Assembly (NCBI GenBank): GCA_009773415.1
Contig: WSNO01000025.1
Span: 1-36,211, forward strand
Length of the DNA: 36,211 bases
Source: Nitrospirota bacterium
Lineage (GTDB): Bacteria; Nitrospirota; Thermodesulfovibrionia; Thermodesulfovibrionales; Dissulfurispiraceae
Reading direction: 5' to 3'
Shown: positions 1 through 36,211 of the stretch, in pieces
Position numbering within the stretch: the first letter of the stretch is position 1
Layout of the letters: every line of letters starts with the position of its first letter
Notes under the pieces: model-generated
Databases searched by the model: none
Seen by the model: only the letters and a program-made list of their open reading frames with translations
Told to the model about the DNA's origin: nothing
Program-made: the position numbers and the translations under genes

Positions 1-397
1 GATGAATGCTCCGCTTGCGCCCTTTCTGCCAATCGCCACTTTGTAGCAGGATCGTACGCAGGGTCTCTTTGCTCAGAACTATCCCTTCATGCTCCCCTAT
101 CTTCTCTGCCGCCAGGGTCGGGCCAAAGCCGATATATCGTTGGCGGTAGATGCTTATTGCCTGTGCTCGTTGCTCTGGACTCAAACCATGGTTGGAACTG
201 CGACCCCGCAGTCGGTGCACTAAACCGCTCGCCCCCTCTGCCTGATATCGCTTGCCTAATCGCCGAACCTGTCGCATGCTCAGTTTTAACAGTTCCGCCG
301 CACGGTGCTGATCTATCTGTCCCTCTAAATATCGCTCTATGACATGAAGCCGCCTGAAGTCCTTTTGACTCATTGGTACTCTGTCCTCTCTTGCCAT
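1..397 (-). CDS. Transposase, ISNCY-family-like, N-terminal part (runs off window)
   Basis: Reading the minus strand from ATG at 397 gives an uninterrupted frame that leaves the window at position 1, so only about 132 residues are visible. The N-terminus is a helix-turn-helix of the kind that opens ISNCY transposases: the stretch includes AAELLKLSMRQVRRLGKRYQ, then GLVHRLRGRSSN, a linker rich in Arg and Gln, and then YIGFGPTLAAEKIGEHEGI and SKETLRTILL, a second helical DNA-binding segment. The DDE catalytic domain would lie beyond the edge. A GAGGGGG ribosome site sits about 8 nt before ATG 397; an in-frame ATG at 373 is an alternative start. The gene shows no frameshift in the visible part. 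Confidence 0.75.
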   Translation of the reverse strand, partial: MAREDRVPMSQKDFRRLHVIERYLEGQIDQHRAAELLKLSMRQVRRLGKRYQAEGASGLVHRLRGRSSNHGLSPEQRAQAISIYRQRYIGFGPTLAAEKIGEHEGIVLSKETLRTILLQSGDWQKGRKRSIH

Positions 398-439
398 GAC
401 GCCCCCTCTCTCTCAAGAGGTCATCCTATCAGCTTATGA

Positions 440-480
440 GGACATTTCTACTTTGCCCACTTCGGACATTATCACTTTGC
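440..480. repeat. Two 17-bp direct repeats at the IS end
   Basis: On the minus strand the units are GCAAAGTGATAATGTCC (464-480) and GCAAAGTAGAAATGTCC (440-456). They differ at three positions and are spaced 24 bp start to start. They lie between the transposase start and the IS terminus and are probably transposase-binding sites; the same region probably carries the transposase promoter. Confidence 0.6.
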
Positions 481-487
481 TGTTACA

Positions 488-525
488 GGCTCAGGCCGGC
501 AAAGTCCGAAGTGCCGGCATGAGCC
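488..525 (-). terminator. Hairpin downstream of the FMN dehydrogenase gene
   Basis: GGCTCAGGCCGGC (488-500) pairs with GCCGGCATGAGCC (513-525) in 12 of 13 positions around a 12-nt loop. It lies 20 bp after the stop codon of the minus-strand dehydrogenase gene. On that strand the next bases are the IS end rather than a T run, so the U tract of the terminator seems to have been replaced by the insertion. Confidence 0.6.
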
Positions 526-544
526 ACATAACACGCGTGGCCGA

Positions 545-1558
545 CTAAAACAGAATGTCGCGACTTACCTTCTTGACGTCGGACGTTCCGGTCAGCACCA
601 TTGCACCGACCAGCTCATTTTTCATCTTGTTGAGCAACAAGGCCACCCCGTCCCTGCCTCCGCCGAAGGCTCCGACAATGAGAGGACGCCCCACAAGCAC
701 AGCATCGGCGCCGAGGGCCAGAAGCTTCAGCACATCGGCACCGCTCCGCACGCCGCCGTCACACAGGATGGTCACCTTGCCCCTCACCTTCTCCGCTATT
801 GAGGAAAGCACGTCTGCAGCGCCCGGCGTGCAATCGAGAACACGCCCTCCATGATTGGAGACGACAATCGCAGCGGCACCGCATTCGGCGGCAATCTCTG
901 CTTCATCCGGGGTCATAATGCCCTTGACGATGAATGGCAGCGAGGTCGATGAAATCACCTCTTTCAGTTCATTCCTGGTCTTCGGACTGACCGGCTGTCC
1001 TTTCAATGCCATGGTAATCAGGCCGGCGCCGTCAACATCCATTCCGACTGCAAGAGCGCCGATTTCTTCAGCATGACGAATACGTTTAATGATTTCCTCC
1101 TGGCCGCGGGGCTTGATAACCGGCACGCCCTGTCCTCCGGCCGCCTTGACAGCCTTGCAGCCCCCATCATACATAACAGGATCAGCACCGTCCCCAATCA
1201 TGCCGAGCGAACCGGCCTGAAGGGCTCCTCCAATCCAGACATCGGCAAAGGCTTCTTCCGCCATCTTTCCGCCCATGTTATAGGAGACGCCGGTAATCGG
1301 CGCAGCGAGAATAGGCATTGCCAGCGACTGTCCCCAGAGTGAAAGCGTTGTATCGGTTGTTCTCACGCTGTGCAGCGTTCTCAGGTTGAAGTGATGACGG
1401 GCAAGCGCTTCGAGATTGCCCTTGAAGGCGCTTCCTGTTCCGGTGCCTCCCATGCCGGGAACCTCCCCTGCACAGGCTCGTCCATCGCAGACCGGGCAGA
1501 CCCGGCAATACGGCTGCAGCTGCTCTTTCGCAGTTTTTTTAATTGTTGCAAGATCCAT
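545..1558 (-). CDS. FMN-dependent alpha-hydroxy-acid dehydrogenase with Cys-rich N-terminus
   Basis: The 337-residue protein belongs to the FMN-dependent alpha-hydroxy-acid dehydrogenase family (lactate/glycolate oxidase type), which oxidises 2-hydroxy acids to 2-keto acids. The TIM-barrel motifs are present: the catalytic His/Arg segment SNHGGRVLDCTPGAADVL, and the phosphate-binding segment DGGVRSGADVLKLLALGADA followed by VGRPL. Residues 18-29 carry four cysteines (C18, C21, C24, C29; CxxCxxCxxxxC), absent from classical LldD or glycolate oxidase but seen in a bacterial subfamily annotated as alpha-hydroxy-acid oxidizing protein. It has no signal peptide or membrane segment, so it should be cytoplasmic. 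I chose ATG 1558 because an AGGAGA site lies just upstream; an upstream ATG at 1618 lacks one. It is transcribed alone or after the binding protein, with a hairpin in between. The exact substrate is not readable; L-lactate is plausible given the permease and oxidase nearby. Confidence 0.85.
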   Translation of the reverse strand: MDLATIKKTAKEQLQPYCRVCPVCDGRACAGEVPGMGGTGTGSAFKGNLEALARHHFNLRTLHSVRTTDTTLSLWGQSLAMPILAAPITGVSYNMGGKMAEEAFADVWIGGALQAGSLGMIGDGADPVMYDGGCKAVKAAGGQGVPVIKPRGQEEIIKRIRHAEEIGALAVGMDVDGAGLITMALKGQPVSPKTRNELKEVISSTSLPFIVKGIMTPDEAEIAAECGAAAIVVSNHGGRVLDCTPGAADVLSSIAEKVRGKVTILCDGGVRSGADVLKLLALGADAVLVGRPLIVGAFGGGRDGVALLLNKMKNELVGAMVLTGTSDVKKVSRDILF

Positions 1559-1620
1559 AGAAACTTCTCCTGTTCGCAATAAAATCTGTTTCAGCGCGAA
1601 AACGCCCGATTGCGGCATGA

Positions 1621-1665
1621 AAAGACCTGCTGTCTTCCCCGGAACGGGTCCGGAGCAAAGCAGGT
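1621..1665 (-). terminator. Compound hairpin between binding-protein and dehydrogenase genes
   Basis: ACCTGCT (1625-1631) pairs with AGCAGGT (1659-1665), enclosing a second CCGG/CCGG stem (1639-1642 with 1650-1653). On the minus strand it is followed by CTTTTC. It falls between the stop of the binding-protein gene and the start of the dehydrogenase gene and may end or attenuate transcription there. Confidence 0.4.
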
Positions 1666-1691
1666 ATGTTACGACGAATGCACCTGTGCGC

Positions 1692-2801
1692 TTAAAGCCG
1701 CTTGTATATGAGGATTGCGGCTCCCATGGTCAGAAGAACCATCAGAAAGCCAACCCCCCAGATGAACGTCCTTGAAACCGCAACGTTCGCACCCGGCTGG
1801 TTCATCACAATGCTTCCCGGCGGAAGTTTTGCGCGGTCAATTTTGAAGCGAGCCATCTGCACATAATCAAACATGTATTTGTTCGGGCTTTCCATGAGCA
1901 CCGGAATAGCATCCGGTGAGGTTCCCCTGAGAACCCGATTCAGCATATCGCCCGCGGCCTTCCCCTGATAGAAGCCTGACGTAAGCATACCGCCGACGAT
2001 GCCATGTTGAAGATTAAAGTCCCACAGACCATACATCGGCACCTTACTGGCATCCGATACCATCTTGGTGCTTTCGCTGAACTCAAAAAAATTGCCGGCT
2101 TTGTCTTTCTGGAAGACGGTTATAAGCACGAGACTGTCGGCGGTGAGACTTGAGACCGTTTCGAGAATCTTGCTCATTTCGATGTCTTCAAGCCAGAGGA
2201 ACTCCACCTTGCCCTGATACTTCGGCATAATCTGATTGAACTTTTCACGAACAACTTTGCCGGTCGTCGTCGTGTCATTCACGACATAGATTTTTTTCGC
2301 GCCGGGATGCAGAGAAATCATCAAATCAAGGGTTGCCTGTACGTCGGCATCTTCATTTACGCCGGTGATGCCCTTCTGCCCGCCGAGCTTTTCCGGAGTA
2401 AACCAGTTGATTCCGGTGAAAATTACCGGGACATTCGGAAACATCTTGTCGCGGTTTCTTCGCAGAAAGCCAAGCGCGTCGTCGTCCGAAACGACAATCG
2501 CGTCGAAATTCACTCCTTTGAATTTTGTTTTGTAGAAATCATCCAGACCCCTCTGATACGTTTCTCCCGGATTCCGTTTTGTATCGAGATAGTCAATGTA
2601 AACCTTTACCTTGCTTGCGTCGATGACCGACATGATTCCTTTTGTAATATCATTTGTCCACTGATAGCCGTCATGATAGGCATTGAGAACAAGAACATTC
2701 TTCTGCTCGGCGGCTGATGCCATTGAGACGAAGACCAGAAGCATCAGAACAAGGCCAAAAATAAATACGCTCCTGCTTTTTCCGGAGATTCCATGAACCA
2801 T
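1692..2801 (-). CDS. ABC-type substrate-binding-like periplasmic sensor with C-terminal membrane anchor
   Basis: The 369-residue protein has a Sec signal peptide (hydrophobic FIFGLVLMLLVFVSMASA, then AEQK) and a periplasmic domain of the ABC_sub_bind type (PF04392-like). Typical fold segments are NVLVLNAYHDGYQWTNDITK, FDAIVVSDDDALGFL, VPVIFTGINWF and GAKKIYVVNDTTTTGK. Unlike soluble binding proteins it ends in one predicted transmembrane helix (WGVGFLMVLLTMGAAILIY) followed only by KRL. That layout is the sensory half of a membrane receptor with no cytoplasmic output domain. I chose ATG 2801, preceded by AAGGAAAGGGG; the longer reading from 2876 has no site and would bury the signal peptide. 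The chemoreceptor gene lies 132 bp upstream on the same strand. No ABC permease or ATPase genes are nearby, so a sensing role is more likely than transport. The ligand is unknown. Confidence 0.75.
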   Translation of the reverse strand: MVHGISGKSRSVFIFGLVLMLLVFVSMASAAEQKNVLVLNAYHDGYQWTNDITKGIMSVIDASKVKVYIDYLDTKRNPGETYQRGLDDFYKTKFKGVNFDAIVVSDDDALGFLRRNRDKMFPNVPVIFTGINWFTPEKLGGQKGITGVNEDADVQATLDLMISLHPGAKKIYVVNDTTTTGKVVREKFNQIMPKYQGKVEFLWLEDIEMSKILETVSSLTADSLVLITVFQKDKAGNFFEFSESTKMVSDASKVPMYGLWDFNLQHGIVGGMLTSGFYQGKAAGDMLNRVLRGTSPDAIPVLMESPNKYMFDYVQMARFKIDRAKLPPGSIVMNQPGANVAVSRTFIWGVGFLMVLLTMGAAILIYKRL

Positions 2802-2933
2802 TGGCAACCCCTTTCCTTCTCTTAAATCTGCAGTCGTTGCATGCCCGTGAAACGAAGCAGAATTAGTATACTCCATATGATGTCAAGAATCCACAAATTT
2901 CCCGGGGACCGCTTGTCTCAGGAGCCAGACAAG

Positions 2934-4703
2934 TTATTGCAAAAATCGCTCCGGCTTGTATCCGGTAACAATCGCTCCCCAGTGTCGGCCGTTCACATGG
3001 ATCGGCATGGAGAGATCGTTCAGAATCTCTCCGGTGTCACGCATGTAGGTCTGAAACAGGAACGGTTGTGTGTTTTTCGAACGCCTCTTTTCGGTTTCGA
3101 CATTGAAAAAAATGCGCTGATGGCGGCTATTCAGAAGATCAACTTTCGGATCCCCGGTCATCGCATCTCTCGCGCCTTTGTGATGAATCGTCAGATAGCC
3201 GTTTGTATCGAGCGGCACGGCATAAATTGAATTCAGATCTGCTCGCGCTTCATCAACCAGCTGCGCAAATTCGTGATAAAAGATATTCGCATACTCAGTC
3301 AGGTACTTTTGCGGATTCGTATTCGGCACCGGCTTGTAGTTTTGATCGAAGACATTCACGCCGCGGTTCGCAATTTCCAGAATCTTGTTCTGCATGATAT
3401 CCCGCCACTTCCCGACTTTATCCACCGTTGCCTCAAGCTCATTATTGCCGGTCTTGAAGTGAGACACCACCTCCAGCAGTTTTTCGGTTGCGCGGTTCAT
3501 ATTCTGGGAGAAGCCTTTCGATTCATCGAGACGACCGGCGACCTCTCCGCTCAGACCGTGAATATCCTGCACCTGCCGGTGAATCTCGGCATTTGTCATG
3601 GAAAGCTCTTCAATGGCTGATGCGGTACCGGAAAGCTGCATGCTGTTCTGTTCAAAATCATGAACGAGTGTGTCGAAGTGCTGTGAGGTGCGGTCAATCG
3701 TCCCCTCGGCCTGCTTCATGTTGTCATTGATGCCGCCAATCTCCTGGGAGGTCTGACGCACTTGCTTGAGCATCTCGTTGATATTTTGAGAAATCTCTTC
3801 TGTCGCATTCTTGACGCGCTCAGCAAGTTTCCGCACCTCGTCTGCAACGACCGAAAAACCCCGGCCCGCATCGCCTGCGCGGGCCGCCTCAATCGCCGCA
3901 TTCAGGGCCAGCAGGTTGGTCTGGTCGGAAATGTCCTCAATCAGCCGGACAATGTCCTTGATGCGCTCTGACTTCTTGTTCAGGTCGGAAACCGTCTCTG
4001 TAAATGCGGCAAGCCGGTCGGTTGTGGTCCTGATGCTTGCCGTGATGCCGCCGAGTTCTTCGCGGGCGCCGCGGGCGGTTTCAAGATGTTCGGCCGTTGT
4101 CAGTGAAATATGCTGCGTAGTCTGCGATACATCATTGACTGCCTGAGTAATGTCCCCGCTCGTGCGGAAGATAATGTCGGCAAGTTCCCCCTGCCGTCTG
4201 GCGCTCTCGGATGAGACGGTTGTAAGCTTTGCGGTGCGCGTCGAGTCGACAGCAATAGAAAGTCCGAGTTGTTTTGACTCGGCGAGTATCCGCCGAATGG
4301 AACCGGCAAATTCATTAAAGCTGTTTGCAAGCTGACCTATCTCGTCATGCGTATGAAGATGAATATCCTGCGAAAAATCGCCGCTTTTAAGTGTATCTGA
4401 TATCTTCTGCAGCGAGTCCCGCACGGAAAACCTGACCATGTAATAGGCCATCAGGCCGAAAGCCGATGCGAGAACCGGCAGAACAATGGAGAGTGTTTGT
4501 AGCAGAGACATGGCGCCCAGCGCGCTCTCCTTCGCGGCTATGTCAAGCGAAGAAGCGCTGATGACATCCCTCAGAGAACCGCCATGCAGCCAGATAAAGC
4601 CGGACAAGATCAGGAGCAATAACCATATGGGAGCGATACAGCCGAGAATTTTTTTCGTAAACGTATTAAATAGCGCCTTTTCCAACAAGTTCACTGCGCT
4701 CAT
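2934..4703 (-). CDS. Methyl-accepting chemotaxis protein with minimal ectodomain and C-terminal sensor domain
   Basis: The 589-residue chemoreceptor has two transmembrane helices (about residues 19-39 and 71-92) separated by only about 30 periplasmic residues. These are followed by a HAMP-like region (about 93-145) and a long coiled-coil signalling domain. The conserved hairpin tip is clear ([19 protein letters not shown], then [17 protein letters not shown]), which binds CheA and CheW. After the signalling domain, residues about 470-589 form an extra cytoplasmic domain with a W-[RK] start, a [17 protein letters not shown] segment and the ending [21 protein letters not shown]. This C-terminal Cache/PAS-like module is known from many environmental MCPs. 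ATG 4703 has a GGAGG site at good spacing. Normal ligand sensing through a periplasmic domain seems impossible, so input must come through the C-terminal domain or through a partner such as the adjacent anchored binding protein. Confidence 0.9.
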
Positions 4704-4750
4704 TGCGAATCCTCCGGGAATAATCGGTTAATAGTATTTTGACGGCGATA

Positions 4751-4756
4751 ATTATA
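4751..4756 (-). promoter_or_regulatory. Candidate -10 element for the chemoreceptor gene
   Basis: On the minus strand TATAAT occurs about 48 bp before the chemoreceptor start and downstream of the glcF terminator. No convincing -35 is visible at 16-18 bp. The chemoreceptor needs its own promoter because a strong terminator separates it from glcDF. Confidence 0.3.
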
Positions 4757-4914
4757 TGCGGCGCTCAAAAATAAGCATCTCCATGAATGCTGAGTTCTGC
4801 GTCCTCCTCAAAAAACTGCTCCCACCGGCTCTCACTCCTGATTCCTGAACCGCTTGCTCATAAAACGAACCGGCTCAGCATCACCATGCAGCTTCGATTG
4901 GAGCTTCTTTCCGG

Positions 4915-4945
4915 AAAAAACGGGCGGCGAAACGGCCGCCGCCCG
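4915..4945 (-). terminator. Rho-independent terminator of the glcD-glcF transcript
   Basis: CGGGCGGCG (4921-4929) and CGCCGCCCG (4937-4945) form a perfect 9-bp GC stem with a 7-nt loop. On the minus strand it is followed by six T residues (4915-4920). It begins about 30 bp after the glcF stop codon. Confidence 0.85.
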
Positions 4946-4973
4946 AACCTGTCAATACAGTGCTCTGCCGAAC

Positions 4974-6302
4974 CTACTCTTTTTTGCCGTCTTTCTTTTC
5001 TTTCCGATACGACTCGGCTAGCAGCGAGATGTAATGCGTGCCTTTCTGCCCCTTGCCGAACTGCTCAATGCCGTCGATAATCTGAATCAGGCACCCCGGA
5101 CAGGCGGTAACCGCCATATCAGCCTTCGTCTTGTTGATGTCCTCGATCTTCCGTTTCAGAATCCCGGTCGAAGTATCATAATGTGTCAGGTTGTACGTGC
5201 CTCCGCTGCCGCAGCAGGCATCCGGCTTTGACATTTCCCTGAACGTCACGCCCGGGATGCTCTTGATGATCTCGCGCGGCTCGCTGAATACCTTCATCGT
5301 CTTCTTCAGATGGCAGGAATCATGATAGGTGACCGTTGCATTGACCTCGCCTTCCGGCTTTCTGAAGTCGATCTTCTTCATAAGGAACGTCGAAATCTCT
5401 ATGCTCTTTCCAGACCACTTCTCGACCTTGTCCGCATATGCCGCATCGCCCTTCAGCATCTCTTTGTATTCATGCGACAGTGTCGACGCGCAGGAGCCGC
5501 AACCGAAAATGACGTAGTCGGCGTTGGTCTTGTCGAGTGCGTCAAGATTCGCCTTTGCCATCTCGCGTGCAGTCTTCACATCGCCGTGCGCAAATACTGC
5601 AACACCGCAGCAGTGCTGATCCCTCGGAATAACAACATTGACATCGTTCTTCTTCAGAACGGTTACTATGTCCTTGCCGAACTGCGGATAAATGTAGTTG
5701 ATGGAACAGCCGGTGAAAAATGCAACAGTTGCCTTCGGATTCTTGACGGTCACTTTCTCCGGCGCCTGGCTCCGAAACGGCGTTGCACTAAGCTCAGGCA
5801 GAACACGCTTTCGGTCAAGAATGCCGACCGGGAAGCGGAGCTGACGGCCCTGCCCGCTCGGAATCTGCTTCATGAACAGGCCCTGAAAAGCTCCGCCGGC
5901 CCGCATGCCGAGGTCAAACAGAGGCTTGTAGTTATGAAGCAGCTTGAAGATATTCTTTTTGACCGGATGCAGGCCCTTTTTCTTTACTATTGCGGCGCGG
6001 AGGGCGAAGATAATCTTGTCGAGATTCACCTTCGGCGGGCAGTTCTGCATGCATGACTTGCAGACGAGACAGTTGAAAATATGCTCGTACATGTCCGGAT
6101 CGTCGATGTCGAGCTTGCCGTCTATAATAGCCTGCGCAAGCGCAATCTTGCCGCGGGCAACGCCCGCCTCGGTCTTTTCGGTGATAAACACCGGACAGAC
6201 CGCCATACAGTTGCCGCAGCGCATGCACTGCTCGAGCTCCTTCTCGATGAGCTTGAACTCGTCGTAAATGGTTTCTTCGTTCAGTTCAGTTGCCGTGGAC
6301 AT
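4974..6302 (-). CDS. glcF: GlcF-type (Fe-S) subunit of glycolate/D-lactate oxidase
   Basis: The 442-residue protein is the iron-sulfur partner of an FAD 2-hydroxy-acid dehydrogenase, passing electrons to a membrane or soluble acceptor. The N-terminus has two 4Fe-4S motifs, CMRCGNCMAVCP (about residues 26-37) and CLVCKSCMQNCP. Two CCG (cysteine-rich) domains follow: the first has FFTGCSINYIYP and later HCCGVAVFAHGD; the second has SCHLKKTMKVF, ACCGSGGTYN and CPGCLIQI. The tail is Lys-rich. There is no membrane helix. The start at 6302 lies 3 bp after the stop of the FAD subunit gene, with GAGGTG at good distance, so the two are translated together. Glycolate and D-lactate oxidases of this class cannot be told apart from sequence alone; the lactate permease upstream favours D-lactate. 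Confidence 0.88.
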   Translation of the reverse strand: MSTATELNEETIYDEFKLIEKELEQCMRCGNCMAVCPVFITEKTEAGVARGKIALAQAIIDGKLDIDDPDMYEHIFNCLVCKSCMQNCPPKVNLDKIIFALRAAIVKKKGLHPVKKNIFKLLHNYKPLFDLGMRAGGAFQGLFMKQIPSGQGRQLRFPVGILDRKRVLPELSATPFRSQAPEKVTVKNPKATVAFFTGCSINYIYPQFGKDIVTVLKKNDVNVVIPRDQHCCGVAVFAHGDVKTAREMAKANLDALDKTNADYVIFGCGSCASTLSHEYKEMLKGDAAYADKVEKWSGKSIEISTFLMKKIDFRKPEGEVNATVTYHDSCHLKKTMKVFSEPREIIKSIPGVTFREMSKPDACCGSGGTYNLTHYDTSTGILKRKIEDINKTKADMAVTACPGCLIQIIDGIEQFGKGQKGTHYISLLAESYRKEKKDGKKE

Positions 6303-6305
6303 GCC

Positions 6306-7700
6306 CTACACCTCTTTCGCCGGTACCATTTTGCCCGGATTCATGATGCCCTTCGGGTCAAATGCATTCTTGATGGTCCTCATCATGTCAAGACCGCTCT
6401 GACCGAGTTCATCCTTGAGATAGGCCATCTTTGCTATGCCGATCCCGTGCTCCCCTGAAAGGGTGCCGCCCATGCTGAGCGCTGCGGCAAAGATCTCATC
6501 GACCGCCCTGTGTACGCGCTCCATCTCTTCCTTGTTCTTTGCATCGGCGAGAATCGTGGGGTGAAGGTTGCCGTCACCGGCGTGGCCGAAGGTGCCGATG
6601 TTGAGCTGGTACTTTTCGCCAATCTTCTGAATCTCCATAAGCATGTCGGTCAGGCGTGAACGCGGAACGGTTGCGTCCTCAAGAACAGTGGTCGGGCTGA
6701 GCTGCGCCAGTGCCGGCAGTGCCGCGCGGCGGGCTGCCCAGAGCTTGTCTCTTTCCGTATCCGTTTCGGCCACCCTCAGTTCCCCACTATTCTTTTTCAC
6801 AACTTCGACCACCGCGGCTGCCTCTGCGTCAACAGCATCCTTTGCCATGCCGTCAACTTCTATCAATAGCAGCGCTGCATACCCGGTTGGCAAGCCGACC
6901 TTCGCATAATTCTCGACGGTCTCCATAGTCTTGGCATCCATGATTTCAAGGGTAGCAGGAATGACATGCGCCTTGATAATGCCCTGAACCGTGTTGCCTG
7001 CATCAGCGAGATTCTTGTAGAGGGCAAGCATCGTCTTTCTAAACTTCGGCGCCGGAATAAGCTTAGCGGTGATTTCGGTCACCATACCGAGCGTGCCTTC
7101 AGAGCCGACAAACAGCGCAGCAAAGTCGTATGCAGTGACGTTCTTCACCGTTTTACCGCCGAACTTCACGAGATCGCCATTCGGAAGGACAACCTGCATG
7201 CCCATGACATAATGCTTGGTAACGCCGTACTTCAGCCCACGGAGACCGCCCGCACACTCCGCCACCGTTCCTGCCATAGTCGCAGTAGCGACCGTACCGG
7301 GGTCCGGCGGGTAGATGAGGCCGTGTGCGGCAACCGCCGAGTTCAGATCCGCCACAATCACACCGGCCTGCACCGTCGCGGTGAGGTTGTCGGCATCAAC
7401 TTCCAGAATCTTGTCCATGCGCTGCACCCCGAGCACAATACCTTTCTTGAGCGGGATCGTACCGCCGCTAAGGTTCGTTCCGGAGCCGCGCGGATAGATT
7501 GGCGTGCTGGTTTCATTCGCCAGCTTTACAATCTGCACCACCTCTTCGGTGGTAGCGGGAAGTACCACCACATCCGGCATCTCAGTCTGCGTATCCGCCG
7601 TTGCGTCATAACTGTAAGAGATGAGATCCGCCTTTTTCGTCAACACATTTTTTTCACCAACGATCTTTTCGAGCCGTTCAATGACTGCCTTATCCAACAT
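6306..7700 (-). CDS. glcD: GlcD-type FAD-linked 2-hydroxy-acid dehydrogenase subunit
   Basis: The 464-residue flavoprotein is of the GlcD/D-lactate dehydrogenase (VAO/PCMH) family. The FAD-binding PCMH region is marked by VVLPATTEEVVQIVKLANE, YPRGSGTNLSGGTIPLKKGI and PPDPGTVATATMAGTVAECA. The C-terminal FAD-oxidase domain contains GTFGHAGDGNLHPTILAD, with the conserved His residues near the flavin, and SGEHGIGIAKM. It oxidises D-lactate or glycolate and hands electrons to the GlcF subunit encoded next. ATG 7700 is preceded by AAAGGAGAG. The upstream permease gene ends 154 bp before it, with a GC-rich hairpin in between, so it may be partly uncoupled from the permease. Confidence 0.9.
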   Translation of the reverse strand: MLDKAVIERLEKIVGEKNVLTKKADLISYSYDATADTQTEMPDVVVLPATTEEVVQIVKLANETSTPIYPRGSGTNLSGGTIPLKKGIVLGVQRMDKILEVDADNLTATVQAGVIVADLNSAVAAHGLIYPPDPGTVATATMAGTVAECAGGLRGLKYGVTKHYVMGMQVVLPNGDLVKFGGKTVKNVTAYDFAALFVGSEGTLGMVTEITAKLIPAPKFRKTMLALYKNLADAGNTVQGIIKAHVIPATLEIMDAKTMETVENYAKVGLPTGYAALLLIEVDGMAKDAVDAEAAAVVEVVKKNSGELRVAETDTERDKLWAARRAALPALAQLSPTTVLEDATVPRSRLTDMLMEIQKIGEKYQLNIGTFGHAGDGNLHPTILADAKNKEEMERVHRAVDEIFAAALSMGGTLSGEHGIGIAKMAYLKDELGQSGLDMMRTIKNAFDPKGIMNPGKMVPAKEV

Positions 7701-7823
7701 TCTGCTCTCCTTTCTCCATACTCTTTTATTTATGTTATCGGTCTCTATTAAGGCCATCGCCTGTAATATGCATCATCATGATTTCTGCTGAGAGGACTCT
7801 GTCTTTCGTGCGTCAAGAAATCA

Positions 7824-7847
7824 GGAGGGCGGGAACCCCCGCCCTCC
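7824..7847 (-). terminator. Hairpin between lactate permease and glcD
   Basis: GGAGGGCGGG (7824-7833) and CCCGCCCTCC (7838-7847) form a perfect 10-bp stem with a 4-nt loop, 7 bp after the permease stop codon. The minus-strand sequence after it is TGATTTCTT, only moderately T-rich. It may therefore be a leaky terminator or an mRNA 3' stabiliser that sets different levels of permease and oxidase. Confidence 0.6.
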
Positions 7848-7854
7848 CTTTATT

Positions 7855-9672
7855 CTAGTGGAAATGAGCCTTATCCTTACCAGCCGCTACTTTAATCGGG
7901 CCGGCGCCTGCAATGCGGGAAGCAATCGTAACAATAAAAATCAATACGATGCCGCCGACAATATACATATAGCCTTCTTGAATGGTCGCTGCCTTCTTAG
8001 CTGCTGCTGCTGCAGCATCGACAACAGGCTTGGGGGCTCCTGCAATAATCTTTTCATACGCAGGAACCATCCAGGGGAAAACATATGCCCACAGGTAATG
8101 CATGATCCCGATGAGTGTCGCAAGAATGATCGAGTGGATCACGGTAAAGCGGAAGATATCGCCCTCTCTGCCTACCATTCCCGTGGCAGCGGTTGCTACC
8201 GAAATCGACTGCGGGGAGATCATCTTGCCGCAGACGCCGCCGCAGGTGTTTGCCGACATGGTGATAACCGGGTCAATGCCGATTTTCTCAGCGGTAACAT
8301 ATTGCAGCTTGCCGAAGATCGCATTCGCAGAGGTGTCGGAACCGGTCATGAAAACGCCGAGCCAGCCGATAAATGCGGCAAAGAACGGGAATGCGGAACC
8401 AGAAGCTGCAAACGCTGTGCCGAGCGTGATGGCTGCGCCGGAGAAGTTCATGATGAATGCAAAGCCGAGAATGGTGGCAATGGTATAGATCGGCCACTTG
8501 AGCTGCTTAAAGGTGCCGCCTGCCGCCTTCAGCGCGGTCTGCATCGATGCGCCCATAACCGGAATAGAGAAGAACCACGCAAAGAGTATTGCGGTGCCTG
8601 CCGCGCTCAGGAAGTTGAAGTTATACACTGCCGGAACCTGCTTCCCGAGGTAGTTGATGACCATGTTGTGGAGGTAGGGATTGGTCCATTTGTAGAAGAA
8701 GATGTGCTCAAGTGCGGCCTTGGCAGGCTTAATGCCCCACACTGCCACAAAGAGAGAGAGAATGATGAACGGCGCCCATGCGCGAAACACCTGGCCGCCG
8801 GTGTACATGAGTTGTGCCTTGCCCTCGCTCTTCGGCTCGTTCGGGAATCTCCAGGTCTCCTTCGGACTCCAGAACTTCAGGAACGCGACGGTGCAGACTA
8901 TCGAGAAGAGTGCGGCGATGATATCGGGAAGCATCGGGCCGAGATAGTTTGAAGACCAGAACTGGGCAATAGCAAATGAGCCGCCCGAAACAAAACATGC
9001 CGGCCATACTTCCAGACCCTTTTTCCAGCCTGACATGAGAACCGTCAGGTACAGAGGAACAAGACAGCTCAGAAACGGCAGGGTGCGGCCGACCATCTGG
9101 CTCAGCGCCATTTCGTCAACGCCAGAAACCGCCGCGCCGACGATAACCGGAAGACCGATGGCGCCATAGGCGACCGGCGCGGTGTTCGCCAGAAGGCAGA
9201 TGCCTGCCGCATAGAGCGGGTTGAAACCGAGACCGACAAGCATTGCGCAGGTCATTGCGACCGGGGTGCCGAACCCTGCGGCACCTTCGATGAATGCACC
9301 GAACGAGAACGCAATCAGAAGGGCCTGCATACGGCGGTCGTCAGTAATCGAAGCCAGTGAGTTCTTTATGACTTCGAATTGGCCGGTTGCGACGGACATA
9401 TTGTAAATAAAAAGGGCCGTGATGACGATCCAGCAGACAGGGAAAAGTCCGAACAGAGCTCCCTGAAAGGTTGCCGCCAGTGCATACTGAGTTGGCATGC
9501 CGTAAAAGAAAATTGCGATGAGGACAGCAAGCGAAGTTGCGATGGTTGCAGCAATGTGTCCCTTCATCTTCAATCCTGCAAGCGCAATAAAAAGAAAGAA
9601 GATCGGAATAGCTGCGACAAATGCCGAAAGGCCGATAGAGCCAAGCGGGTCGATATTCATCGTCCAAGTCAT
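7855..9672 (-). CDS. lctP: L-lactate permease family transporter
   Basis: The 605-residue membrane protein belongs to the lactate permease (LctP/LldP) family, which takes up lactate, and often glycolate, with protons. It shows the usual many hydrophobic helices, the family segments GAFIEGAAGFGTPVAMTCAM, ANTAPVAYGAIGLPVIVGA, GSDTSANAIFGKLQ and NTCGGVCGKMISPQSISVA, and a final helix (YIVGGIVLIFIVTIASRIA). A stretch rich in Ala and Lys (about residues 550-570) precedes the last helix and makes it somewhat longer than typical members of about 550. I chose ATG 9672 after GGGAGGG; a longer reading to 9735 has no clear site. The downstream glcDF genes fit a lactate uptake and oxidation role. Confidence 0.92.
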   Translation of the reverse strand: MTWTMNIDPLGSIGLSAFVAAIPIFFLFIALAGLKMKGHIAATIATSLAVLIAIFFYGMPTQYALAATFQGALFGLFPVCWIVITALFIYNMSVATGQFEVIKNSLASITDDRRMQALLIAFSFGAFIEGAAGFGTPVAMTCAMLVGLGFNPLYAAGICLLANTAPVAYGAIGLPVIVGAAVSGVDEMALSQMVGRTLPFLSCLVPLYLTVLMSGWKKGLEVWPACFVSGGSFAIAQFWSSNYLGPMLPDIIAALFSIVCTVAFLKFWSPKETWRFPNEPKSEGKAQLMYTGGQVFRAWAPFIILSLFVAVWGIKPAKAALEHIFFYKWTNPYLHNMVINYLGKQVPAVYNFNFLSAAGTAILFAWFFSIPVMGASMQTALKAAGGTFKQLKWPIYTIATILGFAFIMNFSGAAITLGTAFAASGSAFPFFAAFIGWLGVFMTGSDTSANAIFGKLQYVTAEKIGIDPVITMSANTCGGVCGKMISPQSISVATAATGMVGREGDIFRFTVIHSIILATLIGIMHYLWAYVFPWMVPAYEKIIAGAPKPVVDAAAAAAKKAATIQEGYMYIVGGIVLIFIVTIASRIAGAGPIKVAAGKDKAHFH

Positions 9673-9785
9673 GAGTGTTATTTCCCTCCCAAAAAAAAGT
9701 TTAATTGCAATAATCAATGCTGAAGAGTGCTGCAAACTTCACCGGTATCAACTGCATTTCTGATCTGCTGTTCCGCCACCTCCTT

Positions 9786-9824
9786 CCAAAAATAAAGAGA
9801 GCCTGCATGCGCCGCAGGCTCTCT
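9786..9824 (-). terminator. Rho-independent terminator upstream of the permease gene
   Basis: AGAGAGCCTGC (9796-9806) and GCAGGCTCTCT (9814-9824) form a perfect 11-bp stem with a 7-nt loop. On the minus strand it is followed by TTTATTTTT. It would stop minus-strand transcripts arriving from above 9824 and so insulate the permease unit. Confidence 0.75.
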
Positions 9825-10151
9825 TCTCACCAGGCTTTCTTATATGCAGGCCATACGGAATGACCTGCGGATGATTCGCTGTTCAGCACGCGATGACCGG
9901 CTCGCATCCCCCTGTGGGCAGGCACGAATCTGACAGAAACGCAATGCAATCGATACAGGGAAAGGTGCATCTGCGAAACCATCTGCTCGCGCTGATGTGC
10001 ACAGACCTTCATGCCTGACACAAGGCTCTTTTTCGTGGCGCACAAAAAACCCGCAATAAAATGAAGAACCGGAATAAACCACTGTGCAATCATTTTTTGT
10101 CAACGCTCCAGAGAACAGGATGCCGCGCGCAAATCGCCCGGCTCTGAAAAA
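9825..10151. other. Intergenic stretch without a recognisable gene
   Basis: No open frame here looks protein-like, and none has a good ribosome site. A minus-strand TTGACA lies at 10098-10103, with only a weak TTTATT about 19 bp further on. With the terminator at 9786-9824 this leaves room for a small untranslated transcript of roughly 270 nt, but nothing confirms one. Confidence 0.3.
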
Positions 10152-10388
10152 CTACAGCGTAATCAGTTCCTTGCCGCTGCCGATCGAAACAAAAAAAACA
10201 TCGTACTCTGCCGTGCGCACTGCGCTTCTGTTTTTGGCACCTGCAGTGCGGCCAACGCTCTTCCGGCGAATCTTGCCTTTTTTAAGGTAGGCAATATCGA
10301 CATCAATGCCTTCCTCCTGCAGCTTGTAATACGGAACGAGAAAGTCAGGATTGTCTACTCCCTCCCCGCTCACAATTAAAGCTTTCAT
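10152..10388 (-). CDS. Short DJ-1/PfpI-like protein (N-terminal domain only)
   Basis: The 78-residue product begins MKALIVSGEGVDNPDFLVPY and continues with EEGIDVDIAYLKKGKI, which matches the first beta-alpha-beta unit of DJ-1/PfpI-family proteins. Its end, TAEYDVFFVSIGSGKEL, resembles the following strand where full-length members have the YD-x-x-x-x-PGG loop. The nucleophile elbow cysteine and the rest of the fold (family length about 165-190) are missing; it stops at TAG. The ribosome site (GGAGAGGGGG before ATG 10388) is strong, so the frame is probably translated. It could be a decayed gene or a stable short form. Nearby sequence after the stop does not obviously continue the fold in another frame. 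Confidence 0.55.
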   Translation of the reverse strand: MKALIVSGEGVDNPDFLVPYYKLQEEGIDVDIAYLKKGKIRRKSVGRTAGAKNRSAVRTAEYDVFFVSIGSGKELITL

Positions 10389-10715
10389 GCTGCCCCCTCT
10401 CCTTGTACAGGAAAAACTCTTTGTTCTTATTAAACCGCCTGCCGGGGTTTTAAAAATATCCGTTTTGGTCTGATTTTTTTGTCGGCGTTTGTCCTACAAA
10501 AAAGCGGCGTTTTCCGGGTCAAAAGATGAAAGAGTGCATCCTGAAAGCGTTGATGGTATTTGATCGCTGCGCGGACTGAGCAGTTGTTCGTTCTATAGCA
10601 ACAAATAATGCGGAGTATTATGCATTCTTGAGAAAATCTGCGGAAAAACAACACTGTGACGGTTCAGGCAAAAAAACCGGCTGATAAGAAGAGCGGGATG
10701 GGCCTCCGGAGCTTT
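10389..10715. other. Intergenic stretch, nothing recognised
   Basis: This AT-richer gap separates the LOG gene from the DJ-1-like gene. I see no convincing reading frame, hairpin with a T run, or RNA gene. A minus-strand promoter for the DJ-1-like gene presumably lies here, but no clear -35/-10 pair stands out. Confidence 0.4.
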
Positions 10716-11384
10716 TCAGTCCGCCAGATGCCGGTCGGACCCTCCCGGGTGCAGTGCGGAAAACTGGAGAAAAATCCTCGAGATATCGGCAGAGTCATCG
10801 ACGACATAGATAAAATTGATATCGTCGCGATCAATAGCGCCCTTCTCAACAAGCGTATCTTTCATCCACTCAACAAGGCCCTTCCAGTATGCGCTGTCAA
10901 CGAGCACCAGCGGGAAACTGGTCACCTTTTTTGTCTGCACAAGGGTCAGCGCCTCAAACAGCTCATCCATCGTGCCGAACCCTCCCGGAAATATGACAAA
11001 CCCCATCGCATATTTCACAAACATCAGCTTCCGCACAAAAAAATACCGGAACGTCAGGCTGATGTCGAGATGCGGGTTCGGCGCCTGCTCAAACGGCAGT
11101 GCGATATTCAGCCCGACGGACTTGCCGCGTCCCTTTTTCGCGCCTTTGTTTGCGGCCTCCATAATGCCGGGGCCGCCGCCGGTGATGATTGAGAACCCTG
11201 CTTGCGAAAGCATGGCGCTCACATTCATCGCCTGCTGATAATACGGAGAATCTTCCTGAAAACGAGCCCCGCCGAATACCCCGACAGCAGGGCCGAGATC
11301 GTAGAGCATCTCGAATCCTTCAACCAGTTCAGACTGAATGCGGAACACCCGCCATGTTTCAGAGTGACGAAGATCTTCAATCAC
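10716..11384 (-). CDS. LOG family (TIGR00730) nucleotide phosphoribohydrolase
   Basis: The 222-residue protein is of the LOG/'lysine decarboxylase-like' Rossmann family, which releases free base from nucleoside 5'-monophosphates (cytokinin-type in plants; nucleotide salvage or housekeeping in bacteria). Visible motifs are GVFGGARFQEDSPYY, IITGGGPGIMEAANKGA and the signature FPGGFGTMDELFEALTLVQT, with the PGGxGTxxE active site. The N-terminal 30 residues precede the fold. It starts at GTG 11384 behind AGGAGG and overlaps the rmuC stop by 4 nt (GTGA), so it is translationally coupled. Its presence in an operon with RmuC does not explain its role. Confidence 0.88.
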   Translation of the reverse strand: MIEDLRHSETWRVFRIQSELVEGFEMLYDLGPAVGVFGGARFQEDSPYYQQAMNVSAMLSQAGFSIITGGGPGIMEAANKGAKKGRGKSVGLNIALPFEQAPNPHLDISLTFRYFFVRKLMFVKYAMGFVIFPGGFGTMDELFEALTLVQTKKVTSFPLVLVDSAYWKGLVEWMKDTLVEKGAIDRDDINFIYVVDDSADISRIFLQFSALHPGGSDRHLAD

Positions 11385-12847
11385 AGGAGCCTCCTGCTTT
11401 CCTCCGGAGATTTGAACTCAGATGCAAGATATGCGCTCGGCTTCGGAGCTTGATCCACTTCGCTCACGCGGCCAATCTCTTTGGCGCTCGATACTCCCAG
11501 TTCGCGAAATTTCCTGACAGAGGGCAGCAGGCGCGATTCGAGCGACCGCACGCCGTCATTATAGGAACCGACCGCCTTGCGCAATGAATCACCGGTTTTG
11601 GAGAAGTGCTCAATGACTACCGCAAACCGCTCGTACAACTCCTTTCCGAGCGCGTTGACCTCCTGGGCGCTTTTGGTGACCTGCTCCTGCTGCCAGCCGT
11701 AGGCAACCGCCTTAAGTAGCGCGATAAAGGTGGTGGGAGTCGCAAGAACGACCTTCCTCATGCTTCCGTCCTCAATGAGCTTCGGGTCATGCTCAAGCGC
11801 GGCACTGAAAAAAGACTCGCCGGGCAGATACATGACGACAAGCTCGGGAGACTGCGGGAACTGGTCCCAGTAGGTCTTTGAGCCGAGACCGGTCATGTGG
11901 CTGCGCACCTGCGCGACATAGTTGGCAATGCCCTTCTTCCTTTCCTCGTCAGAGCCGGCAGAAAGCGCGTTCAGATATGCATCAACCGGCGACTTGGCAT
12001 CAACCACAATCTCCCTGCCGTTGGGAAGGCGGACAATCATGTCCGGACGGAGCCTGCCGCCCTCAGTCGCCACCGACTCCTGCTCGTAAAAGTCGCAATA
12101 CGGCGCCATACCGGCAAGTTCGGCTACCCGACGCAGCCCGAGCTCTCCCCATGAGCCGCTCACCTTCGGTCTGCGAAGGACCGTTACAAGATTATTCGTC
12201 TCCTGCTGCAGACGTTCCTGCATGCCCGACAGGGCGCGTATCTGCTCTGAAAGGCTGCCGAACGACTTGTGACGGTTGTCCTCCAGCTCCCGAATCTGCT
12301 GGTCATAGCGTTTCAGCATTTCCTGAAGCGGCTTCACTGTCGCATCAATCGACTGCTGATGCTCGCCGAGCTTCCCCCTGGTTTCTGCGGAGACTTTTCC
12401 GAGATGTTCAGTCGCAAGGCGAAGAAAGTCTTCGTTACTGCTCTTGAGCGCGGCGGAGGACAGTGCAGTAAAGGTATCCGCAAGCTCCTTTTTCATAAGC
12501 TCAATCAGTGTTTTCTGCTCATCAAGGTGCCGGTATGAGTCGTCCAGCCTCTTCTGATTTTCGTCAAGCCGGGTAGCCGCTTCGGTCCGATCCTTCTGTT
12601 CGCGCTCAAAAGCGCTCCGCAGTTCCGTCTGTTCGCGCTCATGCTGAATCACTTGCTGCCGCAACTCAGCAACCAGCGCCTCGGAAGCGGCGGCGCGCTG
12701 TTCCAGTGAGCGAATCTGCACGGCAGCGGCAGCCTGAATTTCAGCCTCGCGCTTTACGCCGGATTCCTTGAAACGGGAACTGACCACTATCCAGGCTATG
12801 GACATTCCAATGAAGATGCCGGCAAGAACAAGAACAGCCTCTGTCAT
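11381..12847 (-). CDS. rmuC: DNA recombination protein RmuC
   Basis: The 488-residue protein has an N-terminal membrane helix (AVLVLAGIFIGMSIAWIVV), a long Glu/Arg/Gln-rich coiled coil (about residues 30-150), and the RmuC nuclease-like domain. The latter is marked by GSWGELGLRRVAELAGM, the PD-(D/E)xK-like segment RPDMIVRLPNGREIVVDAKS, and TPTTFIALLKAVAYGWQQEQ. RmuC limits inversions between short inverted repeats in E. coli and is thought to act on DNA at the membrane. The start is ATG 12847, whose ATGA overlaps the stop of the GroES-like gene; its own stop overlaps the LOG start. The middle gene of a three-gene coupled operon. Confidence 0.92.
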   Translation of the reverse strand: MTEAVLVLAGIFIGMSIAWIVVSSRFKESGVKREAEIQAAAAVQIRSLEQRAAASEALVAELRQQVIQHEREQTELRSAFEREQKDRTEAATRLDENQKRLDDSYRHLDEQKTLIELMKKELADTFTALSSAALKSSNEDFLRLATEHLGKVSAETRGKLGEHQQSIDATVKPLQEMLKRYDQQIRELEDNRHKSFGSLSEQIRALSGMQERLQQETNNLVTVLRRPKVSGSWGELGLRRVAELAGMAPYCDFYEQESVATEGGRLRPDMIVRLPNGREIVVDAKSPVDAYLNALSAGSDEERKKGIANYVAQVRSHMTGLGSKTYWDQFPQSPELVVMYLPGESFFSAALEHDPKLIEDGSMRKVVLATPTTFIALLKAVAYGWQQEQVTKSAQEVNALGKELYERFAVVIEHFSKTGDSLRKAVGSYNDGVRSLESRLLPSVRKFRELGVSSAKEIGRVSEVDQAPKPSAYLASEFKSPEESRRLL

Positions 12848-13230
12848 GACTGGTGCCACTCCTCCGCCGTCAATTCGGTACGCACAAGGGCCAGAATGGC
12901 AGAGTGCGGAACGATAAGGTATTTTTTGGAGTCGAACTCAATCTCTATTGCCGACTCCTTGAGGAAAATAGCATAATCGCCCTCCTGCGCCTGTAGAGGC
13001 ACATAGCGGTATTCCTGACGTTTCCGGGGAGCCCACGGCTCGTCTCCCGCAGCGCCCGGATCGCTCACGGGATACCCGGGACCGACCTTGACAATCTGTC
13101 CGCCCTGAACCCGCTCCCGCTCTTTCACCGTCGGCGGCAGATACAGACCGACAGTAGTGCGATCCGAGCGATCATCAAGATCAATGAGAACCCGGTCTCC
13201 GACGACCATCAGATTTTTCTTCGCTTTCAC
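12844..13230 (-). CDS. GroES-like co-chaperone family protein
   Basis: The 128-residue product starts VKAKKNLMVVGDRVLIDLDD and has the GroES-like barrel features: RTTVGLYLPPTVKERERVQ (in the position of the GroES mobile loop), GGQIVKVGPGYPV, EGDYAIFLKESAIEIEFDSK and KYLIVPHSAILALV. It is longer than GroES (about 95 residues) because of an insert around DEPWAPRKRQEYRYVPLQ. It belongs to a distinct GroES-related family in which the groEL partner is not adjacent. GTG 13230 is chosen because homologous proteins begin at this VKAKK point, and a minus-strand TACAAT ends 6 nt before it; ATG 13248 or 13278 would overlap that element and have no ribosome site. Confidence 0.72.
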   Translation of the reverse strand: MKAKKNLMVVGDRVLIDLDDRSDRTTVGLYLPPTVKERERVQGGQIVKVGPGYPVSDPGAAGDEPWAPRKRQEYRYVPLQAQEGDYAIFLKESAIEIEFDSKKYLIVPHSAILALVRTELTAEEWHQS

Positions 13231-13236
13231 AGGGGT

Positions 13237-13242
13237 ATTGTA
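13237..13242 (-). promoter_or_regulatory. Candidate -10 (TACAAT) for a leaderless GroES-like mRNA
   Basis: TACAAT on the minus strand lies 6 nt before GTG 13230. Transcription would start at or next to the start codon. No -35 match is seen at 16-18 bp. Confidence 0.35.
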
Positions 13243-13287
13243 AAACATTCGGCCACGATTGCGCACGGCGCGCTCCATTTCGTTATT

Positions 13288-13296
13288 TGCTATAAT
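13288..13296 (+). promoter_or_regulatory. Extended -10 (TGCTATAAT) of the PAS-GGDEF gene
   Basis: The sequence fits TGnTATAAT exactly and ends 7 nt before ATG 13304. There is no -35 match, as allowed for extended -10 promoters, and no Shine-Dalgarno site, so a leaderless transcript is likely. It is divergent from the GroES-like promoter about 50 bp away. Confidence 0.5.
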
Positions 13297-13303
13297 GAAA
13301 GCC

Positions 13304-14206
13304 ATGCACTTCAACGATTCCCTTTACAGGCATATCCTTGACCATGTAAATGAAGGCGTCTACTTTGTGGACACGCATCGGACAATTCTGTACTGGAACA
13401 AGGGGGCAGAGCGCATTTCCGGATATACTGCGCAGGAGGTCGTCGGAAGCAGCTGCGCTGATAACATTCTCGTGCACATTAACGAACACGGGGAGGAGCT
13501 CTGCCATGGGTTCTGTCCGATGCTCCTGACAATGGGAGACACAAAGGACCGTCGCGCTGATGTTTACCTTCATCACAAGGACGGACACCGCATTCCGGTC
13601 TCGGTGCATGTTACGCCACTGGTTGACGAACGGGGAGCGGTTATGGGATGCGTTGAGACGTTTCATATAACACCGGCGGCTGTCGATCCTCGGTATGTCG
13701 AAGGTCTCGAGAAAGCGGCAATGCTGGACCCTCTCACGCAGATTGCCAACCGCCGTTTTCTTGAGATGAAGATTTCATCGTGCTTTGAGGAGTTCCGCCG
13801 CTACAACATCCCGTTCGGACTGATATTCGCCGACATTGATCATTTTAAGTCCATTAACGACACATTCGGGCACCGTGCAGGAGATGATGTATTGAAAATG
13901 ACCGCCAGGACACTGACTCAGAATGTTCGCATGACCGATCTTGTCGGCAGGTGGGGAGGCGAGGAGTTTCTTGTCATTGTGACGCATCTGAATCTGCTTA
14001 ATACGGAAAGACTTGCGGGCAAACTGCGCCGCCTTGTCGAAAAATCATTTCTGAGCACCCAAAGCGCCGTTGTCCGTATAACGATGACGCTCGGCGTCAC
14101 GCTCGTCCGCACGAACGACGCGCCGGAGTCGTTGCTGGAAAGGGTCGACAGCCTCATGTACGCTGGGAAAGAACAGGGACGCAACCGCGTAGTCGCCGGG
14201 ACGTAA
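13304..14206 (+). CDS. PAS-GGDEF diguanylate cyclase
   Basis: The 300-residue protein has one PAS domain (about residues 5-125, with VYFVDTHRTILYWNKGAERI and YLHHKDGHRIPVSVHVTPL). The PAS carries cysteines C67 and C71 (CHGFCP). It is followed by a GGDEF domain (about 140-300). The active site is RWGGEEF (GGEEF at 218-222), competent for c-di-GMP synthesis. RMTD at 209-212 lies exactly five residues before it, the product-inhibition I-site. The PAS Cys pair might hold a cofactor or respond to redox, but this is inference. There are no membrane segments. ATG 13304 starts right before the PAS helix. It lies upstream of two response-regulator genes and may belong to the same signalling locus. Confidence 0.9.
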   Translation: MHFNDSLYRHILDHVNEGVYFVDTHRTILYWNKGAERISGYTAQEVVGSSCADNILVHINEHGEELCHGFCPMLLTMGDTKDRRADVYLHHKDGHRIPVSVHVTPLVDERGAVMGCVETFHITPAAVDPRYVEGLEKAAMLDPLTQIANRRFLEMKISSCFEEFRRYNIPFGLIFADIDHFKSINDTFGHRAGDDVLKMTARTLTQNVRMTDLVGRWGGEEFLVIVTHLNLLNTERLAGKLRRLVEKSFLSTQSAVVRITMTLGVTLVRTNDAPESLLERVDSLMYAGKEQGRNRVVAGT

Positions 14207-14229
14207 CGGACAGAAAGGAAATGCACTGC

Positions 14230-14271
14230 ATGAGCCGAGACGGGTGCCCTTGGTACACCAGGAATGAATAA
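14230..14271 (+). CDS. Possible 13-residue leader ORF coupled to the sigma-54 regulator
   Basis: ATG 14230 follows AAGGA (14215-14219) at normal spacing and encodes MSRDGCPWYTRNE before TAA at 14269-14271. The stop overlaps the start of the regulator (ATG 14264) by 8 nt. The regulator's own start has AGGA only immediately before it, too close to be a normal site. Ribosomes finishing the short frame could reinitiate there. A palindrome TGGTACACCA lies at 14251-14260. No homology is claimed. Confidence 0.4.
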   Translation: MSRDGCPWYTRNE

Positions 14272-15613
14272 CGTGGTATTGCTGGTTGACGATGAGAATC
14301 GGATTCGTGATAATTTAGCGGAACTGCTCGAAATGAAAGGGTTTGCGGTGATAACCGCCGCGGACGGAGCCGCTGCCATGAAATATTTTTCCAGAGAGCG
14401 TCCCGCCAGCGTGCTGCTCGACATGAACCTGCCCGATCGCTCCGGCATGGAGGTATTTCGGGAGATGAAAGCTCTCGATGCTGCGGTTCCGGTCATTTTT
14501 GTTACTGCATACGGAGATATCCCTTTAGCGGTAGAGGCAATCAAGGAAGGTGCATATGATTTCATAGCAAAGCCGCCGGATTTTGATCGCCTTGTCATTA
14601 CCCTCCGCCGCGCGCTGGAAAAGCGGCAACTTGAGAAAAACGTCCGCGATCTCAACGCGGCCTATCAGACATCTCTGGAGTCCATGCTTGGCAGCAGTCA
14701 TTTAATCCGCGAGATTATCAGCCAACTCAAGCAGGTTGCGCTCAGCGACTATGCCGTCATCATTCAGGGAGAAACCGGTACCGGGAAGACCTGCCTGGCA
14801 AACATGATCCACAATCTGAGCCGGAGAGCGTCCGGACCCTTTGTGAAAGTCTCAATCGGCAGCATCCCGGACACGCTCGTCGAGAGTGAACTCTTCGGGT
14901 TTGAAAAGGGCGCATTCACCGGAGCCGATCGTCTTAGGAAGGGCTATTTCGAATGTGCGGACGGTGGAACCATTTTTCTTGACGATATGGACAACATTAA
15001 CCCGTTTGTCCAGGGCAAGCTCCTGAGCGTCATCGAAGACAAACGCATTTACCGCATCGGCAGTACGAAGGCGGTTCCGGCAGATGTCCGCATCGTCAGT
15101 GCGACAAACAGGGATCTCTCTCAAGGCGCCTCCACCGGCGTATTCCGGCAGGATCTCCTCTTTCGCCTCGGTGAGTTTGTGCTGCATCTGCCCCCGTTGC
15201 GCGAGCGCGCTGAAGACATCCCCTTTTTCAGCCGCAAGTTTCTGATAGAAACCTGCGCCGAATTATCAAAACAGATTGGAGACATTTCTCCCGAAGCGCT
15301 CACCATATTAAAGGCGTACTCCTGGCCGGGGAACCTCCGCCAGCTGAAAAACGTAATTCGCCGCGCAGTGCTCCTGAGTCCCGGCGGAACCTTGCAGGCA
15401 GATAACCTGCAACTGGTCATCGAGATAGAAAGCCGTTCACACCAGGCAGGCGCCCAGGCAGCAACCCTCTCCATCAAGGACGCGGAAAAAGCCGCCATCC
15501 GCCGAGCGCTTGAGCAGTCGGGCGGAAAAAGGACAAAAGCGGCGGCATTGCTGCAGATCGATTACAAAACTCTCCTGAGGAAAATAAAAGAGTACGAACT
15601 GGACAAGACGTAG
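14264..15613 (+). CDS. Sigma-54-dependent response regulator (NtrC family)
   Basis: The 449-residue activator has three parts. A receiver domain covers residues 5-118, with VDDE, the phosphorylation site D53 in LLDMNLP, T81 and K103. An AAA+ domain carries Walker A GETGTGKT (169-176), the sigma-54 contact loop GAFTGA (216-221) and Walker B GGTIFLDDMD (234-243). A C-terminal Fis-type helix-turn-helix (about 410-447) has AEKAAIRRALEQSGGKRTKA and the LLQIDYKTLLRKI recognition region. It should bind enhancer sites and drive sigma-54 promoters once phosphorylated. No histidine kinase gene is adjacent. A sigma-54 promoter lies 187 bp downstream of its stop, in front of the next gene, a natural target. 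Confidence 0.94.
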   Translation: MNNVVLLVDDENRIRDNLAELLEMKGFAVITAADGAAAMKYFSRERPASVLLDMNLPDRSGMEVFREMKALDAAVPVIFVTAYGDIPLAVEAIKEGAYDFIAKPPDFDRLVITLRRALEKRQLEKNVRDLNAAYQTSLESMLGSSHLIREIISQLKQVALSDYAVIIQGETGTGKTCLANMIHNLSRRASGPFVKVSIGSIPDTLVESELFGFEKGAFTGADRLRKGYFECADGGTIFLDDMDNINPFVQGKLLSVIEDKRIYRIGSTKAVPADVRIVSATNRDLSQGASTGVFRQDLLFRLGEFVLHLPPLRERAEDIPFFSRKFLIETCAELSKQIGDISPEALTILKAYSWPGNLRQLKNVIRRAVLLSPGGTLQADNLQLVIEIESRSHQAGAQAATLSIKDAEKAAIRRALEQSGGKRTKAAALLQIDYKTLLRKIKEYELDKT

Positions 15614-15679
15614 CATCAGTAACAATAGATGCAGGAAAAAAATTCTGAGCAAACAAGTGCTGCATCTGCTCTCATCTCC

Positions 15680-15745
15680 TGAGATCTCACCGCCCCGTTC
15701 TGCCTTTCTCTATGGATTTTTACCAACATATTGGCATTTTGCCAT
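15680..15745. promoter_or_regulatory. Palindromes upstream of the sigma-54 promoter (candidate enhancer sites)
   Basis: Two dyads lie in the gap: TGAGATCTCA (15680-15689, perfect) and TTGGCATTTTGCCAT (15731-15745, TGGCA/TGCCA arms with flanking ATAT). They are about 55-120 bp upstream of the -24 element, where NtrC-type activators usually bind. Assignment to the adjacent regulator is inference. Confidence 0.4.
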
Positions 15746-15799
15746 ATATTTATTCTTGCCCTGTGAACAAATAGTCTTTATTTTCAAGAAACAAGTCGA

Positions 15800-15815
15800 T
15801 GGCATGCAATTTGCA
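15800..15815 (+). promoter_or_regulatory. Sigma-54 (-24/-12) promoter
   Basis: TGGCATGCAATTTGCA matches the sigma-54 consensus TGGCAYR-N4-TTGCW, with the invariant GG (15801-15802) and GC (15813-15814) separated by exactly 10 bp. Transcription would start near 15826, giving a leader of about 30 nt with GGAGGA before ATG 15856. Confidence 0.85.
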
Positions 15816-15855
15816 AATTAAAAAAAAGCAACTACCACTGGAGGAATGCTTCCGA

Positions 15856-16323
15856 ATGAAGAGACATATTCTGATAATCGACAGTGAGCCGTTCTTCCGC
15901 CACATCGTGGCCTTCATGCTCCGGAACGCCGGATACAAGGTAAGCACTGCCGGAACAGTGGAAAAGGCAAGTGCATTGCTTGCAGCCGCGCAAGGCGGAA
16001 AAAAGCAGCTTGATCTGCTCTTTGTGGATATCCAGATGCCGGGCATCTGCACGCAGCAGCTGTCCGACGACCTGAAATCGCGCAATATCACGGTGCCGAT
16101 TCTCACTGTCGGCGGATTTACCGACAAATCGTTCGTGATTGAACTGTTGAACACAGGTCATAAAGAGTTCCTTGAAAATATCTTTGCCGACAGCGACAGA
16201 AACCGCACGATTAAACGTTCCATGACAAAAAAGAAAAATGGCAGGAAACCTGTATCGGCATCTCCTGCGCGCCGGACTCCGTCGAGTCCCAAAAAGATAA
16301 TTGCTCAGAAAAATGCAGTATAG
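15856..16323 (+). CDS. Stand-alone receiver-domain protein with basic tail
   Basis: The 155-residue protein is one receiver domain (residues 1-118) and a basic, disordered-looking tail (about 119-155: KKK, ARR, SPKK and similar). The phospho-acceptor D58 (FVDIQMP) and T84 are present. The acidic pocket reads D9-S10-E11 rather than DD, and the conserved Lys is missing (FLENIF, with N108 where KP is usual). It may therefore be poorly phosphorylated or act without phosphorylation. ATG 15856 has a good GGAGGA site and follows the sigma-54 promoter; a longer reading from 15799 starts within that promoter and is excluded. The output could be protein binding or, with its Lys/Arg tail, contact with nucleic acid. 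Confidence 0.8.
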   Translation: MKRHILIIDSEPFFRHIVAFMLRNAGYKVSTAGTVEKASALLAAAQGGKKQLDLLFVDIQMPGICTQQLSDDLKSRNITVPILTVGGFTDKSFVIELLNTGHKEFLENIFADSDRNRTIKRSMTKKKNGRKPVSASPARRTPSSPKKIIAQKNAV

Positions 16324-16357
16324 CAATACGTTGCCTTATGTGCAGGAGGAAGAGACT

Positions 16358-16666
16358 ATGAAAGCAATACGGAACACAAAAACAAAGGGTGGACGAACCA
16401 TGCTCTGCCCTTATTTCAATGAGCACTATGGCGGCTGTCTCAGTGCCGATATGCATGGAATGACGCTCGCATCGGTCATGGAACATTGTGGATCGCACTA
16501 CCCCGAATGCGCCGTATACCGGAAATTTGACGAACTGTCAGCCGTAGCAGATTACGCAGGTCCGGCGCAGGCGGTAGCTCTTGTAACAGTAGCTGACTGG
16601 GATGACGAGAATGCCCTGCAGAGCCCGATGCTGGTGTACCGCGTCAGTCAGCGCTGCTCCTCATAA
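16358..16666 (+). CDS. Small Cys-rich protein of unknown function
   Basis: The 102-residue protein has four spaced cysteines within 34 residues in MLCPYFNEHYGGCLSADM and then EHCGSHYPECAVYRKF. Small proteins with this C-x(n)-C...C-x5-C plan are encoded beside signalling genes in anaerobes, and the cysteines may bind metal or an Fe-S cluster; I cannot name the family. AGGAGG precedes ATG 16358. It lies 34 bp after the receiver protein and probably shares its sigma-54 transcript. Its 3' end overlaps the convergent DUF2007 gene by 23 bp. Confidence 0.65.
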   Translation: MKAIRNTKTKGGRTMLCPYFNEHYGGCLSADMHGMTLASVMEHCGSHYPECAVYRKFDELSAVADYAGPAQAVALVTVADWDDENALQSPMLVYRVSQRCSS

Positions 16667-16883
16667 CCTCTTCGGCGAGCTGCTGATCGCAGATACGCAC
16701 CAGCAGCCGCACCTCTCCCATTTTCCCAACATTGACCGGATACGGCGTCACCTTGGAAGAACGAAGCACAATGGGAATACCGCCGCTTTCGAGCAGAGCC
16801 TTGATCATCTGCGCTTCGAGCATGTCATAGGTGACAAGGAGCTCGACCCACTCCTCGTTTAACTCTTCTGGGAGCTTTCCCAA
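16644..16883 (-). CDS. DUF2007 family small protein
   Basis: The 79-residue protein matches the DUF2007 ('putative prokaryotic signal transducing') pattern: [40 protein letters not shown], and [20 protein letters not shown]. These are ferredoxin-like-fold proteins of unknown role. The only in-frame start upstream of the domain is TTG 16883, which overlaps the end of the transaldolase gene by 25 bp; ribosome binding is weak. It is the last gene of the long minus-strand operon and converges on the Cys-rich gene. Confidence 0.75.
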
Positions 16884-17506
16884 TCTTTCAGGAACTTCTC
16901 AAGGCCGATGTCGGTCAGCGGGTGTTTTGCAAGCTGCGCAATAACGCTATAGGGTATCGTAGCGATATCGGCGCCCATCCGGGCGGCTTCCATCACATGA
17001 ATCGGATTGCGAATGCTCGCGACAATGACTTCACAGTCAAACGCGTAATTATCGAAGATATCCTGAATGTCGCCGACAAGATCCATCCCGATGTGGCTGA
17101 TGTCGTCAAGCCGTCCGACAAACGGGCTGACATAGTGCGCACCGGCTTTTGCGGCAAGCAATGCCTGATTCGCAGAAAAAATCAGCGTGACGTTGGTGCT
17201 GATTCCCCCGGCAGAGAGCCGCTTGACCGCACGAAGTCCGTCAAGGGTCATCGGAATCTTCACTACAATATTCTTGTGAATCCCGGCCAGCACTTCAGCT
17301 TCCCGAACCATGTCGTCTGTCTTTACGCTGACGACCTCAGCGCTGATTGGGCCATCGACGATAGCGCAAATTTCCCGGTAGATGGTCGCTGCATCCCGCT
17401 TTTCCTTTGCAATGAGCGACGGGTTCGTCGTGACCCCGTCTATAACGCCAAGCTCCCATGCGGCACGGATCTCATCAATATTAGCCGTATCGATAAAAAA
17501 TTTCAT
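16859..17506 (-). CDS. fsa: Transaldolase-like (fructose-6-phosphate aldolase/TalC family)
   Basis: The 215-residue protein is a short transaldolase of the FSA/TalC/MipB type (TIGR00875), a single TIM barrel of usual length. Family segments are [31 protein letters not shown], the Schiff-base lysine K83 in [28 protein letters not shown], and [16 protein letters not shown]. It transfers a dihydroxyacetone unit in the non-oxidative pentose phosphate pathway or acts as an aldolase; sequence alone does not separate these. ATG 17506 has a GGAGGG site and overlaps the YkgJ stop by 4 nt. Confidence 0.93.
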
Positions 17507-18261
17507 CTGCCCTCCTTTGTCTCCAGCGGTCTGATAATATAATCATCGCCCTCCCGATCAACCCGATACCCGAACAGGCTGATTGTTTCGTTCATCGGCT
17601 TGCCGAGAACCAGACTGAGGACATCCCCCGTCAGTCCGAGCTTTTCCAGAAGAAACGGCCTCGCCTCAGTATCATACTGCAGCATATCAAACACTTCTTC
17701 GAGCGCAGCCTCATCGCCATCGGCAACCTTTGCCAGAGCAGTTCCGAGGGCGCGATAGGAACACTTCTCATTGTGGCGCTCAATCAGGTCAAGAATAACC
17801 GGCACCTCTGCAAAAATATCACGGCGTGTCAGCCGGTTTGCCTCAAGACCCGTAACCGTCGCCTGCGGACCAAAGCAGGTATATGCCCTGCATTGCACCG
17901 GACGGTTTTCGTGGATCTCGCAGACATTCTCCCCCGAAAGAAATCTGCACACGGCGGAGCCGTCACGGCCACGGATCATAATCATTTCGAACGGGGCTTC
18001 ATATATTTCCTTTTCCGACACAGCCGGAACCCGCTCCCCATCGCGAATCACTACCAGGGTTTCCGGCGTGAGTGTGCCTGCGACGAGCGCCGCAATATCG
18101 GGTTTCAGCAGCGTCGGCGGATTTGTCCTGCAACAGGTGCCGCACCGGATACAGCTCGTCCTCTTTGTAAATTTCATCTTCATAGGCTTGTCGCCGTGTT
18201 CATATCCCTGCGGCGTCAGCACTTCAAACTTCTCGCGTATATCTTTCTTCTTCTGAGTCAT
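17503..18261 (-). CDS. YkgJ family cysteine-cluster protein
   Basis: The 252-residue protein has the YkgJ (UPF0153) cysteine cluster: [13 protein letters not shown], then [20 protein letters not shown] and RAYTC. This set probably binds zinc or an iron-sulfur cluster; some relatives are linked to protein oxidation or radical chemistry. The C-terminal half is helical ([20 protein letters not shown]) and specific to longer members. ATG 18261 overlaps the stop of the Fe-S oxidase gene (ATGA), and its own stop overlaps the transaldolase start, so it is co-translated. Function is unknown. Confidence 0.8.
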
Positions 18262-19430
18262 CGTTTTGCTCCCGTCAGCGATTGATGAATTATTTCAATA
18301 GTATGCTGAAGCTTCTTCTGTCCGCAGAAGTTCTGAAACTGAAGCACGCAGTTTGGACAGGACGTGATAATCGAGTCGGCATTGCGATAGGTGGCCAAAC
18401 GCTTCTCCCGTATGGCAGCGGACATACCTTCATATAATACCGCAAATGCACCGGCGAATCCACAGCAGCCCGCTTCAGTGTCCATAAGATTGTAGCCGGC
18501 CGCTTCGAGAACCGTGCGGGCAGCGGCATCGCTTTTAAGCGAATACAGCGTGTGGCAGGGGGCATGGTAGGCTGTCTTTTCGGCTATCGGCGGACCCTCC
18601 AGCACTCCGGCATGGTGCTTGAAAAATGAGACATCGTCCATTGCAGAGAGCATTCCCTCCCCCGCAATATCCTTATAGACATCCCGGACAAAGTGAACAC
18701 AGGTCGGGCAGAGACTGATGACGGCTTCAACGCGAAGCTTTTTGAATAAGGAAAGATTCTTCTCTGCAAGGAGTGCTGCATCGTCCCGGAACCCGAGACT
18801 CAGCAATGGCGCTCCGCAGCAGACCTCTCCCCGCGGCACGACAACATCATAGCGCAGCGCCTGCAGGCTCTCTGCCAGCAGGCGGCCGAGCGCAGGAAAA
18901 AGGAAGTCTGTCGTGCATCCGGAAAAGATCGCCACGCGGCCGCGGGCATTCTGCACACGATACAGGGAGCCGCCGCTGCGAAATGCGTGAGATGGAAGGG
19001 TAATTTTCAGTGACCGAAAAACCCTGACCGCCGGAATCGACTGCAGAGGACCCCGTGAGATCAACCCCTGCAAAGCACGCACAAGCCTGAATGCCTGGTG
19101 CGTGTGCCTGAACGAATGCCGTAGTATCGCGCCGGTAAGGTCTCTCGGTCCGGGCTGCAGGCGCAGGGCATATCTGGCGGCATACAGTGCATCGGTGATG
19201 CGAATGCCGGCAGGGCAGCGGCTGTTGCATGCTCCGCAGAGCATGCAACTGAAGATGCGGTCATCCATGGTTCTTGTGCGGGAAAGTTCGCTGGTATTCA
19301 GGCGCTGGAGCAAGGCAATGCGGCCGCGCGGACCTCTCCCTTCAGCAAGAGACTCAGCAAATGTTGGACAGAGCTCCATGCAACTGCCGCATCGAACACA
19401 TTCATGAATGGGTGCTTCATTTAAGCTCAT
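18258..19430 (-). CDS. Second GlcF-type (Fe-S)-binding CCG-domain protein
   Basis: The 390-residue protein has two 4Fe-4S motifs (CVRCGSCMELCPTF and CMLCGACNSRCPAG) and two CCG domains (FSGCTTDFLFPALGRL with EVCCGAPLLSLG; then APCHTLYSL, AGCCGFAGAFAV and CPNCVLQFQ). It is a paralogue of the GlcF at 4974-6302 but has no FAD subunit beside it. It may partner an oxidase encoded elsewhere, or serve the GlcD in this window. ATG 19430 is preferred, with GAAGG about 8 nt upstream; a GTG at 19448 is an alternative. It lies 39 bp after larE. Confidence 0.82.
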   Translation of the reverse strand: MSLNEAPIHECVRCGSCMELCPTFAESLAEGRGPRGRIALLQRLNTSELSRTRTMDDRIFSCMLCGACNSRCPAGIRITDALYAARYALRLQPGPRDLTGAILRHSFRHTHQAFRLVRALQGLISRGPLQSIPAVRVFRSLKITLPSHAFRSGGSLYRVQNARGRVAIFSGCTTDFLFPALGRLLAESLQALRYDVVVPRGEVCCGAPLLSLGFRDDAALLAEKNLSLFKKLRVEAVISLCPTCVHFVRDVYKDIAGEGMLSAMDDVSFFKHHAGVLEGPPIAEKTAYHAPCHTLYSLKSDAAARTVLEAAGYNLMDTEAGCCGFAGAFAVLYEGMSAAIREKRLATYRNADSIITSCPNCVLQFQNFCGQKKLQHTIEIIHQSLTGAKR

Positions 19431-19469
19431 GGCGCCTTCAAGCAGCACAAGAGAACAGGAAATATGCTC

Positions 19470-20297
19470 TCACTTCTCACATCTTCCCTGCCGCGCCGGA
19501 TTCAGCTTTCCACTCCGGAAACCTCCGAGATCAATCGTCACAGAACGATATCCCAGCCGGTGCAATTCGGCAAGGATACATGCCCGGTTATCGTTCTCAA
19601 AAAGCATCGGCATCTGTTCAGGCAGCACCTCTATGCGCGCCGAATCGTCAAAGGTGCGGACGCGAAACTCGCGGAATCCCTTCGCGGAAAGATACATTTC
19701 AGCATTCTCTATCATTCTGAGTTTTTCGATCGTTATTGGACTGCCATATGGAATGCGCGTTGCCAGACACGGCGATGATGGCTTGTCCCAGGTGCTGAGC
19801 TCCAGCGCTCGGGACAGTTCCCGGATATCGCTCTTTGTCAGTCCCGCATCAGCAAGAGGTGTCAGAACACCCCGTTCACGCACCGCACGCAAGCCGGGAC
19901 GGTAATCCTGCATATCGTCAAGATTGGTTCCATCGACAATCGCCGCATAGTTTTTCTCACGTGCAAGATTACAAAGACGATCATAGCGATATGCCTTACA
20001 CAGGTAACATCTCTCCTCACGATTTTCTGCAAAACCGTCGGCAGCAAACTCGTTCACCTGAAGCATCATGAACGCAATCCCCATTTCATCGGCGCGCTCC
20101 TCAGCATGCCGCATCTCCGCCTCTGACATAAGCGGAGAACAGGCGGTCACCGCAACAGAACGAATACCGGCATCCCGGACTGCCCGCAGCAGTAATGTGC
20201 TGTCGACACCTCCCGAAAAAGCGACCATGACCGATTCGATTCTGCGGAGGCGGGTTATCAATCCATCATAGTGAGAATGCATATCAGAGGAAAGCAC
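19470..20297 (-). CDS. larE: ATP-dependent sacrificial sulfur transferase LarE
   Basis: The product is about 275 residues. It is a PP-loop (adenine-nucleotide alpha hydrolase) enzyme with the P-loop VAFSGGVDSTLLLRAV, the segment ERCYLCKAYRYDRL, and DGTNLDDMQDYRPGLRA. The segment KPSSPCLATRIPYGSPIT contains the cysteine whose sulfur LarE-type enzymes donate. LarE inserts sulfur into the pyridinium cofactor (nickel-pincer nucleotide) of lactate racemase LarA and related racemases. No larA, larB or larC lies in the window. GTG 20297 is chosen because AGGA sits 7 nt before it; TTG 20303 and ATG 20282 are alternatives. The start is 14 bp from the rng stop. Confidence 0.88.
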   Translation of the reverse strand: MLSSDMHSHYDGLITRLRRIESVMVAFSGGVDSTLLLRAVRDAGIRSVAVTACSPLMSEAEMRHAEERADEMGIAFMMLQVNEFAADGFAENREERCYLCKAYRYDRLCNLAREKNYAAIVDGTNLDDMQDYRPGLRAVRERGVLTPLADAGLTKSDIRELSRALELSTWDKPSSPCLATRIPYGSPITIEKLRMIENAEMYLSAKGFREFRVRTFDDSARIEVLPEQMPMLFENDNRACILAELHRLGYRSVTIDLGGFRSGKLNPARQGRCEK

Positions 20298-20311
20298 GCA
20301 CAAATCCTCGC

Positions 20312-21820
20312 TCAGAGCGTTGTGATCTCGAAGTTTTCCTGATGCAGCTTGTAATCATCCTTGATAATCAGCTTGATTGCGTATGTATGTTCGATATCTT
20401 CGATTCCCTGACGCTCATCATCAGTCAGCAGCTCTGCTACCGAAGGATTTGCCTTGATCATAGCCACCGATCCGCCCGGCAGGTTCATCTTCTTCAGCTT
20501 CCGGAAAATTTCGTATGCAATCGTCTGCGACGATTTGATAAAGCCCTTGCCTTCACAGTAAGGACACTGCTCGCACAGCACGCGGCCAAGGCTTTCCCGC
20601 ACGCGCTTGCGGGTCATCTGCACAATGCCGAGTTCAGAGAGATTGTATATGGTGCTTTTTGCCTTGTCGCGCTTCATCACATCGACGAATGCGTTAAATA
20701 CCTTGTCCCGGTTTTCGATCTTCTCCATGTCGATAAAATCAATGATGATAATGCCGCCGAGATTGCGAAAGCGAATCTGATAGGCAATCTCCTTCACTGC
20801 TTCGAGATTCGTCTTCAAAATGGTGTCTTCAAGACTTTCCTTGCCGACAAACTTGCCGGTGTTGACATCAATAACCGTCATCGCCTCTGTCTGGTCAATA
20901 ACAATATAACCGCCCGACTTCAGCCAGACTTTTCTTCCGAGTGCCCGGGAGATGTCGAGTTCAATGCCGAATGCGTCGAAAATCGGCTCGCGACCGTCAT
21001 AGAGTTCAATGCGTTCAAGCAGGCGGGGGAAATAGAGACCGGCAAACTCCTTGAGGTGCTCGTACTCGTCGACCGCATCGATGACGAGCCGCTCTACGTC
21101 CTGGCTCATGAAGTCGCGGACGCTCCGGTACACAAGATCGAGGTCACTGTAAATAAGCGAAGCCGACGGGGTCTTGTCTTTTTTGCGCTGGACATTGTCC
21201 CAGACCATAAGCAGAAATTCAAGATCTCGCCTGATTTCATCAACCGTTGCGTCTTCGCTCGCGGTCCTCATGATAAGGCCGCAGCCCTTCGGCTTTATCT
21301 CATACGCAATATCCTTGAGCGTTGACCGCAGTTCCTCATTCTCGATTCTGCGGGAAATGCCGACATGCTCCATATTCGGCATCAGGACAACATAGCGGCC
21401 CGGCAACGTAACGTACGAGGTTACACGGGCGCCTTTGGTGCCGAGCGGATCTTTTGCGACCTGCACAAGAATCTCCTGTCCCTCCTGTATCAACTCTTCT
21501 ATTGCCATGGTGCGCTCCGGATGCATCGGCTGGTCGCCATGATCTACAAGTTCGCTATCCTGGTCAAAGAGCGTGTTGTAATACTCCTCAACTGAAGTCA
21601 TAATGTCCGCAACATAAAGGAAAGCCGCTTTTTCAAGACCGATGTCAATGAATGACGACTGCATGCCGGGCAGAATCTTCAGCACCTTTCCTTTATAGAT
21701 GCTGCCGACAAGGCTCACATCACGCTTGCGTTCGATGTACAACTCAACGACCTGACCGCCCTCCAGCAGGGCGACACGGCTTTCTTCCCGTGTTACATTA
21801 ATTACCAGTTCACTTGTCAT
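20312..21820 (-). CDS. rng: Ribonuclease G (Rne/Rng family)
   Basis: The 502-residue protein is a short RNase E/G. It has an N-terminal S1 domain (GSIYKGKVLKILPGMQSSFI, then GLEKAAFLYVADI) and the catalytic DNase I-like region with acidic residues in TVIDVNTGKFVG and IIIIDFIDMEKIENRDKVF. The zinc-link segment is LCEQCPYCEGKGF, and a small C-terminal domain follows. No long scaffold tail is present, so it is RNase G-like: it matures 16S rRNA and takes part in mRNA decay. ATG 21820 overlaps the radical SAM stop by 4 nt (ATGA) and has GGTGGA upstream. The radical SAM-rng pair is a recurrent gene order in anaerobes. Confidence 0.93.
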   Translation of the reverse strand: MTSELVINVTREESRVALLEGGQVVELYIERKRDVSLVGSIYKGKVLKILPGMQSSFIDIGLEKAAFLYVADIMTSVEEYYNTLFDQDSELVDHGDQPMHPERTMAIEELIQEGQEILVQVAKDPLGTKGARVTSYVTLPGRYVVLMPNMEHVGISRRIENEELRSTLKDIAYEIKPKGCGLIMRTASEDATVDEIRRDLEFLLMVWDNVQRKKDKTPSASLIYSDLDLVYRSVRDFMSQDVERLVIDAVDEYEHLKEFAGLYFPRLLERIELYDGREPIFDAFGIELDISRALGRKVWLKSGGYIVIDQTEAMTVIDVNTGKFVGKESLEDTILKTNLEAVKEIAYQIRFRNLGGIIIIDFIDMEKIENRDKVFNAFVDVMKRDKAKSTIYNLSELGIVQMTRKRVRESLGRVLCEQCPYCEGKGFIKSSQTIAYEIFRKLKKMNLPGGSVAMIKANPSVAELLTDDERQGIEDIEHTYAIKLIIKDDYKLHQENFEITTL

Positions 21821-24282
21821 AGCGGTTCCACCCATCCATCTCTCCATCCATATACAGCTGTTCTTGCAACATCAAGTTCACGCAACGGCATGCCGAACAG
21901 GGTCTCGACGACCTCTCCAATCCGAACGCTGAATCCGGCGCCCTCCAGCAGCATTAACCAAAAAGCGCCTTCATGCCCTTCCACCGATTCGATGCACCGG
22001 GAAAGATCAATCCCTTTTCCATCACGCTCAACCATAATTGCAGACTTGCCGGACAATGCATCAGCAATTTCAGGCAGCAGCGCTGAAGGACGGCGCACGC
22101 GATACTGATAGCGCTTGATAAAGCTGCCGAGCGATCCGTTCTGACGGGAGACGACTGCCATTTGTTCGATATGCAGTCCGTCCGGCAGTGTTGCATTCAG
22201 CGCATTCGTATAGGATTCTACATCAAACGGAGCGGTTACCTCCATATCGAAGAATTCCCGTTCTCCGGCAACTCCGACTCCAAGCGGCGGACCGAAAGAA
22301 AGTTCCGGCTTCGGATGAAACCCTTCGGAAAGCACCACCGGCACATCAGCACGCCGCAACGCGCGGAGCAGCACAGTCATCAACTCCAGATGAGAAAGAT
22401 AGCGGAGTCGTCCCGACTTGGAAAATCGCACCCGTATGCGGAGCCGGAGTCCGGCGCGTTTCTGCGCAGCGGAGCGCCGCCCCTCTGCAGGCACCTCACC
22501 AGCAGTCAGCATCACGGGCGGTTTCAGCGCCTGCTCAGCGCACCGCAAGCCGCATCCGGTGCAGTTGACCCTGCAATCCTGCGTTATGGAGCCCTGCAGA
22601 GCACGATTGAATTCAGCAGCGAGATATTTTTTTGTCACGCCGATGTTCACAACGTCCCACGGAAGCGCGGCATCAATTTCAAATCGGCGCTGCGCGTAGG
22701 AATGCCCGTCTATGCCGGTTGCATCCATGGCATCACGCCACTTTCTGAAATCGAAATGCTCGCTCCAGCCGTCGAGTCGGCAGCCGAGACGCCATGCTTT
22801 CTCAATCAGACCGCCAAGACTGCTGTCCCCGCGCGAAAAGACGGCTTCCAGAAAACTCGTCTCCGGATCATGCCCCTTATACTTGAACCGCCTGCCGCCA
22901 AGGTCGCTCCGAAGAAATGCAAGTTTGCGACGCAGCTCCTCCAGCGGCTCCTGTCCCGACCACTGAAAGGGAGTGTGCGGCTTCGGCACAAACGGAGAGA
23001 CCGTAATCCCGATATTCACAAAACGTCCGGTATGCTTCTTCGCGATACGAAGCGCCCGCATCGCCATCTCGCCGATTGCCTGAATATCAGCGTCCTGCTC
23101 CGTCGGAAGGCCAATCATGAAATAGAGCTTCAGCGTCTGCCATCCCTCGCCGAAGAGCGCCAGCAACGCGGCTTCATACGCTTCATCGGTAAAGTCCTTG
23201 TTGATGACCGTCCGGAGCCGCAGCGTAGCCGCTTCCGGCGCCATGGTGAATCCGGTTTTGCGAACGGAGCGGATTTCTCTCAGCACGTCACGATTCACCG
23301 CGCCGACGCGGAGCGACGGCAGGGCAAGTGCTGTGCCGGTGCCGGCGAAACATTGATTCAGAGAGCGGACAAGCGGCAGCAGCTGTGAGTAGTCTCCTGC
23401 GCTCAACGACGAGAGCGACACCTCGCTGTACCCTGTTGCAAAGATTGATTGCTGCGCAATCCGCAGAATGTTCTCCGGGCTTCGTTCGCGCAACGGGCGG
23501 TACATCATGCCGGCCTGACAATATCTGCATCCCCGCGTGCAGCCGCGGGATATTTCTATTGCAATGCGGTCATGCACAATCTGCATGTACGGAAGCACCG
23601 GCTTGGTTGGGAAGGGTGCGGTATCAAGGTCGCTGACAATGCGCCGTTCAATACGCGATTCGCCTGAATGCAGCCGGGGAACATACACTCCGGAGATAGC
23701 TGCAAGAGCATGCAGCAATGCGTCCCTCGAGCGTTCGCCCGATTGTTTCCATTGGAGCGCCGCCGCGAGTATCTCAACAACAGCTTCTTCTGCCTCCCCT
23801 ATCAGAAACGCGTCGATAAATCGCTCCATCGGCGCAGGATTCACCGTACACGGACCGCCTGCAATCACCAGAGGCATATGACCGGACTCTGCAGCACGTG
23901 TTTCAGCAGACACTGGAATTCCCGCAAGGTCGAGCATATTCAGAACACCGGTATAGGAAAGCTCATACTGCAGACTGAACCCGACAATATCAAATTCCTT
24001 CAGCGGGCGCTGCGTCTCAAGAGAAGCAAGAGAGAGCGACTGCCGCCGAACATATTCCTCGAAATCCGGCCATGGAGCAAAGACACGCTCAGCAGCGGCA
24101 AAGGGAAGAGCATTGATGATGTCATATAATATCCGAAGCCCGAGATGCGACATCCCGACTTCATAGACATCCGGGAATGCTAGCGCCATACGCACATGAT
24201 CAGCCGGCATCTGCGGTTTATAGCACGCATTATATTCAGCGTTAAAATATCTGCTCGGTTTTTGAAAAAGGGCAAAATTCAT
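21817..24282 (-). CDS. TIGR03960 radical SAM protein fused to TIGR03936/DUF2344
   Basis: The 821-residue protein has an N-terminal B12-binding-like region (about residues 1-200) with VYEVGMSHLGLRILYDIIN and FDIVGFSLQYELSYTGVLNM. The radical SAM core contains EISRGCTRGCRYCQAGMMYR (CxxxCxxC). The C-terminal DUF2344 domain (about 620-800) has RVRFSKSGRLRYLSHLELMT and SEGFHPKPELSFGPPLGVG. The full fusion length is normal for the family. Its reaction is unknown; the steady link with RNase G suggests a role in RNA or ribosome modification (inference). A short CxxCGLRCAEQ cluster sits before DUF2344. ATG 24282 has a weak GGATG site. It is the first gene of the seven-gene operon that runs to DUF2007. 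Confidence 0.9.
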   Translation of the reverse strand: MNFALFQKPSRYFNAEYNACYKPQMPADHVRMALAFPDVYEVGMSHLGLRILYDIINALPFAAAERVFAPWPDFEEYVRRQSLSLASLETQRPLKEFDIVGFSLQYELSYTGVLNMLDLAGIPVSAETRAAESGHMPLVIAGGPCTVNPAPMERFIDAFLIGEAEEAVVEILAAALQWKQSGERSRDALLHALAAISGVYVPRLHSGESRIERRIVSDLDTAPFPTKPVLPYMQIVHDRIAIEISRGCTRGCRYCQAGMMYRPLRERSPENILRIAQQSIFATGYSEVSLSSLSAGDYSQLLPLVRSLNQCFAGTGTALALPSLRVGAVNRDVLREIRSVRKTGFTMAPEAATLRLRTVINKDFTDEAYEAALLALFGEGWQTLKLYFMIGLPTEQDADIQAIGEMAMRALRIAKKHTGRFVNIGITVSPFVPKPHTPFQWSGQEPLEELRRKLAFLRSDLGGRRFKYKGHDPETSFLEAVFSRGDSSLGGLIEKAWRLGCRLDGWSEHFDFRKWRDAMDATGIDGHSYAQRRFEIDAALPWDVVNIGVTKKYLAAEFNRALQGSITQDCRVNCTGCGLRCAEQALKPPVMLTAGEVPAEGRRSAAQKRAGLRLRIRVRFSKSGRLRYLSHLELMTVLLRALRRADVPVVLSEGFHPKPELSFGPPLGVGVAGEREFFDMEVTAPFDVESYTNALNATLPDGLHIEQMAVVSRQNGSLGSFIKRYQYRVRRPSALLPEIADALSGKSAIMVERDGKGIDLSRCIESVEGHEGAFWLMLLEGAGFSVRIGEVVETLFGMPLRELDVARTAVYGWRDGWVEPL

Positions 24283-24301
24283 CGGCGCATCACATCCTGA
24301 G

Positions 24302-24347
24302 AAAAAGATTCGAGCAAGGAGCTCCTCTGTGCGGATCTCCTTGCTCG
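24302..24347 (-). terminator. Rho-independent terminator of the H1-like gene
   Basis: CGAGCAAGGAG (24311-24321) and CTCCTTGCTCG (24337-24347) form a perfect 11-bp stem with a 15-nt loop. On the minus strand it is followed by AATCTTTTT. It lies between the short H1-like gene and the radical SAM operon and should separate them. Confidence 0.8.
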
Positions 24348-24383
24348 TTTAGATAGTACAAAAAAAAAGACCGAAGCGCGCTA

Positions 24384-24506
24384 CTATTTCTTTACTGCTG
24401 CCTTCTTCGGAGCTGCTGCCTTCTTCGGAGCTGCTGCCTTCTTCGGAGCTGCTGCCTTCTTCGGAGCTGCTGCCTTCTTCGGGGCTGCTGCCTTGGTAGC
24501 TGCCAT
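24384..24506 (-). CDS. 40-residue histone-H1-like AAAPKK-repeat protein
   Basis: The product is MAATK, five copies of AAAPKK, then AAVKK: only Ala, Pro, Lys, Val, Thr and Met. Such Lys/Ala/Pro tails resemble eukaryotic histone H1 and bacterial H1-like proteins (HctA/AlgP/AlpB tails) and bind DNA or RNA by charge. Here there is no folded domain at all. GGAGG precedes ATG 24506 at good distance; the longer reading to 24584 is not needed. It is a monocistronic gene with its own terminator, so a short abundant transcript is plausible. Confidence 0.75.
   Translation of the reverse strand: MAATKAAAPKKAAAPKKAAAPKKAAAPKKAAAPKKAAVKK
24401..24490. repeat. Five tandem 18-bp repeats inside the H1-like gene
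   Basis: The unit CCTTCTTCGGAGCTGCTG repeats at 24401, 24419, 24437, 24455 and 24473. The copies are identical except for one silent A-to-G change in the last copy (24483). Each unit encodes one AAAPKK hexapeptide, so copy-number change keeps the frame. Confidence 0.95.
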
Positions 24507-24944
24507 AGTTACGCCTCCCTTATTAGGAAATATTTCTACAATCATACAGCATAAAAACATCAAACTACAAGCACTTACACGCATTTATTTGTCTGCAAAT
24601 TATGAGGCAGAGCAGTCATCCGGCACTGCCGGCAGTGTAGGAAAAGCACTTGGAGAAATCCAGTCACAACCTTCAAACATAGTCATATCAGGCATCTATA
24701 AGATTCTTCACGTTTGTGATTCTTCTGCCTCGGGAATCTGAAGCAGCGTTTATCGGCACCCATCATGAATGAATATTTTTTTATCGGCATAAAATATTTT
24801 CTCGATACGATTATTTATTCGGCGCTGCAATGATCATCGCATCGCTCACGGCAAGGCCTGCCAAGAGCATGATTCATGCTGTTGAGGAGATGAGCCGTTC
24901 TGGTTTCAAAGCACAGCCGGAGCTCTTCGCTGAGATATTCTCTT
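24507..24944. other. Intergenic stretch, no gene recognised
   Basis: This AT-rich gap lies between the divergently transcribed H1-like and CBS-GGDEF genes. A dyad ATTTG-TCTG-CAAAT (24587-24600) and a weak minus-strand TTGTAG-N18-TATGAT pair could be the H1-like promoter region. No credible reading frame or RNA gene is seen. Confidence 0.35.
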
Positions 24945-24973
24945 CTGACTTTTTTCAATTCATCTGATATAAT
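24945..24973 (+). promoter_or_regulatory. Sigma-70 promoter of the CBS-PAS-GGDEF gene
   Basis: CTGACT (24945-24950), a 17-bp spacer and a consensus TATAAT (24968-24973). The transcript would have a leader of about 55 nt before ATG 25034, with no clear Shine-Dalgarno site. Confidence 0.6.
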
Positions 24974-25033
24974 CTAAAAAAGAAGTTCCGCAAATGCCGT
25001 ACTTATGCGGCTGCACCGCACTCACTGACCAAA

Positions 25034-26773
25034 ATGAAACCGATAACCAGGACATTGCATCAGGAACTGTTTGATACGAAAACGGTGAGCGATATTCTCG
25101 ATCCCTTGTTCGTGCATGTCGAACCGGAATCCAATGTCGTGACCGCACTTGCGCTTATGCGCCAGCACAAGCTTCGCTGCATCGCCGTAACATATAAGAA
25201 AAAGCCTGTCGGCATTTTTTCCGAACGCAATCTTCTTCTTGCCGCGCATTATCGGCGCGATCTCGAGGTCCTTCCGGTAGAAGCCGTGATGAGCTCTCCT
25301 GTCATTGCGGTTCCTGACAGCACGTTGCTCTTTGAGGCCTTTGCGCTTATGCTCAATGAGCGTGTTTCATTTCTTGCGGTTGTCGACCACAATGGCGACT
25401 GCATCGGTGTCGCATCGCGAGCCGGTATGGTAAATATCTTTGGCGTATCGTTCTTTTACCAAAATAAAACGGTGTCAGATGTCATGCTTCGCACTGTTGC
25501 GACAGCTCATCGCGGCGAGAAGATTTCTGCTGCGTGCGCCAGGATGGCTGAGACCGGTGAACCCTGTATACTGCTGGAGCATGAGCGCAAACCGCTCGGA
25601 ATCATGACTGCACATGATATGAGTGCATTGATTCTTTCGGGTGCGGATCTTTCTGCCTTCAGGATAGAAGATGTTGCGGCAAAGCCTATTATCAGCATCT
25701 CACCGTCGGCATCGCTTGATGAGGCAATCGCCCTGATGAATACGCACGAAATCACAATCCTGGTTGTTATCGACCAATCCGGCCAGATCGCCGGACTGAT
25801 TACAGAAGATGTCGTGCTTGCCGGCATTGAAGCACCGTATTTCCGGGCATTCAGGAGCATGCTGCAGCAGAGACAGGATCGCATTGCCGACAGAAATCGT
25901 GAACTGACCGAGCGTTCGCTCTTCCTTGAACAGATCCTCACCGTTGCCTCCGACACTGCGATCATCGCGACCGACCTGTATCTCAAGATCAAATATTTTA
26001 ATGACGCGGCCTCCATGCTTCTCGGCTCAAAACCTTCCGATGTCATCGGCTTGAGCCTTCCGGATCTTTTCTCCAAGGTGCAGTTCGAGCAGGTGCATTT
26101 CTCTCGCGGGATCGATGCGGTGCAGCGTAAACACAAATACACCTATGCGACGGAGTTCCTCCGCGAATCTGCTCACCTTCTGCTTGATTGCTGGGTAACC
26201 GGCATCCGCGCCGAAGATGACATCCTCTCAGGATATGTCTGGATGGCACGCGATGTAACTGAGCACCGTGAGCTTCAAGAAAATCTGCGTCGCCCGCTTC
26301 TGAGATGCAGGTTGACAGGACTTCTGAACCGGCAGTCTCTGCTTGATACGCTTATGCGGGAAATCGATCGCACCAGCCGCTACGGTTCGCCGTTCTCCGT
26401 TATCATGCTCGATGTGGACCGCCTGAAGACTTTGAATGACACGTTCGGCTACCATGCCGGAGATGCTGTACTCCGCCAGATCGCCTCCATGATGTCCTCC
26501 AATATGCGCCGTGTGGACATTGCCGGACGATGGGGCGGAGGCGAATTTGTCGTGATTGCCCCGGAGACATCCGAGTCGGAAGCAACTTCGCTTGCAGACC
26601 GCATTCGCGAACTCATTGAAGGACATTATTTTGATGAGGTCGGTGAAGTGACGATTAGTGGCGGGGTTGCACAGTATCGGGGCGAAGAGGATGCTGATTC
26701 CATTATCCGCAAGGCGGAAAAAGGGCTGTCCCGCGCAAAGAGCCGGGGGCGCAACCGGATAGAAGCAGCATAA
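25034..26773 (+). CDS. CBS-PAS-GGDEF protein with degenerate GGGEF site
   Basis: The 579-residue cytoplasmic protein has four CBS motifs in two pairs (about residues 15-135 and 145-265; for example VTALALMRQHKLRCIAV and LDEAIALMNTHEITILVVID). A short helical linker, a PAS domain (about 300-410) and a GGDEF domain (about 420-579) follow. CBS pairs usually bind adenine nucleotides, so an energy-state input is likely. The catalytic motif reads GRWGGGEF (GGGEF at 501-505): the metal-binding acidic third residue is replaced by Gly. The RxxD inhibition site (R492-D495) is kept. The protein may bind c-di-GMP rather than make it. The start is uncertain because no ribosome site is visible. Confidence 0.88.
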   Translation: MKPITRTLHQELFDTKTVSDILDPLFVHVEPESNVVTALALMRQHKLRCIAVTYKKKPVGIFSERNLLLAAHYRRDLEVLPVEAVMSSPVIAVPDSTLLFEAFALMLNERVSFLAVVDHNGDCIGVASRAGMVNIFGVSFFYQNKTVSDVMLRTVATAHRGEKISAACARMAETGEPCILLEHERKPLGIMTAHDMSALILSGADLSAFRIEDVAAKPIISISPSASLDEAIALMNTHEITILVVIDQSGQIAGLITEDVVLAGIEAPYFRAFRSMLQQRQDRIADRNRELTERSLFLEQILTVASDTAIIATDLYLKIKYFNDAASMLLGSKPSDVIGLSLPDLFSKVQFEQVHFSRGIDAVQRKHKYTYATEFLRESAHLLLDCWVTGIRAEDDILSGYVWMARDVTEHRELQENLRRPLLRCRLTGLLNRQSLLDTLMREIDRTSRYGSPFSVIMLDVDRLKTLNDTFGYHAGDAVLRQIASMMSSNMRRVDIAGRWGGGEFVVIAPETSESEATSLADRIRELIEGHYFDEVGEVTISGGVAQYRGEEDADSIIRKAEKGLSRAKSRGRNRIEAA

Positions 26774-26854
26774 CGTTCCGTCCGATTTTTTTTGCTGCCG
26801 ACTTTCCTGCTGCACACGCAGACATCCAGTTCCCAATCACTCATGCATGCACAT

Positions 26855-26884
26855 TTGCCGCAAGGCCGCATAATTCAGTACAAT
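26855..26884 (+). promoter_or_regulatory. Promoter of the selenocysteine tRNA
   Basis: TTGCCG (26855-26860), 18-bp spacer, TACAAT (26879-26884). Transcription would start within about 5 nt of the tRNA 5' end. Confidence 0.55.
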
Positions 26885-26895
26885 AGAAATTTGTT

Positions 26896-26993
26896 GGGAG
26901 TGCATAGGGTTCTGGTGTCCCTCCCGGACTTCAAATCCGGTGTTGCCGGCCACAATCCGGCAGGGTGGGTTCGATTCCCACACGCTCCCGCCA
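26896..26993 (+). tRNA. selC: tRNA-Sec (anticodon TCA)
   Basis: The gene folds as a long selenocysteine tRNA. The acceptor starts GGGAGTGC and ends CGCTCCC-G-CCA, with CCA encoded; the D stem is AGGG/CCCT. The anticodon arm is CCGGA-CTTCAAA-TCCGG with anticodon TCA at 26931-26933. A long variable arm follows (TGCCGG/CCGGCA), then T arm GTGGG-TTCGATT-CCCAC. It reads UGA as selenocysteine together with SelA, SelB and SelD, none of which is in this window. The eighth acceptor pair looks like a C-A mismatch. Confidence 0.95.
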
Positions 26994-27029
26994 GTTTCGC
27001 ACCTCCGTGTCTTTTGCCTGCGTTGCGAT

Positions 27030-27035
27030 TATAAT
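27030..27035 (+). promoter_or_regulatory. Candidate -10 (TATAAT) for a leaderless pncC mRNA
   Basis: TATAAT ends 6 nt before ATG 27042, and no ribosome site is present. No good -35 lies at 16-18 bp, so read-through from the tRNA gene is also possible. Confidence 0.4.
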
Positions 27036-27041
27036 TCAGAT

Positions 27042-29562
<2,521 letters not shown>

Positions 29563-29577
29563 TTAAGCCGTGTGCCG

Positions 29578-31566
29578 TCAGCCCGAACCCGCGAGATATT
29601 CGGCTGACTTCTCTACGCTTTCCCTGTTTCCGATGAGAAGCAGCAGATCGTCCGCGTGCAGATGAAAGTCCGGGGATGGATTCTGATGCACCTCGTCATT
29701 GCGCTGAACCGCCAGAATGGTTGCACCCGTCTCAGCACGCAGCCTGAGCGCCTTGATTGACACTCCGTCCGCCCGCGTGCCTTTCAGAATCTGATAGGTT
29801 TCCGTATGAAGCCCCTTGAGAAATGAATGGCGCTCCGAGAGGGCTTTTGCAGGCAGCCGAATGCCCCGCAGCATGGTGTAGTTGTCATCCCGAATCTCTT
29901 CAATACGCTGATGAATGGCATTCTTCGGAACATGATAGTGATGAAGCACCCGTGCGAATATCTCGACTGATGTCTCGAACTCTTCAGGAATAACCTCATT
30001 TGCTCCGGCAGCTTTCAGATCGTCCATCTCCGCAAGATAACGGGTGCGCACAATAATCCGGAGTTGCGGGTTCTCATGGCGGGCAATCTGGACCACGCGG
30101 CGCGTTGCTGCAGCATCCGAAATGGCAACCACAAGGATGCGGGCGGAATGAATATGGAGTTGATGCAGTATTTCAGCACTGGTGCCGTCCCCGAAAAAAA
30201 TGGGCTCTCCTTCCTGGCGCATCTTTCTGACCGTGGTGCTGTTCATTTCAAGAACAACATAGGGAATATCCGCGTCGCGGAGTACGCGGGCAAGGTTGCG
30301 CCCATTGAGGCCGAAGCCGACAATGATGACGTGCCCGAGCAGCTTTGAAGGGTAATGCTCAGCCATCCGGACCTTCCGTGATTTATCCAGATACCGCATC
30401 GGCCGGAGCCCGACAATCCCCTCGGAAAGCCGTGCCGATGTGATAACAAACATGGGCGTCAGCATCATGGTGAAGACCGATGCGGAGAGGAAAAGCTGGA
30501 ACATCTCATCAGAAGGAATAAGCCCCACTGCCTTGCCGGCTGCCGCCAGAACAAACGAAAACTCTCCTACCTGTGCAAGGCAAAACCCGGTCTGCAGGGA
30601 AGGTCTCAGCGCCTGGCCTGCCCCATACGCAGCAACAGCGGTTGCAAAAACTTTCACAAGAAGAATTATCAGAACTATTGCGCAGACCATGGGCGCATTA
30701 TTCATCGCAAAACGCAGGTCGAGCAGCATGCCGATTGAGACAAAAAAGAGCGCGGAGAAGCTTTCCTTGAGCGGAAGAATGTCAGATACGGACTGAGAAG
30801 AATACTCTGACTCGGAAATCACGATGCCGGCAAGAAATGCTCCGAGCGCAAGGGAAAGACCGAGTTCCGCTGTAAGCACTGCAGTCCCGAGACAGAGCAT
30901 GATAACCGTAATGATAAAGAGTTCCCGGCTTTTTGTATGAACCACCTGGTGCAGGATATGAGGCACCGCCCAGCGTGAAGCCAGCAAAATGCCCGCCACA
31001 AAGACCGCGGCCTTCCCGATGGTGATGATAATATCCTGTGCGCTTCCGCCGGTTCCGGCAAGAACGGGGATCAGCAGCATGAGCGGCACGACGCAGAGGT
31101 CCTGAAAGATAAGAATGCCGAGCGACGCCATGCCGTGCGGAGCATTCAGCTCCCCGCGGTCCTGTAGCAGCTTGATGGCGATTGCCGTGCTGCTCAGCGC
31201 AACGAGAAAGCCGTAAAAAACGGCCGGGCCAGGGGCATGCCGGAACCCAAAAGAGGCAATCAACGCAACAAGCAGGATTGTCAGGGCAACCTGAAGAGCG
31301 CCTCCAACAACAACGAGCCCTCTCAGCTGCATGAGAGTCTTGAGCGAAAATTCGAGTCCGATAACAAACATCAGCAGCACAACCCCGATCTCGGCAACCA
31401 GCTCAACCGCCTTGATGTCGTGCACAAGGGCAAGCCCGTGAGGGCCGACGATAAGACCGGCAAACAGGAAGCCCACAATCGACGGCACACGAAGCCTGCC
31501 GAGCAGGTAGACGACAAGGGCCGACACCCCAAAGACAATAACTATGAAAAGCAGATAGTCATGCAT
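29578..31566 (-). CDS. Kef-type cation:proton antiporter with TrkA-N and TrkA-C domains
   Basis: The 662-residue protein has an N-terminal Na+/H+ exchanger-like membrane domain of about 12-13 helices (VPSIVGFLFAGLIVGPHGLA, then GFLVALSSTAIAIKLLQDRG). A Rossmann TrkA-N domain (about 410-530) has HVIIVGFGLNGRNLARVLRD, and a TrkA-C domain (about 575-655) ends the protein. It resembles KefB/KefC/YbaL, which export K+ under electrophile or osmotic stress. The GxGxxG loop and acidic strand end (VVLEMN) indicate NAD(H) binding. ATG 31566 has GAGG upstream. No KefF/KefG ancillary gene is nearby. The small zinc-ribbon gene lies 19 bp upstream and may be co-transcribed. Confidence 0.92.
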   Translation of the reverse strand: MHDYLLFIVIVFGVSALVVYLLGRLRVPSIVGFLFAGLIVGPHGLALVHDIKAVELVAEIGVVLLMFVIGLEFSLKTLMQLRGLVVVGGALQVALTILLVALIASFGFRHAPGPAVFYGFLVALSSTAIAIKLLQDRGELNAPHGMASLGILIFQDLCVVPLMLLIPVLAGTGGSAQDIIITIGKAAVFVAGILLASRWAVPHILHQVVHTKSRELFIITVIMLCLGTAVLTAELGLSLALGAFLAGIVISESEYSSQSVSDILPLKESFSALFFVSIGMLLDLRFAMNNAPMVCAIVLIILLVKVFATAVAAYGAGQALRPSLQTGFCLAQVGEFSFVLAAAGKAVGLIPSDEMFQLFLSASVFTMMLTPMFVITSARLSEGIVGLRPMRYLDKSRKVRMAEHYPSKLLGHVIIVGFGLNGRNLARVLRDADIPYVVLEMNSTTVRKMRQEGEPIFFGDGTSAEILHQLHIHSARILVVAISDAAATRRVVQIARHENPQLRIIVRTRYLAEMDDLKAAGANEVIPEEFETSVEIFARVLHHYHVPKNAIHQRIEEIRDDNYTMLRGIRLPAKALSERHSFLKGLHTETYQILKGTRADGVSIKALRLRAETGATILAVQRNDEVHQNPSPDFHLHADDLLLLIGNRESVEKSAEYLAGSG

Positions 31567-31585
31567 TATAGTCGCTGCCTCATCT

Positions 31586-31747
31586 TCACACGGATTTTCG
31601 TTTCTTGAGCTGAACAGTCACCTGACGGCCGCATTTCCTGCAGACCGGGCGGTGCTGTTCACGCTTTACCATCTGGAACTTTCCACAGTGCGGACATCGC
31701 TTCAGCATTCCGAATATCGTCGAAAACAACGTCAACGGGTATATCAT
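31586..31747 (-). CDS. Small zinc-ribbon protein
   Basis: The 53-residue protein has two CxxC knuckles, CPHCGKFQMV and CRKCGRQVTV, 13 residues apart, followed by a basic tail (KKRKSV), and a hydrophobic N-terminus (MIYPLTLFSTIFGML). It is probably a zinc-binding ribbon of unknown role, perhaps nucleic-acid binding. ATG 31747 has GAGGAG about 11 nt upstream; the longer reading to 31795 is not needed. Confidence 0.6.
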   Translation of the reverse strand: MIYPLTLFSTIFGMLKRCPHCGKFQMVKREQHRPVCRKCGRQVTVQLKKRKSV

Positions 31748-32016
31748 GCCCAATGCTCCTCTATGCCGATGACTACAGGACTGCATACGGCGCAAGCTGC
31801 ATATGCGCTTTGAATAAAACCGCGCCGTCGTGAAGAAGAAAACGAATGGCAGGAAAGCAACTCCCCCGCCCCATGCGCAAAAAGAACACTCATGCCGCTC
31901 ACAAACAACATCTTTTCATGCGTTTATGATAACAAAATCACGCAGAAAACCGGCATTGCCGGCATCGGCAGAAACCGGACATTTCTATTTTGCCTTGACA
32001 TACCCTTGACAGTGTC

Positions 32017-32045
32017 TTGCCGAACCAGGCAAAACGTGCTATATT
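32017..32045 (+). promoter_or_regulatory. Promoter of the DUF2934 gene
   Basis: TTGCCG (32017-32022), 17-bp spacer, TATATT (32040-32045). The -35 is the same hexamer as the tRNA-Sec promoter. Two upstream TTGACA copies (31995-32000, 32006-32011) are too far from a -10. Confidence 0.5.
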
Positions 32046-32075
32046 TTTTCAGAAACACATTTCATGGAGGGGCCC

Positions 32076-32369
32076 ATGAGCAGAAACAGACAGGACGAAA
32101 TAGCAATAATTGCGTATGAACTCTTCGAGAAGCGGGGATATATCGGGGGCCGCGATCTCGAAGACTGGTGTGAAGCCGAGCGGATTGTCGCTGCAAAATA
32201 CATCACTATTGAGGCATTAACCGTCGGAATCCTCAAGCCTGCCGAAGAGGATACAGAGCCGAAAGCAAGCAGCCCTGAAAGCTCATCCGCCGAAAAAAAA
32301 CCGGCTGCAGCAAAAAAAACATCCTCCAAAACAGCTGCTGCGAAGACACCCGGTCCAAAACGCACATAG
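32076..32369 (+). CDS. DUF2934 protein with H1-like basic tail
   Basis: The 97-residue protein begins with a DUF2934 unit (EIAIIAYELFEKRGYIGGRD, then LEDWCEAERIV), a short helical domain common in Nitrospirota, Acidobacteria and Proteobacteria with unknown function. The C-terminal 45 residues are Ala/Lys/Pro/Ser-rich (EKKPAAAKKTSS, KTAAAKTPGPKRT), like histone H1 tails. It has no signal peptide. ATG 32076 follows GGAGGGG; the longer start at 32064 would include that site. DNA binding through the tail is inference. Confidence 0.82.
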   Translation: MSRNRQDEIAIIAYELFEKRGYIGGRDLEDWCEAERIVAAKYITIEALTVGILKPAEEDTEPKASSPESSSAEKKPAAAKKTSSKTAAAKTPGPKRT

Positions 32370-32370
32370 A

Positions 32371-32376
32371 TATAAT
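32371..32376 (+). promoter_or_regulatory. Candidate -10 (TATAAT) for a leaderless amrS mRNA
   Basis: TATAAT starts 2 nt after the DUF2934 stop and ends 5 nt before ATG 32382. There is no Shine-Dalgarno site and no clear -35. Confidence 0.35.
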
Positions 32377-32381
32377 TATGT

Positions 32382-33392
32382 ATGCATGAAGCGTTTTTGT
32401 ACGAGAAAACAGGCGACAGCTCGGTGCAGTGCCGCCTCTGCTGTCATTATTGCACCATCACTCCGGAGCACCACGGCATATGCGGAGTACGCGAAAACCA
32501 TGGCGGAACGCTGTATTCCCGCGTCTACGGCAAAATAATCGCCGCGCATATCGACCCTGTCGAAAAAAAGCCGCTTTACCATTTCGAGCCGGGTTCCCGC
32601 TCGTTTTCTATTGCCACGGTCGGTTGCAACTTCAGATGCAGGCATTGCCAGAATGCCGACATCTCTCAGGCGCCACGTCTTTACCAAAGCATTCAGGGAC
32701 GGGAGACAACTCCGGAACAGATTGTAACCGCTGCTGCCGACTCCGGGTGCAGCAGCATCTCATACACCTACACAGAACCGACCATCTTCTTTGAGTTTGC
32801 CTATGACTGCTCCCGGCTTGCCCGCAAGCGGGGGCTGAAAAATGTTTTTGTGAGCAACGGCTATACCAGTCCTGAAGCGACCCGAATGATTGCGCCGTAT
32901 CTTGATGCAAACAACATTGACCTCAAGGGAGACGACACGTTTTACCAGAAGCTGGTTGGAGCAAAGCTCCAGCCGGTGCTCGATACGATACGGCTGATGA
33001 AAGAACTCGGCGTCTGGATCGAGGTGACTACCCTCATTATCCCGGACTGGAACGATTCTGACGGCTTCCTGCGCTGGGCGGCTGAGTTCCTTGCTTCTGT
33101 CGACCCTGCCATCCCATGGCATGTAACACAGTTTCATCCGACCTACGAACTGCTCGACAAGCCGAGAACTCCGGCTGCGACACTTCGCCGGGCTCGTGAA
33201 ATCGGTCTTGCCGCCGGCCTGAAATATGTGTATGAAGGGAACGTGCCCGGAGAAGGCGGGGAGAATACGTTTTGTCCGCACTGCGGCGCAACCGTGATAT
33301 CCCGCTTCGGCTTCTCACTTCGCGCTGTCCGGCTCAGAAACGGTCTCTGCGCCGCATGCAACACTCCGGTCGACGGAGTCGGTCTTCCCTGA
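32382..33392 (+). CDS. amrS: AmmeMemoRadiSam system radical SAM enzyme
   Basis: The 336-residue protein matches the AmmeMemoRadiSam radical SAM family (TIGR04337). It has an N-terminal cysteine cluster (CRLCCHYCTITPEHHGICGVR) and the radical SAM motif VGCNFRCRHCQNADIS. It also has SYTYTEPTIFFEFAYDCSR, NNIDLKGDDTFY, and a C-terminal ribbon (FCPHCGATVISRFGF, later CAACNTPVDG). The system couples a radical SAM enzyme with AMMECR1 and Memo-like proteins in anaerobes and archaea, with unknown chemistry. Neither partner is in the window, unless encoded elsewhere as separate genes. ATG 32382 is 5 nt after TATAAT. Confidence 0.93.
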   Translation: MHEAFLYEKTGDSSVQCRLCCHYCTITPEHHGICGVRENHGGTLYSRVYGKIIAAHIDPVEKKPLYHFEPGSRSFSIATVGCNFRCRHCQNADISQAPRLYQSIQGRETTPEQIVTAAADSGCSSISYTYTEPTIFFEFAYDCSRLARKRGLKNVFVSNGYTSPEATRMIAPYLDANNIDLKGDDTFYQKLVGAKLQPVLDTIRLMKELGVWIEVTTLIIPDWNDSDGFLRWAAEFLASVDPAIPWHVTQFHPTYELLDKPRTPAATLRRAREIGLAAGLKYVYEGNVPGEGGENTFCPHCGATVISRFGFSLRAVRLRNGLCAACNTPVDGVGLP

Positions 33393-33857
33393 AGCACCGT
33401 TTTCTCACATCCGGGGGGGGGCAAACAGCGTTATTCAAAAAAGCGACGGTTGCACTGCGGGGCACTTCAATGAACGCCTGCAATGCTGCAGACAGGCTGC
33501 TATGTATTTGCTGTGACCGGAGCGGGGGCATTGAACCTTGTCCAGCGGTTTTTCATGTTCCTGAATGCCGGGGGTTCCCCGGAACGGTTCCCTCCTGAAA
33601 ATCGCATTGCCGCCTTTGTTCATGCAGACACATTACCGCAAAGCATCAAACAATGCAATGGCAGATAGCCGATGAATACATCCAGCCAGATGGTGCAGGT
33701 TCCGGCATGAAGCGTTTTATGCGGACGAGGCAAATGCACGACATGCACGTCCGGAGGATAGTCCGAAGGACTTCGCTGAATACCGCCTGGGAATGAACTG
33801 AACACCAAGTCCTGCAACATCCGTCGACAATTCCGGCATACTTTCTCCTGCACTCTA
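33393..33857. other. Intergenic stretch with G9 tract and a GC hairpin
   Basis: This long gap holds a run of nine G (33413-33421) and a hairpin CCGGGG-GTT-CCCCGG (33568-33582) without a T tract. No reading frame here looks like a protein and none has a ribosome site. It may contain decayed sequence or an unrecognised RNA; I cannot assign it. Confidence 0.4.
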
Positions 33858-33887
33858 TTGACAGCGAACGATCGTTCTTCATATAAT
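33858..33887 (+). promoter_or_regulatory. Consensus promoter of lexA-dinB
   Basis: TTGACA (33858-33863) and TATAAT (33882-33887), both perfect consensus, with an 18-bp spacer. ATG 33894 follows 6 nt later with no ribosome site, so the lexA mRNA would be leaderless. Confidence 0.85.
33866..33877. promoter_or_regulatory. LexA operator (SOS box) of Gram-positive type
   Basis: GAACGATCGTTC is a perfect 12-bp palindrome lying between the -35 and -10 elements. It fits GAAC-N4-GTTC, the Bacillus DinR/LexA core, rather than the E. coli CTGT-N8-ACAG. Bound LexA would block RNA polymerase, giving autoregulation and SOS induction of dinB. Confidence 0.8.
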
Positions 33888-33893
33888 GACTTT

Positions 33894-34484
33894 ATGAAAA
33901 AGCTCACCCCGGCAGTGCTGAAACAAAGAAGCGAATGCATCAGGAACTTTTACACTGAAAGGGGCCGCATGCCCAGTTTTTCCGAAATCGGAGGATTGGT
34001 CGGACTCAGCTCAAAAAGCTCTGTTTTCAAGCTTATAGAGAGGCTCGAAAAGGAGCAATCTCTCAGCCGCGATGTAAACGGCCGGCTGCTGCCCGGACCG
34101 ATGAGTCATCCGCTCAGGGTGCTCGGCTCGGTAGAAGCAGGATTTCCCAGCCCGGCGGAAGAGGAACTCGCCGATACCCTTTCGCTGGATGACCTGATGG
34201 TGAAAAACCGACAGGCGACCTTCCTGCTCAAAGTGTCCGGCGACTCCATGAGCGGCGTCGGCATCATGCCCGGCGACATGGTGATTATCGACCGGAGCCT
34301 CTCCCCAAAGAGCGGGGATATTGTTGTTGCCGAGGTTGACGGCGCATGGACGATGAAACGCCTGAAAAAGAGCGGCGAGAACATCGTACTGGTTGCAGCC
34401 AACCCGAACTATAAGCCTATCCGTCCAAAGAATGAGTTGAAGATTGCCGGTGTTGTGACCGGTGTTGTCCGCAAATACCAATAA
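33894..34484 (+). CDS. lexA: LexA repressor
   Basis: The 196-residue protein has a winged helix (about residues 8-65, with RMPSFSEIGGLVGLSSKSSV) and an S24 autoprotease domain. The scissile bond is A82-G83 in SVEAGFPSP, the nucleophile S118 in KVSGDSMSG, and the base K155 in WTMKRLKK; this spacing is the same as in LexA (E. coli A84-G85, S119, K156). RecA filaments would trigger self-cleavage and derepress SOS genes. The start ATG 33894 is 6 nt after the -10; a TTG start at 33858 would lie inside the promoter. It forms an operon with dinB 14 bp downstream. A UmuD-like role is less likely because the DNA-binding domain is intact. Confidence 0.92.
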   Translation: MKKLTPAVLKQRSECIRNFYTERGRMPSFSEIGGLVGLSSKSSVFKLIERLEKEQSLSRDVNGRLLPGPMSHPLRVLGSVEAGFPSPAEEELADTLSLDDLMVKNRQATFLLKVSGDSMSGVGIMPGDMVIIDRSLSPKSGDIVVAEVDGAWTMKRLKKSGENIVLVAANPNYKPIRPKNELKIAGVVTGVVRKYQ

Positions 34485-34498
34485 CAAGCCTGAACCCT

Positions 34499-35815
34499 AT
34501 GAACTCCAGCCCCATTACTATCAGCTCATGGCCACGCGCCATCGCCCATCTGGATGCAGATGCCTTCTTCGCCTCATGCGAACAAGCAATCCACCCCGAA
34601 CTGAAGGGCAAGCCCGTCATCACCGGAAAGGAACGCGGGATTGTGGCCGCTATGAGCTATGAGGCCAAGGCAAAAGGAATTACGCGCGGCATGCGGCTCT
34701 TTGAAGTAAAAAAAGCCTGTCCGGACTGCATTATACTTCCTTCCGACTATGAAACCTACAGTCTCTTTTCAAAAAGGATGTTTGACATACTGAGACGATT
34801 CACTCCGGATGTCGAGGAGTATTCCATCGACGAGGCATTCATCGACCTGACGGGACTCAGGCGGACACACCACGGATCGTATGGCATGATTGCCGAAAAA
34901 ATTCAGATGACGATAGCGCAGGAACTCGGGATAACCGTTGCGATAGGTATCAGCCTGTCCAAGGTGCTGGCCAAGATAGGCTCAAAGCATAAAAAACCGG
35001 CAGGGCTGACTATCATCCGGGGCAGAGACATCCATCTTTTTCTCGGGAAACTGCCGGTCGAGAAAGTCTGGGGGATAGGGCCAAACACCGCGGCGTATCT
35101 CCGGAAGTTCGGCGTTCATAGTGCCCTGGAGTTTGCAAAAAAAGAGGAGGCGTTCATAAAAATGCGCCTTTCAAAGCCATACCATGAAATCTGGCATGAG
35201 CTGAACGGCAGGAGCGTCTATCCTGTCACTATCCAATCCAAGAGCAGCTACCAGTCAATCAGCAAGGCCCGGACATTCACGCCTCCTTCAACAGACAGAG
35301 ACTTCGTTTTTGCGCAGTTGACCAAGAATCTTGAGAATGCCTGCATCAAGGCTCGGCGGCATAACCTGGCCACCGAGAGAATTGCGCTCTTTCTCCGGCA
35401 GCAGGACTTTATGGATTCCGGCATGGAGCTGAAAATCAGCAGATCTACGGCATTCCCTGCCGACTTGTTTGCTCCACTCAAAGAAGGGTTTCAGAGGATA
35501 TTCCGGGAGAATACTCCGTACCGCCAGACAGGAGTCGTACTGTGCGACCTGGTGCCGGAAGAAAAGCAGCAGTACTCACTTTTTGACGACACCGTCCGAG
35601 TTGAGAAGATGTCCAGGCTCTATAAGGCTGTGGATACATTGTCGGAGAAATTCGGCAAACATACGATTCAGAGCGGAGCAAGCATTCCTGCAAAATTGCA
35701 GGCACGACACGAAGGCGGCAGGGGAGATCAGACAGTCAGGAAGAATACGATGCTGCTGAAAGGGGAGAATGACCGGCAGAAGCTCGGCATGCCGGTGTTG
35801 CATGTGAAGGTGTGA
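34499..35815 (+). CDS. dinB: Y-family DNA polymerase (DinB/UmuC type)
   Basis: The 438-residue translesion polymerase has the catalytic acidic residues in IAHLDADAFFASCEQA and YSIDEAFIDLTG. It also has the palm segment GITVAIGISLSKVLAKIGSK and the helix-hairpin-helix region VEKVWGIGPNTAAYLRKFG. The little-finger domain follows (SISKARTFTPPSTDRDFVF), with a beta-clamp-binding motif QYSLF near residue 360. It is longer than E. coli DinB (351) and near UmuC (422). Expression follows lexA in the SOS operon. No ribosome site precedes ATG 34499; translation may depend on coupling to lexA. Confidence 0.93.
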   Translation: MNSSPITISSWPRAIAHLDADAFFASCEQAIHPELKGKPVITGKERGIVAAMSYEAKAKGITRGMRLFEVKKACPDCIILPSDYETYSLFSKRMFDILRRFTPDVEEYSIDEAFIDLTGLRRTHHGSYGMIAEKIQMTIAQELGITVAIGISLSKVLAKIGSKHKKPAGLTIIRGRDIHLFLGKLPVEKVWGIGPNTAAYLRKFGVHSALEFAKKEEAFIKMRLSKPYHEIWHELNGRSVYPVTIQSKSSYQSISKARTFTPPSTDRDFVFAQLTKNLENACIKARRHNLATERIALFLRQQDFMDSGMELKISRSTAFPADLFAPLKEGFQRIFRENTPYRQTGVVLCDLVPEEKQQYSLFDDTVRVEKMSRLYKAVDTLSEKFGKHTIQSGASIPAKLQARHEGGRGDQTVRKNTMLLKGENDRQKLGMPVLHVKV

Positions 35816-35851
35816 GAAAAATCGCTGTCGTTACTTACGGTCCCGTCGCAT

Positions 35852-36099
35852 TCAGACGTTCGCCGGCAAAACGATGAGTTTCGGCATCGATGCGCTCAGC
35901 AGCTCGCGATAATAGCGCGCTGCGTCTGCACTGCCATTGGTATTTCGGTTTTCAGCATTCGGAAGCATGCCCGACCCCGTCCTGGCGATGGCGCGCAGGA
36001 GCTGCTGGCTGATTGCCGTGCTTTTTCCCTGCTTCGTCAAGCCGCGAGGTTCAGCGGCGTCAGGCAGACAAGAATACAGAAGACAAATGCAGAACGCAT
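35852..36099 (-). pseudogene. Possible small secreted-protein gene broken by a frameshift
   Basis: From ATG 36099 the minus strand encodes MRSAFVFCILVCLTPLNLAA, a good signal peptide, then TGA at 36037-36039. Switching frame at that point opens a hydrophilic frame (LTKQGKSTAISQQLLRAI, ending MPKLIVLPANV) that runs to 35852. Signal peptide and body would make an exported protein of about 80 residues if one base were gained or lost. No ribosome site or homology supports either piece. Confidence 0.25.
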
Positions 36100-36113
36100 A
36101 GACTTATGTATAA

Positions 36114-36211
36114 GAGTCTGTTGCACAAACCCAAGGTTTTCAGTGAAGTGATAAAATAGAGGACATCAAGCGACAAGAGAGGTAGAGATGTCCTACAACG
36201 TAAAGACGATC
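36114..36211 (+). mobile_element. Probable IS left end (partial)
   Basis: From 36114 the sequence reads GAGTCTGTTGCACAAACCC, similar to terminal repeats of IS5/IS6-type elements (GxxxCTGTTGCA...). After about 75 bp of short non-coding leader a frame starts with AGAGAGGT upstream and runs off the window. TAA (36111-36113) could be a target repeat. Identification is tentative because the other end is missing. Confidence 0.4.
36188..36211 (+). CDS. Start of an unknown gene (probable transposase), cut by window edge
   Basis: ATG 36188 behind AGAGAGGT opens MSYNVKTI before the window ends. Eight residues are too few to identify it. Position just inside an IS-like end suggests a transposase; a toxin-type gene cannot be excluded. 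Confidence 0.35.

Follow-up and report, generated by a model that had tools for sequence, protein, structure and literature searches.

The locus described here raises the question whether one chemoreceptor can be divided between two polypeptides. On the minus strand of the window, which is the whole stretch of 36,211 nucleotides analysed, a gene for an MCP is followed by one for a binding protein, and the original prediction was that the two products equal a single receptor assembled through its membrane helices, with a ligand suggested by nearby lactate oxidation genes. The description of the parts stood up. About 30 residues had been expected between the two membrane helices of the MCP, and hydropathy gives 29; the neighbour is, as foreseen, a periplasmic binding domain (PF04392) that ends in a single membrane helix (residues 347-365) and a short tail, YKRL. 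The lactate oxidation genes were likewise found on the same strand, as those for a permease, GlcD-like and GlcF-like subunits and an FMN-dependent alpha-hydroxyacid dehydrogenase. We show herein that the MCP is a member of a widespread chemoreceptor family, so far without a name or characterisation, and we weigh what the binding protein may add to it.

The two genes and their surroundings

The features of the locus are as follows.

7855-9735, minus strand: L-lactate permease family, context, upstream of the pair (PF02652, 5.2e-178)
6306-7757, minus strand: GlcD-like FAD subunit, context, upstream (TIGR00387, 4.5e-149, below its cut-off)
4974-6302, minus strand: GlcF-like iron-sulphur subunit, context, upstream (CCG, 1.7e-40)
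4921-4945, minus strand: terminator-like stem-loop at the boundary of the lactate genes and the MCP gene (the sister species has a comparable stem at this position)
2934-4703, minus strand: MCP, 589 aa, short-loop chemoreceptor that carries a sensor-like domain at its C-terminus (Pfam MCPsignal 1.2e-40, HAMP 1.4e-9)
4593-4649, minus strand: MCP membrane helix 1, residues 19-37 (hydropathy)
4506-4592, minus strand: 29-residue inter-helix segment of the MCP, predicted periplasmic (hydropathy)
4449-4505, minus strand: MCP membrane helix 2, residues 67-85 (hydropathy)
4293-4409, minus strand: MCP HAMP domain, residues 99-137 (Pfam)
3555-4013, minus strand: MCP signalling domain (MCPsignal), residues 231-383 (Pfam)
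2937-3416, minus strand: MCP C-terminal Cache-like domain, with no Pfam family and a predicted cytoplasmic location (alignment, AlphaFold2, Foldseek, VIA)
2865-2893, minus strand: promoter-like TGGATT-17 nt-TATACT, conserved, in the intergenic stretch from the MCP gene to the binding-protein gene (motif and spacing as in the sister species)
1692-2801, minus strand: membrane-anchored PF04392 binding protein, 369 aa (Pfam E 1.4e-11; sister orthologue 66% identical)
2709-2801, minus strand: binding-protein signal peptide, residues 1-31 (sequence; in the model, helix 8-26 and then a loop)
1707-1763, minus strand: binding-protein C-terminal membrane helix, residues 347-365, then YKRL and stop (hydropathy; model helix 338-368)
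545-1618, minus strand: FMN-dependent alpha-hydroxyacid dehydrogenase, context, downstream of the pair (PF01070, 2.6e-63)

With MCPsignal, HAMP and two membrane helices, the MCP has the make-up of a transmembrane chemoreceptor, and the genome (2.46 Mb) holds chemotaxis machinery that includes at least six MCPs and six CheW-domain matches. The binding-protein gene starts 132 bases past the MCP stop on the same strand, and 73 bases separate its end from the next gene. Its open reading frame opens at 2876; the ATG at 2801, preceded by GGAAAGGGGTTGCC, is the start that is conserved in the sister species. A putative cleavage site between ASA and AEQ closes the signal-peptide-like residues 1-31. The following domain scores 44.7 bits against ABC_sub_bind (PF04392), for which the curated Pfam cut-off is 25.9, and AlphaFold2 gives a confident binding-protein fold with the terminal helix at 338-368. 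No HisKA/HATPase transmitter is present, the chain stopping four residues past the helix.

The conserved promoter-like motif between the two genes may allow the binding protein to be expressed alone. Terminator-like sequences precede the pair in each of the two species and, in the sister, also follow it, and the stem at 4945-4921 sets the pair apart from the lactate genes. Lactate as the ligand, read from the gene neighbourhood, is a guess.

The comparison drew on one other member of the genus, a Nitrospiraceae MAG, so that the data on the pair come from two species only. The gene order glcD-(glcF)-MCP-binding protein-FMN dehydrogenase is kept there; the sister glcF is masked in the list of open reading frames by a longer antisense frame, and its end is readable in the sequence. 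Both genes are intact in the sister, with 66% identity for the binding protein and 78% for the MCP, and the YKRL end of the anchor is identical. The pair is absent from the other genomes in the family of 31 genomes. Because only two species carry it, co-occurrence of the two genes is statistically near weightless.

Sensor kinases as kin of the binding protein

The same genome encodes four homologues of the binding protein in frames of 736-966 aa, 34-51% identical to it. The three of these that were fully read share with the binding protein a signal peptide, a binding domain and a membrane helix and continue into a kinase-like part, whereas the binding protein carries no cytoplasmic transmitter. 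The closest homologue, at 51%, lies on another contig, and its kinase was confirmed by Pfam. In a quick tree, from which we claim the nesting and not the exact branching order, the binding protein is nested in a group of six with 99% SH-aLRT; the other four members are kinase-type receptors, one of them from a Holophagaceae MAG. The binding protein stops where the kinase part of these relatives would begin. Judged by homology, it is the sensor-plus-helix half of a receptor.

Homologues were sought in 395 Nitrospirota genomes, in 93 genomes from the class to which a Holophagaceae MAG belongs and in 395 from the phylum that includes Desulfopila. About 150 strong homologues were listed, nearly all in long frames, and among these the anchored form without a cytoplasmic domain was met only in this genus. 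No PF04392-MCP fusion was seen among the fetched homologues. Because the missing half was a kinase and no fusion was found, the MCP and the binding protein are not the halves of one former receptor. In some other PF04392-type receptors a PAS domain alone replaces the kinase. Loss of the kinase thus has a precedent among PF04392 receptors, whereas loss of all cytoplasmic parts does not. Within a partial coverage of the literature, no paper on ABC_sub_bind in kinases was found.

Several other arrangements were met during these searches. Short or stand-alone homologues outside the genus were, where inspected, contig-edge cuts or soluble forms without an anchor. In PF04392-type receptors of 461-627 aa (L209, L211, L213, L216, L217 and L219), a conserved Cys-rich tail with the motif PICxxCKK...HSxAxFSHGICPxC replaces the kinase, and a Pfam scan of two Cys-tail receptors without a PAS domain (L216 and L219) gave no match. 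A second, soluble PF04392-like protein of 344-351 aa overlaps the start of a sensor-kinase gene by about 4 bases (L010, L018, L125 and L126), and one PF04392 receptor bears a SpoIIE phosphatase output domain (L138:1468-3804).

Given such kin, the binding protein might serve sensor kinases rather than the MCP, forming mixed dimers with the kinase-borne relative that is 51% identical to it and acting as a kinase-less co-sensor or a dominant damper, its adjacency to the MCP being incidental. Its closest relatives are indeed kinase sensor halves in the same genomes, and it has a promoter-like motif of its own. Nonetheless, the MCP-binding protein order is kept in both species, the kinase gene is far off, and terminator-like stems bracket the pair, and we regard this alternative as unlikely.

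The C-terminal domain and the family of the MCP

The last ~160 residues of the MCP were modelled by AlphaFold2 from an alignment of 42 relatives with a pLDDT of 93.5, as a helix (6-32) followed by a PAS-like sheet. The model thus has the Cache fold with its long N-terminal helix. The top Foldseek matches are the Cache domains of chemoreceptors and kinases, namely Tlp3, CitA, DcuS and DctB, with a probability of 1.0 for the Tlp3, CitA and DcuS domains, and VIA comparison with Cache sensors gives Z 10-12.5 over 120-150 residues. The domain of the described MCP has no match to a curated Cache profile in Pfam; dCache_1 and sCache_3_2 each match weakly in three of the 42 relatives. A profile search of PDB sequences with the domain gave no match. 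From the standard topology of MCPs, the domain would be cytoplasmic. Cache domains lie mainly outside the cell, and just two small families of them were described as being chiefly intracellular (PMC4822843). Within a partial coverage of the literature, no report was found of chemoreceptors whose Cache domain is C-terminal or cytoplasmic. Ligand binding does not follow from a match of modelled folds. Because these residues model as a Cache-like domain, the MCP appears to have a sensor-like domain of its own and is not sensor-less.

When named genomes were scanned with the C-terminal domain, MCP relatives appeared at 61 loci, with inter-helix loops of 5-40 residues. Short-loop relatives without the binding protein occur in Geothrix, Geobacteraceae, Sedimenticola and others, and in Geobacteraceae the MCP gene is flanked by lctP and glcD or adjoins glcD, again with no binding protein. 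At E 1e-10, a search of 22 such genomes found no binding-protein homologue in three Geobacteraceae and one Geothrix. The two genes had been expected to travel together across genomes; at the level of the MCP family they do not. Holophagaceae MCPs form the sister group to the MCP of the pair. Between the two species that carry the pair, the MCP is 90% identical in its signalling part, 87% in its C-terminal domain and 46% in its helix region, and the helix region is 35-44% identical to that of the partner-less Holophagaceae. Being about equally like partner-less kin and the sister, it displays no visible partner-specific change.

In Desulfamplus, the gene of a related MCP is preceded, at a distance of 16 bases, by one for a soluble PF04392 protein (L075:3684-6501), and in Denitrovibrio a PF04392-PAS-GGDEF protein is encoded about 200 bases before another (L081:2566-6510). 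Being just two of 61 loci, they do not amount to a test and only hint that PF04392 proteins and this type of MCP meet repeatedly. In the Geobacteraceae loci L069, L071 and L076, a short-loop MCP with the Cache-like domain lies in or beside lctP, glcD and glcF genes, with no binding protein.

Of the idea of one receptor split in two, what stands is that the genes are adjacent, co-oriented and kept together in the sister, and that the binding protein looks like a sensor-plus-helix half; what falls is the common origin, and also the view of the MCP as a transducer waiting for a sensor. In its strict form, in which the MCP senses nothing itself and all input comes from the anchored binding protein, the idea can still point to the adjacency, the short loop and the membrane anchor, but the Cache-like domain, and the fact that this type of MCP occurs in other phyla unaccompanied by the binding protein, make it quite unlikely.

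A proposed accessory input beside a self-sufficient chemoreceptor

It is very unlikely that the binding protein feeds an importer and that its anchor is only a tether. PF04392 is a family of ABC binding proteins, and the fold resembles those of CD0873 and the Trp-binding 3lft; yet the nearest kin are sensors, the anchor sits at the position expected for the link to a kinase, and, in agreement with the original prediction, no importer permease or ATPase is found among the annotated genes of the window or beside the pair in the sister. A decaying, functionless remnant of a truncated sensor kinase, as the missing transmitter might suggest, is highly improbable, the binding protein being intact, with the same protein end and a conserved start signal, in two species whose synonymous distance is saturated (pS 0.79, pN 0.22). 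Changes in both genes between the species are mostly synonymous, and no dN/dS ratio is given because synonymous sites are saturated.

The explanation that we prefer, and to which we give roughly an even chance, is a self-sufficient MCP to which the detached ectodomain of a sensor kinase has been added, in one genus, as an accessory external input. The MCP would be complete in itself, with a short-loop membrane anchor, HAMP, the signalling hairpin and the cytoplasmic Cache-like domain, which probably reads a metabolite or state inside the cell that is linked to lactate oxidation. The binding protein would be the sensor half of a former sensor kinase, put behind the MCP in this genus and most likely serving it as an external input. 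A ligand would close the binding domain, shift its membrane helix and so push the helix bundle of the MCP, a helix-to-helix signal that would resemble the action of sensory rhodopsin on Htr. More specifically, and only tentatively, since we think it somewhat unlikely, the two polypeptides may form a two-input receptor in which the Cache-like domain senses the interior and the kinase-derived periplasmic binding protein signals purely via membrane-helix contacts. In this genus, the pair may still function as a two-protein receptor.

Among the known systems found, none combines a short-loop MCP that carries a C-terminal sensor-like domain with a neighbouring binding protein that has a membrane helix of its own. 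In Halobacterium, BasB/BasT and CosB/CosT pair a membrane-tethered binding protein with an MCP; they differ from the pair described here in having lipid anchors and full transducers. The bipartite energy-taxis receptor CetA/CetB of Campylobacter and Magnetospirillum (PMC2628428, PMC12442639) also consists of a transducer and a sensor encoded by two adjacent genes, an arrangement met here in two species. However, CetB is a cytoplasmic PAS protein, whereas the sensor here is a binding domain in the periplasm, carried by a separate helix of its own, and the MCP, with its Cache-like domain, is not a CetA-type transducer devoid of a sensor domain. In sensory rhodopsin II/HtrII, a separate membrane protein steers a two-helix transducer via helix contacts (PMC5292967), the mode proposed here; the partner of HtrII is a seven-helix photoreceptor, and the helix contact in our pair is inferred. 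Binding proteins stimulate several types of receptor (PMC9602780), and GlnH/GlnX is another case (PMC9769921), a solute-binding protein being the signal input in each. The former receptors dock the protein on a periplasmic domain, whereas the MCP here offers about 29 residues, and GlnX is not an MCP (PMC9769921).

Should the two proteins act together, they would show how a sensor kinase can lose its kinase part and, through one membrane helix, put its ectodomain at the service of another signalling protein, which would be a simple route for receptor evolution. If the two-input reading is true, one receptor would compare the supply outside with the metabolic state inside. Independently of the pairing, the MCP family, with a predicted cytoplasmic C-terminal Cache-like domain of a fold that is usually extracellular and its presence in the lactate loci of unrelated bacteria, may bear on taxis coupled to metabolism.

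Follow-up and report, generated by a model that had tools for sequence, protein, structure and literature searches.

A stand-alone K/A/P-rich gene of variable length in a Nitrospirota family, probably encoding a minimal nucleic-acid binder

Structure of gene A and its repeat array

What could a bacterium gain from a protein that consists of almost nothing but one hexapeptide? The question is raised by a short gene, hereafter gene A, in a contig of 36,211 nucleotides that forms the window of the present analysis, one of the 61 contigs of a 2.46-Mb Nitrospirota genome. Gene A (24384..24506) is located on the minus strand, with the ATG at 24506-24504 and the stop codon at 24386-24384, and encodes a 40-residue product, MAATK(AAAPKK)5AAVKK, which has a net charge of +13 by residue count. 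An earlier note on this DNA had described an AAAPKK protein of about 40 residues with five hexapeptides and short ends, and the minus-strand reading frame bears this out. The five 18-bp units coding for AAAPKK (24402..24491, minus strand) had also been called perfect repeats, which holds for four identical units, whereas the first one carries one silent GCC/GCT difference. TRF detected a single array at gene A (24395-24494), with a period of 18, 5.6 copies and 98% matches. The protein sequence alone would not demand so repetitive a DNA: of the 29 pairs of identical residues spaced six codons apart, 26 use the same codon, a score equalled by one out of 2000 within-gene codon shuffles. Compared to its orthologues, the array is among the more uniform ones in the family, consistent with a recent expansion.

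Searches with the 40-residue protein retrieved no Pfam family (E<=1), no NCBIfam family (E<=10), no PDB sequence (E<=10) and no match in a phage collection, and an Rfam search of 24100-25100 gave no match either. The absence of a folded domain, as previously claimed, agrees with a product of 40 residues that is all repeat apart from its five-residue ends and lacks a Pfam match. A whole-genome search with the protein returned gene A itself and one weak match of 36% identity; as it missed the second lysine-rich locus of the same genome (locus B, see below), such searches under-report these short proteins. A DNA match on contig C59 was rejected, because it belongs to a different gene (L002, 1498-1725) that encodes an apparent small lipoprotein with a tail of PKAPEA-type repeats.

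Expression signals and genomic context

A Shine-Dalgarno sequence, GGAGG, lies at 24514..24518 on the minus strand, 7 nt before the ATG of gene A; the strong ribosome site claimed earlier is in fact good but not exceptional. Further upstream, a promoter-like element, CTTGTAGTTT-N-TGTATGAT (24541..24571, minus strand), is aligned in the other 18 complete orthologues, the common form being CTTGnAnTTT...TGTATTAT. Gene A was the sole match of this pattern in its own genome, and a sigma-70 promoter scan did not flag the element. Scanning eight genomes yielded nine matches, five of which are gene A promoters, against four matches in the reversed control. With these numbers and no regulon in sight, the pattern was rejected as a regulon marker. 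It is also approximate, since its strict form missed the gene A promoter in three of the eight genomes (G001, G002 and G005).

Downstream of gene A, a terminator occupies 24301..24347 on the minus strand, consisting of a hairpin (24347-24311) with an 11-bp outer stem and a U-rich tail (24310-24301, AAUCUUUUU). The hairpin folds with a z of -2.19, and 5 of 200 shuffles fold equally well. A promoter/terminator scan with a loop limit of 8 bases did not find it; nevertheless, a matching hairpin followed by a T run is visible at the locus of a congener (L004), and the folding supports the terminator that the earlier note had placed after the gene. The hairpins in the spacer between gene A and the next gene differ in sequence among genera and look unrelated.

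This next gene encodes an 821-residue radical SAM and DUF2344 protein (21817..24282, minus strand), followed by a gene for a ribonuclease E/G family protein (20312..21847, minus strand). The named relatives of the radical SAM/DUF2344 protein with higher identities are mainly from Nitrospirota MAGs (Nitrospiraceae, Thermodesulfovibrionia). By eye, the radical SAM gene has a promoter-like TTGCCT-17-TATTTT at its start codon, which is also present in relatives that lack gene A (L006, L009 and others). We infer from this element that gene A and the radical SAM gene are separate transcription units. As judged by eye in the window (24282-24320) and its relatives, the -35/-10-like boxes end in most cases a few bases before the start codon, and transcripts of the radical SAM gene may lack a leader.

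Distribution and length change of gene A

Using the radical SAM/DUF2344 gene as a synteny anchor, which was found in 30 of the 31 family genomes, we identified an ORF rich in K/A/P(T/V) at 100-150 nt upstream and in the same direction in 20 of the 30. Nineteen of these genes are complete, including that of the present genome, and the twentieth (G042) is cut by the end of its contig, which leaves only the 3' end. All 19 complete ORFs are open and encode proteins of 25-98 residues with net charges of +9 to +39, composed of K/A/P/T/V, in addition to some Glu in G004 and G007. Gene A was not found at the radical SAM locus of the other ten genomes (G003, G009, G011, G015, G017, G030, G031, G032, G033 and G037) and is therefore dispensable in the lineage. 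Gene A is a conserved gene in the family.

Outside the family, the same slot holds different ORFs. In six other Nitrospirota loci (L036, L038, L041, L043, L048 and L064) it harbors a small unrelated Cys-containing ORF of the MKKEKINCFNCTHFFITWD... type; that of L038, the one searched, has no Pfam match at E<=1. In another family (L020), the slot is taken, ~148 nt before the radical SAM gene, by a Lys-rich ORF of 35 residues, which has a Cys/His pattern like that of a zinc finger and weak Pfam zinc-finger matches.

Comparison of closely related species revealed in-frame length differences of 10, 17 and 19 residues between flanks that are similar or nearly identical. For instance, the genes of G013 and G039 encode 40 and 50 residues, respectively, with 97 of 99 upstream and 99 of 102 downstream aligned bases identical, and those of G034 and G036 encode 59 and 40 residues with 103 of 105 downstream bases identical. 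The third pair, G012 and G041, has 49 and 66 residues. The codon differences are mostly silent, with 11 silent and no replacement changes for G013-G039, 3 and 2 for G034-G036, 23 and 1 for G012-G041, and 26 and 3 for G004-G016, and less one-sided for G034-G035 (13 and 8); as the pair alignments maximise amino-acid identity, all these counts lean towards silent changes. Moreover, a codon-level signature of tandem duplication is present in 10 of the 19 orthologues (matched by at most 23 of 2000 shuffles) and absent in nine. Together with the in-frame differences in close pairs, these signatures indicate that the change in repeat number between species is real. The frame-preserving copy-number change proposed earlier is thus found among orthologues of 25-98 residues. 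The earlier note had named a constant copy number with synonymous divergence in relatives as the contrary outcome; in the relatives, copy number varies alongside silent divergence.

When 149 genomes of the order were searched with a profile, 35 had matches, a figure that is not to be taken as a count of gene A, since chance stretches and tails joined to Cys-rich domains came up along with tail-only ORFs. Four loci (L142, L146, L147 and L153) have K/A/T-rich tails fused to a Cys-rich, desulforedoxin-like C-terminal domain, that of L142 matching Desulfoferrod_N with an E of 0.16. Two family genomes (L080 and L094) encode proteins of the SWIB/MDM2-domain type with K/A/P-rich N-terminal tails, the SWIB match of L080 having an E of 4e-32.

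A second K/A/P-rich gene at locus B

Following up weak profile matches led to a second position, locus B, where a short K/A/P-rich ORF sits just downstream of the gene for a 181-residue winged-helix protein and is convergent with a gene that we take to be lpxC. In the present genome this ORF, MAATKKAPAKKAAAKAPAKKAAAKKK, encodes 26 residues (L134, 2122-2202, contig C38) and has a long Shine-Dalgarno match. The ORF is present in all 28 family loci, the present genome included, which come from 27 of the 31 genomes, the other four having no winged-helix match. Its length within the family is nearly constant (21-29 residues), and its ATG is preceded by Shine-Dalgarno sites of the AAAGGAGGTGA or AAAGGGGGTGA type. 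Among 35 similar pairs of equal length, we counted 245 silent and 97 replacement codon differences. Nine of the ten genomes without gene A possess locus B, and the tenth (G011) gave no winged-helix match. Five loci (L112, L113, L114, L116 and L118) carry a second B ORF in tandem after the first.

Beyond the family, a B ORF of 18-120 residues was found in 29 of 34 winged-helix loci at the order or class level, and not in the remaining five, namely four of family f2 and L211. At the phylum level, 12 of 21 loci have an ORF of 17-20 residues ~500-540 nt after the winged-helix gene, with AAAGGGGGTG; in eight loci no B ORF was found within the ~600 nt examined, and in L204 the ORF is cut midway by the end of the stretch examined. 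The B ORFs, rich in K/A/P/T, come from loci among L112-L139, L171-L207 and L212-L228, with the Shine-Dalgarno sequence AAAGGRGGTG across Nitrospirota. The criterion used for these ORFs picked out none on either strand of the 36-kb window, where gene A, being less lysine-rich, also escapes it. Despite the shared composition and the lack of a folded domain in both products, locus B differs from gene A in its lpxC-adjacent position, its near-constant length in the family and its much longer Shine-Dalgarno matches. On our best reading, locus B would represent, with mostly shorter peptides, a kind that is more widespread in Nitrospirota, and gene A would be its second copy, specific to the family.

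Similarity to known proteins

The closest known counterparts are the lysine-rich repeat proteins Hc2/HctB of Chlamydia and the Hc2-like proteins of Bordetella (BpH1) and Burkholderia (PF07382), which share evenly spaced charges with the gene A product. Hc2 is reported to bind DNA and to vary in length by whole repeats through in-frame duplication and deletion (PMC2848022), a mode of length change shared with gene A. In contrast, Hc2 has 165-237 residues and, at its C-terminus, a portion to which the even charge spacing does not extend, compared to the 25-98 residues of gene A products, which are nearly all repeat. The short K/A/P/T repeats with regular positive charge that characterise PF07382 are seen in the five AAAPKK units of gene A, yet the protein of the window does not reach the gathering score of the profile and hits no family at E<=1. 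Nine of 12 sampled members of the gene A family match Pfam HC2 at E<=1 (best 2.5e-8), counted by E and not by gathering score, and a locus B member of another family passes the HC2 cut-off with 43.5 against 40 bits. As the protein of the window fails this profile and is far shorter, we did not assign it to Hc2.

The C-terminal domains of AlgP (AlgR3) and PhaF of Pseudomonas resemble gene A in their disordered KPAA-type tail and repeat-number variation; KPAA-repeat peptides of AlgP are reported to bind DNA in vitro and the repeat number to vary among isolates (PMC9239181). However, the AlgP tail is joined to a predicted α-helical N-terminal domain, whereas the 40-residue gene A product is repeat up to its five-residue ends, with no attached domain. 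Likewise, the winged-helix globular domain of linker histone H1 does not fit into a protein of this size, which has no Pfam match. The H1-like proteins of trypanosomatids and Toxoplasma lack this globular domain and, like gene A, present the composition of an H1 C-terminal tail on its own; the Toxoplasma protein TgH1-like, with 91 residues, is reported to associate with both ribosomal proteins and chromatin (PMC9769792). These belong to eukaryotic chromatin, the Toxoplasma protein is longer than the gene A product of the window, and there is no evidence of common descent. Searches of the open-access full texts of PMC turned up no description of the Nitrospirota tail-only proteins. Gene A and locus B encode tail-only micro-proteins at fixed loci, which by analogy would function like Hc2 or H1 tails.

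Proposed function of gene A

We propose that gene A is probably a genuine, monocistronic gene whose product, encoded by an in-frame array, is a minimal disordered polycation and likely a non-specific coat or condenser of nucleic acid; the gene would represent a family-specific second copy. By analogy to the DNA binding of AlgP KPAA repeats and Hc2, the product, with the composition of a histone H1 tail (Hc2/AlgP C-terminal domain) and no folded domain at all, would bind nucleic acid non-specifically, probably condensing DNA in the first place, via electrostatic contacts of its regularly spaced KK pairs, and its prolines and alanines would hold the chain extended. The array would grow and shrink in frame by tandem duplication and deletion, under selection that would keep composition and frame rather than exact length. 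We infer that the gene is expressed, that its product is abundant and that it binds nucleic acid and affects the nucleoid; with three HU-family genes in the genome, it would play no more than an auxiliary part in the nucleoid.

Whether DNA or RNA is bound cannot be read from the composition alone, and the main rival explanation, though a good deal less probable than the one proposed here, makes gene A a small RNA- or ribosome-binding protein, an abundant polycation on rRNA or mRNA rather than a chromatin protein. Very abundant basic peptides would be expected to look like those of locus B, down to 17-20 residues and with near-perfect Shine-Dalgarno sequences; the nearby ribonuclease E/G gene points the same way, as does the Toxoplasma H1-like protein, which is reported to associate with ribosomal proteins in addition to chromatin (PMC9769792). 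On the other hand, gene A appears to be transcribed separately from the ribonuclease gene, and the same repeat type, KPA, is reported to bind DNA in AlgP (PMC9239181).

It is somewhat less probable still that the copy number is a fast adaptive switch, a dial selected for tuning nucleoid charge, along the lines of the earlier note. Such a dial would agree with the nearly uniform 18-bp units of the window and with arrays that differ in length, but not in frame, between very close genomes. However, neutral indels could produce the same variation in any array of this sort, so that length may instead drift while composition is loosely constrained, and nine of the 19 orthologues lack a clear repeat signature at the codon level.

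Gene A might instead encode a leader peptide that acts as an attenuator, so that read-through to the radical SAM and ribonuclease E/G genes would depend on how the repeat is translated. Its fixed place, 100-150 nt ahead of the radical SAM gene and on the same strand, with a hairpin terminator between them, would allow this. The span of lengths from 25 to 98 residues makes such control unlikely, as does the promoter that the radical SAM gene seems, by eye, to have for itself even where gene A is absent; furthermore, the intervening hairpins look unrelated between genera, and a protein of this kind is encoded in a different setting at locus B.

Very improbable is a tether of the AlgP/PhaF type that would link the nucleoid to granules of polyphosphate or PHA: the KPA repeat composition is shared with the C-terminal domain of AlgP (PMC9239181), but the gene A product has no N-terminal domain to hold a granule, and the tether is further weakened since a search of the genome with two profiles, PP_kinase (PF02503) and PhaC_N (PF07167), gave no match. 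Finally, that gene A is a spurious or decaying low-complexity ORF, as its very low complexity and its absence from the locus in 10 of 30 family genomes might suggest, is scarcely credible in view of its conserved position, promoter-like element, Shine-Dalgarno sequence, terminator and silent-biased divergence across genera.

Extending our preferred reading of gene A as a nucleic-acid condenser to the whole phylum, we tentatively raise the possibility that the stand-alone polycations of Nitrospirota, of 17 to about 120 residues and at two fixed loci in the family of the window, form a largely overlooked class that serves as a minimal, domain-free linker-histone- or protamine-like condenser, whose dose might be set by the near-perfect Shine-Dalgarno sequence of locus B and whose reach by the repeat number of gene A.

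Altogether, the present findings suggest that bacteria possess polycations of the H1-tail type as genes in their own right, 17 to about 100 codons long, whose place on the chromosome is kept in much of a phylum. Genes this short easily escape gene callers and profile searches. With locus B nearly constant in length within the family and gene A variable, the two loci provide a natural experiment on array length and nucleic-acid condensation.
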